A stretch of 64,000 bases of DNA from Desulfocurvibacter africanus subsp. africanus DSM 2603 (lineage in GTDB: Bacteria > Desulfobacterota > Desulfovibrionia > Desulfovibrionales > Desulfovibrionaceae), in the NCBI RefSeq assembly GCF_000422545.1, contig NZ_AULZ01000001.1, positions 310,001 to 374,000 on the forward strand, in the 5' to 3' direction. Shown in pieces: positions 1 through 64,000 of this stretch. The position numbers were made by a program, and so were the translations under genes. Position 1 is the stretch's first letter. The number at the start of each line of letters is the position of its first letter. A model generated the notes under the pieces. That model saw nothing but the letters and a program-made list of their open reading frames with translations. It did not search any database and was not told the origin of the DNA.

Positions 1-65
1 GCTGGTGAGGGGCGTTGCCCCTCTCCAGACCTCTCCCCACCAGGGGACAACGGCCCCCTGGACCC
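1..65 (-). repeat. Repeat family 1, copy 1
   Basis: GC-rich bipartite hairpin element, possibly cut by the window edge. On the minus strand it reads GGGTCCAGGG..CCCTGGTGGGGAGAGGTCTG then a second hairpin GAGGGG-CAAC-GCCCCTC. It lies inside the open frame of the upstream-strand methyltransferase. Confidence 0.8.
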
Positions 66-614
66 ACGATGTTCTCCCGGCTGCGCCGAGAGGATGGTCT
101 CGTTTGAAACAGTCGGATCTTCAAGCGTGGACGCGGCGGAAACGGCATTATCGTCAACGCTTGCACCGCCATGGAAAAGCGCGGCGAGCCGTCCCGCGTC
201 ATGCGGGGTCCGACCCGTGCCTGGAGCGTGATACGGCGGATTGCAGGCCACAAGATCGAAGGATTCCGGCTCCAGCCGAGCGGAACCTCCGCTCGCGGCG
301 AGCTTGTTACCCCCCTTGCGCATATCGCGCACATCGCCTTCGCGCACGTCCAGGCGCGTTTCCAGGCCGAGCCTTGCCGCGTTCTCCCGCGCGCAGGCGG
401 CCGATTCGGGATTCAGCTCCAGTCCCAAGGCGGAGCCTGCCGGATTGCGCAACAGCCAGCCCAGGGCAACCGGCCCGCAGCCCGTGCCCAGGTCAAGCAG
501 CCGCCCCGGCCCTTGCGGCAGGAAGCAGGCCAGCAGCAGCGCGTCCGCGCCGAAACGGAACCCCTTCTCCGGCTGGGCCAAGCCTCGCGGAAACAGCCTC
601 ACGGCATCATGCAT
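1..614 (-). CDS. tRNA1(Val) adenine-N6 methyltransferase-like protein, truncated at window edge
   Basis: Reading the minus strand from an ATG at 614 gives an open frame with no stop before base 1. Residues about 35-45 form a glycine-rich SAM-binding loop (LLDLGTGCGPVAL), followed by an acidic ELNPES strand and an NPPY catalytic motif near residue 125, the signature of N6-adenine methyltransferases of the TrmN6/YfiC family, which methylate A37 of tRNA1(Val). The N-terminal half is good family sequence. After about residue 160 the reading frame no longer resembles the family and enters a copy of repeat family 1 (bases 1-65), so the C-terminal half of the enzyme is missing here. This may be a broken gene or a rearranged end; the part outside the window cannot be judged. 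The substrate is inferred from the family. Confidence 0.7.
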   Translation of the reverse strand, partial: MHDAVRLFPRGLAQPEKGFRFGADALLLACFLPQGPGRLLDLGTGCGPVALGWLLRNPAGSALGLELNPESAACARENAARLGLETRLDVREGDVRDMRKGGNKLAASGGSARLEPESFDLVACNPPYHAPGTGRTPHDAGRLAALFHGGASVDDNAVSAASTLEDPTVSNETILSAQPGEHRGSRGPLSPGGERSGEGQRPSP

Positions 615-705
615 CGGTTTCCCATGATTTATAACGATCTGAACGCCTGCGGATCGTCCGCCCCAGATTTACAGCGCCTCCTGATGGCTTCCCCCCAGCT
701 CAAAA

Positions 706-773
706 CACGGGGTCCAGGGCGTCGTTACGCCCTGGTGGGGAGAGGTCTGGAGAGGGGCAACGCCCCTCTCCAG
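706..773 (+). repeat. Repeat family 1, copy 2
   Basis: Same element as copy 1: GGGGTCCAGGGCGTCGTTAC then CCCTGG (first hairpin), a GGGGAGAGGTCTGG linker, then GAGAGGGGCAACGCCCCTCTC (second hairpin; 20-base core). It sits between the DUF1015 gene end (802) and the methyltransferase start (614), both read from the minus strand. Confidence 0.85.
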
Positions 774-801
774 TATTCGCCTTAGCCTTTATCTTTCTTG
801 C

Positions 802-2043
802 TTACTGCCCGTGCAGATAGAAGACCAGCCCCGAGGGCACGCACGGCGGCACTGCCACGGAGCGCGCGGGCAAGGTCCGGCCGGCGCTGGCCATGGCGCG
901 CAGGTCGGCCAGGGGCGTGGGTCGCAATATGAAAGCGGCCTGGGCCTCGCCGCCGCGCACCAGACGCAGGGCCTCTTCGGGCGACAGGAAGTAGTCCAGG
1001 AAATGCCTGGCCAGCTCTTCGTCGCCCAGGCCCAGCACGCCGCGCAGGAAGCCTCGCTCCAGTACGTGCGCGGGGCAGCGGGCCAGGAGCGCGTCGGCCT
1101 CGGCGGTTTGGGGATTATCGGCGTGCGTGTCCGGGACAGGCTCTCGCGGAATGAGCAACCAGAGGGTCGTGGGCAGATAGAGCAGGAATGCGCCGTCGCC
1201 CGCCATGGCCAGGTCCTCGGGCATGGTCGCCGGCCGCACGTGGAAGCGCTCCTCGGCCTTGGTGAGCAGCGTTTCCCAGTCGAACTTGCGGAACCAGGTC
1301 AGCACGCGGTGCACGGGCGCGACATCGAGCCCGTCCGGCGAGCCGTCGGTCACGCAGCACAGGACGTAGTCCCAGGGTTTGCGATTGCCCGGCGTGCCTG
1401 GCCCCTGTTCGGCCCACAAGGCCAAAGCCGCAGCCAGGGTCGCGTGACCGCCGGCCACCAAAGCGGTGCCGCCCTTGACTACCGCTTGCGCGACAGGTTC
1501 CTCGACCTGGGGCACGCGCCATAGGACATGCCGCACGCCGTCGCCCTGCCGGCACTCCATAAGCGGCTCGTCATGGGCTATGTAAGTCGCAAATTCGTTC
1601 AGGCCCGAGTCAGTCTCCAGCAACCCCAGCACGGGCGCGAACTGGGCCTTGGCCGAGCGCATGCGCGCCAGGCGGTCATCCCGTTGGGACGGATGGACAT
1701 CCTCCAGGCGCAACAGCCCGCCCTCGGCCACGGACACGAGCGGCACGCCGCCGAGCAGGCTCCAGCGCGCCCGGCCATTGGGCAACTCGCTACGCAGCAG
1801 CAGAAAACCAGGCTCCATAGGCGTCAGGACATCTTCGCCCAGCCAGCGCCGCAGCGTCTCGGCGCTCGTGTCGGCTGTGCCCAACCGCTCCACGTGCACC
1901 ACGTTGCAGGGGCTTTTGGCCGCCAGGAGCGAGAGTTCGGGACCGTGGAGGTGCGGCCCGGCCGGTGCTGACGTCCATTCTGGCGGCAGGTCTGGCCTGG
2001 CCGGATTGTAGCGGTGTAGCGGGAGCGGGACGAACTCGGGCAT
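802..2043 (-). CDS. DUF1015 family protein
   Basis: 413-residue protein of the DUF1015 family, whose function is not established. Family features visible are the N-terminal LHRYNPAR segment, a central VAGGHATLAAAL stretch that matches the family's GHHRYETAL position but lacks the second histidine, and a later APVHRVL motif. The start chosen is the ATG at 2043, two bases after the murJ stop (2046-2048); there is no good ribosome binding site, so translation is probably coupled to murJ. A longer frame exists upstream but it lies entirely inside murJ. No membrane segment or signal peptide is seen. The murJ linkage may only reflect operon layout. Confidence 0.75.
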   Translation of the reverse strand: MPEFVPLPLHRYNPARPDLPPEWTSAPAGPHLHGPELSLLAAKSPCNVVHVERLGTADTSAETLRRWLGEDVLTPMEPGFLLLRSELPNGRARWSLLGGVPLVSVAEGGLLRLEDVHPSQRDDRLARMRSAKAQFAPVLGLLETDSGLNEFATYIAHDEPLMECRQGDGVRHVLWRVPQVEEPVAQAVVKGGTALVAGGHATLAAALALWAEQGPGTPGNRKPWDYVLCCVTDGSPDGLDVAPVHRVLTWFRKFDWETLLTKAEERFHVRPATMPEDLAMAGDGAFLLYLPTTLWLLIPREPVPDTHADNPQTAEADALLARCPAHVLERGFLRGVLGLGDEELARHFLDYFLSPEEALRLVRGGEAQAAFILRPTPLADLRAMASAGRTLPARSVAVPPCVPSGLVFYLHGQ

Positions 2044-2045
2044 GG

Positions 2046-3578
2046 CTACCGTCGTTTTCTGAGCAACCTTCCTGTAAGGGCGCCGCCAAGGAGCTTGGCC
2101 TCGGGGAACCCGGCCACGTACGACAGCCCTATGTATACGAGAGCCCAGAGCGGAATCAATGATAACGACCACTTTCCCCAGGCGGCGGTCCACCAGGCAG
2201 CCGCGCCCATGATTCCGGCCACGGCGCCGAAGGCGGCCATCCTGCGGAATACCTTGGGCGCGCGGCCCATGCGTCGCCGGAAGGCCCAGGACAGGAGCAG
2301 CGCGTTGGCCCAGCTCGCCGAGCTCACGCCAAGTGCCAGGCCCAGGTGGCCCAGCGGGCGCATGAGTGAAAAGCCCACGCCGATGTTCACGGCCACGCAC
2401 AGGGCCGCGATGATAACGGGCGTGCGCGTGTCTTCCATGGCGTAGAAGGCGGAGACCAGGGGCCGGGCGATGCTCGTGGCCGGAAGGCCCAGGCAGAAGG
2501 CCACGAGCGCCATGGACGTGGCGGACACGTCCGCCGGCGTGAAGGCTCCCCGGCCGAAGAGCAGGTCGATGACCGGCTCGCTCAGGGCAACCAGTCCAAC
2601 AGCCGAGGGGATGCTGATGAACAGGGTCAGCGCGAGGGTCATGTCCACGGTGCGCCGGTACTCGTCCGTCTCGCCCTTGGCCATCAGAGCCGACAAACTC
2701 GGCATGGCCGCCGTGGACAGGGCGAAGCCGAACACGCCCAGCGGGAATTCCACCAGCCGGTCCGCGTAATACAGGTAGGTCACGCTGCCCGAGGGCAGGA
2801 ACGAGGCCAGCATGGTGGAGAGGATGATGTTGACCTGGTAGACCGCCGCGCCGAACACCGTGGGCAGCATGAGCCGACCCACGCGGGACACGTAGGCGTC
2901 GCGCAACCGCATGGGGCCGATGATGCGGAAGCCGCGCGAACGCAGGAACGGGATCTGGAACAGTAGCTGGACCACGCCTGCCGCGAACACGCCCCAGGCC
3001 AGCCAGATCGCTACCTGCCCGCCCGTATAGTAGCCCGTCAACGCGGCGGTGATGAGCACGAGGTTGAGCAGCACCGGCGACAGGGCCGGCGACAGGAAGT
3101 GGCCCATGGAATTGAGCACGCCCATGGCCAGGGCCACGGCCGAAATGAACAGGACATATGGGAAGCAGATGCGCACGAGCCGCACGGTCAGCTCGAACTG
3201 CGCCGGGTCGTCGCTGAAGCCGGGCGCGATGAGCAGCGTCAGCGGCCGGGCCAGGGCCACGGCCAGGCCCGTGAGCACTGCCAGGATGAGCGCCTGCCAG
3301 ACAAAGGCCGAGCGGGCCATCTCGAAGGCGCGCTCCTGCCCCTGCTCCTGCCGCGCGCGGGCGAAGATGGGGATGAAGGCCATGGTCAGCGCACCCTCGC
3401 CGAACAGGCGACGCAGCAGGTTGGGCACACGGAAGGCCACGAAGAAAGCGTCGGAGATCGGGCCTGCGCCGAGCGCGAAGGCCACGACCATATCGCGCAC
3501 AAAGCCGGCGATGCGCGAGAGGAGCGTTGCGCCGCCCACGGTGGCGGCGTTGCGGGCGATGGATTTGGAGTGGGACAA
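2046..3578 (-). CDS. murJ: Lipid II flippase MurJ
   Basis: 510-residue MVF-family polytopic membrane protein, about 14 transmembrane segments, expected to flip lipid II across the inner membrane for peptidoglycan synthesis. The N-terminal LLSRIAGFVRDMVVA segment and the following FRVPNLLRRLFGEGALTMAF region (20 residues) are classic MurJ sequence. The start is probably a TTG at 3578, since no ATG or GTG lies between the upstream stop and residue 30. Its Shine-Dalgarno (GGAGG, ten bases upstream) is part of a family 3 repeat element (3589-3632). It is followed directly by the DUF1015 gene and preceded by mutM. Confidence 0.95.
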   Translation of the reverse strand: MSHSKSIARNAATVGGATLLSRIAGFVRDMVVAFALGAGPISDAFFVAFRVPNLLRRLFGEGALTMAFIPIFARARQEQGQERAFEMARSAFVWQALILAVLTGLAVALARPLTLLIAPGFSDDPAQFELTVRLVRICFPYVLFISAVALAMGVLNSMGHFLSPALSPVLLNLVLITAALTGYYTGGQVAIWLAWGVFAAGVVQLLFQIPFLRSRGFRIIGPMRLRDAYVSRVGRLMLPTVFGAAVYQVNIILSTMLASFLPSGSVTYLYYADRLVEFPLGVFGFALSTAAMPSLSALMAKGETDEYRRTVDMTLALTLFISIPSAVGLVALSEPVIDLLFGRGAFTPADVSATSMALVAFCLGLPATSIARPLVSAFYAMEDTRTPVIIAALCVAVNIGVGFSLMRPLGHLGLALGVSSASWANALLLSWAFRRRMGRAPKVFRRMAAFGAVAGIMGAAAWWTAAWGKWSLSLIPLWALVYIGLSYVAGFPEAKLLGGALTGRLLRKRR

Positions 3579-3588
3579 GGCTATGGAT

Positions 3589-3632
3589 GCCTCCGGCGGC
3601 CGGGGGAACGCGGTCCCCCCAAACCCCCCGTT
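3589..3632 (+). repeat. Repeat family 3, copy 1
   Basis: Reads GCCTCCGGCGGCC, then GGGGGAACGCGGTCCCCCC hairpin, then AAACCCCCCG. Related elements occur at 46545 and 55757. On the minus strand its GGAGGC provides the apparent ribosome binding site of murJ. Confidence 0.65.
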
Positions 3633-3726
3633 TCTATTTTGCGCTGGCGCGAGGGGCCAGTATTACGCAGGATCTTCAGGGACGATTCGGCCTAGCAGAG
3701 GCAAGGCGGGAAGGCAACGGCAGGGA

Positions 3727-4626
3727 CTATTTCTGGCACTTTGGACAGAACACACTCGTCCGCCCCGCCACGACCTCCGACTGCAACTTCCCCCCGCACT
3801 TCACGCACTTCTCCCCTGCCCTGCCGTAGACCAGGAAACGATTCTGGAACGCTCCCGCGTCTCCTAAAGCCGTGCGGTAGTCAGAGAAGGTCGAGCCGTT
3901 TTCGCTGATGGCCTGGCGCAGGACGGCCTGGAGTTCCTTGTGCAGGGTGCGCAGCTTGGCCTCGGGCACGTCGACAGCCTTGGTCCTGGGGTGGATGCCG
4001 GAGCGGAACAGGGATTCGTCGGCGTAAATGTTGCCTATGCCCGCGATGACCTCCTGGTCCAGCAGCAGGGCCTTCATGCCTGCCTTGCGGCCCTTGAACA
4101 ACGCCACGAAGTCCTTTTCTTCGATCTCCAGCGGCTCCGGTCCCAAGGCCGCGAAGAAGGGCATGGAGCGCAGCTCCTCGCTCGTCAGGGCCAGGCACCA
4201 ACCGAATTTGCGGATGTCGCGGAAGTGGACTTTCGCGCCGTTGTCGAGGGTGAACACGATATGCGTGTGCGCGTCGGGCTGTGCGCCTTCGGGCGGAAGC
4301 CAGACGCTGCCGGTCATCTTGAGGTGGAAGACAAGGTGCAGATCGGCGGGCGAGACCTTATCCGCGCCGGATTCAGCAGCGTTCTTGGGTCCGAGATCGA
4401 ACACTAGCAGCTTGGCCCTGCGCCAGACCTTTTCCACGCGCCGGCCGCGCACCAGGTCGGCAAAGGCCCGGCCTTTTTCGGAGGTCGTGGTCTTGCGGGT
4501 CGTGCCCGGCCCGGCGGACTGGCAGACCGCGCCGGAATAGCGCACCTCGACTTCGGCGATGACCCGGCCCTGGACATCCGGGGCCAGTCCGCGCGCGATG
4601 GTTTCGACTTCGGGCAACTCGGGCAC
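3727..4626 (-). CDS. mutM: Formamidopyrimidine-DNA glycosylase
   Basis: 299-residue Fpg/MutM enzyme that removes 8-oxoguanine and related lesions and nicks the DNA backbone by beta/delta elimination. The start is a GTG at 4626: the family needs PELPEVE directly after the initiator (Pro catalytic nucleophile, Glu3), and AAGGA lies about nine bases upstream. Other family marks are HLKMTGSVWLPP, FRDIRKFGW, the GIGNIYADE helix-two-turn-helix, and the C-terminal zinc finger CVKCGG..CPKCQ. It is longer than the usual 270 residues because of extra sequence near residues 33-50 and 75-90. A family 3 repeat separates it from murJ. Confidence 0.95.
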   Translation of the reverse strand: MPELPEVETIARGLAPDVQGRVIAEVEVRYSGAVCQSAGPGTTRKTTTSEKGRAFADLVRGRRVEKVWRRAKLLVFDLGPKNAAESGADKVSPADLHLVFHLKMTGSVWLPPEGAQPDAHTHIVFTLDNGAKVHFRDIRKFGWCLALTSEELRSMPFFAALGPEPLEIEEKDFVALFKGRKAGMKALLLDQEVIAGIGNIYADESLFRSGIHPRTKAVDVPEAKLRTLHKELQAVLRQAISENGSTFSDYRTALGDAGAFQNRFLVYGRAGEKCVKCGGKLQSEVVAGRTSVFCPKCQK

Positions 4627-4798
4627 GAATAGCTTTCCTTGAAAGGGATTACCTGCTGGCGTTCAAACCTTGAGTCGACGGAAAAGGCATAAGCCGTGTC
4701 GGGAAAGTCCGCAACGCCCGGCTTGCAGCCTGGTGGCCCCGGCTCGCAGTCGGTTGGAATTGAGCTTGGAAACCCCGGCAGGCTCCGCCACGGCGGCG

Positions 4799-4834
4799 CG
4801 GAACAAAAAGAGGGCCGGTGCGAACCGGCCCTGC
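4799..4834 (-). terminator. Rho-independent terminator of the cheD operon
   Basis: On the minus strand AGGGCCGG-TTCGCA-CCGGCCCT is followed by CTTTTTGTT. It lies downstream of the cheD gene ending at 5052. Confidence 0.8.
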
Positions 4835-4843
4835 GGCAAGAGA

Positions 4844-4975
4844 ATAGAGCATTTTGCTTTTGAAAATGCTCTGCAAGCCATGCGTCGGCATGGCTTGCCG
4901 CCGCGTAGGCGCAGGCGCAATTCACTTGCGCCGTCAACGCCGGAGCGGGCGTCTTAAAAGCAATCTGCTCTAGAA
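4844..4975 (+). repeat. Repeat family 2, copy A
   Basis: Multi-hairpin element of about 130 bp. In order: AGAGCATTTT..AAAATGCTCT (10-bp stem), GCAAGCCATGC-GTCG-GCATGGCTTGC (perfect 11-bp stem), GGCGCAA..TTGCGCC (7-bp stem), ACGCC..GGCGT, ending AAAAGCAATCTGCTCT. Copies occur at 43149 (interrupted) and 63886 (inverted, running off the window). Confidence 0.9.
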
Positions 4976-5051
4976 GCTGGAGAATGCGTCGAGGTGAATT
5001 CTGTCTAGACCGCGCCTGTGAACGCGGCATGCCGGGCGCGTGACACTTGCG

Positions 5052-5576
5052 TCACGGCCGGCAGGACTCGTCCCCGCCCTGGATTTCCGCGCCCAGCCGC
5101 TTCACGTACACGTCGCCCGCATGGCTCAGGAACAAGAGTTTGCGCCCGCGCCGACCGCCTACGTCCGCGGCCTTGATGCGCACCCTGCAGCGTTCGAGGG
5201 TCTCGAAGGCGACCTCCACGTTGCGCAGGCCCACGCCGGAACTCTGGTCCTGGTTGCCGCAGGAGCCGCCGAAAACCTTGGCTTCCAGCCCCTGCCGCCG
5301 CACGCCCTGTTTCTCCAGGCCGTCGAGCACCGTCAGGATGGCCGTGTCCACGTACTTGTAGGGCGTGCTGGCTGGATTGTCGCGAGGATAGTCCGCGGCG
5401 CGCGGAAGCAGTGCATGAAAAATTCCGCCGATACGGCGCACCGGGCAATGGAAGGTCACGGATACGCAGGAGCCGAGCACGGTCTGCACCGTCGTTGGCT
5501 CCAGGAACACCCCTCCGGCGGCGATCATGAGGTATACCAAATTCATTTCAGGCGTCTCGGCGGGCATCTGCCGCAT
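5052..5576 (-). CDS. cheD: Chemoreceptor glutamine deamidase CheD (copy 1)
   Basis: 174-residue CheD-family protein. These enzymes deamidate glutamines in chemoreceptors and can bind CheC. The catalytic cysteine lies in LGSCVSV and the histidine in FHALLP, and the KVFGGSCGN segment matches the third conserved block. The ATG at 5576 overlaps the TGA of the receiver gene (ATGA), so translation is coupled; internal ATGs at codons 4 and 11 are alternatives. It ends the four-gene operon 7473-5052, which also encodes a second, clearly different CheD. No chemoreceptor or CheA gene is next to it, so its substrate is unknown. Confidence 0.88.
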   Translation of the reverse strand: MRQMPAETPEMNLVYLMIAAGGVFLEPTTVQTVLGSCVSVTFHCPVRRIGGIFHALLPRAADYPRDNPASTPYKYVDTAILTVLDGLEKQGVRRQGLEAKVFGGSCGNQDQSSGVGLRNVEVAFETLERCRVRIKAADVGGRRGRKLLFLSHAGDVYVKRLGAEIQGGDESCRP

Positions 5577-6010
5577 CAGACCTCATCGCCAAAAGGCTTT
5601 ACAGGCAGGGCAGGTTCGTCCACCAGGCCGAAGGAGACGAGCATCTCCCTCAGGGTTTGCAGTTCCACGGGCTTCGTCAGATACAGATCGGAGCCGCTCT
5701 CGAACTGCGCGCGCAGCATGTTGCGCGGGTCGTCCAGGCTGGACAGCATGACCACCTTGACCGGCTCTGGCGCGCCGGCCTTGGCTTCCAGTTCCCTGAG
5801 CTTGGCCACAGCCATGTGGCCGTCCATCTTCGGCATCATGATGTCCATGACCACCAGGTTGTAGGGCGCGCCATCGAGCAGGGCCTTGCCGAACATCTTT
5901 ACCCCATCCCGCCCGTGCTCTGCCTCGTGGCACTCCCCAAAGCGGCCGAGATAGCTCTTGAGCAGATAGCGGGCCGAGGAGCTATCGTCGACGATGAGGA
6001 ACTTGTTCAT
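5576..6010 (-). CDS. CheY-like single-domain response regulator
   Basis: 144-residue stand-alone receiver. The acidic pair (VDDS, residues 8-9), phospho-acceptor aspartate in VVMDIMMPKMDG, the conserved Ser in MLSS and lysine in LTKP are all present, so it should be phosphorylatable. There is no output domain, so it probably acts by protein contact. GGGAGG lies just upstream of the ATG at 6010. It sits between the HDOD gene and cheD copy 1 and overlaps the latter. A short non-receiver tail of about 20 residues follows the fold. Confidence 0.9.
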   Translation of the reverse strand: MNKFLIVDDSSSARYLLKSYLGRFGECHEAEHGRDGVKMFGKALLDGAPYNLVVMDIMMPKMDGHMAVAKLRELEAKAGAPEPVKVVMLSSLDDPRNMLRAQFESGSDLYLTKPVELQTLREMLVSFGLVDEPALPVKPFGDEV

Positions 6011-6019
6011 CCTTCCTCC

Positions 6020-6904
6020 CTATCCGGCTGGACAAGCCAGGAAGCTCCTGGCCGCGGTGAATTCCAGGCTCACGTCGAGGATGATGCGCTCCAACTCGCC
6101 CTCGTCGAGCGCGAAGAGGCGCAGGGACTCAGTGGACAAACTGTAACCCATGGCGTCCGCGCCGGTGCCGGTGCCGCCCAGCATGGCTATGGCGTCACCC
6201 AGGTGCACGGCATGCACCAGGGGCTTGTCGGCCGGGAGCGCCTTTTCGGGATTGTGGTGCAGGGCGATGGCATTGCACAGGACGTCGGGCAGATTCCAGT
6301 GCTGGGCAAGGGCCAGGCCCACCTCGGCATGGTTGGTGCCGGTCAGTTCCCGCTCCACGGCCAGGAAGTCCCCGCCATTCTTCTGAAGCAGTCGAACCAG
6401 GTCCTGGCCATCCAGGAAATCCGAGAGTACGACCTTGCCCATGTCGTGGAGTATGCCTGCGGTAAAGGCAAGTTCAGGGCTGACGGGTTGTCGTGCGCGC
6501 TTGGAGACCTCGCGAGACGCCATGGCCGCGTGCAGGCAGTGCAGCCAAAACTCGCCTCGTTCGCCCACATAGCCCGGAAGCTCGCTGTCGAACACCTCGG
6601 GAGAACTGGCGGCGATGGCGATGCCCACGACCATCTTGTCGCCCAGGTAGGTCACGGCCCTGCCCAGGGAATCGACCTTGTGGCGCAAGCCCAGGGCCGG
6701 GGAGTTGGCCACCTTGAGCACGTTGGCCGTCAGGGCCGCATCGTGCTCCACGATGCGTGTGATGTCGCCCAGTCCATAATCTTCTTCTCCCACGAGCTGC
6801 ATGAGTCGCATGGCCGACTTGGACAAGGGACGCAGTTTGGTAATACGGGCGGAGATATCCTTGGACAGGGCTGTGTCGGCCTCATTAATCAAGCTTGGCA
6901 TCAT
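6020..6904 (-). CDS. HDOD domain protein
   Basis: 294-residue protein made of one HDOD domain (about residues 20-220) and a C-terminal tail. HDOD is an HD-related domain, usually without phosphodiesterase activity, found in signalling proteins. Visible landmarks are ITRIVEHDAALTANVLKVAN, the SLGRAVTYLG turn, and AGILHDMGKVVL, where an HD pair survives. The start is the ATG at 6904 (a second ATG follows at 6901), with GGAGG seven bases upstream; the longer TTG start at 6919 is less likely. It overlaps the stop of cheD copy 2. Its role in this operon is unknown. Confidence 0.85.
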   Translation of the reverse strand: MMPSLINEADTALSKDISARITKLRPLSKSAMRLMQLVGEEDYGLGDITRIVEHDAALTANVLKVANSPALGLRHKVDSLGRAVTYLGDKMVVGIAIAASSPEVFDSELPGYVGERGEFWLHCLHAAMASREVSKRARQPVSPELAFTAGILHDMGKVVLSDFLDGQDLVRLLQKNGGDFLAVERELTGTNHAEVGLALAQHWNLPDVLCNAIALHHNPEKALPADKPLVHAVHLGDAIAMLGGTGTGADAMGYSLSTESLRLFALDEGELERIILDVSLEFTAARSFLACPAG

Positions 6905-7473
6905 GGGCGCACCTCCCAACTTTCCCTGCCGGGCGATGTGATCAGCACGCAGCCCGTGGCGGCATCGACCTGCACACTGCGGCTGATGGTCCCGCCCACG
7001 TCTTCCATGAGAGTCGTGAATCGCCGTCTGGACAATTCCTTGCGCAAGGCGGCCACGTTCTTCTCGCCGATATTGAACAGGGATCCGGCCTTGAGCACGT
7101 TGGCTCCGCCAACCAGGCAGGCTGTAAGCCCCACCGGCAGGTCGTCCGCGAACTTGGCCATGGCGCGCATGAGCGCCTCGACGCCGGTGTTGACGAAGTA
7201 GCCGGGGAGTTCGATTGCCCGAGCCGGATTGATGGCCGAATCAGGCAGGGCGATGTGGACCATTCCGGCAAACGCGCGTTCGCGATGGTGCAGGATGAGC
7301 GCCACGCAGGAACCCAACGCCAAGGTGCGCAGGCTGCCGTTCTGCCTCGGTGTCACCCCGAACGCGCCCACTCCCAGGATAACGACTTCGCCCTGCACTC
7401 TCGGGCCGCTACCCACGGAGCCCGACGATGAACACTGACCGGCCGGATGGCCGTCAGTACGGATGCGGGGCAT
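6901..7473 (-). CDS. Chemoreceptor glutamine deamidase CheD (copy 2)
   Basis: 190-residue second CheD-family protein, first gene of the operon. The cysteine block is LGSCVAL, the histidine is in MVHIALPDS, and CLVGGANVL matches the third conserved block. The start is the ATG at 7473, with GAGGGA about 12 bases upstream; the longer frame to 7551 lacks a ribosome binding site. It differs strongly from copy 1, so this is not a recent tandem duplication. The two probably act on different receptors or partners. The stop overlaps the start of the HDOD gene. Confidence 0.88.
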   Translation of the reverse strand: MPRIRTDGHPAGQCSSSGSVGSGPRVQGEVVILGVGAFGVTPRQNGSLRTLALGSCVALILHHRERAFAGMVHIALPDSAINPARAIELPGYFVNTGVEALMRAMAKFADDLPVGLTACLVGGANVLKAGSLFNIGEKNVAALRKELSRRRFTTLMEDVGGTISRSVQVDAATGCVLITSPGRESWEVRP

Positions 7474-7623
7474 AGTGTACTTGTTCCCTCGATATTGGCT
7501 ACTGATGAATACAGATGAATGCTGTAGAAGCTCCGTACACAATTCCAGCACGGAATTCCATGGGCATTATTGCGTCGAGGCGGACGCCATGACGCGGAGG
7601 TAAGCGCAAACGACGTGTTGGAG

Positions 7624-7755
7624 CTAGAGCATTCTATCCCGCTGTTCAGAATCAGGACCTTGCAAATCCTCTTCCTCGGCGCGGGTCAGGGAGAGCACAA
7701 GCCAGATGGCTGCCGTGAGCAAGACCGGGATGATAACATGGATAAACGCCTGCAT
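7624..7755 (-). CDS. Small single-pass membrane protein (43 aa)
   Basis: Short frame from an ATG at 7755 to a TAG at 7624, with a strong GGGAGGGG ribosome binding site eight bases upstream. The product has a hydrophobic helix at residues 4-23 (FIHVIIPVLLTAAIWLVLSL) followed by an acidic, charged tail (EEED..DSEQRDR). A possible minus-strand promoter, TTGCTC (7843-7848) and TATGTA (7821-7826), lies upstream. I do not recognise the family. It stands alone between the ech terminator and the cheD operon. Confidence 0.5.
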   Translation of the reverse strand: MQAFIHVIIPVLLTAAIWLVLSLTRAEEEDLQGPDSEQRDRML

Positions 7756-7963
7756 TCTGGCCCCTCCCTTGGCAACATGCCTTTCGTCCTCTCCCACGCG
7801 GGATTCCCAAACCTATTGGGTACATAGCACAAGTACCGCTTCGAGCAAGCTTTTTTATCGAATTGCATGCTTTTATTTCCACCCGCCGCGGAACACATAC
7901 CAGCCTGTCGATAATCGGGCTGCGTAGGCCGTCGAAGCCTGTCGGAGAAAAGACTTCGTCTCA

Positions 7964-8002
7964 GGAAAAATGAAAAGGCCGGCGGAGGACTCCACCGGCC
8001 TG
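7964..8002 (-). terminator. Terminator of the ech operon
   Basis: On the minus strand AGGCCGGTGGA-GTCC-TCCGCCGGCCT is followed by TTTCATTTTT, about 105 bases past the echF stop. Confidence 0.85.
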
Positions 8003-8107
8003 GAATTCAGGCTGAATAGGGGCTCGCTTTGAGCTGGACCGGGCGCAGGCTTTCCGAGAAGCGGACTCGCCCCTTGGCCAAAACTGGGCCGGGACTGCGC
8101 GGCAAAC

Positions 8108-8530
8108 CTACTCGGGTGACTCGCCCAGATCGTCCGGGTTGGCCGCTGTCGCTACTTCGGGCGTGGTCTTCGGGGCCGAAGCTGTCTTTTTCTTCTTGAG
8201 CTCGCCCTGCATGTGGATCAACTCGCGGTTGTAGACGGCCTTTCTATAGGCGGGCTTCATGTGCAGGCAGCTTACCGGGCAGTTTTCCACGCACACGCCG
8301 CAATACACGCAGGCAAACGGGTCGCACTCCCATGTCGCGGCCTTGTTGTTGACTGTGATGCACTGCGAGGGGCAGACCTTGGAGCACTTCATGCAGAAAA
8401 TGCACTTATCGATCTCGTTGTAGAGCTCTCCGCGCGCATCCTTGAAGGGCTCGCGCACGACATGCGGATACATGCGCGTCGAATACTTGCGCAGCAGGTT
8501 GCCCAAAGCGGTCTTGGTAAAGAAGAGCAT
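8108..8530 (-). CDS. echF: Ech hydrogenase subunit F, 2x[4Fe-4S] ferredoxin-like
   Basis: 140-residue polyferredoxin-type subunit (NuoI-like) that carries electrons between ferredoxin and the hydrogenase small subunit. Two cluster motifs are visible, CIFCMKCSKVCP and CVYCGVCVENCP, each binding one [4Fe-4S] cluster. The start is the ATG at 8530, 13 bases after the echE stop; the longer frame upstream is a shadow of echE. After residue 105 the protein ends in a Lys/Pro/Thr-rich acidic tail of low complexity. Last gene of echABCDEF. Confidence 0.93.
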   Translation of the reverse strand: MLFFTKTALGNLLRKYSTRMYPHVVREPFKDARGELYNEIDKCIFCMKCSKVCPSQCITVNNKAATWECDPFACVYCGVCVENCPVSCLHMKPAYRKAVYNRELIHMQGELKKKKTASAPKTTPEVATAANPDDLGESPE

Positions 8531-8543
8531 GGGCCTTTCCCCC

Positions 8544-9620
8544 TTAGCGTTCCGTGCAGCTGATGCACGGGTCGATGGACAGGACCACCACGGGCACGTT
8601 GGCCAGCTCCACACCAGGCAGCATGGCCAGAAGCGGAGGCACGTTGGCGAAGGTTGGCGTGCGTATGCGCAGCCGCTCCAGGTTCTTTTTGCCATTGGCC
8701 TTGATATAGTACAGCAGCTCGCCTCTTGGCTGTTCCACGCGGGTCACGATCTCGCCCTCGGGATTGCCCTTGACCTTGGCCGCAAGCTCGCCTTGCGGCA
8801 GCTTGGCTATGGCCTGGCGCACGAGGTTGATGGACTGCAGCGTCTCCATGAAGCGCACCCAACCGCGCGCCCAGCAGTCGCCGTCTGTGTGGAAAACGGG
8901 CGAGAAGTCCAGCTCCGGGAAGGCCGCGTAGCCGAGCTGGCGGCAGTCCTGAGCCCAGCCGCTCGCACGCAGCAGGGGACCGGCCGCGCCCAGCTCATGG
9001 GCCTGCTCCTTGGTCAGCACGCCGATGCCCTTGGTGCGCTTGCACACCGAATAGTCCTTGAGCATCGTCGACTGCAATTCCTTGATCTGCCGCTCGACCT
9101 CTTCGAGCTCTTTCAGGATCCAGCGGCACTGCTCGGGCGAGAGGTCGCGGCGCACGCCGCCCACCACGTTCACCGAGACGATGACGCGGTTGCCGGCCGT
9201 GGCCTCGTTTATGTCCATGATCCGCTCGCGAATCTTCCAGAACTGCATGAACAGGGCCTCGAAGCCAAAGGCGTCAGCAAACAGGCCAAGCCACAGAAGG
9301 TGGCTGTGCATGCGGTGCAGCTCGCTCCAGATGACGCGCAGGAACTTGGCGCGGCTTGGCGCCTCGACCTTCATCATCTCTTCCAGACCCTGGCAGTAGC
9401 ACATGGCGTGGATCATGGAGCAGATGCCGCATACGCGCTCAACAATCTGGATCATCTGGTTGTAGTCGCGGATGTCGGCAAGCTTCTCCAGACCACGGTG
9501 CACGTAGCCGATGGCCGGCAGGGCCTCCTTGACGATCTCGTCCTCCACCACGAGCTTCAGGTGGATCGGCTCGGGCAGGACCGGGTGCTGGGGGCCGAAC
9601 GGTATGATAGTCCTGGCCAT
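8544..9620 (-). CDS. echE: Ech hydrogenase large subunit, [NiFe] catalytic
   Basis: 358-residue NuoD-like large subunit of a group 4 [NiFe] hydrogenase. The four nickel cysteines are present: RVCGIC near residue 65 and DPCISC at the C terminus. The latter distinguishes it from complex I, which has lost them. The protein ends two or three residues after the last cysteine (CTER), so there is no C-terminal extension for a maturation protease to remove. From memory this also holds for some Ech/CooH-type enzymes. The ATG at 9620 follows a 96-base gap after echD that contains a small hairpin. Confidence 0.95.
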   Translation of the reverse strand: MARTIIPFGPQHPVLPEPIHLKLVVEDEIVKEALPAIGYVHRGLEKLADIRDYNQMIQIVERVCGICSMIHAMCYCQGLEEMMKVEAPSRAKFLRVIWSELHRMHSHLLWLGLFADAFGFEALFMQFWKIRERIMDINEATAGNRVIVSVNVVGGVRRDLSPEQCRWILKELEEVERQIKELQSTMLKDYSVCKRTKGIGVLTKEQAHELGAAGPLLRASGWAQDCRQLGYAAFPELDFSPVFHTDGDCWARGWVRFMETLQSINLVRQAIAKLPQGELAAKVKGNPEGEIVTRVEQPRGELLYYIKANGKKNLERLRIRTPTFANVPPLLAMLPGVELANVPVVVLSIDPCISCTER

Positions 9621-9716
9621 GGGGTTTCCTCGTATGCTTGACGGGCGCAGGCGCCCGCGTTTGGTCTTTTATGGAGCCTTGCGGCTTTCAGCTATGCCTG
9701 GCTCTATCGGCCTGGC

Positions 9717-10124
9717 TTATTTTTCGACCTTGGTGGCCACGTTGTACTTGCAAAACGGCGTGCGCTGGACCTCCTGGTCGAGCAGCAGCGTCTTGCCGTA
9801 GTCCACCACCAACCCCTCGAAGCTCACCCCGAAGTGATCCTGAATCTCGTTCTCCACGAGCAGGGCCGCGAAGTAGATCCCGGAGATGGACGGCAGGAGC
9901 GTCGCTTTGGGGTAGCTTACGCGCAGGTGCTCCAGGCGCAGGTCCTGGTCGAAGTGGTAGATGATATCGAGCGTATCCGCGTCGAGTTCCGTGCAGCTCA
10001 GGGTCACCAGCCGCCAACCGGCCTGCTTGCGCTTTTCGGCCTCGGCGCGAATTTCGGCCGGGGCTACCGCGCGGATATTCTCGATGCGCCCGACGGGCCT
10101 GGCTTCGCTTACGTTTTCGCTCAT
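9717..10124 (-). CDS. echD: Ech hydrogenase subunit D (NuoC-like)
   Basis: 135-residue subunit of the 30-kDa complex I/NuoC type, without cofactors, that packs against the large subunit. The middle contains IIYHFDQDLRLEHLRVSYPK (20 residues), typical of this family, and an ENEIQDHFGVSFEG stretch that matches the conserved EREIYDMFG region of NuoC. Start ATG at 10124 with GGAGGGG upstream, two bases after the echC stop. Confidence 0.9.
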   Translation of the reverse strand: MSENVSEARPVGRIENIRAVAPAEIRAEAEKRKQAGWRLVTLSCTELDADTLDIIYHFDQDLRLEHLRVSYPKATLLPSISGIYFAALLVENEIQDHFGVSFEGLVVDYGKTLLLDQEVQRTPFCKYNVATKVEK

Positions 10125-10126
10125 GT

Positions 10127-10666
10127 CTACCCCTCCTGCGTGGCAGTGGTCTGCACGTTCACCGCGCCCTGGTCGGCCTGCTTTTTGTCAAAGGGCCTGC
10201 GCGTCTCGAAGCGCGAAACGTCCTCGCCGCGCGCCTTGGCCGCGAACTTCTCCAGGCCCAGCACCACGCCGTCGATGATGGCCTCGGGCTTGGGCGGGCA
10301 GCCGGGCACGTACACGTCCACCGGAATCACCCTGTCCACGCCGCCGACCACGTTGTAGCAGTCGCGAAACACGCCGCCGGACAGGCCGCAGGCGCCGATG
10401 GCCACCACGGCCTTGGGATGCGGCATCTGCTCGTAGATGGTTTTCAGCACGTGCTGGTTGCGGTAGTTCACGGTGCCCGTGACCAGCAGGACGTCCGCGT
10501 GCTTGGGGTTGCCCACGTTGATGATGCCGAAGCGCTCCACGTCATAGAGCGGGGTCAGCACGGCCAGGGTCTCGATGTCGCAGCCGTTGCAGCTGCCGCA
10601 GTCGAAATGCACGATCCACGGCGACTTGATGCGCGACTTATTGATGAAATCCTTGATTATGGACAT
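10127..10666 (-). CDS. echC: Ech hydrogenase small subunit
   Basis: 179-residue NuoB-like small subunit that binds the proximal [4Fe-4S] cluster. Cysteine blocks CGSCNGCD (residues 22-29), IGACG near residue 92 and VPGCPPKPE near residue 120 match group 4 hydrogenase small subunits. A Gln/Asp-rich tail follows. It starts four bases after the echB stop and is followed almost directly by echD. Confidence 0.95.
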   Translation of the reverse strand: MSIIKDFINKSRIKSPWIVHFDCGSCNGCDIETLAVLTPLYDVERFGIINVGNPKHADVLLVTGTVNYRNQHVLKTIYEQMPHPKAVVAIGACGLSGGVFRDCYNVVGGVDRVIPVDVYVPGCPPKPEAIIDGVVLGLEKFAAKARGEDVSRFETRRPFDKKQADQGAVNVQTTATQEG

Positions 10667-10670
10667 GGCA

Positions 10671-11525
10671 TTAGCTCGCGTACAACCAGCTGAGGTTAAG
10701 CACCGACAGCACGAGTCCGACGATCCAGACGTAGGAAAGCATCCAGCGCCAAGTCAGGCGGGCCATGGTGTTGTCGATGAGGATCTCCAGGAAGTAGGTG
10801 CCGAGCAACAGCGCCAGCATGCCCCACAGGCTGGTCGACCAGAACAGGGCCACCAGCCCCAACACCAGCACGGTCTCGTACCAGTGGGCCACCTCGATGA
10901 TGGCCAGGTACGGCCCGGAGAACTCCGTGGTCACGCCCTTGACCAGCTCCTGGTGCGCGTGGTGCGAAGTGGAGAAGTCGAACGGCGATTTGCGCAACTT
11001 GATGGTCAGGGCGTAGCCCAATACGATGAACAAAAGCGGCAGCTTGAACAGCAGCGGCTGTTCATGCGTCAGGATTTCCGAGATTTGGAAGCTGCCGGTG
11101 GCCAGGTAAATGCCCACGAACACGAGGATGAGCAGCGGCTCGTAGGCCAGTATCTGCATTAGCTCGCGCTGCGCGCCCACTTGGCTGTAAGGCGAGGGCG
11201 CGGACATGGCCCCGAAGACCAGGAACAGCGCGCCGATGGCCTGCACGAAGAATAAGAGCAAAAGATCCGACTGCAGGAAAAGCAGCACGACCGACAGGAC
11301 CGCGCCGAGCAGGTACATGTAGGCGCAAAAAACCTGCCAGGAGTTGACTATCATGGACTCCTTGCCCAGCAGCTTGGCCACGTCGTAGAAAGGCTGCAGA
11401 AGCGGCGGGCCGAAGCGGGACTGCACGCGCGCCGTGACCCGGCGGTCCAGCCCGGCGATGAGCCCGCCCGCCACCGGGGCGATGAGCAGCCCGACGAACA
11501 CGAGCATGATGTACTGAGCCAGCAT
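10671..11525 (-). CDS. echB: Ech hydrogenase membrane subunit B (NuoH-like)
   Basis: 284-residue integral membrane protein with about eight helices, homologous to NuoH. It anchors the peripheral hydrogenase module and forms part of the ion pathway. Family marks are GLDRRVTARVQSRFGPP near residue 30, the KESMI turn and a conserved acidic LVKGVTTEFSGPY loop. The ATG at 11525 overlaps the echA stop by one base; a GTG directly before it (11528) is an alternative, with GGAGG well placed for either. Confidence 0.94.
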   Translation of the reverse strand: MLAQYIMLVFVGLLIAPVAGGLIAGLDRRVTARVQSRFGPPLLQPFYDVAKLLGKESMIVNSWQVFCAYMYLLGAVLSVVLLFLQSDLLLLFFVQAIGALFLVFGAMSAPSPYSQVGAQRELMQILAYEPLLILVFVGIYLATGSFQISEILTHEQPLLFKLPLLFIVLGYALTIKLRKSPFDFSTSHHAHQELVKGVTTEFSGPYLAIIEVAHWYETVLVLGLVALFWSTSLWGMLALLLGTYFLEILIDNTMARLTWRWMLSYVWIVGLVLSVLNLSWLYAS

Positions 11526-13435
11526 CACAACGCACCTCCCATCACGAGCAGCAAGAGCGCCAGGGCTGCGATGTTGACCCAGCGCGTGAGCTTGCCTTCC
11601 CCGAACACGGACTCAAGGTAGTAGTTGCCGAAAGCGACCTTCACGGGCTTGTTCATGGGACCCACGAAGGCCGGCTCCTCCAGGCTGCCGGTCGCGTTGG
11701 CCCCGCCCATGTACAGGGAGGTGGCCGGGACGAACCTGGACTTGCGCGCGGCCCACCAGGCGAACAGAGCGCCCAGCAGCACGGCGAAAAACAGCGGGTA
11801 GACCGCGAAGGCCCCGGCTCCGGTGGTCAGCACTCCGTAGTGCACGCTGAAGACCGACTCGCCGAGCATGGGCAGGGCGAAGCTATCGTAGATCCAGGGG
11901 ATGAACAGGGCCAGCACGATCGCGCCGCCGACCAGGATCTGCAACGGCCGAAGCGTCAGAGCCGACAAGGGCTCGGGCTTGACCTCGCGGCTGAAGGGCG
12001 CGCTCATGAGCATGCCGGCCCAGCGGCCCCAGTAGACCACGGACAGGGCGCTGGCCAGAGCCAGCATGACCACCAGGGGCGCGTTGTGCGCAGCGGCCTC
12101 GATGGCCAGCCACTTGGAGAGCAGCACGCCGAACGGCGGCAGGAGCATGGTCGCCACGCCAAGCACGGTGATGATCGCCGTGCGCGGCATGACCTTGTAC
12201 AGCCCGCGCATGTCCTCGATGTCGCGCGAGCCGATGCCCTGCTCGATGGTGCCCACGCACAGGAAGAGCAGGCCCTTGGACACGGCGTGGAAGAGGATAA
12301 GCAGGATCGCCGCGCTCATGGCTGCGGGCGTGCCCAGGCCGGCGCAGGCGATGATCAGGCCCAGGTTGCCGATGGTCGAGTAGGCCAGGATCTTCTTGCC
12401 ATTGGACTGTCCCAGGGCCAAGGCGGCGGTGGCCAGAAAAGAGAATCCGCCGAACAAGGCGATGGACGTGCCGAGGAAGCTCCCGGCGTACAGTGGCGAG
12501 AGGCGCAGAACCAGGTAAACGCCAGCCTTGACCATGGTCGAGGAATGCAGCAGCGCCGAAACCGGCGTGGGCGCGACCATGGCCCCCAGGAGCCAGCTCT
12601 GGAAGGGCACCTGCGCGGCTTTGGTGAAGCCGGCCAGACAGATGAGCGCGACAGGCAGAAGCACCGCGCCGGCCAGCGGCCCGGCCATGAGCAGGGCTTG
12701 CAGATCCAGGGTGCCTGTGCGCGAGTACAGAAGAATCATGCCGAACACGAAGGCCACGCCGCCAAGGGAGTTCATCCACAGGGCGCGCGTCGCGTTCCTC
12801 ACGGCCTCTTCGGTGCCGTCATGGCCGATGAGCATGAACGAACATAGCGTGGTTACCTCGAAGAAGAAGTACAGCCACAGGAGGTTGTTGGCCAGCACAA
12901 GGCCGTTCATGGCTCCCAGGAACAGCACGAGGAAGAAGAAGAACCTGGGCTGGCGTGACTTGGCCAGGTGCAGGTGCTCCTCGTGCTTCTTCATGTAGGG
13001 GATGGCGAAGATGCAGATCAGCGAGCCCACGATGGAGATGACCAGCACCATGAGCAGCGACAGGCCGTCGCCGTGCAGGGGCAAGACCGCCGCGCCGTGG
13101 TCGAGCGCGAACAGCTCGAACCAGGCAAGCGGCGCGATCTGCAGAAGCGCCAGGATCTGCACCAGCCGGCTCTTTAGCCTGAAGCCGTAAAAGAGGATGA
13201 CCGCGAGCAGCAGGAAGTCGAGCACCGAGATGAGCGTGCCCCAGCCAAGGCCTCCCAGCGTGCCCGGGTCGAAGGAGAATGCGCCTTGTGCGGCGAGCAG
13301 CACCGATCCGACCGTCAGCAGCGCGCCAGTGGTCAGCACTGTCGCGCTCCGGACAGCCTGCGCGCGCACCACGAAACATGCACCGGCGGCCAAAATCGGC
13401 ACGACGATACAGATGAAGAGTAGCGCTGGCAGCAT
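11525..13435 (-). CDS. echA: Ech hydrogenase antiporter-like subunit A (NuoL/MrpD type)
   Basis: 636-residue polytopic membrane protein, roughly 15-16 helices, of the proton-conducting NuoL/MrpA-D family. The conserved lysine helix (GFTKAAQVPFQSWLLGAM, 18 residues) and the following HSSTMVKAGVYLVLRL are present, so the proton channel residues seem intact. It is the first gene of echABCDEF. ATG at 13435 with GAGG ten bases upstream. The operon supplies a complete Ech-type energy-converting hydrogenase coupling reduced ferredoxin, H2 and ion translocation across the cytoplasmic membrane. Confidence 0.94.
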   Translation of the reverse strand: MLPALLFICIVVPILAAGACFVVRAQAVRSATVLTTGALLTVGSVLLAAQGAFSFDPGTLGGLGWGTLISVLDFLLLAVILFYGFRLKSRLVQILALLQIAPLAWFELFALDHGAAVLPLHGDGLSLLMVLVISIVGSLICIFAIPYMKKHEEHLHLAKSRQPRFFFFLVLFLGAMNGLVLANNLLWLYFFFEVTTLCSFMLIGHDGTEEAVRNATRALWMNSLGGVAFVFGMILLYSRTGTLDLQALLMAGPLAGAVLLPVALICLAGFTKAAQVPFQSWLLGAMVAPTPVSALLHSSTMVKAGVYLVLRLSPLYAGSFLGTSIALFGGFSFLATAALALGQSNGKKILAYSTIGNLGLIIACAGLGTPAAMSAAILLILFHAVSKGLLFLCVGTIEQGIGSRDIEDMRGLYKVMPRTAIITVLGVATMLLPPFGVLLSKWLAIEAAAHNAPLVVMLALASALSVVYWGRWAGMLMSAPFSREVKPEPLSALTLRPLQILVGGAIVLALFIPWIYDSFALPMLGESVFSVHYGVLTTGAGAFAVYPLFFAVLLGALFAWWAARKSRFVPATSLYMGGANATGSLEEPAFVGPMNKPVKVAFGNYYLESVFGEGKLTRWVNIAALALLLLVMGGAL

Positions 13436-13849
13436 ACTAAACCTCGCTTACCTATGACATTGCTATGAAACGGCTTAATTGACGTCTGCTGGTACGGGAT
13501 ATCTACATTGGAGACCTTGCAGGCGCGCTGGATGAACTTTCAACTTTATTTATCATTTACCTATAGATGTGTCCGCTTGCCTGTCAACCTCCGGCAACCG
13601 TTTCCATGGCTAGGCGGACAACCTATCAAGCTTCCTGATAGCTGAAACATATCGATAATATTTACCCCCGGACTGCCTTCACGCCAGTCCAATTCCATAA
13701 GCGGTCAATTTCTTTCGGTGAATGGCAAACTGACAAATCTGGCAAAAATCTATGCGACGCCGACCAACTCGCGCGGTTAAGCGCAATCCCGGCCAGCCAA
13801 AATCAAGCACCCGCGCGCCAGGCAAACGCTGCCGGCCCGCAGCCGCGTC
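13436..13849. promoter_or_regulatory. Intergenic region upstream of ech
   Basis: About 410 bases that are AT-richer than the surroundings, between the echA start and the preceding minus-strand gene. It must hold the ech promoter. I see an imperfect inverted repeat TATCAAGCTTCCTGATA at about 13625 and a TATCGATA palindrome 15 bases on, which could be operators. I do not see a convincing sigma-54 or sigma-70 core. Confidence 0.4.
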
Positions 13850-14665
13850 TCAGGCGCCCATTTTTTTGGCTTGGTCCAGCAGCCGGGGAATCTCGCGCGC
13901 CTCGGGCAGGTTGCGCCGGTACTTGGCGGGCATGAGCGAACCCAAAAGTTCGGGATTGCTGCGCGCGGGGATGAAGGCCGCCGAGTAATAAGCGCGCCAG
14001 AGGTCCTCAAGTCCGTCAGGCGTCTCCGGGGGCTTGCACGTGCCCGGCCCGAAACGCAGGCCTTGAGTGTCGGACCACACGCTGCGCCGGGGCGTAAGGA
14101 TGGCCCAGGGCGTCTGGCCGAACCGGCGGGCGAAGAACGGCGCCACGTCCTCCACGATATGGTGCTCAGGCTCGTACCAGGCCAGGTAGACCTGATTCAG
14201 GCTGTTCTGCTCATCGCTCCGGCCATCGTTCTGGCCATCGCCCTGCCCCCTGCCCTGAACCACTTGGCGGAAGCGCGTGAAGCCCTGCATGCGGTGCATA
14301 TCCCGGAACACAGCCCTGGCCATGTCGCGGGCCAGGCGCATCACTGGATCCGACAGGTCGAGAAGCAGGCCGGGTTGGTCGCGGGTAATGCGCCACAGCA
14401 GCCCATACAGCAGGCCGAAGCGGCGCGGATCGCTGTGCAGGATGGTCAGCCGGGCGAGATCGAGAAAGGCCCGTGGAACGCGAATCTCCTTGTGACCAGG
14501 CCTGGGCTTGGGCGGAGCCGGCTGTTCCGTGGACAGCAGACCCTGCTCCGGTTCGCCCAGGCCCCACTCGACGAAGTCCGGCGGAATGGCCGCGGCCCGC
14601 AGGGATCGGGCATGGGCGCGCCAGCCCTCGAAATCGGTCTCATGGGCCAGGATGATGCTACGCAT
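13850..14665 (-). CDS. Radical-SAM-linked DNA metabolism protein (TIGR03915/DUF4130 type)
   Basis: 271-residue protein beginning MRSIILAHETDFEGWR, which matches the family of probable DNA metabolism proteins that sit beside a radical-SAM protein and, in some genomes, are fused to uracil-DNA glycosylase. The C-terminal half has YEPEHHIVEDVAPFFARRFG and IPARSNPELLGSLMPAKYR. The biochemical activity is not known to me. Start ATG at 14665 overlaps the end of the radical-SAM gene by eight bases, so the two are translationally coupled. A Gly/Asp/Gln-rich linker near residues 150-160 is unusual. Confidence 0.8.
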   Translation of the reverse strand: MRSIILAHETDFEGWRAHARSLRAAAIPPDFVEWGLGEPEQGLLSTEQPAPPKPRPGHKEIRVPRAFLDLARLTILHSDPRRFGLLYGLLWRITRDQPGLLLDLSDPVMRLARDMARAVFRDMHRMQGFTRFRQVVQGRGQGDGQNDGRSDEQNSLNQVYLAWYEPEHHIVEDVAPFFARRFGQTPWAILTPRRSVWSDTQGLRFGPGTCKPPETPDGLEDLWRAYYSAAFIPARSNPELLGSLMPAKYRRNLPEAREIPRLLDQAKKMGA

Positions 14666-15893
14666 ACTCGCTCCTCTCCGACTGGTCGAACAAGGACAGC
14701 TGCACCGGCGGGGGCAGGAAGCGCCGGCGCAGGCCTGGATCATCCAGGTCACGCGGAAGATGGTCAGCCAGGCAGACGAACGGCAGCACACGGCTCAGGG
14801 GCACACGCAGGCGGGACATGTCGCTGCTGCGCAAGCTGCGTTGGCGGCGCGCATCCAGGATGCGCTCCACGCTACGCACGCCCAGACCAGGTACGCGCAG
14901 CAACTCGGCGCGGCCGGCGCGATTCACGTCCACGGGGAAACGTTCGCGATGGGCCAGAGCCCAAGCCAGCTTGGGGTCCAGGTGCGGGTCGAGCATGCCT
15001 TCGCGCGCGCCGGTCAAGATTTCCTCCACGCCGAAACCGTAGAAGCGCATGAGCCAGTCGGCCTGGTAGAGCCGGTGCTCGCGCACCAGCGGCGGCGGGC
15101 CGGAGGGCAGCCAGGAGTCCGGGACCACGGGCATGAAGGCCGAGTAATAGACGCGCTTGAGCCCATAGGACTGGTACAGCCCGTCGCTGGCGCGCAGGAT
15201 GGTTGCGTCGTCGCCGCGGTCCGCGCCAACAATCATCTGCGTGCCCTGGCCGCCGGGAGCGAAGCGCGGAGCACGCGGCTCGGCCCTGGATTCGGCGATG
15301 GCCTCGGCCATGCGGCCCATGGCCGCGTGCACGGGCGCCAGGCTCTTATCGGGAGCCAATCGACGCAGGCCGTCCTCGGTGGGCAGCTCCACGTTGGCCG
15401 ACAGGCGGTCGGCGTACAGCCCGGCCAGGGCCACCAGTCGCGGATCACAGCCGGCGATTACCTTCAGATGGATGTAGCCGTAGAATCCGTGCTCCCTCCG
15501 CAAAGACCGCACCACGCGCAGCATGCGCTCCATGGTGGCGTCCGGGCTGCCGGAGATGCCGGAGCTGAGGAACAGTCCCTCGATGTAGTTGCGGCGATAG
15601 AACTCGATGGTCAGCCCGGCCAGCTCGTTCGGGGTAAAGGCGGTGCGCGGCGTGTCGTTGGAAGCGCGGTTGACGCAGTAGCTGCAGTCATAGACGCAGT
15701 GGTTGGTGAGCAGGACCTTGAGCAGGGAGATGCAGCGCCCGTCGGGCGTAAAGCTGTGGCATACACCCAGCGGAGCCGTTGCACCCAGGCCGCTCGAACC
15801 GGAAGACGCACGCGGTGATGCGCCGCTGGATGCACACGAAGCGTCGTATTTTGCCGCATCGGCCAGGATGGACAGTTTTTGCCGCAGCTCCAT
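14658..15893 (-). CDS. Radical SAM protein linked to DNA modification/repair (TIGR03916 type)
   Basis: 411-residue radical-SAM protein with the cluster motif NHCVYDCSYC (C-X3-C-X2-C) near residue 66 and a C-terminal helix-hairpin-helix region (LRVPGLGVRSVERIL) of DNA-binding type. These are features of the putative DNA modification/repair radical-SAM family. It pairs with the downstream TIGR03915-type gene. The start at 15893 is chosen because homologues begin near ELRQKLSILADAAKYD; an ATG at 15923 or TTG at 15929 would add a few residues. No clear ribosome binding site precedes any of them. The reaction catalysed is unknown. Confidence 0.85.
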   Translation of the reverse strand: MELRQKLSILADAAKYDASCASSGASPRASSGSSGLGATAPLGVCHSFTPDGRCISLLKVLLTNHCVYDCSYCVNRASNDTPRTAFTPNELAGLTIEFYRRNYIEGLFLSSGISGSPDATMERMLRVVRSLRREHGFYGYIHLKVIAGCDPRLVALAGLYADRLSANVELPTEDGLRRLAPDKSLAPVHAAMGRMAEAIAESRAEPRAPRFAPGGQGTQMIVGADRGDDATILRASDGLYQSYGLKRVYYSAFMPVVPDSWLPSGPPPLVREHRLYQADWLMRFYGFGVEEILTGAREGMLDPHLDPKLAWALAHRERFPVDVNRAGRAELLRVPGLGVRSVERILDARRQRSLRSSDMSRLRVPLSRVLPFVCLADHLPRDLDDPGLRRRFLPPPVQLSLFDQSERSEYA

Positions 15894-16065
15894 GCGGCCA
15901 TAAGTACGCACATTGCGGCACATAGTCAAGTCAAAGCCGCATTATACGAATTATGCGAATTTATCCACGGTTTATAACGTACGTACTGTCAGATTCCTAC
16001 GCCCTTGACCGGCTCGACCTCGCAAGGCAAAGTGAGTCATCCAAAACACATACCGGAGCAAAGCA

Positions 16066-16368
16066 ATGGTCAAGCATATCGTGATGTGGATGCTCAAGGA
16101 CGAGACCCAGTACGGCACCAAGGCCGAGGCGGCCCTGCGCATGAAGCAGATGCTGGAAGACCTGCAGGGCAAGATACCCACGCTACGCAAGATCGAGGTG
16201 GCCACGGAAATCTTTGCGGCCAGCCCGGCCTGCGATGTTGCGCTGTATTCCGAGTTCGATTCGCGCGCCGACCTGGACGCCTACCAGGTGCACCCGGAGC
16301 ACCAGGCCTGTGTGGCCTTCATCAAGCAGATCGTCACCGAGCGTCGGGTACTCGACTACGAAATCTAG
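16066..16368 (+). CDS. Dabb-family (stress-responsive A/B barrel) protein
   Basis: 100-residue protein forming one dimeric alpha/beta barrel domain. It opens MVKHIVMWMLKDE and has the family pattern of a His-containing first strand, ALYSEFDSRADLDAYQVHPEHQ and a final VLDYEI strand. Family members are small, often stress-linked proteins without an assigned reaction. GGAG lies eight bases before the ATG. It stands alone between the radical-SAM pair (divergent) and the HD-GYP gene. Confidence 0.85.
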   Translation: MVKHIVMWMLKDETQYGTKAEAALRMKQMLEDLQGKIPTLRKIEVATEIFAASPACDVALYSEFDSRADLDAYQVHPEHQACVAFIKQIVTERRVLDYEI

Positions 16369-16736
16369 AGAGCTGTACCCTTTCCTCACGGCCTCCTGTC
16401 GCCCTTTACCGTTGGGATATGGAAGGGCGCGGAATGTGCATGGCATCGGAATACGCTCGACCGGCATGTTTCCGGGCTTCGCCGCATGCTAAGGCCGCGG
16501 AATGACGTCAGCAGTATGCAGGCATGTTTGCGCCGTCATGCGCTTGGCTTTTTCACGTAACGCGCAGAAGCCGCCATCATGTGGGCATTCCACGGACGCT
16601 GATCGTGCAGCAATGCTCGCGGCCAAAGCCTTGCCGTCGCCAATGCTTTGCGCTTGGCCAAGGCCTGGGCCATGCAGCACAGTCCCGGGTCGCCAGGGGG
16701 AAAGAGCTAGCTCCAACAGGATTTTCAGGAACCGGA
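16369..16736. other. Intergenic stretch, no gene recognised
   Basis: About 370 bases between the Dabb gene and the first HD-GYP gene. I see no convincing ORF, hairpin or promoter core. Confidence 0.5.
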
Positions 16737-17798
16737 ATGAGACGATCCTCGCGTAGTGAAGCCCGAGCCAGGGGGCCGGCACGCCGAGCCGAACCGGCCG
16801 CCAAAGCTCCGACTGCCGCCGCAAGCTACCGGTACTTTCCGGTTACGCCGCTGCTGCTCTTTTCCGATACACGCACCGAGTTCCGGGTCTATCTCAGGCA
16901 GGGCGAGCAGTACGTGCTCTATACCAAGGAGCAGGATCACTTCACGGACAAGCACCGGGAGATGCTGCACAAGCAGGGCATCACCAAGGTTTTCGTCAAC
17001 TCCGAGCAGAAGTACCTCTTCGACAAGCACGTTGAGCAGAACCTCGCGGCCATCCTGGAGATGGACGCGCTGCCCTTGGAAGACCGCGCCGATTTGCTCT
17101 ACTCCACCGCGCAGTTCGTCATGAAGAACGTCTTCGAGTTCCGTCTGCCGGACCGTCTCAATGCCCCGACTTTCAAGCGCTTGGTGGACCTGGTTACCGC
17201 ATCGGTGCGTTACCTGGACAAGCCCGGCGCTTTCAAGAAACTGTCGGCGTACATCTCGCATAATTACGCGGTCTGGTCGCACTGCGTGCAGGTCTTCTGG
17301 TACTCCATGAGCGTGCTCAAGACCTTCAAGGTTGCCGAGGGCACGCTGGTCAAATGCGGCCTGGGCGCCATTCTGCACGATATCGGCAAGAGCAAGATAT
17401 CCCGCGACATCCTGGCCAAGGGCGAAAAGCTCACGGACGATGAGTGGGTGGAGATGCGCAAGCACCCGTTCTACGGCATGGCCCAGTGCGTGGCCGTGCC
17501 GATCCCCCACGAAGCGGCCAAATGCATCATGTTCCACCATGAACGCATGGACGGCCGCGGCTACGCCTATGGAATGCAGGGCGAGCTCATACCCATGTAC
17601 GTGCGCGTGGTCAGCGCCTGCGACGCCTTCGACGCCTTGACCTGCGACCGCGCCTACGGCAAGGCCGTATCCGGGGCCGAGGCCCTGCGCGTGATGAACG
17701 AGGATATGCAGGGCGCCTTCGACCCCGAGGTGCTCAAGCGGCTAGAGGCCGTGGCCAAGGGCCTGGGGCTGGTGCAGGACGAAGTCACACAAGCCTGA
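16737..17798 (+). CDS. HD-GYP domain protein (copy 1, degenerate GYP)
   Basis: 353-residue protein with an N-terminal domain (about residues 28-130, LLLFSDTRTEFRVYLRQG) and a C-terminal HD-GYP domain. HD-GYP proteins hydrolyse c-di-GMP. LHDIGKSKI supplies the HD metal pair and FHHERMDGRGYAYG the HHExxDGxGYP motif, but the P is replaced (GYA). DRAY replaces the common DRPY. Start ATG at 16737 with AGGA upstream. A paralogue lies at 20066, separated by thiL and a TrmO-aldolase gene. The Arg-rich first 30 residues are not in the paralogue. Activity is therefore uncertain. Confidence 0.85.
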   Translation: MRRSSRSEARARGPARRAEPAAKAPTAAASYRYFPVTPLLLFSDTRTEFRVYLRQGEQYVLYTKEQDHFTDKHREMLHKQGITKVFVNSEQKYLFDKHVEQNLAAILEMDALPLEDRADLLYSTAQFVMKNVFEFRLPDRLNAPTFKRLVDLVTASVRYLDKPGAFKKLSAYISHNYAVWSHCVQVFWYSMSVLKTFKVAEGTLVKCGLGAILHDIGKSKISRDILAKGEKLTDDEWVEMRKHPFYGMAQCVAVPIPHEAAKCIMFHHERMDGRGYAYGMQGELIPMYVRVVSACDAFDALTCDRAYGKAVSGAEALRVMNEDMQGAFDPEVLKRLEAVAKGLGLVQDEVTQA

Positions 17799-17864
17799 CA
17801 ACCCATTCCTAATGGGCTATGCGGGCCAGGCAAGCTTGCCGCACCTTTCGACCATCTGCTGAAA

Positions 17865-18881
17865 ATGCATGCCGGAGGATTGGTGGCCCTACGCTCTGAA
17901 CAGGATTTCCTCGCACTTATCGACTGCTACTTCCCGCCTTCCGGGCCGCCCACAGGTCGGCAGGCAGGCCTTGTCCGGCCCGAGCACGTACTCCTTGGCC
18001 GTGGAGACGACTGCGCCGTGTTGCGTTGTCCCGGCCAGATATGCATGTCCGCGGATCTGTTCCTGGAGAACGTGCACTTCCGGCGCTCCTATTTCCTGCC
18101 CGAAGACGTCGGCTACAAGGCCCTGGCCGTGAACGTGAGCGACATCTCGGCCATGGGCGCGCGCCCTTTGGGTTTCTGCCTGCAGCTCTTCGGCCCTTCC
18201 GACGTGCCCCAGGAATGGTGGGAGGGATTGTTCGCCGGCATGGCCGGCCTGGCCGATTCCTTAAACCTGCCGCTGGTTGGTGGCGACCTGAGCCGCGGAC
18301 AGAACATCGGCTTGGCCCTGACCGTTTGGGGCGAGGCCGTGGAAGACGGACGCTTCCTGTCCCGCCAAACTGCCAGACCGGGAGACCATCTATTTCTCAT
18401 GGGCGAGGTCGGGCTGGCCAGGGCCGGGCTCATGGCCCTGGAAAACGCAGGGCGGCAGGCCTGTCGCGATCTGCCGCGCGCCACGAGCGCCCATCTCCAG
18501 CCTGTGCTGCATGTGGAACAGGCCATGCATCTAGGAAAGCTGGACTTCGTGCGCGGGCTTATGGACGTATCCGACGGGCTGGCCATGGACCTGCCTCGCT
18601 TCCTGCCATGCGGCCTGGGCGCGGACCTTGATCCGCAAGCCGTGGATATCGATCCCGAAGTCGTGGATTACGCGACGCGTCTTTCGGAAGACCCGCTGCT
18701 CTTCGCCCTGGCGGGAGGAGAGGACTACGCCCTGCTGGGCGTGGCGGCGCCCGAGGCATCCGGAGAACTGACCCGAGCCGTGCCGGACGCGCGCGTCATC
18801 GGTCGCGTGGTTGAGAGGCCCGGCCTGTTCCTGGCCGGCAGACCGGCGCAGATCGCGGGGTTTGACCACTTTACCGGCTAG
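17865..18881 (+). CDS. thiL: Thiamine-monophosphate kinase
   Basis: 338-residue ThiL, which phosphorylates thiamine monophosphate to the diphosphate coenzyme. LLGRGDDCAVL, the ADLFLENVHF strand, the VNVSDISAMGARPLG motif and VGGDLSRG glycine-rich region are all diagnostic of the PurM/ThiL fold. The ATG at 17865 lacks a Shine-Dalgarno. A GTG at 17883 (product starting VALRSEQDF) has GGAGG four bases upstream, so the true start may be there. Flanked by unrelated genes; no TPP riboswitch is seen upstream. Confidence 0.92.
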   Translation: MHAGGLVALRSEQDFLALIDCYFPPSGPPTGRQAGLVRPEHVLLGRGDDCAVLRCPGQICMSADLFLENVHFRRSYFLPEDVGYKALAVNVSDISAMGARPLGFCLQLFGPSDVPQEWWEGLFAGMAGLADSLNLPLVGGDLSRGQNIGLALTVWGEAVEDGRFLSRQTARPGDHLFLMGEVGLARAGLMALENAGRQACRDLPRATSAHLQPVLHVEQAMHLGKLDFVRGLMDVSDGLAMDLPRFLPCGLGADLDPQAVDIDPEVVDYATRLSEDPLLFALAGGEDYALLGVAAPEASGELTRAVPDARVIGRVVERPGLFLAGRPAQIAGFDHFTG

Positions 18882-19041
18882 GGCGACTCGGCAATGAATC
18901 GCGGTGGATATCTTAGGTCTTTTGGGGACACGGCGGTCTTTACCCGGACAAAGATTCGCGTTGAGTTCTTCCGAGCACTTATGCAAGCAACCATAGGTAT
19001 GACATGACGCCGCGCGGGCACCGAAGCAAGGAAGTGATGTG

Positions 19042-20037
19042 ATGCCTGAAGAGAGCCTGACCATCATCGGATATGTCCGCTCCTCCCTACAGCGCAGGAC
19101 CGACGCGCCCAAACAGGGCTTCGAGGGCGGCGTACAGGCCTGCGTGGAGTTGGAGCCGGAGTTCACGGCCGGCTTGGACGGCGTGCGGCCCGGACAGGAT
19201 CTGCTGCTGTTCACCTGGCTGCACAAGGCCCGACGGGACGCGCTCCAGAGCCATCCGCGCGGCGACACCTCCAAGCCCATAGCCGGCGTGTTCAGCTTGC
19301 GCTCGCCCCACAGGCCCAACCCTGTCGGCATGCATCGCGTGCGCGTGCTGGCCCTTGACGGCTCGCGCCTGACCGTCGCGCCCCTGGAAGCCATCGACGG
19401 CACGCCCGTGGTGGACATCAAGCCCGTGCTCGACGCCGAGGGCAGACCCGCCCTACCCGACGCACCGAGCTTGCCCGAAGCCGATGCCGCGATCCTGCGC
19501 GAGGCTGGCGAGCGGGCCTGGGCCAGGGGCTTGGTCAGCGGCTTCAACGGCAACCTGAGCCTGCGGCGCGACAAAACCATGCTCATCACGGCCTCGGGTT
19601 GCGCCAAAGGCCGCTTGACCCAGGCCGACATCGTTCACGTGCGCATCGCCGACGGAACGACACTCCAGGGCGGGCCGTGCTCCAGCGAAACGCCCATGCA
19701 TCTGGCCGTATACCGCGCAGTGCCCGGAGCCCTGGCCATTGTGCACCTGCACCCGCGCAATCTGCTGGCCCTGAGCCTGATGGTCAGCGAGGACCGGCTG
19801 TTGGCCCTGCCGCTTTACGAGGCCTCGGCGTATCGACGCGAATTGGCTTTCGTTCCGGCCCTGAATCCCGGCAGCCAGGAATTGGCCCAGGCCGTGGCCG
19901 CGGCCTTGGTCGAGCGCAAGGCCGTATTCATGCACGGCCACGGTTTGACATGCCGAGGGCGGGATGTGTTTTCCGCTCTGCACCTGGCCGAGGAACTGGA
20001 AGGGCTGGCCACCATTCAATTGCTAACCTTGCGGTGA
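19042..20037 (+). CDS. Fusion: TrmO (TsaA) tRNA methyltransferase domain plus class II aldolase/adducin domain
   Basis: 331 residues in two domains. Residues 1-135 are a TrmO/TsaA domain, which methylates N6 of t6A37 in tRNA, with LFTWLHKARRD, SPHRPNPVGMHRVRV and DGTPVVDIKPV. Residues 145-331 are a class II aldolase: FNGNLSLR, ITASGCAKG, the acid SSE (214-216) and zinc histidines in HLHP (235, 237), plus HGHG near residue 305, as in fuculose-phosphate aldolase. All these motifs look intact. The ATG at 19042 has AGGA eight bases upstream. A separate stand-alone TrmO is at 39673-40173. The substrate of the aldolase half is unknown. Confidence 0.85.
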   Translation: MPEESLTIIGYVRSSLQRRTDAPKQGFEGGVQACVELEPEFTAGLDGVRPGQDLLLFTWLHKARRDALQSHPRGDTSKPIAGVFSLRSPHRPNPVGMHRVRVLALDGSRLTVAPLEAIDGTPVVDIKPVLDAEGRPALPDAPSLPEADAAILREAGERAWARGLVSGFNGNLSLRRDKTMLITASGCAKGRLTQADIVHVRIADGTTLQGGPCSSETPMHLAVYRAVPGALAIVHLHPRNLLALSLMVSEDRLLALPLYEASAYRRELAFVPALNPGSQELAQAVAAALVERKAVFMHGHGLTCRGRDVFSALHLAEELEGLATIQLLTLR

Positions 20038-20065
20038 GTGCTTTCATACTAGACGAGGAATCCAC

Positions 20066-21064
20066 GTGTTGTACGCGCCGAACAGAGCCCCTTCCGCCAA
20101 GGAACCCAAGCCGCTCTTCTTTCCCGTATCCCCATTTCTGCTTTTTTCAGGCATTCAGGCCACATTCCGGGTCTACCTGCGCCAGAACGGCAAGTACGTG
20201 CTCTATACGCGCGAGGAAGACCGCCTCCAGGATACCCACCGGCAGAAGCTCTTCGATATGGGCGTACGCTCGGTTTACGTGCTCAGCGAGCAGAAAGAGG
20301 CCTACGAGAGCTACCTCGAAGAACACCTGGACGCCTTCCTGGACAATGAGACCATACCGAGCGAACAGCGCGCCGAGACCTTCCACAGCTTGTCCTCGGG
20401 CATCGTGGAGGAATTCTTCGAGCATCGCCTGCCCACGAACGCCGGCGGCCCCATCTACGATCGGGTACAAAAGCTGGTGCGCTCCAGCGTGCGCTTCCTG
20501 TCCAAGAGCGATTCGTTGCGGGATGTCTCCCGTCTGATCACGCACACGTACAAGACCTACGCCCATTGCCTGCACGTATTCATTTACGCCACGGCCATCT
20601 ACAGCACCATGAGCGGCATGGACGAGGAAGCCCTGGTTCGCAACGGCCTTGGCGCCCTGCTGCACGATATCGGCAAGACGCGCATCGACAAAGCCGTGCT
20701 GGACAAGCCGGGTAAGCTCACGGACGCGGAATGGGCCGGCATGCGCCAACATCCCATGCATGGCGCGGCCATCTGCTCGAACCTGCCTTTGGCTGGCGAC
20801 ACCATCAACTGCATCCTTTTTCATCATGAGCGCTTCGACGGCGGCGGCTACCCCGCGGGGCTCGTCGGCGAGGCCATTCCCTTGGCCGTGCGCGTGGTGA
20901 CGGTCTGCGACGTATATGACGCCCTGACTTCGGACCGCGCCTACGCCCCGGCCGTCACGCCTTTCGAAGCCCTGTCCATCATGCGTGATCAGATGGCCGA
21001 CCATTTCGACATGGAGATTTACCGCAGGCTCGTGCTGGTGCTGAGCGGGGCCAAAGTCGTCTGA
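20066..21064 (+). CDS. HD-GYP domain protein (copy 2)
   Basis: 332-residue paralogue of the protein at 16737, with the same N-terminal domain (LLFSGIQATFRVYLRQNGKYVLYTRE.., residues 24-120) and a C-terminal HD-GYP. LHDIGKTRI gives the HD pair and FHHERFDGGGYPAG a full HHExxDGxGYP motif, so it should be a competent c-di-GMP phosphodiesterase. Start is a GTG at 20066 with GAGGAA upstream. The N-terminal domain has no transmembrane segment, so it is likely cytosolic. Together with copy 1 it brackets thiL and the TrmO-aldolase gene. Confidence 0.9.
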   Translation: MLYAPNRAPSAKEPKPLFFPVSPFLLFSGIQATFRVYLRQNGKYVLYTREEDRLQDTHRQKLFDMGVRSVYVLSEQKEAYESYLEEHLDAFLDNETIPSEQRAETFHSLSSGIVEEFFEHRLPTNAGGPIYDRVQKLVRSSVRFLSKSDSLRDVSRLITHTYKTYAHCLHVFIYATAIYSTMSGMDEEALVRNGLGALLHDIGKTRIDKAVLDKPGKLTDAEWAGMRQHPMHGAAICSNLPLAGDTINCILFHHERFDGGGYPAGLVGEAIPLAVRVVTVCDVYDALTSDRAYAPAVTPFEALSIMRDQMADHFDMEIYRRLVLVLSGAKVV

Positions 21065-22130
21065 CGCGGCTTCGACCAGGCGTTGGGATCAAGCGGCTCA
21101 CGTAAAAGCCCACCGACTTACCTGAGCCAACGCCTGCGTCGCCTCATGCGGCCTGAGTTCGTTTAAGCTTACAGCTTGGCTGCGAGTCCCGAATTCCCGC
21201 AACTTAGAAGCCCGCCTTAATCTCCTCCCACTGCGCGCTGTCCGCTGACCGTCTTCCATCGATCCGAACCCGCCAAGCCCATACATCCACGCCCGCCCAC
21301 ACGCCACCCGATACGACATGATCCCGCGCGTCCTGGGCTTTGGCCCATTCCGGCTACAGGATCAAAGGCCCGTGGGCCACTTGCTGGCTTGTGCTGCGTT
21401 GCCTTCCGACCTGGCTAACCGCTGGGCGGCGAAGGACGGGCAGAAGCGCATGACGCCACACAAAGCAGGCAGCCCAAAAGCGGCCAAGCCTTGGATATCC
21501 CGGTATGTCTTAGTGGGACAAAGGCCATCGGAACGCGCCGGGGTCATGGGATGGTTCAAGGGATGGGCCGTGGGGATGTGAAAATGGAGCATGATTTATA
21601 ATGGCGGGCCAAGCCCACAAGTGGTTCACTCGCTTTCATGGACATCCCTGTTGGCAACCGCAACAAAAAAGGAGCCCCACGGACAAACACTCTAACCTGA
21701 TCCCAGCGGCAACCGCGGCATGGCTTACAGCCTGGCCGGCCCACGGTCCCGAGCAGCGCAATGCGGCCACCCGCGGACGCGCCGACTCGAACCGGGGTTC
21801 CGCCCTACCGCGAAGCCAGTGGATCCTGACGCACATCGCATGGAGAAGCTCAACCTGACACTGGACCCGGCACGCATCAACTCACATCCTCAGCCGGACT
21901 GATACTCTTCCTCCTCCAGCTCTAGCCCGACACTCGCCATCACTTTCAGCGAACGCCTGACCAAGGCGCGACGCCCTTCGCACAACGTTCTTGAGGCGCA
22001 CATCGTTCTTGAGGGGGCCGAAGCTCCCGACAAACCGCGCGCCATCCAAGGACACCAATTGAGGCGATCGGCCAGGGACCGCCATGACAAAATGTTTGGC
22101 CAGGTAACCACAAAACAGGAGGAAAGGACC
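21065..22130. other. Long gene-poor interval
   Basis: More than 1 kb between the second HD-GYP gene and the exported hemerythrin-like gene with no convincing ORF. It holds a 10-bp inverted repeat CAGGCGTTGG (21077) and CCAACGCCTG (21127), 40 bases apart, and otherwise nothing I can assign. The only tRNA- or SRP-like strings are poor matches (see rejected items). Confidence 0.6.
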
Positions 22131-22907
22131 ATGACCAGGAAGAAATTCAGCGTTAGCCTTATTGCCCTGTTTATCGCCCTGCTTACGGCCGGCGTGGCCT
22201 TTGCCCAGGGTCAGAACCAGCAGGGTACCGCGCAAAATCCGGAGAACTCGCTTTTCTACAATATCGGTAATGACCACAGAGATGTAGCCATTCTCTTCAA
22301 CCGCCTTGAAACTATGGTTGCCGAGCAGGACCAAATGGGCGGAGGACAGCAAGCTACTGATACGCAGGCATTATTTGATGAATTGACCACAGCCCTGCTC
22401 GCCCATGGCGCCGCAGCGGAGCAGACCCTGTATCAGACTCTGGCTGACAATCAAACCAATGGCACCATGGACACCATGGGCAGCCTGAGTGACCTGGGCA
22501 TGCAGCTCGCTATTGATCTCCATGTGGCCAACCTGCAGCTGTGGGAGCTGCGCAACACGACCATGGATTCGGGGATTTGGCTGTCCAAGTTCAGGGTCCT
22601 CGAAGACAACGTCACGAGCCACTTCAAGCGCGAAGTCCTTTACGGCTACAGCGAAGGCATGGCGGCGCTTGATGACCAGCAGGCCACCCAGCTCGGCCAG
22701 CAGTACCAGACCATCAAACAGCAGACCATCACCGAGATCGAATCCCAGGATCTGAACACCTACCTGGAGCAGGCCCTTTGCGAGCCTATCCTCGGTGAAG
22801 ACCAGGGCTTCTGCATCACCACTGATAGCGGGATGAACGGTGGACAGACCGGTGGTGACCAGACCGGCGGTGGACAGACTGACGATGGTGAAGAAACCAC
22901 CAGCTAA
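22131..22907 (+). CDS. Exported hemerythrin-like protein
   Basis: 258 residues with a signal peptide (residues 1-26, cleaved after AFA) and a hemerythrin HHE-type four-helix bundle. Candidate iron ligands are H49 (NDHRD), H92/E97 (AHGAAAEQT), H131 (LHVAN) and H164/E168 (HFKREV), the spacing expected of a di-iron HHE domain. The end is a Gly/Gln/Asp/Thr-rich tail with repeated GGQTGGDQT. A strong AGGAGG site precedes the ATG at 22131. Probably periplasmic or surface, binding O2 or NO; that is inference. It may be transcribed from within the 1 kb empty region upstream. Confidence 0.75.
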   Translation: MTRKKFSVSLIALFIALLTAGVAFAQGQNQQGTAQNPENSLFYNIGNDHRDVAILFNRLETMVAEQDQMGGGQQATDTQALFDELTTALLAHGAAAEQTLYQTLADNQTNGTMDTMGSLSDLGMQLAIDLHVANLQLWELRNTTMDSGIWLSKFRVLEDNVTSHFKREVLYGYSEGMAALDDQQATQLGQQYQTIKQQTITEIESQDLNTYLEQALCEPILGEDQGFCITTDSGMNGGQTGGDQTGGGQTDDGEETTS

Positions 22908-22950
22908 GCCCGCGGGCTCATTCTGAAGTCCGTTTGATACACGGCATTCG

Positions 22951-22979
22951 GGCCGGCCGGTGAGCAACCGGCCGGCCCC
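22951..22979 (+). terminator. Hairpin after the hemerythrin-like gene
   Basis: GGGCCGGCCGGT-GAGC-AACCGGCCGGCCC, a long near-perfect stem followed by CTTG, so the U-tract is weak. Confidence 0.6.
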
Positions 22980-23178
22980 TTGTCGTCTGGCTTCCCGTTC
23001 GTCAAATGCCTCGCCGGCTCGCGGGCAGGCAGCGCCAAGTGCAGACCGGACGGCAATGGCCGCTCGCGGCGTGCCATCCATATCTACCCATGCTACGTTT
23101 ATCGACCACGGTCATGGGCGGCCTGGCCGTCCTTCCGGTAACGCCTCTCTAGAGGCCAAGCGCAGCGAGGAGAACGCC

Positions 23179-24165
23179 ATGCCTGTTCGCAAACAACAGA
23201 AGGTCGCCATAGTCGGCGCCGGCCGGGTCGGTACGGCCCTGGCCTACGCCCTGCTCATCAAGGGCCCGGCCCGCGAGATCACCCTGGCCAACCGCACGCC
23301 CGAGCGAGCCCAGGCCGAAGCCATGGACCTGTCCCATGGTCTGTCCTACGTCTCGCCCACCCGCGTGGCCGGCGGCGGCTACGAAATGTGCGATAATGCC
23401 GACGTGGTGGTGCTCACGGCCGGCGCGGCCCAGAAAGAGGGCGAAACGCGCCTGGATCTTGTGCGCAAGAATGCCGAGATCACCAAAAAGATAATACCCG
23501 AGGTGCTCTCGCGCAGCCCATCGCCCATTTTCATCGTGGTCACAAACCCAGTGGACGTGCTGACATACGTGGCTCTCAAGGAATCGGGCCTGCCCGCCTC
23601 GCGTGTCATCGGCTCGGGCACGGTGCTCGATACCGCGCGCTTCAGCTATTCCCTTGGCCGCCACTTCGAGGTGGATACGCGCAACGTGCACGCCTACATC
23701 GTGGGCGAACACGGCGACAGCGAAGTGCCACTGTGGAGCCGGGCCAACATCGCCGGTGTGCCTGTCGACGAGTACGGCCGTTTGCGCGGCATGGATGTTG
23801 GACCAGAGTTCCGCAGGAAGATGGCCGACGAAGTGCGCACCGCCGCCTACCACATCATCGAGCGCAAGGAGGCCACCTACTGGGGCATCGGCCTGGCCGT
23901 GACGCGCATCATCGAGGCCATCCTCAAAAACCAGCACAGCGTGCTCACGGTTTCGGCCCTGGTGCGCGACTATTACGGCATCTCCGACGTATGCCTGTCA
24001 TTGCCGAGCGTCGTTGGCCAGAACGGCATCGAGGCCGAGGTTACGGCCAAGCTGGCGGACGAGGAGATCGAAAGGCTGCGCGACTCGGCCAGCGTCATCC
24101 AGGACAGCCTGCGTTCCATCGGCTACTCGGGCCGGGAGTATCACCGGGCAGCGGCCAGCGGGTAG
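23179..24165 (+). CDS. L-lactate dehydrogenase (lactate/malate dehydrogenase family)
   Basis: 328-residue NAD-dependent 2-hydroxyacid dehydrogenase of the LDH/MDH family. The Rossmann motif is VAIVGAGRVGTALAYAL, and GEHGDSE contains the catalytic histidine, with TNPVDVLTYV and the SGTVLDTARF stretch. The residue after the first glycine-rich region and the FANRTPERA-like strand suggest NAD use. GAGGAG lies upstream of the ATG at 23179. A malate dehydrogenase specificity cannot be ruled out, but the spacing and the GSGTVLDT motif favour lactate. No partner gene follows. Confidence 0.88.
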   Translation: MPVRKQQKVAIVGAGRVGTALAYALLIKGPAREITLANRTPERAQAEAMDLSHGLSYVSPTRVAGGGYEMCDNADVVVLTAGAAQKEGETRLDLVRKNAEITKKIIPEVLSRSPSPIFIVVTNPVDVLTYVALKESGLPASRVIGSGTVLDTARFSYSLGRHFEVDTRNVHAYIVGEHGDSEVPLWSRANIAGVPVDEYGRLRGMDVGPEFRRKMADEVRTAAYHIIERKEATYWGIGLAVTRIIEAILKNQHSVLTVSALVRDYYGISDVCLSLPSVVGQNGIEAEVTAKLADEEIERLRDSASVIQDSLRSIGYSGREYHRAAASG

Positions 24166-24372
24166 GACGATCGCTGGACGATGCCGAAGTGCGCTCTTCA
24201 GCGCACCTCGCCCGTCAGATGCGGCGTTCCCCTGGCGGGATGAGCCGCATGGCCAGGCACTTGGTCAAGGCTCACTCATTGACGCTCGCGACTCGTTCCG
24301 CCCATAAGATTGGGAGATTCAAGCTCGGGCGCCGAAGCGCGCTCGTGTTAACGGAAAGACAAGGAGGACGTC

Positions 24373-24882
24373 ATGCGAGGAAAGTGCTTTATGCTGTTGG
24401 CCGGCTTGGCCGTGTTGGCGGCCCCAATCCTGGGATCCGCCGCGCAGGAGGCCTCTACCCTGCCTAGAGCCGAGGCCCAGGCCGTGTACACGTACATGAC
24501 GAAGACGAGTCCCTATCAACAGTGGAGCCTGTGGCCTGGCAAGGACAAGCTCTATCCGGGCACGCAGCCCCATGGCGCGCTGCTCACGTCATACGTGAAC
24601 GAGATTGCCGCCAAGACCCTCAAGGACCATAAGCAGGCCCAAGGGCTCCCCGACGGAGCCATGATCGTCAAGGAAAACTACTCGCCCGACAAGAAGCTCA
24701 TGGCTGTCACGGCCATGTACAAGAAGCAGGGTTTCGCCCCGCAGTCCGGCGATTGGTTCTGGATCAAGTGGATGCCTGACGGCAAAGTCGAAGCAGCTGG
24801 GAAAGTGAGCGACTGCATCAAGTGCCATGAGCAGGCCAAGGGCAGCGATTACCTGTTCACTGCAGCCAAGGCCGGGCATTAG
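24373..24882 (+). CDS. Cytochrome P460-like c-type haem protein
   Basis: 169-residue exported protein with a signal peptide (cleavage near residue 24) and a single haem motif CIKCH near residue 147, then a C-terminal region ending DYLFTAA. The NYSPDKKLMAVTAMYKK and WIKWMPDGKV segments fit the cytochrome P460 family of periplasmic haem proteins that oxidise hydroxylamine in some bacteria. The cross-linking lysine typical of true P460 cannot be assigned by eye. A GGAGG site is six bases before the ATG. Confidence 0.75.
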   Translation: MRGKCFMLLAGLAVLAAPILGSAAQEASTLPRAEAQAVYTYMTKTSPYQQWSLWPGKDKLYPGTQPHGALLTSYVNEIAAKTLKDHKQAQGLPDGAMIVKENYSPDKKLMAVTAMYKKQGFAPQSGDWFWIKWMPDGKVEAAGKVSDCIKCHEQAKGSDYLFTAAKAGH

Positions 24883-24956
24883 CTTCGTTGAAGCCTTTTC
24901 CCAGCCTCTGTCCTGAACCGAGGCCCGCTGCGCACTGCCGCCTAAAAGCGCAAGAC

Positions 24957-24985
24957 CCGCCCGGAATCTCCGGACGGGCCTCGCC
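24957..24985. terminator. Hairpin between convergent genes
   Basis: CCCGCCCGGA-ATC-TCCGGACGGG, an almost perfect stem between the P460 gene and the minus-strand transporter. It may terminate both transcripts. Confidence 0.65.
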
Positions 24986-25018
24986 TTGAATTTTAAACGG
25001 ATGGTCTCCGCTGGGCCG

Positions 25019-26527
25019 CTACTGGGCAGGCGGAACCTGGGCCATGGCCCACTCTGGAATGACGGTCAGCTCAAGACCGAAGATCCAGGCCATGACATAG
25101 TATACGAAGCCGGTGATCAGGAACGTGCCGACGATGTTCAGGATGAAGCCGGTCCTGGCCATCTGGCCTATGGTCACCGCTCCCGAGCCGAAGATAACCG
25201 CGTTTGGCGGCGTGGCCACGGGCAGCATGAAGGCATAGGACGCTGCGATGCAAGCGGGCACGATGGTCGCGTAGGGATGCACACCCAAGGCGATGGCGGT
25301 TGCGGCCATGATGGGGATCATTAGCGTGGCTACCGCGGTATTGGAGGTGATCTCGGTCAGGAAGATGACCAGCAAGGTCACGGCCAGGATGGCCACGATA
25401 AGCGGCACGCCCTTGAGGGCCACGAGCAGCCCGGCCAGCCAGGCGGCCAGGCCCGTGTTCTGGAAGCCGTCGGCCAGGGCCAAACCGCCGCCGAAGAGCA
25501 GGATGACGTCCCAGGGAATCTTCACCGCCGTCTTCCAGTCGAGCATGAAGCGGCCTTCCTTGAGATTCGACGGGATGATGAAGAAGAGCAGCGCGCCGGC
25601 GATGCCGATGGAGGCGTCGGACACGTTCTTGAAGAGGGCGGTCTTGGCGAAGAAGCCCATGACGATCCAGGTCGTGGCCACGATGGAGCCCACCAGGACG
25701 ATGATCTTCTCTTCCTTCTTCATGGCCCCGAGCTTGGCGATCTCTGTCCTGATGACCTCCTGCCCACGGCCCTGCAGGATGTCGCCCTTGATGGGGAACA
25801 CGATTTTGGTGAGCACGATCCAGGTCAGGATGAGGAAGATGATCGAAAGAGGAACGCCCAGGGCCATCCAACCCGCGAAGCTGATGGTGTGGCCGTAGAG
25901 CTTGTCGAGCTGGGCGACCATGACCGTGTTGGGGGGCGTGCCTATAATGGTGCCCACTCCGCCGATGGAAGCCGCGTAGGCGATGCCGAGCATGAGCGCC
26001 GTGGCGAAACGGTTATTGCGCAATTCGCTAGCGTCGATCTCCCGGTCAAGCGACATGGTCGACTTGATGATCGCCAGGCCGATGGGCACCATCATCATGG
26101 TCGTGGCGGTGTTGGACACCCACATGGATAGGAAGGCCGTGGCGACCATGAAGCCGAGGATAATGCGCGAGGGGCTTGTGCCCATGATACGGATGGTGTG
26201 CATGGCGATGCGCCGGTGCAGGTTCCAGCGCTCCATGGTCACGGCGATGAAGAAGCCGCCCATGAAAAGATATATCAGATGGTTTGCATAGGGCAGCGTG
26301 GCCTTGGAGCTGGGCATGATCGCCAGAAACGGAAAAAGGACAATGGGCAGGAGCGAAGTGGCGGGGATGGGGATGCATTCGGTGATCCACCAGGTCGCCA
26401 TGAGCACCGTAACGGCGGCGCAGCGCTGCGCGGCCACCGGCATGCCCTCCGGAGTGGGCAACAATAGAATCAGGGCGAAGAGCGCCGGCCCTAGGAACAA
26501 ACCCAACAACTTCCCTCGACTGTACAT
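25019..26527 (-). CDS. DASS-family sodium/dicarboxylate or sulfate symporter (SLC13)
   Basis: 502-residue membrane protein with about 11-12 helices of the divalent anion:Na+ symporter family. The paired SNT motifs are visible as WVSNTATTMMM near residue 125 and ITSNTAVATL near residue 395, and TPPNTVM and TPPNAV lie in the expected re-entrant loops. Substrate (succinate, malate, sulfate or tartrate) cannot be told from sequence. Start ATG at 26527 with GGGAGG five to six bases upstream; the TTG at 26545 is less likely. Single gene, divergent from the lipoprotein gene at 26942. Confidence 0.9.
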   Translation of the reverse strand: MYSRGKLLGLFLGPALFALILLLPTPEGMPVAAQRCAAVTVLMATWWITECIPIPATSLLPIVLFPFLAIMPSSKATLPYANHLIYLFMGGFFIAVTMERWNLHRRIAMHTIRIMGTSPSRIILGFMVATAFLSMWVSNTATTMMMVPIGLAIIKSTMSLDREIDASELRNNRFATALMLGIAYAASIGGVGTIIGTPPNTVMVAQLDKLYGHTISFAGWMALGVPLSIIFLILTWIVLTKIVFPIKGDILQGRGQEVIRTEIAKLGAMKKEEKIIVLVGSIVATTWIVMGFFAKTALFKNVSDASIGIAGALLFFIIPSNLKEGRFMLDWKTAVKIPWDVILLFGGGLALADGFQNTGLAAWLAGLLVALKGVPLIVAILAVTLLVIFLTEITSNTAVATLMIPIMAATAIALGVHPYATIVPACIAASYAFMLPVATPPNAVIFGSGAVTIGQMARTGFILNIVGTFLITGFVYYVMAWIFGLELTVIPEWAMAQVPPAQ

Positions 26528-26941
26528 ACATACCTCCCAAAGCAATGAACCGGGTCCCCTATGGACTCGGAAGCACTCCGAAAGACATGAAAGACGAGAA
26601 AGCGGGCATATAGATGGAACAGTGCTAAATGATTCAATCTGCCTTTAGGGCATTCACCTTCCCAAAACAATAAGAAAGTCTTTTTGGGTAAATAATCACA
26701 CACTTACGGATTGATCAGCCAATCTGTACATCAAAAAACTCTTCCTTGCCGTTTGATCAACCAATCGATACGCATAACCGCACCACACTGGATGCGTTGG
26801 TGGGATATCGCGCTGAATGCAGTCATGGAACGCAAAAGCCATTTAATATCGTCTTCAATATGTTACTATTGCCTCGGCTTCTCTCCTATCCTTCGGGCCG
26901 ACGGCGGCAACGGCGGCCCATGCGGGCCAACGGGAGGCGAT
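26528..26941. promoter_or_regulatory. Divergent control region with a repeated motif
   Basis: About 410 AT-rich bases between divergent genes. The motif TTGATCAGCCAATC at about 26713 recurs as TTGATCAACCAATC at about 26753, 40 bases apart, a spacing that suggests a regulator-binding direct repeat; each copy contains TGATCA. Confidence 0.45.
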
Positions 26942-27268
26942 ATGTTATCAAAAGCCCTGCTCCTCGCGCTTCTTCTAGCAGCCCTGCTGGTTGGCTGTGC
27001 GCCCAGAGCGCCCATTTCGGCCTCGGAGATGTTCGGCTTCTGCATGACGGCCAGTCCGACCAGCGACTATTGCAGCAAACAAAAAGGCTACTGCATGCAT
27101 CTGCGCGAGGCAGTGAGCCGGCAGTTCGCCTCGCGGGCTGAATGCCAGGCCGCCTGCTCGCAGGTGCGCGACGCCTACCGACTCACCATGATCGATTTCG
27201 GCTGCGTCCAGACCTATGAAAGCGGTCTGGATTGGTGCGGGCGCTACTGCACGACCAACTACGAGTAG
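26942..27268 (+). CDS. Cysteine-rich lipoprotein
   Basis: 108-residue protein with a lipoprotein signal (LLVGC lipobox, cysteine 19) and then eight more cysteines in the mature part, so disulfide-bonded or metal-binding in the envelope is likely. Repeated segments such as SDYCSKQKGYC and LDWCGRYC. The family is not one I recognise. ATG at 26942 has GGGAGG upstream. It lies just after the divergent repeat motif. Confidence 0.7.
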   Translation: MLSKALLLALLLAALLVGCAPRAPISASEMFGFCMTASPTSDYCSKQKGYCMHLREAVSRQFASRAECQAACSQVRDAYRLTMIDFGCVQTYESGLDWCGRYCTTNYE

Positions 27269-27446
27269 TCCGGGGCAGGCCCTGCCGCCTTCCGCCGAGC
27301 GACTTGAACCGGCCGCGACAGAAACGTGATGCCTTGCTTCCGGTCCATTTTACCGGCAAGGTGTTATTTGTTTTCGCAAACGCCTGCCGGGCGTCGATTG
27401 GGTGTTTCGCCCAAGGGGCATACTGAAAAAACGCACAGGGGGAACC

Positions 27447-27782
27447 GTGGCCATCGATGTGGATCGCGCCATAGACGACCTCGTGAACCTCGCGCCCAAT
27501 GCGTCCATGGTGCGGCACGAGCCGGGGCTCGTCGTGCTCAAGGTCGGGGCCGCAACGCTCAAGAGCGCCTTGCATGCGGATATGACGAACCTGGCCCAGA
27601 GCATACCTGGCATACACGATACGAAGCTCAAGCTTCTCAGCAGGACGCTGCACATCACGTACGACGAAAGCGTCCTGCCTTACGGCCTATGGGAAGACTT
27701 AGGAAAGCTCAAAGGGCAGCCTGACGGCCAGCAGCGGCTGCGCGAGCGCCTACGGGAAATCCTCAAGCGGGATAAAGCCTGA
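27447..27782 (+). CDS. HMA-like domain protein without CxxC
   Basis: 111-residue protein starting at a GTG with AGGGGGAA well placed; a longer GTG start at 27402 has no ribosome binding site. Residues about 15-75 look like a heavy-metal-associated (ferredoxin-fold) domain in sequence layout (SIPGIHDTKLKLLSRTLHITYDE), but the metal-binding cysteines are missing. Role unknown. It is followed by the cysteine hydrolase gene with a 110-base gap. Confidence 0.55.
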   Translation: MAIDVDRAIDDLVNLAPNASMVRHEPGLVVLKVGAATLKSALHADMTNLAQSIPGIHDTKLKLLSRTLHITYDESVLPYGLWEDLGKLKGQPDGQQRLRERLREILKRDKA

Positions 27783-27894
27783 TCCACGCGGTTCCGGCCT
27801 CGGAGCCGGGACACCCTTTGCATTGGTGGGCCCCGAACGTGGCGGGACAAGACCCGCCATATACGGTGCGGCCTGGAGATGGACAGGAGGAGGC

Positions 27895-28542
27895 ATGCTC
27901 GACAAATACACCCAGCCCGACTTCACCCGCAGCGCGCTCTTGACCATCGACCTGCAGAACGACTTCGCCGGTCCCAAGGCGTGCCTGACCATGTCTGGTT
28001 GCCAACCGGTGCTGGAACGGGTCAGCTTGCTGGTGTCCGCCTTCCGCAAGCGCGGCCTGCCCATGGTGCACGTGGTCAGGATCTACCTGCCCGACGGCTC
28101 CAACGTGGATTTGTGCCGCCGCAAGGCCTTGGAGGAGGGCGCACGCATCGTCCTGCCGCGCACGACCGGCGCCGAGCTTGTCCGCGAGATACGCCCCTCG
28201 ACGGGCCTGGACTTCAATGGGCTGCAGGAAGGCAAGCTCCAGCAATTCTCATCCAACGAGTTCGCCGTGTACAAACCCCGCTGGGGCGCCTTCTACAAAA
28301 CGGCCCTGGAGGATTTTCTGCGTGACAGGGGCGTGAACACGCTCATCATCACCGGTGCTTTCTTCCAGCGTTGCGTGCTGGCCACCATCTTCGAGGCCAG
28401 CGAGCGCGACTTCCGCATCGTGGCCGTGCGCGACGGCATCGTAGGCATGCACGAGCAGGGTGCGGCGGAGTTGGAGGACATCGGCGTGACCGTGTTGGAT
28501 GCAGTCGACTTCCTGGACGCCCTGAGCGGAAGCGTGAACTGA
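27895..28542 (+). CDS. Isochorismatase-family cysteine hydrolase
   Basis: 215-residue alpha/beta hydrolase. The catalytic triad can be placed: Asp19 (TIDLQNDF), lysine in YKPRWGAFY near residue 127 and cysteine in FQRCVLATIFEA near residue 161. Related enzymes act on isochorismate, nicotinamide or other amides, and the substrate here is unknown. AGGAGG is six bases before the ATG. The loop LCRRKALEEGARIV and the RCVLAT active-site stretch are slightly unlike the commonest nicotinamidases. Confidence 0.82.
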   Translation: MLDKYTQPDFTRSALLTIDLQNDFAGPKACLTMSGCQPVLERVSLLVSAFRKRGLPMVHVVRIYLPDGSNVDLCRRKALEEGARIVLPRTTGAELVREIRPSTGLDFNGLQEGKLQQFSSNEFAVYKPRWGAFYKTALEDFLRDRGVNTLIITGAFFQRCVLATIFEASERDFRIVAVRDGIVGMHEQGAAELEDIGVTVLDAVDFLDALSGSVN

Positions 28543-28557
28543 AGCTCCGGACGGATA

Positions 28558-29241
28558 TCACTCCCGAGCTTCCTGGCGTTCCATGGCCGCCAGAAAGACA
28601 TCAGCCTCGCGAATCGATTTATCCATGGCCCGCAACAAGGCCCGCACGTCGGTCTCCACCTCGGTCAACTCGCCCTTGAGCGAAGCCACGGCCCGGGCGT
28701 TGAGGTTGTGCTTGAGGTAGAGCACCTGGTCGTTGAAGGTGGCCAGCACCGGGTCCATGCGCTTTTCGGCGACGCGCATGGCGGTCATCAGTTGAGCGTA
28801 GCGTTTGCGCGTTTCGGCCAGACGGGCCTTGCTCCGGGCGCGCAAGGTCCTGTCGGTGTACTCGCTCAGCTCATCCTCCCACTCGTCCAACAAGGCCTCG
28901 GCCACGTCCTCCACCAAGTCCACACGTTCGCGCACGGCCTCGGCCTTGGCTTCGCTGGCGTCCAACTCTGCCTGCAGGGCGTTATATTTGTCCTCCAACT
29001 CGCCGCCTTCAAACCCCAGCACTTGATCGAAACGATCCAGAGCCGAGGCGAACTGCTCCTGGGCCTGCTTCTGACTGTCACGGGCGGATTCGACCCGATC
29101 CACGAGAATGTCGCGTTTGGGCACGCCGACCTTCTCCATGGCTGCATAGTAGGTCGATTGGCAGCCCCATACAGCAGCCAGAAGCGCGGCCATGAGCGCG
29201 ACGAGCAGGGAACGTGTCGTCGCTCGTTTCCAATATGACAT
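28558..29241 (-). CDS. DUF2959-family coiled-coil lipoprotein
   Basis: 227-residue envelope protein with a lipobox (VWGCQ, cysteine near residue 27) and the family start CQSTYYAAMEKVGVPKRD. The remainder is a long alpha-helical, coiled-coil-prone domain rich in Glu, Arg and Ala. Function is unknown. ATG at 29241 has AAGGAG six to seven bases upstream; the longer frame upstream lacks this site. Confidence 0.8.
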   Translation of the reverse strand: MSYWKRATTRSLLVALMAALLAAVWGCQSTYYAAMEKVGVPKRDILVDRVESARDSQKQAQEQFASALDRFDQVLGFEGGELEDKYNALQAELDASEAKAEAVRERVDLVEDVAEALLDEWEDELSEYTDRTLRARSKARLAETRKRYAQLMTAMRVAEKRMDPVLATFNDQVLYLKHNLNARAVASLKGELTEVETDVRALLRAMDKSIREADVFLAAMERQEARE

Positions 29242-29328
29242 AAGCTCCTTGGCGCTTGGCAGCGCCTTCCTATCGCGCTGCCGGAGTTCGAGTCCGCCCT
29301 CTCTGGGCAAGCCCTCTCGGAGATGCGC

Positions 29329-29850
29329 CTAGTGCGAGGTATCGGATCGAGACGGAGACTGGCCGCTTACGGCCGTCGTGCTCCTAGGCTCCAATGGCAG
29401 CCCTGACTTTTTCCATTGATGTATCCCGCCCTGAAGCACAAAAACCTGATCATGGCCCGCGCCGATGAGGCGATCCGCCACTCTGCTGCTTATGATCTGA
29501 TCCGGGGATTCGTCATACAACACGTAGACTCTGCCTTTGGGCAAGTCATTGGCCCAATCCACTCGATCCGGGTCCTTAATGAGCGCGCCGGCGATCTTCA
29601 TCTCCTCGGGCGAAGCACGCGTCTTGCTCAGATCGAGCACCGTCACGTCCGGCAGCCGCCTGCGCAATTCCTCGGCGCTCATGTCGCCGTAGCCCATGGG
29701 CTTGGCGTCGGATCCAGGCACGGCCATCTCGCCGCGGTAATCGGGGCTAACAGGATTGTCCACGCTGCCACTGCCCTTGATGCCCATTTCGGCCTGTTGA
29801 GCCTCGGCCTGCGCACGCTGCTTCTCCCTTTGCCTATCCCGCTCCTGCAT
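29329..29850 (-). CDS. Rhodanese-like protein without the catalytic cysteine
   Basis: 173-residue protein with a charged, Gln/Arg-rich N-terminal 30 residues and a rhodanese-type domain (about residues 55-155). In active rhodaneses a cysteine starts the loop after the central strand, here VYVLYDESPD has aspartate there, so sulfur transfer is unlikely. The end QGGIHQWKKSGLPLE is a typical rhodanese end. GGAGGC precedes the ATG at 29850. Probably a binding or regulatory domain. Confidence 0.7.
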   Translation of the reverse strand: MQERDRQREKQRAQAEAQQAEMGIKGSGSVDNPVSPDYRGEMAVPGSDAKPMGYGDMSAEELRRRLPDVTVLDLSKTRASPEEMKIAGALIKDPDRVDWANDLPKGRVYVLYDESPDQIISSRVADRLIGAGHDQVFVLQGGIHQWKKSGLPLEPRSTTAVSGQSPSRSDTSH

Positions 29851-30183
29851 GGCTGCCTCCGCGCTCGCGGGCGGCTTCGCCGCCCGGCTTACCCGCCGCC
29901 GGCCTTGGCGAACGGGATTGGCTTCCAGGCTACACCAGCAGCGCGTTCGAGGTCCATGCCAAAACTAACCATGCACTCTCATGCCAGAATTGTTCCTGAT
30001 ACAAATACGTAATACGAAATGCTTACAATTGAACGCAACTTCATCCTGTTGCATGAATCCGCCTTTTGATTTACAGCAAATACATCGTTCAATTTCATAA
30101 TTTCCATTCGGCATGCTTGAAAGCCGATTAGAATTCTTTGGCAAGATGCTGCTGCGTTGTCGGCATCTGCAGGTGGAAGACTC
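29851..30183. other. Intergenic AT-rich leader
   Basis: About 330 bases between divergent genes. The part from about 30000 to 30140 is AT-rich and could hold the promoter of the HD-GYP gene. No structure stands out. Confidence 0.4.
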
Positions 30184-31398
30184 ATGTATCTGAAGGTTCC
30201 GGTTCATGACTTGCAAATAGGCATGTACGTCGTCAACACCGGTCTGTCGCGGAGTGATGATCCCAACCTGTATTCCGTCGAAGGACTCATCACCTCCGAA
30301 GCTGAAATCCGAGCCATCAAAGCCGACGGTTATCAAGAAGTCATCATCGACATGGACAGGACCATGGTGCGCCTGCACGCCTCCGTTGGGCAATCCGAAG
30401 ACAGTTCACATACATTCCCGACCATCGGGACTTCCGCGGCCTGCGGCATGTCCGGACAAAACCAGACTTCTTTATCCGATGAACTGCCCAAGGCCGAAAA
30501 GGCCCTTGGTGAAATGCTCCGCTTCGTGCGGGAGTTCACGCGCGACATACGGCTGGGCAAGCAGATCGACGTGATCGCCTCCGGAGCCATTGTGGAAGGC
30601 GTCGTGGACAGCGTCAGCCGCAACAGCCAAGCCATGCTCGGCCTGTGCAAGCTCAGATCCTTCGACGAATACACCTATACGCATTCCCTCAACGTGTCGG
30701 TTTTGGCCGTGGTCTATGGCAAATGCCTGAGCTTGCCGCGGGAACAATTGCGCGAGCTGGGCTTGGCCGGCATGTTCCACGACGTCGGCAAGACCGCCGT
30801 GCCCGAGCAGATATTGAACAAGCCGGGCAAGCTCACGCACGATGAATTCGAGATAATGAAGACTCACCCGGCCAAAGGCAGGGCCATGCTGTTCAGGATC
30901 GGAGACCTGTCCCGCGAGATCCTGGACGGTGTGCTGCACCATCACGAGCGGCACAACGGCAAAGGGTATCCCAACGGCCTGACCGGCAGCCAATTGGGCC
31001 TGTTCCCCAGGATCATCGGCATGGTCGACGTATATGACGCGCTTACCAGCCGGCGCTGCTACAAGCTGGGCATGATCCCGAACAAGGCGCTTTCGCTCAT
31101 GTTCGGCCTGCGCGGCGAGGATTTCGAGGCAGGGCACCTGGACCGCTTCATCAAGTGCCTGGGCATCTATCCCCTGGGCAGCTTCGTGCGGCTGGACAAC
31201 GGCCTGCGCGGCTTCGTCGTCGAAACCGTGGACAACAGCCCGCTACGGCCCAAGGTCAAGCTCTTCTTCGACAATGCCATGCGCAAGATAACTCCCAAGG
31301 AGTTGGATCTTTCCGATTACACCACCCCCGCCATTATCGAATGTCTCGATCCCGCCAGGTTCGACATCAATCCGGCCGACTACGTATTCACTACGTAA
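30184..31398 (+). CDS. HD-GYP domain protein with DUF3391 N-terminus (copy 3)
   Basis: 404-residue protein, unlike copies 1 and 2 in its N-terminus. Residues 1-100 form the DUF3391 domain (VHDLQIGMYVVNTGLS). The HD-GYP core has FHDVGKTAV and LHHHERHNGKGYP, with N in place of D in HHExxDGxGYP. DVYDALTSRRCY lies where other HD-GYPs have DRPY. The C-terminal 90 residues are an additional domain. Start ATG at 30184 with AGGTGG upstream. Confidence 0.9.
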   Translation: MYLKVPVHDLQIGMYVVNTGLSRSDDPNLYSVEGLITSEAEIRAIKADGYQEVIIDMDRTMVRLHASVGQSEDSSHTFPTIGTSAACGMSGQNQTSLSDELPKAEKALGEMLRFVREFTRDIRLGKQIDVIASGAIVEGVVDSVSRNSQAMLGLCKLRSFDEYTYTHSLNVSVLAVVYGKCLSLPREQLRELGLAGMFHDVGKTAVPEQILNKPGKLTHDEFEIMKTHPAKGRAMLFRIGDLSREILDGVLHHHERHNGKGYPNGLTGSQLGLFPRIIGMVDVYDALTSRRCYKLGMIPNKALSLMFGLRGEDFEAGHLDRFIKCLGIYPLGSFVRLDNGLRGFVVETVDNSPLRPKVKLFFDNAMRKITPKELDLSDYTTPAIIECLDPARFDINPADYVFTT

Positions 31399-31799
31399 TG
31401 TGCTCACGGCAGCCGCGCAATTCATGACGACATGCCCGTCTGCGCCCGTGATCGACTGCGCCGCCAGCCGTCACGTTTAATACACAGTGCAAGTCTGTCC
31501 CCTAGGAATGCGCAGGCCGTTCTGCGTCATTTAGTAGACATGTCCAGTGCGCCATGTCGCGTTTCTTGATCGCGAGTGATTTGATTCGCATATAAAAATG
31601 CCGGCTTTATTTCGCTTTTAGGACATCAAGAAAGAACTTTTTCGGGATACTTCCGGATGCGCGGTGATCATTGCTTGCCTTGACGCTGTCGGCGGCGAAT
31701 GTTCAGCGAAAAAAGGAGTTTGACATATTCCGCACAATCAAGGCAAAGAGCAAGCTGTTCACACGCATGTACTCCGCAACTCCATTCCGGGGGGATTCA
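31399..31799. promoter_or_regulatory. Leader of the symporter operon
   Basis: About 400 bases, rich in A/T around 31560-31660. TTGAC boxes occur at about 31679 and 31718 but I cannot assign a -10 with certainty. No gene is seen. Confidence 0.3.
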
Positions 31800-31970
31800 A
31801 TGCTCGGATTCGGCAGCCTCGAAGTGGCCTTGGCGTATTGGGCCTGCCTGGCGGCAACGACCCTGTGCGTCGCTTTCGGCGTGCTTAACTGGAACAAGCG
31901 CGGCGAGCCGGACAAGGTCAAGCTCAAGAAGTTCGTCCTACCCAAGGCGGACAGCGAGAAGAGCGCCTAG
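31800..31970 (+). CDS. Small membrane protein next to SSS symporter
   Basis: 56-residue protein with one hydrophobic helix (VALAYWACLAATTLCVAFGV) and a Lys-rich tail (KVKLKKFVLPKADSEKSA). I recall such proteins being called symporter small accessory proteins when they stand directly before an SSS-family gene, as here (96 bases upstream). ATG at 31800 with GGGGGGA upstream. Longer frames upstream are shadows. Confidence 0.7.
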   Translation: MLGFGSLEVALAYWACLAATTLCVAFGVLNWNKRGEPDKVKLKKFVLPKADSEKSA

Positions 31971-32066
31971 CGCCCATCCGCTCTCCGCCGCCCCTCCTGC
32001 GTTCCATTGCCTCCGGCCCCCGGGCCCTTTTCGTCCAGCACCCCTTCACCTCAGGACGGTTTCGAC

Positions 32067-33662
32067 ATGACCGTGAAGCTCGTCATCGCCCTCATCTATT
32101 TGGGCGTGGTTTTTTACCTCGGCTACGTGGGCTGGAAGCACACGCGCGAGGCCGCGGACTACATGCTGGCCGGACGGCGCATGAACCCGTTCATCATGGC
32201 CATGTCCTACGGGGCCACGTTCATCTCCACCTCGGCCATCGTGGGCTTCGGCGGCGTGGCCTCGCTGTTCGGCTTTCCGCTGCTGTGGCTGACCTTCGCC
32301 AACATTTTCGTGGGCATCTTCATCGCCATGGTCTTCTTCGGCCGGCGCACGCGGCGCATGGGCGTGGCCCTGGACAGTCACACCTTCCCCGAGCTCCTGG
32401 GCCGGCGCTTCAAGAGCCGCTTCATCCAGGGCTTCGCCGGGCTGGTCATCTTCCTGTTCATCCCGGTCTACGCCGCGGCCGTGCTCATCGGCATCTCGCG
32501 CATGATCGAGGTCTCGCTCGGCATCCCCTACGCGGCCGCGCTCATCGGCTTCACGCTCATTCTGGCCGTGTACGTGGTCACGGGCGGCATGAAGGCGGTC
32601 ATGTACACCGACGCCTTCCAGGGCGGCATCATGGTCGTCATGATGCTCATCCTGGTGGCCCACACCTACTCCCTGCTGGGCGGCGTCGTCCCGGCCCACC
32701 AGGCCCTGACGGACATGGCCGCGCTCATGCCCGAGAAACTACGCGCGGGCGGGCTGGAAGGCTGGACCCAGGGCACGCGCTTTGGCACTCCGCTATGGCT
32801 GACCATCTACACGACGATCGTCTTCGGCGTGGGCGTTGGCGTACTGGCCCAGCCCCAGTTGGCCGTGCGCTACATGACCGTATCCTCGGACCGCCAGCTC
32901 AACCGGGCCGTGCTCTACGGCGGCGTGTTCATCCTGCTCATGACCGGCGTGGCCTTCGTAGTGGGTGCGTTGTCCAACGTGATCTTCCACCAGACGACCG
33001 GCAAGCTCGCCATCGCCGTGGCCGGCGGCAATGTGGACGTGGTCATACCGACCTACATCGAGACCATCATGCCGGCCTGGTTCTCCACGCTCTTCCTCAT
33101 GGCCATGCTCGCCGCGGCCATGTCCACCCTGTCCTCCCAGTACCACGCGGGCGGCACTTCCCTTGGCCGCGACCTGCTGGAAAAGGGCCTTGGGCTCGGC
33201 AAGCAGGAGTCCATCAAGGGCACCCAGTGGGGCGTCGTGGTGACCATCGCCATGGGCCTGGTGTGGGCGCTGTTCCTGCCCGAGTCGGTCATCGCCAAGG
33301 CCACGGCTTTCTTCTTCGGCCTGTGCGCCGCGACGTTTCTGCCGGTCTACTTCCTTGGCCTCTACTGGAAGCGCATGAGCCGCACGGCGGCCGTGGCCTC
33401 CATGCTGGGCGGCTTCGGCTTCTCCATGTTCTGGCTGCTGTTCGTCCATGAAGCCGAGGCCAAGGTCATCGGCCTGTGCCAGATCCTGTTCGGCAAGGCC
33501 ACCCTGGTCGCCGACGCAACCAAGGGCTCCTGGGTCTTCCTGCTGCAGTGGCTGGACCCGAACATCGTGGCCCTGCCCTTCTCCCTGCTCCTGGCCGTGG
33601 CCGTGGCGCTCGTCACGAGGCACGACGCGGAGCACGCCGAGTACTGCTGGCGGAATTACTAA
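32067..33662 (+). CDS. SSS-family sodium:solute symporter
   Basis: 531-residue membrane protein with about 13-14 helices of the solute:sodium symporter family. It starts in KLVIALIYLGVVFYLGYVGW and contains GRRMNPFIMAMSYGATFISTSA (cut here to 20: MNPFIMAMSYGATFISTSA), the classic unwound helix 1, plus helix 6 and 7 segments AQPQLAVRYMT. Substrate (acetate, pyruvate, proline, etc.) is not known. Start ATG at 32067 with AGGACGG upstream. An internally deleted, partly near-identical copy is at 55381-55710. Confidence 0.92.
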   Translation: MTVKLVIALIYLGVVFYLGYVGWKHTREAADYMLAGRRMNPFIMAMSYGATFISTSAIVGFGGVASLFGFPLLWLTFANIFVGIFIAMVFFGRRTRRMGVALDSHTFPELLGRRFKSRFIQGFAGLVIFLFIPVYAAAVLIGISRMIEVSLGIPYAAALIGFTLILAVYVVTGGMKAVMYTDAFQGGIMVVMMLILVAHTYSLLGGVVPAHQALTDMAALMPEKLRAGGLEGWTQGTRFGTPLWLTIYTTIVFGVGVGVLAQPQLAVRYMTVSSDRQLNRAVLYGGVFILLMTGVAFVVGALSNVIFHQTTGKLAIAVAGGNVDVVIPTYIETIMPAWFSTLFLMAMLAAAMSTLSSQYHAGGTSLGRDLLEKGLGLGKQESIKGTQWGVVVTIAMGLVWALFLPESVIAKATAFFFGLCAATFLPVYFLGLYWKRMSRTAAVASMLGGFGFSMFWLLFVHEAEAKVIGLCQILFGKATLVADATKGSWVFLLQWLDPNIVALPFSLLLAVAVALVTRHDAEHAEYCWRNY

Positions 33663-33675
33663 AGCTAAAGCAAGA

Positions 33676-33742
33676 GCTGGGAAGGGGCGCTGCCCCTCCC
33701 CAGACCCCACCCTGCCAAGCGTAACAACGCCCTGGACCCCGT
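33676..33742 (-). repeat. Repeat family 1, copy 3
   Basis: Read on the minus strand this matches the family order (GGGGTCCAGGG, linker, GGGGAGGGGC..CCCC). It lies after the symporter gene. The next bases 33747-33775 form a separate long hairpin. Confidence 0.85.
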
Positions 33743-33746
33743 ATTT

Positions 33747-33775
33747 CGAGCCAGCCGGAAGAACCGGCTGGCTCG
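33747..33775. terminator. Long hairpin between symporter and esterase genes
   Basis: CGAGCCAGCCGG-AAGAA-CCGGCTGGCTCG, a perfect 12-bp stem. It may terminate both convergent transcripts (symporter and esterase); no U-tract follows. Confidence 0.6.
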
Positions 33776-33830
33776 ATGCGTATGATTCATATAGCGGCGG
33801 CAGTGTACCGTGCGAAGCAGCGAGGCCGCA

Positions 33831-34532
33831 TCACAACATACGCGACTGCTTGGGCTCGCCCTCCACGGCCCTGCTTTTGCGCTGGGCCAGCATCCAGTCG
33901 TACAGCTCCGGGTCGTCATAGGTCTGGGTCCAGGAGTCGTGTCCGACATCGGGATAGATCGTAAGGCGCACGTCTCCGCCGCAAAGCCGCAAGGCATCCA
34001 CGAGCTTGCAGGATTCCTCGGCCGGGACGACGGTGTCTTTCGCCCCATGAAAGGCCCACACGGGCACCTGCCGCAGGGCGCAGACCCGCTCCGGAAACCC
34101 CAGGGCTTCCGGCCCATAACCGCAGATGGGCACCACGGCGGCGAAGCGCTCCGGCCGTTCGGTGCCCAGGAACCAAGCCCCGAATCCGCCCATGCTGATA
34201 CCCGTGAGATAGATCCTGTCGGGATCCACTGGATGCTCGGCCATGACCGCCTCCAGCAGCTCTTCCACATGGCCCAGGTGCTGCTGCCAGGAAGACCACT
34301 CCGGGCATTGAGGCGAGACGAGCAGAAAGGGCAAATCCTTTGCATGGGCTTCGGCATGGCGAGGAAGCCCCTGGCGCAACAGCAGCCGCGGGTCGTCCCC
34401 ACGCTCGCCCGCGCCGTGCAGGAAAAACGCCAGGGGCCAGCCTCCTTCCAGAGCCCCTGACGGGAAATGCAGGAGGTACTGGAGCGTTACCCTCGAACCC
34501 GAGGGGTGGAACGCGCGGACAGAGTGGGCCAT
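33831..34532 (-). CDS. Alpha/beta hydrolase (prolyl-oligopeptidase/esterase type)
   Basis: 233-residue hydrolase with the nucleophile serine in GISMGGFG, acid in GAKDTVVP and histidine in VGHDSW. The LAFFLHGAGERG oxyanion strand is present. The fold is that of phospholipase/carboxylesterase-like serine hydrolases; the substrate is unknown. ATG at 34532 with GGAGG upstream overlaps the 3' end of the DUF72 gene by 46 bases. No signal peptide. Confidence 0.82.
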   Translation of the reverse strand: MAHSVRAFHPSGSRVTLQYLLHFPSGALEGGWPLAFFLHGAGERGDDPRLLLRQGLPRHAEAHAKDLPFLLVSPQCPEWSSWQQHLGHVEELLEAVMAEHPVDPDRIYLTGISMGGFGAWFLGTERPERFAAVVPICGYGPEALGFPERVCALRQVPVWAFHGAKDTVVPAEESCKLVDALRLCGGDVRLTIYPDVGHDSWTQTYDDPELYDWMLAQRKSRAVEGEPKQSRML

Positions 34533-35314
34533 ACGTCCTCCGTTGCGGCCAGGCCGTGCGCTTTGACGGCCACGCCGCCGGTCTTGACGTTCAACTCGGC
34601 AAGCAGGCGCAGGAGAGCGCGGGCGTCGTGCACCGCATGCCCTCCTTGATCGTTGTTGAAATAAGCGTACACGTCCCGACCGGCGGCCGTGTGGGCGGCC
34701 ATGCGCTTGGCGCCGTCCGCCAGAGTGCCGGGATCGTACCCGCCGTCGAAGCTGCCTCCGTGGAAGCGGTAGTAGACGAAATCAGCCGTGGCTTCGTCCG
34801 CATGGCCTGGAATCTTGTCATGCACCACCAGGGCCGCGCCATGGCGGCGCAGAATGGCCAGGGTATCGGACGAGAGCCAGTCCGTGTTGCGAAACTCCAC
34901 AGCCCAGCGCAGGTCCGATGGAGCTGCGGACAGAAAGGCCTCCAGCCTGGGCAAATTCGGGCGCATGGTGGGCGGGAGTTGCACAAGCACTGGTCCTAGA
35001 AGATCTCCAAGCAGGCGTGCACGCGACAGGAACGGCTCCAGGTGCTTGTCAGGCTCCAGGAGCCGCTTCTGATGCGTGGCGAAGCGGCTGTACTTGAGGG
35101 CATAGACAAATTTTGACGGAGCCTGCCCCCGCCAACGCTCGAAGGTCTCGGCGGTCGGAAGTCGGTAGAAGGTGTTGTTGACCTCCACCGTGGCGAAGCG
35201 CGCCGCGTAATAAAAGAACCACTGGGCCTTGGGCAGCGTGGAGGGGTAGAAAAGCCCCTTCCAATGGTCGTACTGCCAGCCCGAGGTGCCTACCAGGGCC
35301 AGGCCGCGACTCAT
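34487..35314 (-). CDS. DUF72 family protein
   Basis: 275-residue TIM-barrel protein of the DUF72 family (COG1801), function unestablished. GTSGWQYDHWKG is the hallmark start, with EVNNTFYRLP, AVEFRNTDWL and YYRFHG in order along the barrel. Start is the ATG at 35314 with AGGAG; 25 more residues could be read from upstream, without a ribosome binding site. The esterase gene follows with an overlap, so the two are probably cotranscribed. Confidence 0.85.
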   Translation of the reverse strand: MSRGLALVGTSGWQYDHWKGLFYPSTLPKAQWFFYYAARFATVEVNNTFYRLPTAETFERWRGQAPSKFVYALKYSRFATHQKRLLEPDKHLEPFLSRARLLGDLLGPVLVQLPPTMRPNLPRLEAFLSAAPSDLRWAVEFRNTDWLSSDTLAILRRHGAALVVHDKIPGHADEATADFVYYRFHGGSFDGGYDPGTLADGAKRMAAHTAAGRDVYAYFNNDQGGHAVHDARALLRLLAELNVKTGGVAVKAHGLAATEDVWPTLSARSTPRVRG

Positions 35315-35554
35315 GACGTCTCCTGCCACCCCCGTTGTTTCAGCGCTCCCGAGTAAGCGAGGCCATGCGCCACGAATCCCGCGGATCATTCAAAACGGCT
35401 GCATGTCGGGAAAGCCTGCGGGGTGCGGAGCATCCCTCGACTCGACTGCAAGCCACCGCTGGAATTCGTCGAACTTTGTCCGACATCCGCTGAATCGCGG
35501 GCAAACGGCGGGCCTTTCAGCCTGCCGTCTTGTGCGCACCTCGTCCCTGGCGGC

Positions 35555-35821
35555 CTATTCGATGAGCCCCCGGAAGCCTGGATCGGGTTTGAAAATGATG
35601 CCGCCTTCGCTGCTGGAGAACTCTCCCACGCCTTCGATGCGCTCGCTGCCGCTTTTTCCCACGTGCTTGGCCAGCCCGGCAAGGACGAGGGACACGGCGG
35701 TTCCGGCATCATCCGTGGTGTTAAAGGCATCCGGCAGGCCCTTCATGAGGTATATGGACAGGAAGTCCTTCAAGGGTTTGTCCGAATACAACAGGTCATG
35801 GGTATTTGCCCGTTCTTCCAT
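35555..35821 (-). CDS. Hypothetical 88-residue protein
   Basis: I do not recognise this protein. It is acidic and soluble, with LLYSDKPLKDFLSIYLMKGL in the first half and EGVGEFSSSEGG later, and no cysteine or membrane segment. AAGGAG precedes the ATG at 35821, which supports a real gene. It lies between the rubredoxin gene and DUF72. Confidence 0.55.
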   Translation of the reverse strand: MEERANTHDLLYSDKPLKDFLSIYLMKGLPDAFNTTDDAGTAVSLVLAGLAKHVGKSGSERIEGVGEFSSSEGGIIFKPDPGFRGLIE

Positions 35822-35887
35822 GGCTGCTCCTTACCCGACGCCGAAGGCGCGCGCAGGTTTTATTTTCGGTTGATCGCCAGTAGCCAA

Positions 35888-36211
35888 CTAGACCATTTTT
35901 CCCTTGGCCCGCTCGGCCACCGGGGAATAGCCTTCCACATCGCCGCTCGCGATGCGCTTTTCGATCTCATCCCACTGCTTGTCTTTCAGGCCGGGCCAGT
36001 TGCGCACGTTTTCCCACAGCACCGAACCGGGGCCGGCCAGGGGCTTGAAATCCTTCTTCTCGGCGCCACAAAAGGGGCAGGTCCAGTCGTCGGGAAGTTC
36101 ACCGAACTTCGTTCCGACCTTGATCCCGCGCTTGGGATCGCCCTCGTCGGGGTTGTAGACGTAGCCGCAGTAGTGCATCTGGCACTGGAACATTTCGTTG
36201 GCCTTGGCCAT
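35888..36211 (-). CDS. Rubredoxin with C-X4-C first knuckle
   Basis: 107-residue one-electron carrier. Its four iron cysteines are C10 and C15 (CQMHYC, two residues more than the usual C-X2-C) and C45 and C48 (CPFC). The [10 protein letters not shown] and DDWTCPFC landmarks are standard. An extension of about 50 residues follows the normal rubredoxin end. From memory, a Desulfovibrio desulfuricans rubredoxin with the same four-residue knuckle insert is known. Start ATG 36211 with GGAGG upstream; longer frames are shadows. Confidence 0.9.
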
Positions 36212-36472
36212 GGCATGCCTCCTTTGGATGCGTTCGCGCGATTGATCGGTCCCATTGGTCGGTTCCGCTGCCTTTCCGTTCTCGCACCATACGGATAATC
36301 GGGGGGTGCCTGCCATCGGACGGATTCGTCCCTTGCAGTAGGTTTCACACCGACGGGTTGTCCTCCGAAGAGTAAGCCCTTGGGCTTGCGGCCTACATGA
36401 TGTATGCTGCCATGTGTTCGAAGTGATGCGGATTGCATGGGCCAAATAACGGCCAGACAGCGGAGGTTGCAC

Positions 36473-36907
36473 ATGAGAGGACGCGCGCAAGAGAGCCTGA
36501 GGCAATGGCTGGCAAGGACGGACCTGCGACGGCTGGCGGCCGGGACGCAGTGCGTCTGGTACGTGCTGACAGGGTTGTGGAGCCTGGTGGACATCCACTC
36601 GTTCATGGCCGTGACCGGGCCCAAGACGGACATATGGCTCGTGCGTACAGTGGGCGCGCTGGTCATCGTCATCGGCTCGGTCCTCGGCATGGCCGCAATA
36701 CGTCGGCGCATCGGCCTGCAGGAAATGGCCTTGGGCGTAGGCTCGGCCTTGGCTCTGGCCGTGGTGGAAATCGGCTATGCGGCCACGGGCGTCATCTCGC
36801 CCATCTACCTTATCGACGGCGTGGTCGAGCTGGTCCTGCTCGGCCTGTGGTTCGCGGGCTGGGTGCGCGGCGGAGCCGCTCAGCCTGGGGTCGGCTCAAT
36901 GCAGTGA
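36473..36907 (+). CDS. Small four-helix membrane protein
   Basis: 144-residue protein with four hydrophobic segments (residues about 22-42, 50-75, 85-105, 110-135), cytosolic Arg-rich N-terminus ([19 protein letters not shown]). The family is not known to me. GGAGG lies eight bases before the ATG at 36473. It is divergent from the rubredoxin gene and 90 bases before the Cys-cluster gene. Confidence 0.65.
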
Positions 36908-36998
36908 CAGAGCATGGACTGTTGTGGCATTGAAGAGTCCTGCCAAGTAATACGACCCCAGGACTTTCAACCCGCGGCGCGGCATAAGCCTGCGCCGG

Positions 36999-37694
36999 AT
37001 GGATGCCATGGACAGTTGCAAGCGTTGCGGAACATGCTGCCGCAAGGGCGGCCCAAGCCTGCATGCCCAGGATCACGCGCTGGTGGAAAAAGGCCTGCTC
37101 AATCGCTCGGACCTTGTCACGCTGCGCAAGGGCGAGTTGGCTTTCGATCCCATCCAGGACCAGGTGCTGCCTTTGGGCAACGAACTCATCAAGATCAAGG
37201 GCCAGGGAAAATCCTGGGTCTGCCGTTTTCTGGAACCGACACACTCTTGCCGCATCTATGATTGCCGGCCCGTCGAGTGCCAGGCACTGCTTTGCTGGAA
37301 CACGGAGCAGCTCGAATCGGTCTATGACAAGGACCGGCTCACGCGCGCCGACCTCTTTGCCCCTGAAAGCGGCCTGCCCGCGATTATCGAGGAGCACGAA
37401 GCCAAGTGTCCGTACTCCAAGGTGCTGGAACTGGCCGAGCAGGCCGTGGCCGGCAAGGGCAATTCAATCAAGGAGCTGGCTGCCCTGGCCGAGTACGACC
37501 GCAGCCTGCGCGCGCTGCTCGTGCAGAAGGCCGGCGCCATGATCAGCGAGCTGGATCTCATCCTCGGCCGCGACGTGTTGGCCACCCTACCCGCCCTGGG
37601 TCTGACCCTGGTGCGCAAGGACAGCAAGACGTATCAAGTCATTCGCAGCAAAAAGCAGGGCATGGGCCCCGGAAGAGCCCTCTGGAAGCCCTGA
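36999..37694 (+). CDS. YkgJ-family cysteine cluster protein
   Basis: 231-residue protein with two cysteine groups, CKRCGTCCRKGGP at residue 7 and CRFLEPTHSCRIYDCRPVEC near residue 75, as in the YkgJ family (Fe/S or Zn cluster of unknown function). Start ATG 36999, or 37008 three codons on; neither has a strong ribosome binding site. A CoA-disulfide reductase gene follows 33 bases downstream, likely one transcript. Confidence 0.82.
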   Translation: MDAMDSCKRCGTCCRKGGPSLHAQDHALVEKGLLNRSDLVTLRKGELAFDPIQDQVLPLGNELIKIKGQGKSWVCRFLEPTHSCRIYDCRPVECQALLCWNTEQLESVYDKDRLTRADLFAPESGLPAIIEEHEAKCPYSKVLELAEQAVAGKGNSIKELAALAEYDRSLRALLVQKAGAMISELDLILGRDVLATLPALGLTLVRKDSKTYQVIRSKKQGMGPGRALWKP

Positions 37695-37727
37695 GCGTAA
37701 TCGCCTTCAACTAGGAGCCTTCCCGAC

Positions 37728-39458
37728 ATGTCACGCAAGATCGTCATCATCGGCGCGGTGGCGCTTGGCCCAAAGGTCGCCTGCCGCGCAAGGCGAATTG
37801 ACCCCGATGCCGATATCGTCATGCTCGACCGCGACAGCTATATTTCCTACGGCGGCTGCGGCATCCCCTACTACGTGGGCGGTGACGTGGCCGATATCGA
37901 CGGCCTCTTGTCCACTGCCTATCACGCGCGGCGCGACGCCGCCTTCTTCGAGAACACCAAGCGGGTGCGCGCGCTCACCGAGACCGAAGCCCTGGAGATC
38001 GACCGGGCCGGCAGGCGAGTGCGCGTAAAGGACCTGAAGAGCGGGCAGGAGTCCTGGCTGGATTATGACACGCTCGTGCTGGCCACTGGCAGCACCCCGG
38101 TCATCCCGCCCATCGAGGGCCGCGACCTGCCCGGAGTCATGGCCGTGGCCAACCTGCACCAGGCCAAATGGATCAAGGAGAGCGTGCAGCGCGGCCAGGT
38201 CGAGAGCGCCGTCATCGTGGGAGGCGGGGCCATCGGCCTCGAGATGGCCGAGGCGTTCGCGGACCTGTGGGGCATCCAGACCACGGTCATCGAGATGCAG
38301 CCGCACGTCCTGCCGCAGGCCCTGGGGCCGGACATGGCCCGGCTGGTGGAGAACTCCTTCACCGCGGCCGGCGTGTCCATCCTGACTGGCGAGCGCGCCG
38401 CGCGCATCGTGGGCGACGCTGAAAACGGCGTGCAGGCCCTGGAGACGGCTTCAGGCAAGCGGCTGGATTGCCAGCTGGTCATCCTGGCCGTGGGCGCGCG
38501 CCCCAACAGCGAGCTGGCGCGCAAGGCCGGCCTGGCCGTCGGCCGCTTCGGCGGCGTGCTCGTGGACCGGCGCATGCGCTCCTCAGACCCCAATATCTTT
38601 GCTGGCGGCGACTGCGTGGAACTGCCCCACGCCCTGAGCGGCAACACGGTCCACATGCCGCTCGGCTCCATGGCCAACCGCCAGGGCCGGGTCATCGGGG
38701 CCAACGTGACCGGAAGCCACGCCGAATTCCCGCCCGTGCTGGGATCCTTCTGCATGAAGGCCTTCGAAGCCGGCGTGGCCCGCGCCGGCCTGACCGAAGC
38801 CCAGGCCCTGGACGCGGGCTACAAGCCGGCTTCGGCCACCGTGGCCATGCATGATCGAGCGCACTTCTATCCCACGGCGAAAATCATGTACCTGAGGCTC
38901 ATCGCCGACCGCGTCACGCGACGGGTGCTGGGCATCGAGGCCTTCGGCGCCAATGGCGACGCGGTCAAGGGGCGCGTGGACGCCGTGGCCGCGGCCATGC
39001 GATTCGGGGCCACGCTGGAGGATGTGTCCAACCTGGAGGTGGCCTACGCTCCGCCCTATGCCCAGGCCATGGATATTCTCAACGCCGCAGCCAACGTGGT
39101 GCAGAATGTTGTCGAGGGCGTCAATGCGGCCATGCCCATGGGAGAGTTCCTGCGGGATTTCGAGGCCGGCAAATTCAAGGTCCTGGACGTGCGCGGAGCA
39201 GCCAATGCCGCGTCGTACATAGAAAAATTTGGTGACAGATGGCTGAACATCCCCGGCGAGGAACTGGCGGCGCGCCTGGAGGAGGTCGATCCGGAGCAGC
39301 CGTTGGTGCTCTTCTGCAACTCGGGCCAGCGCTCCTACGAAGCCCAACGCACCATGGCCTCGCGCGGACTGCCCGTGGCGCGCAACGTCGAGGGCGGCCA
39401 TCTGCTGCTCAGCGCCTTGGACAAGGCATTCCTGGGCCAGGGCGAGGACGAGAAATAG
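37728..39458 (+). CDS. CoA-disulfide reductase-type flavoprotein with C-terminal rhodanese domain
   Basis: 576 residues. An FAD/NAD(P)H pyridine nucleotide-disulfide oxidoreductase (residues 1-450) is fused to a rhodanese domain (475-570). The redox cysteine is in YGGCGIPYY near residue 44, with ATGSTPVIPP, GGGAIGLEMAEAF and FAGGDCVELPH. The rhodanese cysteine is in LFCNSGQRSYEA. Such CoADR-RHD proteins reduce CoA-disulfides or polysulfides. The first nucleotide motif is GAVALGPK. A good terminator follows (39489). Upstream neighbour is the Cys-cluster gene. Confidence 0.92.
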   Translation: MSRKIVIIGAVALGPKVACRARRIDPDADIVMLDRDSYISYGGCGIPYYVGGDVADIDGLLSTAYHARRDAAFFENTKRVRALTETEALEIDRAGRRVRVKDLKSGQESWLDYDTLVLATGSTPVIPPIEGRDLPGVMAVANLHQAKWIKESVQRGQVESAVIVGGGAIGLEMAEAFADLWGIQTTVIEMQPHVLPQALGPDMARLVENSFTAAGVSILTGERAARIVGDAENGVQALETASGKRLDCQLVILAVGARPNSELARKAGLAVGRFGGVLVDRRMRSSDPNIFAGGDCVELPHALSGNTVHMPLGSMANRQGRVIGANVTGSHAEFPPVLGSFCMKAFEAGVARAGLTEAQALDAGYKPASATVAMHDRAHFYPTAKIMYLRLIADRVTRRVLGIEAFGANGDAVKGRVDAVAAAMRFGATLEDVSNLEVAYAPPYAQAMDILNAAANVVQNVVEGVNAAMPMGEFLRDFEAGKFKVLDVRGAANAASYIEKFGDRWLNIPGEELAARLEEVDPEQPLVLFCNSGQRSYEAQRTMASRGLPVARNVEGGHLLLSALDKAFLGQGEDEK

Positions 39459-39488
39459 CCGCAAGCCTGCGCGCATATGTCATAACGA

Positions 39489-39526
39489 GCGCGCCCTGGC
39501 CGGGATAACCGGTCGGGGCGCGCTTT
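39489..39526 (+). terminator. Terminator after CoA-disulfide reductase gene
   Basis: GCGCGCCCTGGCCGGGATAA followed by the complementary arm GGTCGGGGCGCGC and CTTTTCAC. Confidence 0.8.
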
Positions 39527-39581
39527 TCACGTAGCGGCCTGGACCTTGGCCATGCTGCTTAAAAAGGTCGCAAATAAACTG

Positions 39582-39648
39582 CGCGGGTCCAGGGGCGCGT
39601 CCGCCCCCTGGTGGGTGAGGACTGGGGAGGGCAAAGCCCTTCCCAGCT
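39582..39648 (+). repeat. Repeat family 1, copy 4
   Basis: GCGGGTCCAGGGGCGCGTCC followed by GCCCCCTGGTGGGTGAGG and GGGGAGGGC..GCCCTTCCC. It is preceded by GCAAATAAACTG, a flank also present before copy 5. Confidence 0.8.
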
Positions 39649-39672
39649 CTTATGCAATCTACTCTGGGGTAA

Positions 39673-40173
39673 TCAATCCGCAGCCCGAGACTTGGCGAAG
39701 CGATCGTCCGAGCGGGTCGCGCCTACATCGGCCTGGCTCTTCTCGGCCCAGCCCGCGCGGGCCTCAGGCACGGCATCGAAAGCCGGCATATAGGGTTTGA
39801 TGTCCAGGAGCGGCGTGCCATCGAGCACGTCCACGCCTGCAATGCGCAGCACGTTGCCGGATACGCCCAGTACGCGCACCACGGACAGGCCTATGGGATT
39901 GGGCCGCCTCGGGGCGCGCGTGGAAAACAAGCCGCGCGGCGTATTGTCCAAAAACGGCGTAACAGTAAGCGCATAGCCCTGGCTGCCGTGGAAATGATAG
40001 ATCAGATAGGCGTGCGAGAAGCCTTCCAGATCGGCCAGCCCCTGCGCGTACTGCGGGTCGAGCACGGCTTGTCCCTCGGCGTCCCTGGCGCCGGCGGGCT
40101 GGATGGGCATGCCTTCCAGGCTGGTCCAGGGCGAGTGCACGATACCGATGGGCCGCAGAATTAATTCGTTCAT
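39673..40173 (-). CDS. trmO: tRNA (N6-threonylcarbamoyladenosine37-N6)-methyltransferase TrmO
   Basis: 166-residue stand-alone TrmO/TsaA. PIGIVHSP, SHAYLIYHFH, RAPRRPNPIGLSVVRV and DGTPLLDIKPY are diagnostic. It methylates N6 of t6A at position 37 of tRNAs. A second, fused TrmO domain is at 19042-20037. The ATG at 40173 overlaps the stop of the preceding gene by four bases. Confidence 0.92.
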   Translation of the reverse strand: MNELILRPIGIVHSPWTSLEGMPIQPAGARDAEGQAVLDPQYAQGLADLEGFSHAYLIYHFHGSQGYALTVTPFLDNTPRGLFSTRAPRRPNPIGLSVVRVLGVSGNVLRIAGVDVLDGTPLLDIKPYMPAFDAVPEARAGWAEKSQADVGATRSDDRFAKSRAAD

Positions 40174-40658
40174 TTCTCTCCGTTCTCCTTGCGCACGCCG
40201 ATCTTATCCAGCCATGATTCGCTGAAGCCCATGGAGATGGACACTTCCATGCCGCCCTCCAGGGAATAGTTCTTGAGCGACTGGATAAACTCGCCCGTGG
40301 CATTGTTGATAAGCTGTATGGCGTAGCGGTCGGGATTCGTCTTGACCCGTATGAGCTTGACCTGCGTGCCCGGGTGGCAGTGCTTTTCCTTGAGCGAGTA
40401 CTCCTGCGGCCCGCCCTCCCATTTGGGAGCCTGATTCTCGGCCTCCACCAGGCCGGCCTTGAGCTCGATCATGCGCACCAGGTGGAAGACCTCCTCCGAA
40501 ACCCTGCGCCGCTCCTCGGGCTCCATGGCCGCCAGAACTTCTGGAACCGCAAGTTCCTTCCAACGGTCCGCGGCGTCCCACAATATATGTTCCATGAAAA
40601 CCCTTGCAAAATCGCGGGGCGACAGCTCGCCGCCCTTGCCGAAAGGATGGCCGATCAT
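40170..40658 (-). CDS. Hypothetical protein coupled to trmO
   Basis: 162-residue soluble protein of unknown function. The start, GKGGELSPRDFARVFMEHIL, is followed by an alpha-helical part, then a beta-rich C-terminal half (VKLIRVKTNPDRYAIQLINN) with GGMEVSISMGF. ATG at 40658 has GGAG..GGCGAG upstream and its end overlaps trmO (ATGA), so the two are translated together. No metal or nucleotide motif. Confidence 0.65.
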   Translation of the reverse strand: MIGHPFGKGGELSPRDFARVFMEHILWDAADRWKELAVPEVLAAMEPEERRRVSEEVFHLVRMIELKAGLVEAENQAPKWEGGPQEYSLKEKHCHPGTQVKLIRVKTNPDRYAIQLINNATGEFIQSLKNYSLEGGMEVSISMGFSESWLDKIGVRKENGEK

Positions 40659-40851
40659 CTCGCCTCTCCGGGTGGCTTATGTTGCGGCCTGGATTATTCC
40701 ATGCCGGACAAGCCTGTAACATGTCCCAACGCTATGCAAAAGAGGACCGGCTTCGAGCCCCGCAAGCCCTCTCGTGACATTTCACGGTGCAAACGATAAG
40801 CTTTGCATGCAGGCGCGTGCTGCAACGCCCGCGCGGCTTGCAGAGGAAATC

Positions 40852-42021
40852 ATGACCAGGAATAAGTTGCTGGACTTGCGCAAGTTCGTCGCGCCGGAGT
40901 TCGTTTTCGGCGATGGCGCGGCCGGTCTGGCCGGCCGATATGCCAGAAATCTCGGCGCGCGCCGCGTGCTGGTGGTTACGGACGCGGGCGTGATCCGCCA
41001 CGGTTGTGCCGGGCTGGTGCTGGAGAGCCTCGCGCGCGAAGGCCTGCCCGGCGTGGTCTTCCAGGAGGTCTCGTCCAATCCGCGCGACTGTGAAGTCATG
41101 GCCGGAGCGGAAACCTGCCTGCGCGAGGGCTGCGACGCCATCGTTGCCGTGGGCGGCGGCAGCCCCATGGACTGCGCCAAGGGCATCGGCATCGTGGTCA
41201 CCAACGAGCGGCACATCAGCTCCTTCGAGGGCGTGGACAATGTGCCCAGGCCGGGCCTGCCGCTCATCTGCGTGCCCACCACGTCCGGCAGCTCGGCCGA
41301 CGTGTCCCAGTTCGCCATCGTCAGCGATACAAGCCGCAGGCTCAAGCTCGCCATCGTCAGCAAGACCGTGGTCCCGGACGCAGCGCTCATCGATCCCCGC
41401 ACCACAACGACCATGGGCTACGAACTCACGGCCCATACGGGTCTGGACGCACTGACCCACGCCGTGGAAGCCTACGCGTCGAACGCAAGCTCGCCGGTCA
41501 CGGACCTGCACGCTCTGGAGGCCGTCCGCCTGGTGTCCGCCAACCTGCTGGCGGCCATGCGCGCTCCCCATGACCTTGAAGCCAGGGCGCGCATGATGCT
41601 CGGCAGCCTGTACGCCGGGCTGGCCTTCTCCAACGCCATTCTCGGGGCCGTGCACGCCCTGGCCCACGGCCTGGGCGGCCTGCTGGATTTGCCGCACGGC
41701 CTGTGCAACGCCATTCTCCTTGAGCATGTGGTCGCGGCCAATTACGAGACCGCGCCCGGGCGCTACCGCAACATAGGGCTGGCCCTGGGCGCGGCCATGC
41801 CCGAGGTCGGCGACCACTCCGGCGGCAGGCAGGCCCTGTTGGAGGCTCTGCGCCGGCTCACGCGCGAAGCAGGCGTGAACTGCCGTTTGTCTGAGCTGGG
41901 CGTGCAGCGCGAGGACCTGCCCGAGCTGGCTGCCAAGGCTTTGTGCGATCCATGCCTCGTCACCAATCCCCGCCCCTTTACCATTGAGGATATCGTCGGC
42001 ATTTATGAGAAAGCCCTATGA
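40852..42021 (+). CDS. Iron-containing alcohol dehydrogenase (group III)
   Basis: 389-residue NAD(P)-dependent Fe-dependent alcohol dehydrogenase. VAVGGGSPMDCAKG is the nucleotide loop, and HAVEAY plus HALAHGLGG (histidines near residues 270-280) and LPHGLCNAI are iron-ligand segments. It can oxidise or reduce short alcohols and aldehydes; substrate unknown. ATG at 40852 has GAGGAA upstream. Its 3' end overlaps the histidine kinase start by 17 bases. Confidence 0.92.
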   Translation: MTRNKLLDLRKFVAPEFVFGDGAAGLAGRYARNLGARRVLVVTDAGVIRHGCAGLVLESLAREGLPGVVFQEVSSNPRDCEVMAGAETCLREGCDAIVAVGGGSPMDCAKGIGIVVTNERHISSFEGVDNVPRPGLPLICVPTTSGSSADVSQFAIVSDTSRRLKLAIVSKTVVPDAALIDPRTTTTMGYELTAHTGLDALTHAVEAYASNASSPVTDLHALEAVRLVSANLLAAMRAPHDLEARARMMLGSLYAGLAFSNAILGAVHALAHGLGGLLDLPHGLCNAILLEHVVAANYETAPGRYRNIGLALGAAMPEVGDHSGGRQALLEALRRLTREAGVNCRLSELGVQREDLPELAAKALCDPCLVTNPRPFTIEDIVGIYEKAL

Positions 42022-43150
42022 TCAGGAGTCGGAACGCTTAAGACAACCCCAGGCAAGGCCGGATACCCGGCTGCGCGAGAAGCTTATCGGCCTGGGCGAA
42101 ACGTCCATGCGCAAGAGCTACTATCCGGAGCTCAAGGAGCGTATGGAGGATCTCGAACGCTTTCGCGCCCTGCTGGATCAGGTTTCGGACGCCATTTTGC
42201 TTGTGAACTTGGAAACCCTGCGGATAGCCGACGCCAATGGCGCCGCCGGGGATCTGCTGGGCCGCGCGCGCGACAGCCTCCTGGGCCTCAGGCTGGACAA
42301 GCTCATGCCACCCGAGACCACGCAGGCCATGGACGACTTCCTGTGCTCGGGCCAGGTGGAGAGCTTCGTGGAATCCACGCTGCCCGCTGCGGGAGGTCGA
42401 ATGCACGACGCGCCGGTGGAAATCGTCCTGCGCGTGGTGCCCTTTGGCAGCGTACCTTACATGGTGGCCGTGGCCCGCGACGTGAGCGAACGCAAGCTGA
42501 ACGAGGGGCGACTGCGGGACTCCCTGCGCGAAAAGGAAGTCCTGCTCAAGGAGATCCACCATCGGGTCAAGAACAACCTGCAAACCATTTCCAGTCTGCT
42601 CAGCTTGCAAGCCCAGGTCCTGGACGATCCGGCTGTGGCTGAACTGTTTCGCGAGAGCCAGAACCGCATCCAGTCCATGGCCCTGGTGCACGAGCGGCTG
42701 TACCAAGCCGATGACCTGTCCAGCGTGGATTTCGACAGCTATCTGTCCAGCGTCATCTCCTTCCTCATGCAGTCCTACCGTCGGAACAGCTCCTCCGTGC
42801 GCTTGATCAAGGACCTGGAAGATCTGGCCCTGCCCGTGACTGTGGCCATTCCCTGCGGCCTAATGGTCAACGAGCTGCTCTCCAACAGCCTCAAGTACGC
42901 CTTTCCGGACGGGCGCGCTGGAGCCATCGAGGTCTCCTTCCGCCGCGACGGCGACCGCTATGTACTCCGAGTGGCCGACGACGGCGTAGGTCTGCCGCCG
43001 GACATCGACCCGCTGGACACCTCCAGCCTGGGACTCAAGCTCGTGCTGACCCTGGTGCGCCAGCTCAAGGGCAACCTGGACATCCAACCCGCGCCCGGAG
43101 CGAGCTTCCACATCGCTTTCCCCTGCGAGCAGGGCAAAACCTCCCGATAG
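42005..43150 (+). CDS. HisKA_2-type sensor histidine kinase
   Basis: 381-residue soluble kinase. A PAS-like input domain (about 45-165, ILLVNLETLRIADANGAAGD) precedes the dimerisation domain with the phospho-histidine in EIHHRVKNNLQ (near 184), then an ATPase domain with NELLSNSLKYAF and DDGVGLP. HisKA_2 kinases usually work with separate regulators; none is adjacent. The ATG at 42005 lies inside the alcohol dehydrogenase gene end, so translational coupling is likely. No transmembrane segment is seen. Confidence 0.88.
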   Translation: MRKPYDQESERLRQPQARPDTRLREKLIGLGETSMRKSYYPELKERMEDLERFRALLDQVSDAILLVNLETLRIADANGAAGDLLGRARDSLLGLRLDKLMPPETTQAMDDFLCSGQVESFVESTLPAAGGRMHDAPVEIVLRVVPFGSVPYMVAVARDVSERKLNEGRLRDSLREKEVLLKEIHHRVKNNLQTISSLLSLQAQVLDDPAVAELFRESQNRIQSMALVHERLYQADDLSSVDFDSYLSSVISFLMQSYRRNSSSVRLIKDLEDLALPVTVAIPCGLMVNELLSNSLKYAFPDGRAGAIEVSFRRDGDRYVLRVADDGVGLPPDIDPLDTSSLGLKLVLTLVRQLKGNLDIQPAPGASFHIAFPCEQGKTSR

Positions 43151-43392
43151 CTAGAAATTTTTGCTTTTTAAAATGCTGCAAGCCATGCGTCGGCATGGCT
43201 TGCAGCTAGCTTCGGCGTAGGGCGCAATTCACTTGCACCGTCAACGCCGGAGCGGGCGTCTTACAGCACCTTGCAAATAAAATGAAAAATGGGGGTGCAG
43301 GGAGCGCCGCTCCCTGCCGGGAGAGAGTCTGAGAGAGGGCAGCGCCCTCTCTCAGTTCAAACGCAAATTGCTCTAAAAGCAATCTGCTCTTG
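43149..43392 (+). repeat. Repeat family 2, copy B, interrupted by a family 1 copy
   Basis: Left part (43149-43272) matches copy A up to GCGGGCGTCTTA; the right part resumes AAAAGCAATCTGCTCT at 43375. Between them lie about 105 bases holding a family 1 element (43290-43355) with a GCAAATAAAATG flank. Confidence 0.85.
43290..43355 (+). repeat. Repeat family 1, copy 5 (nested)
   Basis: GGGGGTGCAGGGAGCGCCGC then TCCCTG, a linker GGGAGAGAGTCTGAG and GAGAGGGC..GCCCTCTC. It diverges most from the other copies but keeps both hairpins and the spacing. Confidence 0.7.
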
Positions 43393-43442
43393 AGACAGGC
43401 GGTCGCAGCCAAGCGACTGCCTGCTTTCTTCACGCGTTATAA

Positions 43443-43478
43443 GCCGGTTGGAGATGTCGACATCATCTCCAACCGGCC
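43443..43478 (+). terminator. Hairpin downstream of the kinase gene
   Basis: GCCGGTTGGAGATG-TCGACAT-CATCTCCAACCGGC, a perfect stem of about 13 bp followed by CTTCTC. Likely terminator of the dehydrogenase-kinase transcript. Confidence 0.7.
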
Positions 43479-43571
43479 TTCTCACGATCCTCTTCCTGAT
43501 GTAAGCATAAGAGTGCTAGCCCCCTCGGCCCACGGCCTTGCATGGGGGACAAGACATCAAGGAGGGGCGAA

Positions 43572-44003
43572 ATGCCTGATCTGACCCTGTGGACCGCCAG
43601 AGAAATCCTGCGCATGAAGCGGGACCTCGACACGCTCTTCTCCAGCCTGTGTGAGGACTTCGGAACTTGCGGCCTGCCCGACGCCCTGGCCGGGCCGAGC
43701 ATCGACATCGTTCAGGAGGAAGACGCGCTGGTCATCAGTGCCGAACTGCCGGGAGTAAACCCCCAGGATCTCAGGGTTGCGGTGCAGGACGACCGACTGC
43801 TCCTGGCTCATGAGCAGCGCAGCGTCATGGGCGAAAGCGGAGCCACCATCGAAAGCCGCAGCCACTTCTCGCACACCATCCGACTGCCCTGCCGGGTGGA
43901 TGCCGACAAAGCCGATGCAATCTTCGAGAACCAGACTCTGACCATCACCCTGCCTAGGTGCGAACCGAGCAGGCCCAAACCCCTGTCCATCCGAATCGGC
44001 TGA
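43572..44003 (+). CDS. Small heat shock protein Hsp20
   Basis: 143-residue alpha-crystallin-type chaperone. The ACD (about 40-130) has DIVQEEDALVISAELPGV, LPCRVDADKADA and the AIFENQTLTITLP strand that matches the usual AxxxNGVLxIxxP. It holds unfolded proteins in the cytosol. AGGAGGGG precedes the ATG at 43572. The upstream region contains GAGTGCTAG, a CIRCE half site, but not the full inverted repeat. It lies 47 bases before the Lon-like protease gene. Confidence 0.9.
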   Translation: MPDLTLWTAREILRMKRDLDTLFSSLCEDFGTCGLPDALAGPSIDIVQEEDALVISAELPGVNPQDLRVAVQDDRLLLAHEQRSVMGESGATIESRSHFSHTIRLPCRVDADKADAIFENQTLTITLPRCEPSRPKPLSIRIG

Positions 44004-44050
44004 AGCCAAATAGCTTTTGCGCCTGCACGCCAGCATGGAGGTGTTTTTCG

Positions 44051-46540
44051 ATGCCGACGAACCCGACACATCCCGAAGTGCCCAGCGACAAACTGCGCTG
44101 GCGCTGCGACCCGTCCCAACTGCCCTTCAAGACCACGGACGAAATCGAGCCCTTGGACAAGATCGTGGGCCAAGCCCGCGGAGTCGAGGCCTTCCGTTAC
44201 GGCATGGCCATCAACAAGGCCGGCTACAACGTCTTCGTCACCGGCGAACCCCACACCGGGCGCATGGCCAGCGTGGAGAAGCTCCTTCAGGAACTCTCGC
44301 ACAAGCACGGAGCGCCCGATGACCTGGCCTACGTGAACAACTTCAAGAACACCGACGCGCCCATCCTGCTGCGCTTCAAGTCCGGCGAGGGCAGCGAGTT
44401 CCGCAAGGAAATCCACGACCTCGTGGACACCCTCAAGCGCGAAGCGCCCCAGATCTTCGAGAGCCAGGAATACGTGGCCCGCAAGAAGGAGATCATGGAA
44501 ACCTACGAGCGGCGCACGCGGGACTTCTTCAAGGACCTGGACAAGCGGGTCAAGGAAGAGGGCTTCGCCCTGGTGCAGATCCAGGCCGGCCAGATGCAGC
44601 GGCCCGAGCTCATGCCCATCGTGGACAGCGAGCCCGTGCCCATGCCGCGCCTGGAGGAGATGGTCGAAAAGGGCCGCTTCCCGCGCGACGAGTTCGAGCA
44701 GATCAAGGAGAAGTACGACCGGCTGCGCGGCGAGATCGACAAGATATTCCTGGAAGTTCGTGACCTGCAGAAGGAACTCAACGAAAAGGGCGAGCAGGTC
44801 GACAAGCACATGTTCACGGCCTCGGCCCAGCGGCTCATGGAGCCCCTGCGTGAAAAGTACACGAGCGAGAAGATCCGCAAGTACCTGCGGGACATGCTCG
44901 AGGACATGGTCGAGAACATCGACACCTTCCGCACGGGCGGCCAGCAGCAGATACCCGGCCTGCCGCCGGGCATGGCCATGGTCATGGGCGACCCGTTCAT
45001 GGCCTACCACGTCAACCTGATCGTGGATAATTCCGAGCAGGAGAGTCCGCCGGTCATCCGCGAAGGCTATCCGACCTACCGCAACCTGTTCGGCTCCATC
45101 GAGCGGGTCATCGACCGCACGGGCGTGTGGCGCACGGACTACTCCAAGATCAAGGTCGGCTCCTTCCTCAAGGCAAACGGCGGCTACCTCGTGCTCAACC
45201 TCATGGACGCCATCATGGAGCCCGGAGTGTGGCCCGCGCTCAAGCGCGCCCTCAAGACCGAGCGCATGGAGATCCAGACCTTCGACCCCTACTACATGTT
45301 CATGTCGTCCAGCCTGAAGCCCGAGCCCATTCATGTGGAGGTCAAGGTGGTGGTCGTGGCCGACACCTACCTCTATCATCTGCTGCGCCAGTACGACCCG
45401 GACGTGCAGAAGATCTTCCGCGTGCGCGCGGACTTCGACCGCTCCATGGACAAGAACGAGGAGGCCATCATGGCCATGGCCCGCTTCGTGCGCAAGGAAA
45501 CCCAGGAGGAAAAACTGCGGCCATTCGAGGCATCCGGCGTGGCCGCGCTCGTGGAGGAGGCTGTGCGCCTTGCCGGCAGGCAGGAGAAGATCACCACGCG
45601 CTTCCCGACCATCGCCGAGATAATCCGCGAGGCCGACTACTGGGCCGAACAGGAGAAGGCCGCAGCCGTTAACGAGCACCACGTGCAGCGAGCCATGGAC
45701 TCGCGCAAGTACAGGGACAACCTCATCGAGGACAAGATCCAGGAGATGATCGACCGCGACAGCCTCATGATCTCCACCACAGGCGCGGTGGTGGGCCAGG
45801 TCAACGGCCTGTCGGTCTACTCCCTGGGCAACCTCGCCTTCGGCCGGCCCGCACGCATCACGGCAAATACGGCCCTGGGCCGCGAGGGCGTCATCAACAT
45901 CGAACGCGAAGCCCAGATGTCCGGCCCCATCCACAACAAGGGCGTGTACATCCTGTCGGGATACCTGCGCCGGGTCTTCGCCCAGAACAAGCCTCTGTCC
46001 GTAAGCGCATCCATAGCCTTCGAGCAGTCCTACTCGGGCATCGAGGGCGACTCGGCCTCGTCCACGGAGATGTACGCCATCCTGTCCAGCCTGTCCGGCG
46101 TGCCCCTGCGCCAGGACATCGCCGTGACCGGCTCCGTGAACCAAAAGGGCGAAGTGCAGCCCATCGGCGGGGTCAACGAGAAGGTCGAGGGCTTCTATGA
46201 CGTATGCAAGAGCAAGGGCCTGACCGGCGAGCAAGGCGTCATGATCCCCCACACCAACGTTCAGGACCTCATGCTGCGCAAGGATGTGGCCCAGGCCATC
46301 CAGGAGGGCAAGTTCCACCTTTGGCCAGTAAAGACCATTGCCCAAGGCGTCGAAATCCTCACCGGCATGCCCGCCGGCGAGCAGCGCGAGGACTTCACCT
46401 TCCCCGAGGACACGGTCTTCGGCAAGGCCGACGCCAAGCTCAAGGAACTGGTGGAAACCCTGCTGAAGTTCGCCAAGGCCGCCGAGGAAGGCGGAAAAGA
46501 GCAGGATAAGCCGGGAGGCTGCGTCGACTGCGGGAAGTAA
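44051..46540 (+). CDS. AAA_32/Lon-type protease
   Basis: 829-residue protein of the AAA_32 + Lon protease family. The Walker A position is degenerate: FVTGEPHTGRMAS at residues 62-74 instead of GxxGTGKT/R. The C-terminal Lon domain has serine 668 (EGDSASS) and lysine 711 (NEKVEGF), exactly the 43-residue spacing of E. coli Lon S679/K722, so the peptidase dyad is intact. A long coiled coil (about 120-280) precedes it. It ends GGCVDCGK. ATG at 44051 has GGAGG upstream. It pairs with the Hsp20 gene, consistent with protein quality control. Confidence 0.85.
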   Translation: MPTNPTHPEVPSDKLRWRCDPSQLPFKTTDEIEPLDKIVGQARGVEAFRYGMAINKAGYNVFVTGEPHTGRMASVEKLLQELSHKHGAPDDLAYVNNFKNTDAPILLRFKSGEGSEFRKEIHDLVDTLKREAPQIFESQEYVARKKEIMETYERRTRDFFKDLDKRVKEEGFALVQIQAGQMQRPELMPIVDSEPVPMPRLEEMVEKGRFPRDEFEQIKEKYDRLRGEIDKIFLEVRDLQKELNEKGEQVDKHMFTASAQRLMEPLREKYTSEKIRKYLRDMLEDMVENIDTFRTGGQQQIPGLPPGMAMVMGDPFMAYHVNLIVDNSEQESPPVIREGYPTYRNLFGSIERVIDRTGVWRTDYSKIKVGSFLKANGGYLVLNLMDAIMEPGVWPALKRALKTERMEIQTFDPYYMFMSSSLKPEPIHVEVKVVVVADTYLYHLLRQYDPDVQKIFRVRADFDRSMDKNEEAIMAMARFVRKETQEEKLRPFEASGVAALVEEAVRLAGRQEKITTRFPTIAEIIREADYWAEQEKAAAVNEHHVQRAMDSRKYRDNLIEDKIQEMIDRDSLMISTTGAVVGQVNGLSVYSLGNLAFGRPARITANTALGREGVINIEREAQMSGPIHNKGVYILSGYLRRVFAQNKPLSVSASIAFEQSYSGIEGDSASSTEMYAILSSLSGVPLRQDIAVTGSVNQKGEVQPIGGVNEKVEGFYDVCKSKGLTGEQGVMIPHTNVQDLMLRKDVAQAIQEGKFHLWPVKTIAQGVEILTGMPAGEQREDFTFPEDTVFGKADAKLKELVETLLKFAKAAEEGGKEQDKPGGCVDCGK

Positions 46541-46544
46541 ATAT

Positions 46545-46587
46545 GTCTCCGGCGGCCGGGGGGATTCATTCCCCCCGGACCCCCCGT
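46545..46587 (+). repeat. Repeat family 3, copy 2
   Basis: GTCTCCGGCGGCC, then GGGGGGATTCATTCCCCCC hairpin, then GGACCCCCCG. It lies directly after the protease stop. Confidence 0.7.
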
Positions 46588-46593
46588 ATTTAC

Positions 46594-46637
46594 GGCAGCG
46601 AAATCGCCGACGTGGGAACGTCGGCGATTTCGCTGCC
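46594..46637 (+). terminator. Long terminator-like hairpin after protease gene
   Basis: A perfect 20-bp stem, GGCAGCGAAATCGCCGACGT and its complement around a GGGA loop, followed by TTGG. The U-tract is weak. Confidence 0.65.
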
Positions 46638-46889
46638 TTGGCAGGTTGGGCTTTGCCGCCACCCGAATTATTTAGTTTCTCCAGCGCTAACGCCTTGGGC
46701 GTATGCGGCCAAGATCACTTCACCCAAGGCTTTGAAGCCACTTCTTATCACATATTTCAATTTCATCTATTTTCTATGTCGATATAAACATAAGTCCAAG
46801 CCAGCCCATGGCTGCCTTCGCAGCCACCCTGAAGAAGCATAACCATTTTATTCAATCAAAATAGTTTTTTATAAATACATGGAGGTCAA
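46638..46889. promoter_or_regulatory. AT-rich leader of the HesB-like gene
   Basis: About 250 bases, strongly AT-rich just before the start, with TATAAA near 46870 as a possible -10 region and no clear -35. Confidence 0.35.
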
Positions 46890-47198
46890 ATGATTTTTCT
46901 CACAATGGCTGCCAAAGAGCAGATCGACAACCACTTCAAGGACAAGGTAACCTCTCCGATACGCATCTACCTGAACCATGGCTGCGGCGGACCGCGCTTC
47001 GCGCTGGCTCTCGACGAGCCAACCGATGGCGATGAGGTGGTGGAGGACGGCGGTTACAAGTTCGTCATGGAGAAAGAACTCTTCAAGCAGGCCTCACCCT
47101 TGACGGTGGACATGTCACCCATGGGTTTCGTGGTGCAGTCGGAGATGGAGCTTGGCGGTGGCGGCGGAGGCTGCAGTGGCTGCACGTCCTGCGGATAG
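46890..47198 (+). CDS. IscA/HesB-like protein with Gly-rich CxxCxxC tail
   Basis: 102-residue protein of the HesB/IscA (Fe-S assembly, A-type) fold family. AAKEQIDNHFKDK and RIYLNHGCGGPRFALALDEP give the first conserved cysteine (HGCGGP), and the C-terminus after six glycines is CSGCTSCG. In normal IscA the last two cysteines are in GCGCG; here the motif is longer. It may carry or donate a cluster. ATG at 46890 with GGAGG. The convergent FmdB-type gene has a similar tail. Confidence 0.8.
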   Translation: MIFLTMAAKEQIDNHFKDKVTSPIRIYLNHGCGGPRFALALDEPTDGDEVVEDGGYKFVMEKELFKQASPLTVDMSPMGFVVQSEMELGGGGGGCSGCTSCG

Positions 47199-47250
47199 GA
47201 CAGCTTCACAAATTTATGCAAAGGGAGCGAAGCCTCCTCCTGGCCTGAAC

Positions 47251-47293
47251 AGAGCCGGCCGATCCGATGGAAACCATCGGATCGGCCGGCTCT
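47251..47293. terminator. Long hairpin before repeat copy 6
   Basis: A perfect 20-bp stem, AGAGCCGGCCGATCCGATGG and its complement around AAA. It sits between the two convergent genes and could end both. Confidence 0.65.
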
Positions 47294-47296
47294 GAA

Positions 47297-47362
47297 TACG
47301 GGGTCCAGGGTGTCGTTACACCCTGGTGGGTGGGGTTCGGGGAGGGCTAAGCCCTTCCCGAT
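47297..47362 (+). repeat. Repeat family 1, copy 6
   Basis: GGGGTCCAGGGTGTCGTTAC then ACCCTGGTGGGTGGGGTTC and GGGGAGGGCTAAGCCCTTCC. Confidence 0.85.
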
Positions 47363-47376
47363 CTTCGCTTTGCTCT

Positions 47377-47613
47377 TTACTTGCAGGTGGCGCAGCTGCC
47401 GCCGGAGCAGCCGGCGCAGCCTCCGCCAGAGGACGAAGCCGAGGGCGCGGAGCCGAAGTCGGCGCCTCCGTCGGCGTTCTTGTGCCGGCAGCAGGACATT
47501 AGTTTTTCGGCATTGGGGGCCTTACATTTAGGGCAAGCGGGCGCGTTCTGGCCGAAGACTAGCTCCTCGAACTCATGGCCGCACTTGCCGCAACGGTATT
47601 CGAAAATTGGCAT
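47377..47613 (-). CDS. FmdB-type zinc ribbon protein with Cys-rich tail
   Basis: 78-residue protein. MPIFEYRCGKCGHEFEE plus CPKC is the FmdB/CxxC..CxxC zinc ribbon. The tail after a Ser/Gly linker is CAGCSGGSCATC, three CxxC-like pairs. ATG at 47613 with AAGGAGA upstream. Downstream of gmhA on the same strand (26 bases). Function of the family is unclear, possibly transcriptional or metal-related. Confidence 0.82.
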   Translation of the reverse strand: MPIFEYRCGKCGHEFEELVFGQNAPACPKCKAPNAEKLMSCCRHKNADGGADFGSAPSASSSGGGCAGCSGGSCATCK

Positions 47614-47639
47614 CGCGTATCTCCTTGTGACTGACGAAG

Positions 47640-48257
47640 CTAGGCCTCGTTCAGGTAGGGCGTCAGCTCGGAAACGGCCTCGAAGAGGTAGTAGTCCACC
47701 AGCTCGCAGAGCAGGTGGCCCACGGCGATATGGATTTCCTGTATGAGCGCCGTTATCTTCTCGGGCACGAGCACGGGATAGTCGCACAGGGGCAGCATGG
47801 CCCCGCCGCTTGCGCCGGTGAAGCCCACGGTGACGATCTCGCGTTCCTTGGCCGCGCGAAGGGCGGCCAGCACGTTCGGGCTTCCGCCCGAGGTGGAGAT
47901 GGCCACGAGCACGTCGCCGGGGCGGCCCAGGGCCTGCACCTGCTTCAGGAACACTTGTTCGAAGCCGTAATCGTTTCCGATAGCGGTAAGTATGCTTGAG
48001 TCCGTGGTCAAGGCCAGAGCCGGCAGAGGCGGCCGCTCCAGCTTGAAGCGATTGACGAATTCGGCGGCGATATGCTGGCAGTCGGCGGCCGATCCGCCGT
48101 TGCCGCACAGCAAGATCTTGCCGCCGCGGGCGAGGCTGACGGCCATGGCCCTGGCGATATCGGCCACCAGGGTCGCCTTGGCCTGAAAGAAAGTCTCGCG
48201 CAGCCGGCAGCCGGCCTGGCTATGCGCAAGCACGCGATCGATGGCTTCCTGTGACAT
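47640..48257 (-). CDS. gmhA: Sedoheptulose-7-phosphate isomerase
   Basis: 205-residue SIS-domain isomerase that makes D-glycero-D-manno-heptose 7-phosphate for lipopolysaccharide core heptose. CGNGGSAADCQHIAAEF, TDSSILTAIGND and STSGGSPNVLAAL are diagnostic for GmhA. The last third has IQEIHIAVGHLLCELVD with the catalytic histidine. It is upstream of the FmdB-type gene in a two-gene operon. Confidence 0.93.
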   Translation of the reverse strand: MSQEAIDRVLAHSQAGCRLRETFFQAKATLVADIARAMAVSLARGGKILLCGNGGSAADCQHIAAEFVNRFKLERPPLPALALTTDSSILTAIGNDYGFEQVFLKQVQALGRPGDVLVAISTSGGSPNVLAALRAAKEREIVTVGFTGASGGAMLPLCDYPVLVPEKITALIQEIHIAVGHLLCELVDYYLFEAVSELTPYLNEA

Positions 48258-48519
48258 ATTGTATGGAGTCCTTGGCTAGGGGTCGCAGAACGGCATGGCT
48301 GTTACTGGAAGAGCCTTGCGCTTGCAAGAGTGGCCCCGCGCCGTGGCCGCGCCGGGATACGTCGGATCCAATATTATTATATCTACTTGGACGGCCCTGA
48401 CAAACTCTCTTGACAACTGGCGTTTTACGTAAATGGAAAACCTTGTGCTTTCCTGTCTAGTTGCGTATGAAAACCAAGCCTCAATGCTGCACCACTTACA
48501 TTTCTATCGGGGAGGTACC

Positions 48520-49707
48520 ATGAAAAGAAGCGGTCTTCTGCTTGCGTTGGTTTTCTCGCTCGGGCTGCTCCTGACCGCCGGTTGCGGCGGCGATGAACAG
48601 AAGCCGGCCTCACAGGAAGGTGGCAATATCGTCATCGGCTTCAACATCCCCCTGACGGGCGACATCCCCAAGGTGGGCGAGTCCTCGCGGCAGGCAGCCG
48701 AGATGTACCTTCAGCAGGTCGGCGGCAAGATCGACATCGCCGGCAAGCCCTACACCCTGAAGTTCGTTTACGAAGACAACGAGTCCAAGGCCGAGTCCGC
48801 GGTCAACGCCCAGCTCAAGCTCATTGAGCAGGACAAGGCCCTGGGCATCATCGGCCCCATGGCCTCCAAGCAGGCCGTGCCAGGCGGCGAAGTGGCCGAC
48901 GCCAACCAGACGCCCATGATCGCGCCCTGGTCCACCAACCCGGCCACGACCACCGATCGTCCCTTCGTGTTCCGCGCCTGTTTCCTCGACCCGTTCCAGG
49001 GCCCCGTGGTTGCCAAGTTCGCCACCGAGGAGTTCGGCGCCAAGAAGGCCGCCGTGCTCTTCGACGTCGCCAGCGACTATCCCAAAGGCCTGGCCGAGTT
49101 CTTCAAGGCCGCCTGGGAAGAGATCCACGGACCCGGCTCCGTGGTGGCCTTTGAATCCTTCACCACCAAGGACCAGGACTTCAGCGCCCAGTTGACCAAC
49201 ATCATCCGCTCCGGCGCCGACGTGCTGTTCACTCCCCAGTACTACTCCGAGGTTGCCCTCATCGTGAAGCAGGCCAAGGAACTGGGCTGGAACAAGCCCA
49301 TCATGGGTTCCGACTCCTGGGGTTCCGCTGAGCTCATGACCCTGTGCGGCGACGCCTGCAAGGGCTACTACTTCTCCACGCACTACGCCGCCGCCGGCGC
49401 CACGGGCAAGACCAAGGAATTCATCGACGCCTTCAAGTCCAAGTACGGCTACGTGCCCGACGACGTTGCCGCTCTGACCTGGGACGCCCTTGGCATGATG
49501 GTCCAGGCCATCCAGAACGCCCCGCTGACCGGCAATCTGGCCCAGGATCGCGTGGCCGTGAAGGATGCCCTTGCCGCCATTCCGTCCTACGACGGCATCA
49601 CCGGCTCCATGAAGTTCGACCCGCAGGGCGACCCGGTTAAGTCCGCGGTCATCGTCAAGATCAACGATGCCGGCGAGTTCGAGTTCTTCAAGTCCGTGGC
49701 CCCTTAA
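48520..49707 (+). CDS. Branched-chain amino acid ABC transporter, substrate-binding lipoprotein
   Basis: 395-residue periplasmic-binding lipoprotein (lipobox LTAGCGG, cysteine near residue 22) of the LivJ/K-type Leu/Ile/Val-binding family. IVIGFNIPLTGDIPKVG, YTLKFVYEDNESKAESA and IGPMASKQA (ligand contact loop) are typical. First gene of the Liv operon. GGGGAGG is six bases from the ATG. A strong hairpin (49733) separates it from livH, so the binding protein may be made in excess. Confidence 0.92.
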   Translation: MKRSGLLLALVFSLGLLLTAGCGGDEQKPASQEGGNIVIGFNIPLTGDIPKVGESSRQAAEMYLQQVGGKIDIAGKPYTLKFVYEDNESKAESAVNAQLKLIEQDKALGIIGPMASKQAVPGGEVADANQTPMIAPWSTNPATTTDRPFVFRACFLDPFQGPVVAKFATEEFGAKKAAVLFDVASDYPKGLAEFFKAAWEEIHGPGSVVAFESFTTKDQDFSAQLTNIIRSGADVLFTPQYYSEVALIVKQAKELGWNKPIMGSDSWGSAELMTLCGDACKGYYFSTHYAAAGATGKTKEFIDAFKSKYGYVPDDVAALTWDALGMMVQAIQNAPLTGNLAQDRVAVKDALAAIPSYDGITGSMKFDPQGDPVKSAVIVKINDAGEFEFFKSVAP

Positions 49708-49732
49708 GGCGGTCCCGGCTATTGTCGACCAT

Positions 49733-49762
49733 GACCGGGAGAGCGTGGCTCTCCCGGTCTTT
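49733..49762 (+). terminator. Intra-operon hairpin after the binding protein gene
   Basis: GACCGGGAGAGC-GTG-GCTCTCCCGGTC followed by TTTTCC, a good intrinsic terminator or attenuator. Confidence 0.8.
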
Positions 49763-49825
49763 TCCGTGCCTCGCGGCACGGGCCCGCGGCGGGCGGACGC
49801 CGCGCTGAAGCATTAGAGGTGACCC

Positions 49826-50749
49826 GTGCTTGAGAGCCTGATCCAGAACGTGCTCAACGCCCTGCAGTGGGGAAGCTACTACTCGCTCATCGCCCTGGGC
49901 TACTGTCTGGTCTACGGCGTGTTGCTGCTCATCAATTTCGCCCATGGCGACATATTCATGGTCGGGGCCTTCATCGGTCTCGGCGTGGCCACGTTCTTCC
50001 TGGGCAATCTCGGCCCCGAACTGGGCCTATCCGGCCCCGTGGTGCTCGCCCTAACCATCCCGCTGACCATGATCCTCACCGCGGCCGTGGGCGTGACGCT
50101 GGAGCGCATCGCCTATAGGCCGCTTAGGCGCAAGGGCGCGCACAGGCTGTACGTGGTCATCACCGCGCTCATGTGCGGCCTGGTCCTGGAGAACGGCAAC
50201 CTGGCCATCCTGGGCGCTAGCCGCCGCAGCTTTCCGCAGCTCATCCCCACCCAGGTCTACGACTTCGGCCTATTCTCGGTGACCAATGTGAAGATCGCGG
50301 TTATCCTCGCCGCCATCCTCGTATTCATCTTTCTGCAGTTCGTGGTCACCAAGACCAAAATGGGCATGGCCATGCGCGCCATCTCCTGGGATAAATTCGC
50401 CATCCCGCTCATGGGCATCCCCGTGGACAGCATCATCGTGTTTACCTTCATCCTGGGCTCCGGTTTCGCCGGACTGGCCGGCGTGCTCTTCGCCATGAGC
50501 TACCCGGTGCTGGAGCCATACATGGGCGCCATGGTGGGCTGGAAAGCCTTCATCGCCGCCGTGGTAGGCGGCATCGGCGACATCCGCGGAGCCTTTGCCG
50601 GAGGCTTCCTGCTCGGGTTCGTGGAGATCATGGTCGTGGCGGTCTTCCCCTCCACCATGCGCGACCTCATCAGCTTCACCATCCTCCTGGTCATCCTGAC
50701 CTGGAAACCCACGGGCCTTTTCGGCATGGCCAAGACCACCAAGATTTAG
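49826..50749 (+). CDS. livH: Branched-chain amino acid ABC permease LivH
   Basis: 307-residue integral membrane permease, about eight helices. ALGYCLVYGVLLLINFAHGD and the EAA-type loop IGDIRGAFAGGFLLG are typical of LivH. Start is a GTG at 49826 with AGAGGTG upstream. Followed 17 bases on by livM. Confidence 0.93.
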   Translation: MLESLIQNVLNALQWGSYYSLIALGYCLVYGVLLLINFAHGDIFMVGAFIGLGVATFFLGNLGPELGLSGPVVLALTIPLTMILTAAVGVTLERIAYRPLRRKGAHRLYVVITALMCGLVLENGNLAILGASRRSFPQLIPTQVYDFGLFSVTNVKIAVILAAILVFIFLQFVVTKTKMGMAMRAISWDKFAIPLMGIPVDSIIVFTFILGSGFAGLAGVLFAMSYPVLEPYMGAMVGWKAFIAAVVGGIGDIRGAFAGGFLLGFVEIMVVAVFPSTMRDLISFTILLVILTWKPTGLFGMAKTTKI

Positions 50750-50766
50750 GGAGAGGGGGAAGTCAC

Positions 50767-51909
50767 ATGGCAATCCGCAACGATCCGGGCGCGACCATCC
50801 GCGCCGGTGAGACCCTGGCCACGTCAGGCTTCGACCTGCGCAGCCTGAGCGTGCCGGCCATCCTGCTCATCGCCTTCGTGGGCCTGCTGGCCGCCTGCAT
50901 GACCGGGGCGCTCAACCTCTATATGCAGACGGTGCTCATGTTCATGGGCATCAACATCATCATGTCCACCAGCCTGAACCTGATCAACGGCAACATGGGC
51001 GAGTTCGCCTGCGGCCACGCCGCGTTCATGGCCGTGGGCGCTTACGTGTCTTCCCTCGTCACCGTGATCCTGTTCACCCAGAGCAAATTCGGCGCGCCGC
51101 TCCTTCCGCCGGAACTGACCCTGCTGGCCTTTCCCCTGGCGCTCCTCATCGGCTCGCTCGCTGCAGCCCTGGTCGGACTGCTCATCGCCATTCCCTCCTT
51201 CAAGACGCGCGGCGACTACCTGGCCATCATCACCATCGCGGCCCTGTATATCGTCAAGAGCGCCATCGAGAACATCGACGCCATTGGCGGGGCCAGGGGC
51301 TTCATGGGCATGCGCCGCGTGACCAATGCCATGGAGCAGACCCTGGACCTGCCGTGGATGGTCATCTGGATCTTCATCGGCACCGTGTTCACGGTCTGGA
51401 TCATCCGGCGCTACGTTTCCTCGACTTACGGCAAGGGCGTAATGGCCATCTGCCAGGACGAAGTGGCCGCCGAAATCATGAGCGTGAACACGAACCATAT
51501 CAAGCTCGTGACCTTCATGCTCTCCTCGGGGCTGGCGGGGCTGGCGGGCGGTTTGTTCGCCCACGTGCTCGGCTACATCAACCCCGGCTCCTTCACCATC
51601 CTCAAGTCCACCGAGGCCCTGGTCATGGTCTACCTGGGCGGCATGGGCTCCATTTCCGGCGCGGTCATGTCCGCCATGCTGTTCACCCTGCTGCTGGAGT
51701 CCCTGCGCTTCATCATCCCCTGGATCGACCAGTTGCTGCACCTGATCCATGTGCTGCCCGCGGGCTACGAGATTTCCCAGGTATGGAAGTGGGTGCTCAT
51801 CCCGCTCCTGCTCATCCTGCTCATGCAGTTCCGGCCCGAGGGCATCATGGGCAACCGCGAGCTGTCGGACATTTTCCCGCGGCTGCGGAAGTTCTATAAA
51901 TTCAAGTAA
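50767..51909 (+). CDS. livM: Branched-chain amino acid ABC permease LivM
   Basis: 380-residue permease with about nine helices. LNLINGNMGEFACGHAAFMAVGAY and GGARGFMGM, and the permease loop GMGSISGAVMSAMLFTLLLE (20 residues), fit LivM. The N-terminal 25 residues precede the first helix. GGGAG precedes the ATG; livG follows after 18 bases. Confidence 0.93.
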   Translation: MAIRNDPGATIRAGETLATSGFDLRSLSVPAILLIAFVGLLAACMTGALNLYMQTVLMFMGINIIMSTSLNLINGNMGEFACGHAAFMAVGAYVSSLVTVILFTQSKFGAPLLPPELTLLAFPLALLIGSLAAALVGLLIAIPSFKTRGDYLAIITIAALYIVKSAIENIDAIGGARGFMGMRRVTNAMEQTLDLPWMVIWIFIGTVFTVWIIRRYVSSTYGKGVMAICQDEVAAEIMSVNTNHIKLVTFMLSSGLAGLAGGLFAHVLGYINPGSFTILKSTEALVMVYLGGMGSISGAVMSAMLFTLLLESLRFIIPWIDQLLHLIHVLPAGYEISQVWKWVLIPLLLILLMQFRPEGIMGNRELSDIFPRLRKFYKFK

Positions 51910-51927
51910 GCCTTCGAGGAGATTGCC

Positions 51928-53420
<1,493 letters not shown>

Positions 53421-53459
53421 CCCAAACTAAGCCAGTAAGGGTCCCGAGGCCCAAAATTC

Positions 53460-53488
53460 CGAGGCGACCGGTGCAACCGGTCGCCTCG
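53460..53488 (+). terminator. Terminator-like hairpin after livF
   Basis: CGAGGCGACCGGT-GCA-ACCGGTCGCCTCG, a perfect 13-bp stem; no U-tract. Confidence 0.65.
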
Positions 53489-53520
53489 ATGCGTTTGCTC
53501 AAAAGAAATCCGTATGAGAA

Positions 53521-53584
53521 CTAGGGAGGGCTTTACCCTCCCCAGACCCCACCCACCAGGGGCGGACGCGCTCCTGGACCCGCG
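53521..53584 (-). repeat. Repeat family 1, copy 7
   Basis: Minus-strand reading shows GCGGGTCCAGGAGCGCGTCC then GCCCCTGGTGGGTGGGGTCT and GGGGAGGGTAAAGCCCTCCC. Confidence 0.85.
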
Positions 53585-53627
53585 ATTTTCTTTCGTGATT
53601 ACTCAAAGACCTGGGATGGCGTGGCCC

Positions 53628-53999
53628 TTAGGCCTTGGCTCCGTATTGGGAAGTCAGTGTGCCCTGCGCGACCGGCACAAGGCTGGTTTTGTTGAGGGCG
53701 TATACCCACACTCTGTACACGTAAATGATGTAGGCCAGGCCGAAGGTCACCAGAGAGAGCAGGAACCAGAGCAATGCGTGCCCGAGGTTGCCGGTGAAAT
53801 CGAGCGTGCAGTTGAAGCGGCTGCTCAATTTGCCGAACTCGTCCTTGAGGTATGTCTTGTTGATAATGAACCGGGCAAGCGCATACGGGTAGAACATGAA
53901 GGCGAAGCCCAAGGTTATCACCGTAAAGAAGATCCAGATGACGGCATGACCCAGCGCGTCGCTAACGGACAGATCTATGGCTATGCTCTGTTTGCTCAT
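53628..53999 (-). CDS. Duplicated-unit membrane protein (DUF898/DUF6693-like)
   Basis: 123 residues made of two similar halves: DALGHAVIWIFFTVITLGFA at residues 15-34 and GNLGHALLWFLLSLVTFGLA at about 68-87, each followed by a YxYxLxxFIINKT/YALNKT turn. This suggests an internal duplication. Four membrane helices. ATG at 53999 with GGAGG. Family name is a best guess. Confidence 0.65.
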   Translation of the reverse strand: MSKQSIAIDLSVSDALGHAVIWIFFTVITLGFAFMFYPYALARFIINKTYLKDEFGKLSSRFNCTLDFTGNLGHALLWFLLSLVTFGLAYIIYVYRVWVYALNKTSLVPVAQGTLTSQYGAKA

Positions 54000-54072
54000 G
54001 ACAGCTCCTCCAGTGAATCGACAGCAGAATGGCTCGGCGGCTTACGATGAAGCGAGACCGCTTATCCGGCTG

Positions 54073-55137
54073 CTACGCCTTGCACACGCCCGCGCCAGAA
54101 AACGTGGCCATCTCGTTGAAGATGGCTGCTGCAGAGCGCATCACGAACAGGGCCATGGCCGCGCCGGTGCCCTCGCCCAGGCGCAGACCCAGGTGCAGGA
54201 GCGGGTCGGCCTTCAGGACCTGCATGATGCTCGCATAGCCGGGCTCGGCCGAGGCGTGGCTCAGGAAGCAGTAGTCGGCCACGGCCGGGCAGAGCTTCCA
54301 GGCCGAGACATAGGCCGCAGTGGAAATGAAGCCGTCCACGGCCACGGCCATGCGCCTGCCGGCAGCGCCGATGATCAGGCCGGACAAAGCCGCGATTTCC
54401 AGACCGCCCAATGCCGCCAGAATGCGCAAGGGGTCGCCCGAGGTCACGGCCGTCTGGTTGGCCACCAGTCCTCGGCGGATGACCTCGATCTTGCGACGAA
54501 GGCCATCGGCCGCCAAGCCGGTGCCGGGGCCGGTGATCTTTTCCGGGTCCAGTCCCAGGTAGGCGCAGAACAAGGCCGTTGACGGCGTGGTGTTGGCGAT
54601 GCCCATGTCGCCGGTGCCCACAGCGCGGCAGCCCTCGTCCGCGGCCATGTTGGCCAAGTCTATGCCCAGCTCCAGGGCTCGTGTGCAGTCCTCGGCGCTC
54701 ATGGCCGGTCCCACGGCCAAATTGTCCGTGCCGGGCCGGACCTTGCGCTGAATCAGGGCCGGGTGCTCGGGATAGGTCCCGCCCACGGTGCCTGCGTCCA
54801 CCACGCTCAGACCGATGCCCGCCGTGCGGGCCAGCACGTTGATGCCCGCGCCGCCATTGGCGAAATTGAGAACCATCTGGCGAGAGACTTCCTGCGGAAA
54901 CAGGCTCACGCCTTCGGCGGCCACGCCGTGGTCGCCGGCGATGGTGAAGATGCGCGCCGGATCGACGCTCGGCTTGGAGCCCCCGGAGATGAGATAGAGC
55001 CGCAGCGCGACTTCTTCCAACCGTCCCAGGCTGCCCCTGGGCTTGGTCAGGTCGTCCAAGTGGGCCTGGCCTTGCGGGATAAGGCTCGTGTCCACGGGCT
55101 GAACAGCGGTCAGGACTTGTCGCAAACGCTCGCTCAT
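54073..55137 (-). CDS. cobT: Nicotinate-nucleotide--dimethylbenzimidazole phosphoribosyltransferase
   Basis: 354-residue CobT, which makes alpha-ribazole phosphate for the lower ligand of cobalamin. DDLTKPRGSLGRLEE, FTIAGDHGVAAEGVS and GTGDMGIANTTPS are diagnostic, and the catalytic glutamate is in GEGTGAAMAL near residue 325. The ATG at 55137 has AAGGAA upstream. No cobalamin riboswitch is visible ahead of it. Confidence 0.95.
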   Translation of the reverse strand: MSERLRQVLTAVQPVDTSLIPQGQAHLDDLTKPRGSLGRLEEVALRLYLISGGSKPSVDPARIFTIAGDHGVAAEGVSLFPQEVSRQMVLNFANGGAGINVLARTAGIGLSVVDAGTVGGTYPEHPALIQRKVRPGTDNLAVGPAMSAEDCTRALELGIDLANMAADEGCRAVGTGDMGIANTTPSTALFCAYLGLDPEKITGPGTGLAADGLRRKIEVIRRGLVANQTAVTSGDPLRILAALGGLEIAALSGLIIGAAGRRMAVAVDGFISTAAYVSAWKLCPAVADYCFLSHASAEPGYASIMQVLKADPLLHLGLRLGEGTGAAMALFVMRSAAAIFNEMATFSGAGVCKA

Positions 55138-55380
55138 TTCGTTCCTTCCCTATCGCGTGTCGCGGATATTGTTTAAGAAAGGCAAAGTAAATACGCCACA
55201 TCCAGCCACAGGTCCACGGTAAAATGGGCTGCGAATCAACCGCTTGGATATAGTTGAAGCACGCCTGGGGCAAATCGCGTTGCTCCATCAAATCCATGCT
55301 CTATAGTTGACGGGGATGCACCAAGCGGTAAAACGGAACGTCCTTGTCCATACACCGTACGGGAACGTTGACGCATAACC

Positions 55381-55710
55381 GTGAAGCTGTTTGTTTCGCT
55401 GGCTTACTTGGGCGTGGTTTTTTACCTCGGCTACGTGGGCTGGAAGCACACGCGCGAGGCCGCGGACTACATGCTGGGCGGCTTCGGCTTCTCCATGTTC
55501 TGGCTGCTGTTCGTGTTCGAGTCGGTGGCCAAGGCCATCGGCCTGTGCCAGATCCTGTTCGTGGTCGCCGACGCAACCAAGGGTTCCTGGGTCTTCCTGC
55601 TGCATTGGCTGGACCCGAACATAGTGGCCCTGCCGCTATCCCTGCTCCTGGCCGTGCTCGCAACCCTGGCCACACGCCACGACGCCGAGCACTGCTGGCG
55701 GAATTACTGA
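55381..55710 (+). pseudogene. Internally deleted copy of the SSS symporter
   Basis: Open frame of 109 codons from a GTG. Codons 1-32 match residues 3-34 of the symporter at 32067 (nearly identical DNA over about 70 bases), then jump to residue 446 and continue to the same C-terminus. About 410 residues are missing. The junction lies at CATGCTGG, a sequence present at both ends of the deletion. Further losses are multiples of three. The parent start ATG is ATA here, so only the GTG two codons later remains. No clear ribosome binding site. It may be a dead copy. Confidence 0.85.
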
Positions 55711-55756
55711 GGCCGGTTCGCGAGGTTTGTTTGCAAGGACTACGTCAGCCTGAATG

Positions 55757-55798
55757 GGGTTTCCAAAGGGGCATTGCCCCTTTGGCCGCCGGAGACTT
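55757..55798 (-). repeat. Repeat family 3, copy 3
   Basis: CCAAAGGGGCATTGCCCCTTTGG hairpin (shown here as stem CCAAAGGGGC, loop ATT) followed by CCGCCGGAGAC, the family core in the reverse order. Confidence 0.65.
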
Positions 55799-55942
55799 CC
55801 CCATGGCGCGCGGATGCGGCCGCCGGATCATGCAGTGCCCGCAAATCCTGGCAGGCTCCTTGCTATCCTGGCTTTGCGCCCCGTGAGACCGTCACTTTAT
55901 CCACGCGCGGGCGAATCATCTTCCATCCTGCAAGGAACTACA

Positions 55943-57064
55943 GTGCCTATTCCAGCTTTGCCCTGCATCACGCGTCATCCACGTTTGCTGGTCTGCGCTC
56001 TTCTGGCCATGGTCATTGCCTGTAGCGCCATGACGCATGCCGCTACATCCCCGTTCTTCGGCCCGGCCCGGAGTCAGCCAGCCGTCGAAACCTCCGCTGG
56101 TGCGCAGGACGTGGTAGACGAGAGAGACGCGGGAACCGAGCCGCCCGCAGAGGAGGCTCCAACCGCCTCGACACTCGGCAAGACACCTGGATCCTCGCCC
56201 TTTTTCAGCGCCGTGCCTGCACCTGCAGCGCCGCCGGAAGCGGCCGCGCCCCAGGTCCTGGAATCCGTCGGTGAAGTGGCCGAGCCCTGGCTACCTGTAC
56301 GGCTCTGGCAACGCACTCTGACCTGGACCGCCAGTCTGCAAAAGGAGTTGCGCAGCATCATGGCCTCCTTTGCCCGCGATATCCGCGAGAACCCCATGGG
56401 CCGCGCCTTCTGGCTTTTCCTGCTGGCGGGCTTCGCCTATGGCGTGGTGCACGCTTTGGGACCCGGCCACGGCAAGAGCTTTGTCTGCAGCTACTTCCTG
56501 AGCCGCCATGGCAGCATCCTGCAAGGCTTGGCCTTGGGCACAGGCAGCATGCTCACGCACGTCGGCTCGGCGGGGCTGCTGGTCATCGTCCTCAATCTCG
56601 TCCTGGAGCGCGCGGGCATGGCCGACTTCGACAGCCAGGGCGCGCTCCTGCAACGCATCAGTTACGGCCTGCTCATGGCCTTGGGCGCGCTGCTCACGGT
56701 CAAAACCATTCTGGACCTGTTCATGGGCCGGGCGCACGAGCATGCCCACTGTCGGGCCGATACGCGCGGCATGACGGCCGTATCGCTGGGCGCGGGACTC
56801 ATCCCCTGTCCTGGCTCGGCCCTCATCCTCATTTTCGCCATCACTCTGGGCATTTTCTGGGCCGGGCTGGCCGCGCTGTTCTTCGTGGCCCTGGGCATGG
56901 CCCTGACCACCTCGCTGTTCGCAGTGGCCACCATCCTCTTCCGCCGCGCCGTGGAGCGCAGCATGAACCGCGACGGCAAACTGGCCCGCATGGCCTTCAC
57001 GACCCTGAGCCTGTGCGGCTCGCTGGCCATCATGCTGCTGGGTGCGGCCTTTTTCTTTGCTTAA
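55943..57064 (+). CDS. NicO/RcnA-type nickel-cobalt transporter
   Basis: 373-residue protein: signal-like helix, a Pro/Ala/Glu-rich linker (about 35-110) and then six membrane helices. The hallmark HALGPGHGKSFV is at about residue 170, with a short His loop AHEHAHC near 265 and LIPCPGSALIL. The start is a GTG at 55943 with CAAGGAA; no ATG is well placed. DUF1007 follows, the usual partner. It probably moves Ni2+ or Co2+; the ech hydrogenase and cobT would need these metals. Confidence 0.85.
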   Translation: MPIPALPCITRHPRLLVCALLAMVIACSAMTHAATSPFFGPARSQPAVETSAGAQDVVDERDAGTEPPAEEAPTASTLGKTPGSSPFFSAVPAPAAPPEAAAPQVLESVGEVAEPWLPVRLWQRTLTWTASLQKELRSIMASFARDIRENPMGRAFWLFLLAGFAYGVVHALGPGHGKSFVCSYFLSRHGSILQGLALGTGSMLTHVGSAGLLVIVLNLVLERAGMADFDSQGALLQRISYGLLMALGALLTVKTILDLFMGRAHEHAHCRADTRGMTAVSLGAGLIPCPGSALILIFAITLGIFWAGLAALFFVALGMALTTSLFAVATILFRRAVERSMNRDGKLARMAFTTLSLCGSLAIMLLGAAFFFA

Positions 57065-57081
57065 GCATGCCGGAGAACATA

Positions 57082-57678
57082 ATGCGCCACGCCATTCTTA
57101 GCCTGCTGACCTTATGCCTTTGCCTCGCACCGCTTCCCGCGGCCGGGCACCCGCACGTATTCATCGACGTCGAGCTTACCTTTGTCTTCGACCTCCAAGG
57201 TTTGACCGGCATCCATCAACGCTGGGTCTTCGACGAGATGTTCTCGTCCCAGATCGTGGACATGGTGGACGCCAACGACGATGGCCGCTTGAGCGAAGCC
57301 GAGGCTCGCAATATCGAGCAGGAGGCCTTCGTTAATCTAAAGAACTTCAATTTCTTCAGTCATGTAGTCGTGGGCGGCCGCAAAGTGGCCTTCAGCAAGG
57401 CTACACAGTTCGTTGCCCGTCAAAATAAAGGCATCCTGAGCTACGAATTCCTTTTGCCCTGTAGCGTGCCAGTGCAGGCCGGCGCCAAAGGCCTTGTCAG
57501 GGTCGCGGTCTACGACCAGAGCTACTACTCGGATGTCGTACTTGTGGATACCAAGCCCAAGCTGCTGGGCACCGAGCACCAAGTCGTGGACATGCAGGTC
57601 CGCGACGCCGAGGCCGTGTACACGGAATGGGGTCCCATCCAGCCCAAGGAAGTATTGCTGAGTTTTGCGCCACGCTAG
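57082..57678 (+). CDS. DUF1007 family exported protein
   Basis: 198-residue exported protein with a signal peptide to about residue 20 (AAGHPHVF), the family start HPHVFIDVELTFVFD, and an EF-hand-like DANDDGRLSEAEA near residue 60. It is the usual partner of NicO transporters and may bind metal. GGAGA is six bases before ATG 57082; an ATG five codons upstream lies inside the previous gene's end. Confidence 0.82.
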   Translation: MRHAILSLLTLCLCLAPLPAAGHPHVFIDVELTFVFDLQGLTGIHQRWVFDEMFSSQIVDMVDANDDGRLSEAEARNIEQEAFVNLKNFNFFSHVVVGGRKVAFSKATQFVARQNKGILSYEFLLPCSVPVQAGAKGLVRVAVYDQSYYSDVVLVDTKPKLLGTEHQVVDMQVRDAEAVYTEWGPIQPKEVLLSFAPR

Positions 57679-57915
57679 GCGTCTTGCATGAGGACCTGGA
57701 AGGGCTTTGGAGATGAGCTTGGGGCTCGGACAGCTTTCCGATATTATATGAATTATAAGTGAAGGTTCTTGGAGAAGAGTCGGGCCTGCTTCGGACCAAA
57801 AACTGCGAAACAAAGCCAACCGCCCGCAAGCCCTTGGGCATGAGGAGCTGAGCGGGCGTCACGCTCTGGAATCCCGCCAATGCACTGCGCTGATTCAAGC
57901 GCCTCACACTCCGCT

Positions 57916-58056
57916 TCAGCCGCAGGCGCGGAACAGAAACCACACGATCACCGCCAGGATCACCAGGATTACGGCGAACTTGGGGTTGCGCGGATGGTAA
58001 ACCCTGCGACGCGGGGCATTGGGGCTCTTGAGGTGATTCTCGCGGCTGTATTCCAT
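57916..58056 (-). CDS. Small single-helix membrane protein (46 aa)
   Basis: ATG at 58056 to TGA at 57916. Arg-rich start (NAPRRRVYHPRNPK) then FAVILVILAVIVWFLF helix and a CG end. No good ribosome binding site. It looks real by composition, but only a search could confirm it. Confidence 0.4.
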   Translation of the reverse strand: MEYSRENHLKSPNAPRRRVYHPRNPKFAVILVILAVIVWFLFRACG

Positions 58057-58171
58057 GTTAATGGACTACCGGCCTTGCGGGCAGTGGTCAACCAGGATCA
58101 ATGTTTGTGCAAGTAAGGGAAGGCTGGAGCATGGGTCGAGACGCGGATGCGGGCCTTGCCCGCGCCAAGAC

Positions 58172-58450
58172 TCAGACGGTACGCGCGTTGGCGATGGGGG
58201 GCTTGCTTGCGATCTCGGAACGGGCGAAGCTGTTGCGGGCGCGCGAGGGACCGGACCGTTCATGCCATATCATGGCTACGGTCCTGATGAAACTGACCAG
58301 GAAGATGAGGCTGACGATGATCATGAACACGGTCAGGCACAAGGTGGAGAAGATGTCGGAATTTCCGATGATCTCTCCCTTGAGCAGGCCGAAACCGTCC
58401 TGAACGGTGCTGACGACAATTCGTGTATTCTGCATGGTGGCTTGATACAT
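58172..58450 (-). CDS. Small membrane protein, start uncertain
   Basis: About 92 residues from ATG 58450 (GGAG ten bases upstream), with ATG 58435 as an alternative. One long hydrophobic segment, FSTLCLTVFMIIVSLIFLVS, and a basic tail. Unknown family. An open frame continues upstream to 58633 without a start of its own that fits. Confidence 0.45.
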   Translation of the reverse strand: MYQATMQNTRIVVSTVQDGFGLLKGEIIGNSDIFSTLCLTVFMIIVSLIFLVSFIRTVAMIWHERSGPSRARNSFARSEIASKPPIANARTV

Positions 58451-58590
58451 AAAATACAAGCTCCATGCCAAACTCAAGGGCTGGAAGACATTCGCTACGT
58501 TGTGACTAGAAGATGAACATGATTCGCGTTCACTTCTCAAGCATGAATTGATGTGCATCGAGCTAAATCTACATTTCATGGATATCATGC

Positions 58591-58623
58591 ATAAAAAAAT
58601 GGGGCAGCCTGATGGCGCCCCAC
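58591..58623 (-). terminator. Terminator after the PHP-glycosyltransferase gene
   Basis: On the minus strand GTGGGGC-loop-GCCCCAT followed by a run of seven T residues. Confidence 0.75.
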
Positions 58624-58651
58624 TTGATTCCAAGGCAGATAGACACGGGGC

Positions 58652-61072
58652 TCAGGCCACCTGCCTACTTGCGGCAGCATCGCGATAGAGCATGTCCCAG
58701 GTGGCGTAGAACGCCTGCTCGAATGAGCGCTCCTCCATATAGGTGCGGGCGCACTGTCCCATGGACCGCCGTTGGGACGGGTCAGCCAGAAGAGACTCCA
58801 TGGCCCGGCACAGCTCCCCGGGATTGACCGCGCCCACGACCATGCCGGTTTGGCCCTTGAGCACGTTCTCCTGCGGGCCGCCCTCATTCGTGACTATAAC
58901 CGGCAAGCCCGAAGCCTGAGCCTCCAGCACCACGTTGCCGAAAGTGTCCGTGCGGCTGGGGAAGACGAACAGGTCGCAAGAGGCGTAGAGCGCGGCCAGA
59001 TCCTCGCCCTCCAGGTAGCCAGTGAACACGCAGGGCAGGCCGCGCAGCCGCTCTCGCAACTCCTCCTTGTAGGGGCCATCCCCGGCAAGCACGAGGTTCG
59101 CCTCCGGCCGCGAGCGGTGCAGGCGCTCGAAGGCCTCGGCCAGCAAATCCAGGTTCTTCTCCTTGGAGATGCGTCCCACGTAGAGCAGCGTGCCGCCCTG
59201 TTTGATGTCGTAGCGCTTGAGAAAGCCGTTGCGCTTGGCCGGGTGAAAGCGCTCCACGTCCACGCCGCGCGGGTAGACGCGGATCTTGTCCGCTGGGAGG
59301 CCCTTGGCGATCAGCTCGTCCGCCGTGGACTGGGACGGCGCGAAGACAAGATCGCACTGATTGTAGTACCAGAGGATGTACTTCCAGGAGAGCTCCTCCA
59401 TGGAGCTGTCTTCGGTGAGCTTGCCCACGTACTGCGGAATCTGCGTGTGATAGGTGCCGTAGAGCGGCAACTTGAGGATGCGCGCGATGAGCAGGGCCGT
59501 CAGGCCGATGGGGCCGGGCGTGGCCGAGTGGATGTGCGTGAAGCCCTGCTCGTAGGCGTGGTGGAGCATCTCCAGCACCGGCGGGTAGAAGACCTTGAGT
59601 TCCGGATACTCGGGCAGGTCGTAGACGCCCACGGGCTCGAAGTTCACCACGCCCTCGCCCTTGAGCGCTTGCGGGTGGCAGGTCACGATGGTCAGGTCGC
59701 GGCCGGTCTTCACGGCCAGATTCACCGAACGCTGCAGGGTCTTGGCCACGCCGTTGACCTCGAAGAAAGTATCCGTGAAGTGGCCGACCTTAGCCTCCTG
59801 TTGCGCGGGCTTGCCGGCGAAACGCGCGGCCACCTTGTCACAAAAGGCGCGGTCCTTCTTGAACAGCCCGTAGGCCACGAAGTAGGGCGCGAGCACCGTG
59901 TACAGCGCCCCGGCCGAGCCTACGGTCTGGAAGACGTCGAAGATATTGGCTCCCGAGGCGTGGCCCAGCAGATTGTCGGCGAAGATGGTCAGCACGCGGC
60001 TGGAGGCGCGGGTGGTGAAGCGGAACCACTCGCGCTCGACTTCTCCCTCGGGCAGGGCCTGGCCTTTGGCCACGGCCAGCAGATCAGGATCGTCGCAGAC
60101 CAGCCGGGCCGCCTCGAAGCGCACGACGTCCTGTACCGGGCCGGTATGCGACTTGCCGCGCAGGTACTTGCGCGTGGTGAAGTAGGCCTGCAAACGGTCC
60201 ATGACCCCGCTCTCCCTTGGGGCTTCTTCGGCTCCCAGGAACCTGTCCGCGAATCGCAGGAAAATGTCCTTGTTGACGTAACGTTCCAGTTTGAACCTGT
60301 TCTTATAGAACTGGTAGGCGATGGAGTAGAGATTCAGTGCCATGGCCTGGGGATTGGAGCAGCGGCCCTCGGGCCTGGAGCGGCACTCGTGCAAGCCCTG
60401 CTTGTACTCCTCCAGGCTCATCGCGCCGTCCACCACGGTGTACAGGCTGGCGATGTTCAGGGCGCTGTGATCGTCGGAGCCGCCGGTCAGCCCTTTCTTC
60501 CAGGGCTCGTCGAAGCCAGGCTCCATGCCGTGGCGCTCGGCCAGCTCGTCCATGACCTGCGGCGTCAGGCCGGCCAGGATGGCCCGCAGCACGTCGTTCT
60601 GGTAACCGTCGCGCGTGCCGTTGCACTCGAAGCTCTTGAACAGCAGAAGCAGTTGCTCGAAGTGCTCCACGGTCAGCCTGTCGTTGACCCCGTAGAGCGG
60701 ATGGGCGCAGACATGCGTTATGCCCTTCTGTCGCAAATAGGGCACCAGCTCGAAGATGTTCTCGCGCAGTTTGTAGACCTCGCGGTGGATGGCCTCGTCG
60801 ATGTCCAGGGCCAGCACGTGCACCTTGCAGCGGTCCTCGGGAAAATAGGCCGTGATCTCCTCGCTGATGAACGTGTCCGGCAGGTGGGCGATTTCCAGTG
60901 CCCCGTCGATGGTGTTGTGGTCGCTGATGGTCACCAGGTCCATGCCCCTGTCCTTGGCGATGCGGTAGAGCTTCTCGGGCTGGGTGAAGCTCTCGGGGCA
61001 GCCCAGCTTCTTGAGAATCCATTGAGACGGTTTCGTGGAATACTTGCAGTGGACGTGCAGATCGATCTTCAT
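58652..61072 (-). CDS. PHP phosphoesterase-glycosyltransferase family 4 fusion
   Basis: 806 residues in two halves. Residues 1-330 are a PHP metal-dependent phosphoesterase: DLHVHCKYS (HxH), TISDHNT, CAHPLYG and GGSDDHSALN. Residues about 420-800 are a GT-B glycosyltransferase of family 4: FTDTFFEVNGVAKTLQ, YRP-type VYPRGVDVERFHP, LLYVGRISKEKNLD and FPSRTDTFGNVVLEAQASG (19). The linker is helical. Role is unknown, perhaps phosphoglycolipid or polysaccharide synthesis. ATG at 61072 overlaps the end of a short doubtful ORF. Confidence 0.9.
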   Translation of the reverse strand: MKIDLHVHCKYSTKPSQWILKKLGCPESFTQPEKLYRIAKDRGMDLVTISDHNTIDGALEIAHLPDTFISEEITAYFPEDRCKVHVLALDIDEAIHREVYKLRENIFELVPYLRQKGITHVCAHPLYGVNDRLTVEHFEQLLLLFKSFECNGTRDGYQNDVLRAILAGLTPQVMDELAERHGMEPGFDEPWKKGLTGGSDDHSALNIASLYTVVDGAMSLEEYKQGLHECRSRPEGRCSNPQAMALNLYSIAYQFYKNRFKLERYVNKDIFLRFADRFLGAEEAPRESGVMDRLQAYFTTRKYLRGKSHTGPVQDVVRFEAARLVCDDPDLLAVAKGQALPEGEVEREWFRFTTRASSRVLTIFADNLLGHASGANIFDVFQTVGSAGALYTVLAPYFVAYGLFKKDRAFCDKVAARFAGKPAQQEAKVGHFTDTFFEVNGVAKTLQRSVNLAVKTGRDLTIVTCHPQALKGEGVVNFEPVGVYDLPEYPELKVFYPPVLEMLHHAYEQGFTHIHSATPGPIGLTALLIARILKLPLYGTYHTQIPQYVGKLTEDSSMEELSWKYILWYYNQCDLVFAPSQSTADELIAKGLPADKIRVYPRGVDVERFHPAKRNGFLKRYDIKQGGTLLYVGRISKEKNLDLLAEAFERLHRSRPEANLVLAGDGPYKEELRERLRGLPCVFTGYLEGEDLAALYASCDLFVFPSRTDTFGNVVLEAQASGLPVIVTNEGGPQENVLKGQTGMVVGAVNPGELCRAMESLLADPSQRRSMGQCARTYMEERSFEQAFYATWDMLYRDAAASRQVA

Positions 61073-61482
61073 GGCGTCACCCTCCCAGGCGTGGCGACCG
61101 TCGCAGGGTCCGCCGACAGCGCGGCGGAGGAAGTCCCGTCTCCAGCGGACGAACCGCTAGCGAAAGGTTCGGCGGAGCCTTGCCCGCCGTCATGCGTGGT
61201 CGAGCGTGACCAGCATCGGGTGCAAACCCAGGCGGGATTTACCATGCAGAGACAGCGCTCCAACATGGTGGCGCGGGTGTGCAAGGATTGCCTGCCAACA
61301 TCGAGTTGCTTGGAGACGGGTCGTTGTGCCGGAACCGGCCGCGACAAGACCGATTACCGGTGCTTTTCTTGTACGGTCTGGCCGTTACGCTCGGGTGACG
61401 CTTGCATTACCAGAGGTTACGAGCCGCTTACGTTTCGCAGGCGGCTGTTTCGGGTAGCGGCTCGGCTCCAGTCTCGTGGAGG
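61073..61482. other. Intergenic stretch with a doubtful short ORF
   Basis: About 410 bases. A minus-strand frame (61069-61347) ends exactly at the glycosyltransferase start (ATGA) but has no ATG with a ribosome binding site and reads as low complexity. Otherwise nothing. Confidence 0.4.
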
Positions 61483-62034
61483 TTAGCGGGCGGTTTCGAT
61501 GGTGTCGAAGTAGTCGTAGTCGGAATCGAAGGACCGCGCCGAGCCGATGAAGCTGCCGCCCCAGCGCGCGTCGGTCAGGGTCAGGTTGTAGCCGAAGGCG
61601 ATGGTCAAAGGGCCGGGGATTCCGACCGGCTTTGGCAGGGTGAACTCCAGATCCACGCCTTTCTCGTACCAGCTGGGAATAAAGTATCCGGCGTAGAGAC
61701 TAGTGGTATCCTGGGCCAGCAGGTTGCCGGCCTGATCGGCCAGATAAGCGGCGAACCAGCCGCGATTCACGTACTCGGCCCAGCCCGGAAAGTTGTCCTT
61801 GCGAAAGGCCGTGGCTCGCACGCGGTAGGAGTCGGGCAACGGCTCAACGGCGTAGCTGAAGTCCCAGTAATGCATTTCCAGGGTTTCCGGCGCGTTGAGC
61901 GAAAGCTGGCTGCGATTCAGGTGGGCCACGGAGTCGGCCATGGCCCCGGCGCAGCCGCTTGCCAAGAGCAGCGCTGCAAGCAGCATTCCGAATGCTTGGT
62001 TTGGCGGTATTGCATTCCTGCGGGGCTGGGACAT
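61483..62034 (-). CDS. Lipoprotein of unknown function
   Basis: 183-residue lipoprotein with lipobox LASGC (cysteine near 28). The mature part is Trp/Tyr-rich with PETLEMHYWDFSYAVEPLP and GYFIPSWYEKGVDLEFTLP. The Tyr/Trp-rich pattern suggests a beta-sandwich. Start ATG 62034 with GAGGAA upstream. I do not recognise the family. Confidence 0.65.
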   Translation of the reverse strand: MSQPRRNAIPPNQAFGMLLAALLLASGCAGAMADSVAHLNRSQLSLNAPETLEMHYWDFSYAVEPLPDSYRVRATAFRKDNFPGWAEYVNRGWFAAYLADQAGNLLAQDTTSLYAGYFIPSWYEKGVDLEFTLPKPVGIPGPLTIAFGYNLTLTDARWGGSFIGSARSFDSDYDYFDTIETAR

Positions 62035-62109
62035 GGCGCATTCCTCCACTTGCTCGCCATGTTAGCAGAACGCGCGCGGGAAGGCCATCATGGCGGCCGC
62101 ATTATGCAT

Positions 62110-62838
62110 TCAATTCAGCAGCGCGGGCACCATGGTTCCCGCCGTGCGCAGGGCTGCGTCCAAACGCTCCATGTCCGGCTCATGGCTGGCCAGCAGGGCC
62201 TTGAAGCGCGGGGAATGGTCCATGTGCACCGTGTGACAGAGCTCGTGCAGGATCACGAAGTCGGCCAACTCGCGGGACAGGAACAGCAGCTTGGCGTTGA
62301 GATGCAGCACTCCGGCCGCGGTGCAGCTGCCCCAGCGCATACGCTGGGCGCGGAATCGTACGGCCGAGCAGGCGAGCCCCGAACGCAGTGACTGCTCGCG
62401 CACCAGTGGCGGCATATCTCGCGCTGCCCTGCGCCGCAGCCAGGACAGCAAAAGCGCGCGCAAACCGGACAAATAGCCGGGAGCTTGCTGGTCGCCGCTT
62501 ATCAGCAGCCGATCCGGACCGCTGTCATTCAGACGCAGTTCCTGACCTGTCCGGCGCACGTAATCCAGACGCACGACGCTGTCCACGGCGCGCAGGCTCA
62601 GTTCGGCCGGCGGCTGCGCAATCCGACTTCCGGATGCGCCCAGCCTGCGCAGGACCCGCTCGGCCCAGGCCCGGTGGTGGGCCACCAGCCTGCCGGCCAA
62701 GGATGGATCGCTGCCCTGGGGCAATACCACGACAAGCCCCTGGCTGGCCGAACAGACCAGCTTGGCCCGCTTGGCCCTGGGGCTTACACGTACGGAGAAA
62801 GCCGGAAGATTGTGGTCCACGGGCCGCAGAGTGTCCAT
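62110..62838 (-). CDS. YgjP-like metallopeptidase (DUF45)
   Basis: 242-residue protein with the zinc motif HELCHTVHMDHS (HExxH plus third His) near residue 193 and RAQRMRWGSC upstream of it, as in the YgjP/DUF45 metal-dependent hydrolase family. The N-terminal 60 residues are less conserved. Start ATG 62838 lacks a Shine-Dalgarno; a TTG at 62856 is the alternative. Confidence 0.82.
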   Translation of the reverse strand: MDTLRPVDHNLPAFSVRVSPRAKRAKLVCSASQGLVVVLPQGSDPSLAGRLVAHHRAWAERVLRRLGASGSRIAQPPAELSLRAVDSVVRLDYVRRTGQELRLNDSGPDRLLISGDQQAPGYLSGLRALLLSWLRRRAARDMPPLVREQSLRSGLACSAVRFRAQRMRWGSCTAAGVLHLNAKLLFLSRELADFVILHELCHTVHMDHSPRFKALLASHEPDMERLDAALRTAGTMVPALLN

Positions 62839-63031
62839 TTCAGGTTGATTTGGCAAGGCTTGAAGCTTACCATTGCCGGTCTGGATAGCAGGTTCGCGAG
62901 ACGAGCCTCTCCTGTGCGAATTTCCGGCGCCGCATATCGCGGCCGTACACCCAGAAGGTGCCTGCCCGGCGGCAGCCTCTTCCTGCCTAATGGGGCAACA
63001 CCCCTAAAAGAGTCAACCCATGGAGAGACCA

Positions 63032-63826
63032 ATGCCCCGTTTATGCGCCATCCTCTGGGCCATCCTGCTGCTGGCCGCCAGTTTTCCAACCCACGCCCAA
63101 GCGCAGCAGATCCAGGATCAGCAGTTCAAGGAGCAACTGGCCCGAACTCTCAAGCAAAACCCGGAACTCCTCCTGAATGCCATCCGCGAGATAGATGTGG
63201 ATGTATTGGATGTCCTGCAGCAGGCGGCGCTCAAGAAACGGCAGCAGGAGATTCAGCAAGAGCAGGAACGGGAGAAGCAGAATCCGCTCAAGCCGGTGGT
63301 CGATCCATCCCGCATCCTCGTGGGCTCGGCCCAGGCTCCCGTGACCATCGTTGAGTACTCCGATTTCCAATGCCCCTACTGCGAGCGCCTGGCCCTGGAA
63401 TTGGACAAGGCCTTGGCGCGGCTCGGCACTCAAGCCCGCATGGTCTTCAAGCACAACCCCTTGCGCTCGCACGAAAGCGCCATGACGGCCGCCAAACTTT
63501 TCGAAGCCGTGAGCATGCAGGACAAGCAGGCCGCACGCAAACTCTACCACCTGCTCTTCGCGAACCAGGATCGCCTTGACGAGCTTGGGGAAAAGGGTCT
63601 GCTGGACTTGGCCGTCCAAGCCGGCGCAAAGCGCGAAGCGACCCTGAAGGCCATGCAGAGCCCGGAGGTGCAAAAGCGCATCGAGGCGGACATGGCCGAA
63701 TTTCGCTCCTTCGGCTTCTCGGGCGTGCCCGTGCTAGTGATCAACGGAGTATCCGTGCGCGGCGCAGTGCCGGCCGAGGAGATCCTCCAGATCGTGCGCG
63801 ACACGAGCGGCATCCGAGCCAAGTAG
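63032..63826 (+). CDS. DsbA-family thiol oxidoreductase, exported
   Basis: 264 residues: signal peptide (cleaved after HAQAQQ, near 25), a Gln/Glu-rich coiled-coil region (about 30-85) and a thioredoxin-like DsbA domain with CPYC in EYSDFQCPYCERLALEL and the cis-Pro loop GFSGVPVLVING. Related to DsbA/DsbG-type thioredoxins with long N-terminal helices. ATG at 63032 with GGAGA; a longer start at 63020 has no site. A good terminator follows. Confidence 0.88.
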   Translation: MPRLCAILWAILLLAASFPTHAQAQQIQDQQFKEQLARTLKQNPELLLNAIREIDVDVLDVLQQAALKKRQQEIQQEQEREKQNPLKPVVDPSRILVGSAQAPVTIVEYSDFQCPYCERLALELDKALARLGTQARMVFKHNPLRSHESAMTAAKLFEAVSMQDKQAARKLYHLLFANQDRLDELGEKGLLDLAVQAGAKREATLKAMQSPEVQKRIEADMAEFRSFGFSGVPVLVINGVSVRGAVPAEEILQIVRDTSGIRAK

Positions 63827-63845
63827 CCGTTGCAACCCGAATGCT

Positions 63846-63884
63846 GGGGGGCGGGGCCGAATCGAGCGGCTCCGCCCTCTTTTT
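63846..63884 (+). terminator. Terminator after dsbA-like gene
   Basis: GGGCGGGGCCG-loop-CGGCTCCGCCC followed by TCTTTTTA. Confidence 0.85.
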
Positions 63885-63885
63885 A

Positions 63886-64000
63886 GAGCAGATCGCTTAT
63901 AAGACGCCCGCTCCGGCGTTGACGGCGCAAATGAATTGCGCCTACGCCTACGCGGCGGCAAGCCATGCCGACGCATGGCTTGCAGAGCATTTTCAAAAGC
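63886..64000 (-). repeat. Repeat family 2, copy C (inverted, cut by window end)
   Basis: Minus-strand reading is nearly identical to copy A: AAAATGCTCTGCAAGCCATG, the 11-bp palindrome, GCGCAATTCATTTGCGCC, ACGCCGGAGCGGGCGTCTTA and GCGATCTGCTCT. It overlaps the tail of the terminator. Confidence 0.9.

Follow-up and report, generated by a model that had tools for sequence, protein, structure and literature searches.

According to the excerpts of three reports (PMC6079011, PMC10986504, PMC6302742), the DHAP shunts convert 5′-deoxyadenosine or MTA to DHAP and an aldehyde, using either a nucleosidase and a kinase or MtnP, followed by MtnA and a class II aldolase. A route via a deaminase, a phosphorylase and MtnA is described for Methanocaldococcus (in part in PMC6302742). 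The second enzyme concerned here, TrmO (YaeB/TsaA) of E. coli, is the N6-methyltransferase of t6A37 in tRNA. In the excerpted description of this family (PMC4132733), the SAM-contacting residues are a Gln, an Arg, an Asp and a Lys, and a C-terminal DPRxxY domain is specific to the gamma- and beta-proteobacterial and the mammalian homologs; because of this limitation, the domain does not define the whole TrmO family.

Both enzyme types are joined in a single open reading frame of Desulfocurvibacter africanus subsp. africanus DSM 2603, located in the window analysed here, a stretch of 64,000 nucleotides of contig NZ_AULZ01000001.1 (Table 1). Among the papers searched, none mentioned both TrmO and a class II aldolase, and the sole match for Desulfovibrio together with MtnA and aldolase was a soybean metagenome study. 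As a whole, we tentatively read the gene product as an ancestral two-domain protein consisting of a putative DHAP-shunt-type aldolase and a probable Glu-type TrmO methylase, which would be co-expressed rather than coupled.

Table 1. Positions of the fusion gene, its two domains and the related genes in the window.
Feature	Position	Strand	Description
TrmO–class II aldolase fusion ORF	19042..20037	+	331 aa, ATG start, without internal stop
TrmO-family domain (SAM-dependent beta-barrel methyltransferase)	19042..19443	+	residues 1-134; PF01980, TIGR00104
Class II aldolase domain	19477..20034	+	residues 146-331; PF00596, FucA-structure alignment, predicted fold
thiL, thiamine-monophosphate kinase	17865..18881	+	TIGR01379 223.6 bits, cut-off 184.15
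Stand-alone TrmO, Asp type	39673..40173	-	166 aa; TIGR00104 124.7 bits, cut-off 93.25; outside the fusion locus

The fusion gene and its surroundings

The front half of the fusion is recognised by the Pfam model PF01980 (TrmO_N; residues 22-130, 84.2 bits against a cut-off of 26.8) and by the NCBIfam model TIGR00104 for TrmO (102.4 bits, cut-off 93.25), and the back half by the Pfam model PF00596 (Aldolase_II; residues 153-327, 151.5 bits against a cut-off of 22.2). A GTG at position 19039 represents a possible alternative start. The initial annotation of this DNA had described an intact TrmO domain followed in the same frame by an aldolase with its acid and zinc histidines, and this description was borne out by the two Pfam domains, the motifs SPHRPNPVG (residues 88-96) and DGTPVVDIKP (residues 119-128), and the presence of Glu216, His235, His237 and His300. 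A predicted structural model of the fusion (mean pLDDT 87.8) matches class II aldolases, including DrdA, as well as TrmO structures; because its pTM is 0.59, the placement of the two domains relative to each other is unreliable. Annotating the protein by one of its domains alone is likely misleading.

The thiL gene is located upstream on the same strand, separated from the fusion by 160 bases, and codes for the only ThiL over the cut-off in the genome. Both genes are bracketed by two HD-GYP-type paralogs (16524-17798 and 20066-21064, both on the plus strand), which are 44% identical over 328 amino acids. Upstream of the fusion, the minus strand at 13850-15893 codes for a radical SAM protein (TIGR03916) and its partner (TIGR03915), a putative DNA modification or repair pair. 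Elsewhere in the window, the plus-strand stretch at 55381-55710 resembles, by eye, a truncated copy of the start of a sodium/solute symporter gene at 32067-33662 on the same strand.

Distribution and ancestry of the fusion

As proposed in the initial annotation, we searched for the same architecture and its neighbours in a set of 59 related genomes, including that of D. africanus itself. The full-length TrmO–aldolase architecture was present in 29 of them, which represent six families of one order, most likely the Desulfovibrionales, and thiL was a recurrent neighbour. Because the same architecture occurs in 29 relatives, chance joining or an assembly error is excluded; the same count rules out the two objections already considered in the initial annotation, a sequencing error joining two genes and an absence from all related genomes. 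Of these fusions, 28 were read as sequence and 27 were aligned, and one (G056) is represented by its coordinates only. In a scan of named genomes covering the best 80 of 573 relatives, which is no measure of the distribution outside the order, the fusion was found on contigs from Desulfohalobiaceae and Desulfovibrionaceae (L060 and L061), and a match in Desulfothermus okinawensis (L139) was located in broken frames of a draft assembly. A sample of 148 genomes from the phylum contained further sequences with about 50% identity to the aldolase half solely within the same family, namely in three genomes of a single genus, and the remaining matches showed 29-40% identity. No telling neighbours were recognised among those inspected for the best class II aldolases listed outside the order, which are likewise 29-40% identical.

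The TrmO half occurs alone in 11 and the aldolase half alone in 5 of the 59 genomes. Because the halves are separate in these 16 genomes, neither activity depends on their being fused. In an rpoB tree of 53 genomes, which was calculated by a quick method and read by eye, the fusion occurs on both sides of the root and therefore looks ancestral to the order and later split in some genomes, with a loss of the aldolase half in at least three lineages. The idea of a chance fusion that is simply kept, raised in the initial annotation, is too weak for an arrangement of this apparent age. No decayed remnants of the missing half were recognised beside the surviving half at the 16 loci, and a TrmO gene tree contained too few columns (139) for placing the split copies.

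The thiL gene shares the locus with 10 of 21 fusions (that of the window and 9 of 20 others), with 10 of the 11 TrmO halves occurring alone and with 2 of the 5 aldolase halves occurring alone; one of these five is on a contig that ends at the aldolase gene. In three more genomes that have the aldolase half alone and belong to a different genus, thiL is, as judged by eye, likewise beside or one gene away from the aldolase gene. It is often preceded by uvrD (labelled by eye), and the genes around it are tightly packed or overlapping. In-frame ThiL–aldolase (G018) and ThiL–TrmO fusions (G027) exist in addition to the TrmO–aldolase fusion, so that this single locus has given rise to several different combinations of the thiL, TrmO and aldolase genes. 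A 722-aa frame in G026 was tried as a candidate for a triple ThiL–TrmO–aldolase fusion and rejected, since its front part merely reads through thiL out of frame.

Three types of class II aldolases were distinguished in the 59 genomes. Type (a), the window type, comprises the fusion or the aldolase half alone and is present in 34 genomes. Type (b), present in 15 genomes, is a protein of about 390 amino acids with a C-terminal class II aldolase domain, whose gene adjoins that of an aldehyde:ferredoxin oxidoreductase (AOR) in 8 of the 9 genomes inspected; examples are found at L155:5022-7945 and L056:8149-11177, with an N-terminal half without family assignment. Type (c) is linked to mtnA, either in the gene order mtnA–ald–mtnP (G001) or as an in-frame fusion of MtnA with a divergent class II aldolase, followed by mtnP (G012, L164:1302-3032). 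The latter arrangement forms a compact DHAP-shunt-like unit. Because the three types are distant from each other and from known enzymes, the role of the aldolase half has to be deduced from presence or absence and from neighbours. Types (a) and (b) are both present in two genomes (G014 and G026), type (a) only in 32, type (b) only in 13 and neither in 12. This distribution yields Fisher p values of 1.2e-4 for the 59 genomes and 0.016 for the 35 genomes of the window's family, both ignoring kinship; a kinship-corrected sign test had six independent pairs on well-supported branches, too few for significance (median p 0.5). In G010 and G015, the locus order is thiL–bioB–bioY–TrmO–AOR–aldolase, with bioY labelled by eye and the aldolase being of type (b). 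The genomes G007 and G008 instead contain enzymes resembling FucA and OtnC.

The fusion is real, old and modular. It might still have arisen neutrally, with two unrelated housekeeping neighbours behind thiL being fused by the loss of a stop codon and staying fused, and with the aldolase serving another sugar phosphate. Such an origin would suit the separate halves in 16 genomes, the tight or overlapping genes around thiL with their other in-frame fusions, and the distribution signal that loses its significance after correcting for kinship. We nevertheless consider it unlikely, since the fusion has persisted across six families with all its catalytic residues intact. Moreover, another class II aldolase, of type (b), is present in 10 of the 11 genomes that retain only the TrmO half, suggesting that these aldolases occupy the same biochemical niche. 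Instead, we propose that the halves may have been joined as members of a small SAM-economy and vitamin locus that gain from being co-expressed, without one of them feeding the other.

The aldolase half and its proposed role in the disposal of SAM by-products

Asn171, Ser214, the acid residue Glu216, His235, His237 and His300 are invariant in all 27 aligned fusions, while Ser215 is not among the invariant columns. They align with Asn29, Ser71, Glu73, His92, His94 and His155 of E. coli FucA, whose numbering and roles are in part reflected in the titles of mutant structures. The fold, the metal ligands and the acid residue place the fusion in the class II aldolase/adducin superfamily (PF00596), of which it is the sole member in its own genome. 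When the back half was compared with the NCBIfam models, it remained below the cut-offs of all aldolase, decarboxylase and dehydratase models listed. Its identity as FucA was rejected because of a score of 82.7 bits against 400.25 (TIGR01086), the presence of Leu258 at the position of FucA Tyr113, and the missing C-terminal tail, with the alignment stopping at residue 185 of 215 of FucA. Rejected as well were identities as MtnB dehydratase (TIGR03328; 78.9 bits against 137.05) and as OtnC 3-oxo-tetronate-4-phosphate decarboxylase (NF043034; 95.9 bits against 250). All 27 aligned fusions also share an additional glutamate, Glu260, at a position where E. coli FucA has an Ile.

We propose that the aldolase half may cleave 5-deoxyribulose-1-phosphate and/or 5-methylthioribulose-1-phosphate to DHAP and acetaldehyde or (methylthio)acetaldehyde. 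It would thereby act last in a DHAP-shunt-like pathway that disposes of 5′-deoxyadenosine and MTA, two by-products of SAM, an assignment as a DHAP-shunt-type aldolase on which our judgement is about evenly balanced. The initial annotation had suggested tRNA- or small-nucleoside-linked carbohydrate chemistry, and the nucleoside part of this suggestion fits the proposed function. In D. africanus, the substrate would be provided by a 5′-deoxyadenosine-deaminase-like amidohydrolase, a purine nucleoside phosphorylase and MtnA. The genome contains one MtnA and one purine nucleoside phosphorylase of the inosine/guanosine type (360 bits, cut-off 218). It also codes for one amidohydrolase with a relationship to 5′-deoxyadenosine and SAH deaminase models, albeit below their cut-offs (397 bits against 522 for 5′-deoxyadenosine deaminase). 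By analogy, this putative set of enzymes resembles the route described for Methanocaldococcus. MtnN and MtnP were both absent over cut-off from the genome; in the wider set, MtnP was over cut-off in 2 of the 34 window-type genomes and MtnN in none of the 59. Because these two enzymes are nearly absent, the route needs the weaker-supported entry via deaminase and phosphorylase.

MtnA is present in 53 and a PF00596 protein in 51 of the 59 genomes, with both in 50, neither in 5, MtnA only in 3 and the aldolase only in 1 genome. For the 55 genomes with at least 80% completeness, the respective numbers are 50, 2, 3 and 0. Exactly one class II aldolase is present in 43 of the 51 genomes. Further linkages were found on plasmids: a single cluster of genes for a purine nucleoside phosphorylase, an amidohydrolase and MtnA in Ponticoccus, a class II aldolase gene close to mtnA and deoD in Pusillibacter, and, on an unannotated plasmid of Caballeronia, a run of an mtnK-like, an mtnA and an aldolase-like gene (by eye); a Klebsiella plasmid with mtnK and mtnA and no adjoining aldolase gene is a contrary case. 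In three of ten mtnA loci (L145, L148 and L151 among L144-L153), a THI4-like gene was seen by eye near mtnA, with gatB and der around (also by eye). BioB is a radical SAM enzyme producing 5′-deoxyadenosine, and we infer that the bioB gene in the locus of G010 and G015 and the AOR gene beside the aldolase fit 5′-deoxyadenosine as the source and acetaldehyde as the product of the pathway.

Several findings count against a DHAP-shunt function. MtnA occurs without any class II aldolase in G045, G049 and G053, the mtnA gene of D. africanus is on contig 14 and thus not clustered with the fusion on contig 1, and the proximity to thiL goes back to a single inherited arrangement with no obvious link to 5-deoxyribose. 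As an alternative, the back half might be no aldolase at all, and might represent an MtnB-like methylthioribulose-1-phosphate dehydratase or an OtnC-like decarboxylase. The scores of these models are near that of the aldolase model, and the invariant Glu260 and the Leu in place of FucA Tyr113 would suit such a function. However, all of these scores are far below their cut-offs, inspection by eye revealed neither otn nor mtnC/D/E-like genes near the fusion, and the dioxygenase branch following MtnB requires oxygen, which would be odd in anaerobes. We regard this alternative as improbable. If the DHAP-shunt role of the aldolase half is true, it would supply the final reaction that has been missing from the removal of radical-SAM by-products in Desulfovibrionales, with the aldolases linked to AOR or mtnA being non-orthologous replacements of the window type.

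The TrmO half and comparison with known systems

The stand-alone TrmO gene that the initial annotation had noted at position 39673 is real. Its start overlaps by four bases with a minus-strand gene at 40170-40658, for whose product of 162 amino acids NCBIfam yielded no match at 1e-10. The fused TrmO domain is 38% identical to this stand-alone TrmO across 96 residues. We compared the active sites of both proteins, as had been suggested, using an alignment to AF0241 in which Q25, R87, E116 and K127 of the fusion correspond to Q25, R92, D125 and K136 of E. coli TrmO. The Gln, Arg and Lys contacts to SAM are kept in the fused domain, whereas Glu116 replaces the SAM-contacting Asp of the stand-alone copy. 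Glu is present at this position in 27 of 28 fusions; in the exception (G016), the aligner put a Glu at position 116, but an insert makes this placement doubtful and the gap-corrected reading gives Asp. The position of Gln25 is variable among the fusions. Because 78 of 119 TrmO rows from relatives and other phyla have Glu at the SAM-contact position (41 have Asp), the Glu-type TrmO constitutes a broad subfamily. Stand-alone members are present in Actinobacteria, Acidobacteria, Bacteroidetes and others, and no common neighbours of them were seen by eye outside the order.

The initial annotation had argued that the fused domain may have a different job than the stand-alone copy. Its Glu116 indeed assigns it to another subfamily, but the fused copy is the sole PF01980 protein in 8 of the 29 fusion genomes and therefore could be an ordinary tRNA enzyme there; the other 21 contain at least one further TrmO. 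Because no other TrmO was found in these eight genomes, they provide a clean natural test of m6t6A formation by a Glu-type TrmO. A PF01980 search of the aldolase-only genomes G003, G011, G018 and G025 gave zero matches, as would be expected if the tRNA methylase is dispensable or if the function is a separate one. The DPRxxY domain, which is needed in E. coli TrmO, is absent from the translated fusion. The TrmO half would be a SAM-dependent methyltransferase that most likely, if with modest confidence, still methylates t6A37 in tRNA; the Asp-to-Glu change in the SAM site counts against a firm claim of TrmO activity.

Instead of being a tRNA enzyme, the fused domain might act as a sensor of SAM or adenosyl compounds or as a small-molecule methyltransferase working with the aldolase. 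This would agree with the Glu at the contact to the SAM amino group, the variable Gln25, the further TrmO in most fusion genomes, and the domain staying beside bioB, AOR and aldolase genes in G010 and G015. Considering that the domain passes the TIGR00104 cut-off, that the Glu subfamily is stand-alone in several phyla without a common neighbourhood, and that eight fusion genomes have no other TrmO, we find such a function quite unlikely. We give little credence to the further idea that the fused Glu-type TrmO is a SAM-dependent enzyme or sensor acting on SAM-derived nucleosides rather than tRNA, so that the bifunctional fusion couples the level of SAM or 5′-deoxyadenosine to the final aldol cleavage of a 5-deoxypentose; if true, the same would apply to the large stand-alone Glu-type subfamily that is named TrmO in several phyla.

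Returning to the proposed TrmO methylase co-expressed with a putative DHAP-shunt-type aldolase, the front half is like TrmO (YaeB/TsaA) and its short forms AF0241 (2NV4) and RPA0152 (3OKX) in its beta-barrel SAM domain, its Gln, Arg and Lys contacts and its match to TIGR00104. It is unlike E. coli TrmO in having Glu116 for Asp and the aldolase in the place of the DPRxxY domain. The back half shares the fold, the metal-binding histidines, the catalytic Glu and the phosphate-binding Ser-Ser-Glu with the class II aldolases covered by the comparison, namely FucA, the T. thermophilus protein 2FK5 and DrdA of B. thuringiensis (6BTD/6BTG); Ald2 of E. coli is a further known enzyme of this class. It differs from the known class II aldolases by Leu258, the lack of the FucA tail, the invariant Glu260, its connection to TrmO and its scores under all listed NCBIfam aldolase cut-offs. 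Compared to the DHAP shunts composed of MtnK/MtnP–MtnA–Ald2 or DrdK–DrdI–DrdA, the genome of D. africanus likewise provides MtnA, a phosphorylase and a single class II aldolase, but its aldolase gene is apart from mtnA and it codes for no MtnN or MtnP over cut-off, whereas mtnA is directly linked to an aldolase gene in some of its relatives, as in the known DHAP shunts.

Follow-up and report, generated by a model that had tools for sequence, protein, structure and literature searches.

A short open frame at 55375–55710 (+ strand) in the 64,000-nucleotide stretch of Desulfocurvibacter africanus DNA analysed here (the window) is probably the dead relic of an older, once functional symporter paralogue, which was patchily overwritten by the intact symporter gene and lost its middle at a short direct repeat. 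The intact parent lies 23 kb away at 32067–33662 (+ strand) and encodes a sodium/solute symporter of 531 aa, whose match to the Pfam SSF domain (PF00474) covers residues 32–449. It belongs to the sodium:solute symporter family (PF00474, TIGR00813), in the subgroup that carries a symporter small accessory protein (NF045580); the accessory gene is found upstream of the parent at 31800–31970 (+ strand).

Anatomy and setting of the remnant

Codon alignment with 32067–33662 showed that the remnant comprises 111 codons, running from an ATA at the former start site to a TGA at 55708–55710, and that it keeps the first 32 and the last 86 codons of the symporter (codons 1–32 and 446–531). The initial annotation had described a frame of 109 codons, which opens at a GTG at 55381, as the two ends of the symporter joined with about 410 residues missing; at the DNA level its coordinates, frame and junction all hold, with 413 codons absent, as do the open frame and the replacement of the parental ATG by ATA. 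Similarity to the parent is far above chance (blastn E 2e-76 and 2e-34), and apart from the remnant the genome contains no symporter relative of such similarity. Truncated relative to all orthologues, and with its start lost and key residues changed, it has the make-up of a pseudogene. At three positions that are conserved among the orthologues, H461 (32/35), E464 (33/35) and Q494 (35/35), the remnant has F, V and H, respectively; F at 461 and V at 464 also co-occur in one intact relative (G105).

Homology to the parent starts at the CAT/ATA immediately before 55375 and ends with the stop codon, and beyond these limits the flanks of the two loci have no DNA in common except a genome-wide palindromic repeat. 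This dispersed element, with a AAGGGGCATTGCCCCTTT core, lies at 55756–55811 and recurs at nine or more other genomic sites; downstream of the parent symporter, near 33680, there is a related copy. The remnant sits between cobT (54073–55137, minus strand) and a NicO, nickel/cobalt transporter-like gene (55754–57064). The latter forms a pair with a DUF1007 gene (55754–57678), and a second copy of the pair is found elsewhere in the genome (NicO copy at G000:C5:137723–138847, 64% identity). The intergenic stretch at 55138–55374 is low in G+C (51% vs 63% in the window) and contains no recognisable gene; when 257 family genomes were searched, the 241 bp upstream of the remnant matched its own genome only. 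A plasmid search with the remnant region gave no match, an Rfam search across 53–58.5 kb returned nothing, and no remnant of the accessory gene was detected upstream of the symporter remnant.

The cobT neighbourhoods of 14 relatives contain neither a symporter nor a remnant. At one locus (L115, G047:C50:98001–110000), cobT likewise adjoins an operon resembling the branched-chain amino-acid ABC transporter-like operon at 48433–53417 of the window, whereas the symporter on that contig comes after another operon of this type (L116). Among 257 family genomes (its own being the sole member of the genus, near-identical records left out), the same fusion junction was found nowhere else. The genome is a draft in 40 contigs, which leaves room for an assembly artefact fusing two symporter stretches; yet the remnant carries about 42 substitutions of its own relative to the parent and two private deletions, and its flanks are unique and lie inside a 484-kb contig, so that we regard such an artefact as scarcely credible.

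The deletion junction and the smaller losses

Relative to the parent, 1239 nt (413 codons) are missing at the junction. As proposed in the initial annotation, the 8-bp direct repeat CATGCTGG is present at both parental endpoints, and a single copy is left at the junction (55470–55477, + strand), the arrangement that marks deletion between short direct repeats. Only 0.083% (0.00083) of endpoint pairs drawn at random from the parent share microhomology of at least 8 bp, which gives good support to a loss directed by the repeat; the deletion mechanism put forward in that annotation is probably right. RecA-independent deletion between short direct repeats has been documented in E. coli (PMC5426353). 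The remnant resembles bacterial pseudogenes formed by such deletion in its 8-bp repeat, the one copy kept and the 1239 nt lost, and differs from them in that its junction falls within a stretch that matches an intact paralogue exactly.

Two further losses, of 12 nt and 9 nt, had also been noted previously and are present; each of the three losses has a length divisible by three. The 12-nt loss, near 55561, takes out GCAAGGCCACCC, and at the site of the 9-nt loss the parent carries an imperfect 9-bp tandem (GCGGAGCAC GCCGAGTAC). Neither loss has a counterpart in the 35 orthologues of the alignment.

Mosaic divergence from the intact gene

Differences between the remnant and the parent are clustered in blocks and not evenly spread (all coordinates on the + strand). 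Three blocks are divergent: codons 2–11 (block 1, 55378–55407), codons 47–54 (block 2, 55513–55536, reading VFESVAKA) and codons 95–106 (block 3, 55657–55692, with the 9-nt loss at its end) have identities to the parent of 60%, 62.5% and 67%, respectively, values that fall within the range for the parent against its orthologues in other genera (medians 57%, 54% and 50%). Codons 12–46, in contrast, are 100% identical, forming an exact tract of 107 nt (55408–55514) that runs across the deletion junction and is a candidate conversion tract, and the block of codons 55–94 (55537–55656), which contains the 12-nt deletion, is 94% identical. The ‘first 70 bases’ had been described as almost identical to the parent; the low identity of codons 2–11 contradicts this, and the exact stretch is the one at 55408–55514.

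In the six most similar orthologues, the longest exact run with the parent is at most 22 nt, as against 107 nt in the remnant, and an identity run longer than overall divergence predicts is the mark of gene conversion. When sites polymorphic among the orthologues were shuffled, a run of 76 identical polymorphic sites was reached in 0 of 20,000 shuffles (p < 5e-5). With silent third positions alone, p was about 0.04 for the longest run and about 0.005 for the number of runs, a modest result with few sites behind it. Silent differences amount to 0/23.7 sites in codons 12–46 and to 7/8.3, 4/5.7 and 6/11.7 sites in the divergent blocks (pS 0.84, 0.71 and 0.51; the third count spans codons 95–111), where silent change is thus near saturation while protein change is restrained. 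Overall dN/dS between the remnant and the parent is 0.26 (bootstrap about 0.14–0.44), a value that also reflects evolution prior to the deletion and change on the branch of the parent, with selection before and after the deletion not separable. These figures indicate that the differences accumulated while the protein sequence was constrained, as it would be in a gene still at work.

These patterns bear on the age of the remnant. The initial annotation favoured a duplicated copy, recent in origin, that was cut by a short-homology deletion; in its plainest form, the gene at 32067 would recently have been duplicated and the copy cut at the 8-bp repeat and left to decay neutrally, the clusters of differences arising by multi-base mutation or template switching. 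Large tracts identical to the parent are in keeping with this, as are the single source gene in the genome and residues common to both copies yet rare or absent in the sampled orthologues, for example LDPNI. However, no flanking DNA was copied along with the remnant, and recent duplication followed by neutral decay predicts neither clustered saturation nor a dN/dS of 0.26; randomly placed patches in a pseudogene would not be expected to combine near-saturated silent change with restrained protein change. We therefore consider this history unlikely: the loss of the middle at the repeat and the status of a remnant stand, whereas simple, recent duplication does not fit the blockwise silent differences. 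Near-saturated silent patches beside patches with none point instead to a paralogue of greater age, parts of which the resident gene has overwritten.

Patchy homogenisation has a precedent among relatives. In a related genus (g21), eight species have two tandem symporter copies; in six of these species the copies represent two old, separate lineages, but in G020 and G147 (L118 and L119) they group by genome (98/100, 97/86) and show patchy identity of 72–100% in 20-codon windows, and thus patchy homogenisation of the symporter does occur in the family. In its blocks of paralogue identity amid divergent blocks, the remnant resembles concerted evolution by patchy gene conversion as defined in PMC2720389. 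It differs from the tandem pairs of G020 and G147 in that one partner is a deleted relic 23 kb off.

Function and proposed history

Signals for expression of the remnant were not recognised. There is no in-frame ATG at its start, and no Shine-Dalgarno-like sequence precedes the GTG at 55381, whereas the parent has AGGA. No sigma-70-like promoter was found in 55100–55960, although the organism may use other promoter types. Against Pfam and NCBIfam the remnant gave no domain match at E up to 1; lacking both the SSF domain, which in a functional symporter spans most of the protein, and the accessory gene, it cannot carry the transport core.

It had been suggested that the frame is retained as a short membrane peptide. 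Judged by eye from hydrophobicity, a peptide of ∼109 residues would probably have three transmembrane segments, and it could bind the intact symporter or the small accessory protein and so dampen or regulate transport. The open frame, the three in-frame losses and the overall dN/dS of 0.26 agree with such a role. Nevertheless, the frame stayed open in 28–32% of simulations with 41 randomly placed substitutions and, because about 30% of random placements leave it open, is weak evidence; as for dN/dS, it includes the periods and the branch mentioned above. Considering in addition the GTG start with no evident ribosome site, the lack of a promoter-like site, and the absence of the fusion from all other genomes among the 257 of the family, we find a translated peptide very improbable, if somewhat less so than an assembly artefact, and infer that the remnant has no function.

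The history that we favour would begin with a functional paralogue, either an old duplicate or an acquired relative, lying 23 kb away from the intact symporter. Through gene conversion, the intact gene would have overwritten this paralogue in patches, and the middle 1239 nt would then have been lost between the two copies of CATGCTGG, by slippage or by annealing of the repeat copies. Alternatively, both changes may stem from the same repair event, the copying strand jumping between the repeats with the intact gene as template. Since the identical tract crosses the junction, conversion either extended over the middle ahead of its deletion or took place in one and the same repair event as the deletion, two routes not separable from one genome. 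Loss of the start codon and the two small deletions would have come after or alongside the loss of the middle. The block of codons 55–94 may be an older conversion tract, given the few changes within it.

Against the conversion model, neither flanking homology nor a third copy identifies the source of the paralogue. For divergent block 1, there is no third copy within 3 mismatches in the genome itself; the block 2 motif FVFE.VA occurs in one other genome only (G105, among 348), and its length is insufficient for locating the source. The open frame and the three losses in multiples of three also count against it. On balance, a dead relic is the most likely nature of the frame, which is ordinary in kind and has a modestly interesting history.

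Understanding of the transporter is unchanged by the remnant; were the peptide translated after all, it would be a regulator derived from a broken paralogue. Because identity extends over the junction, a single repair event may account for both conversion and deletion. The remnant also calls for caution: a truncated copy that stays in frame and is nearly identical over some stretches may still be old. As a relic, it would offer a compact record of the homogenisation and loss of bacterial paralogues.
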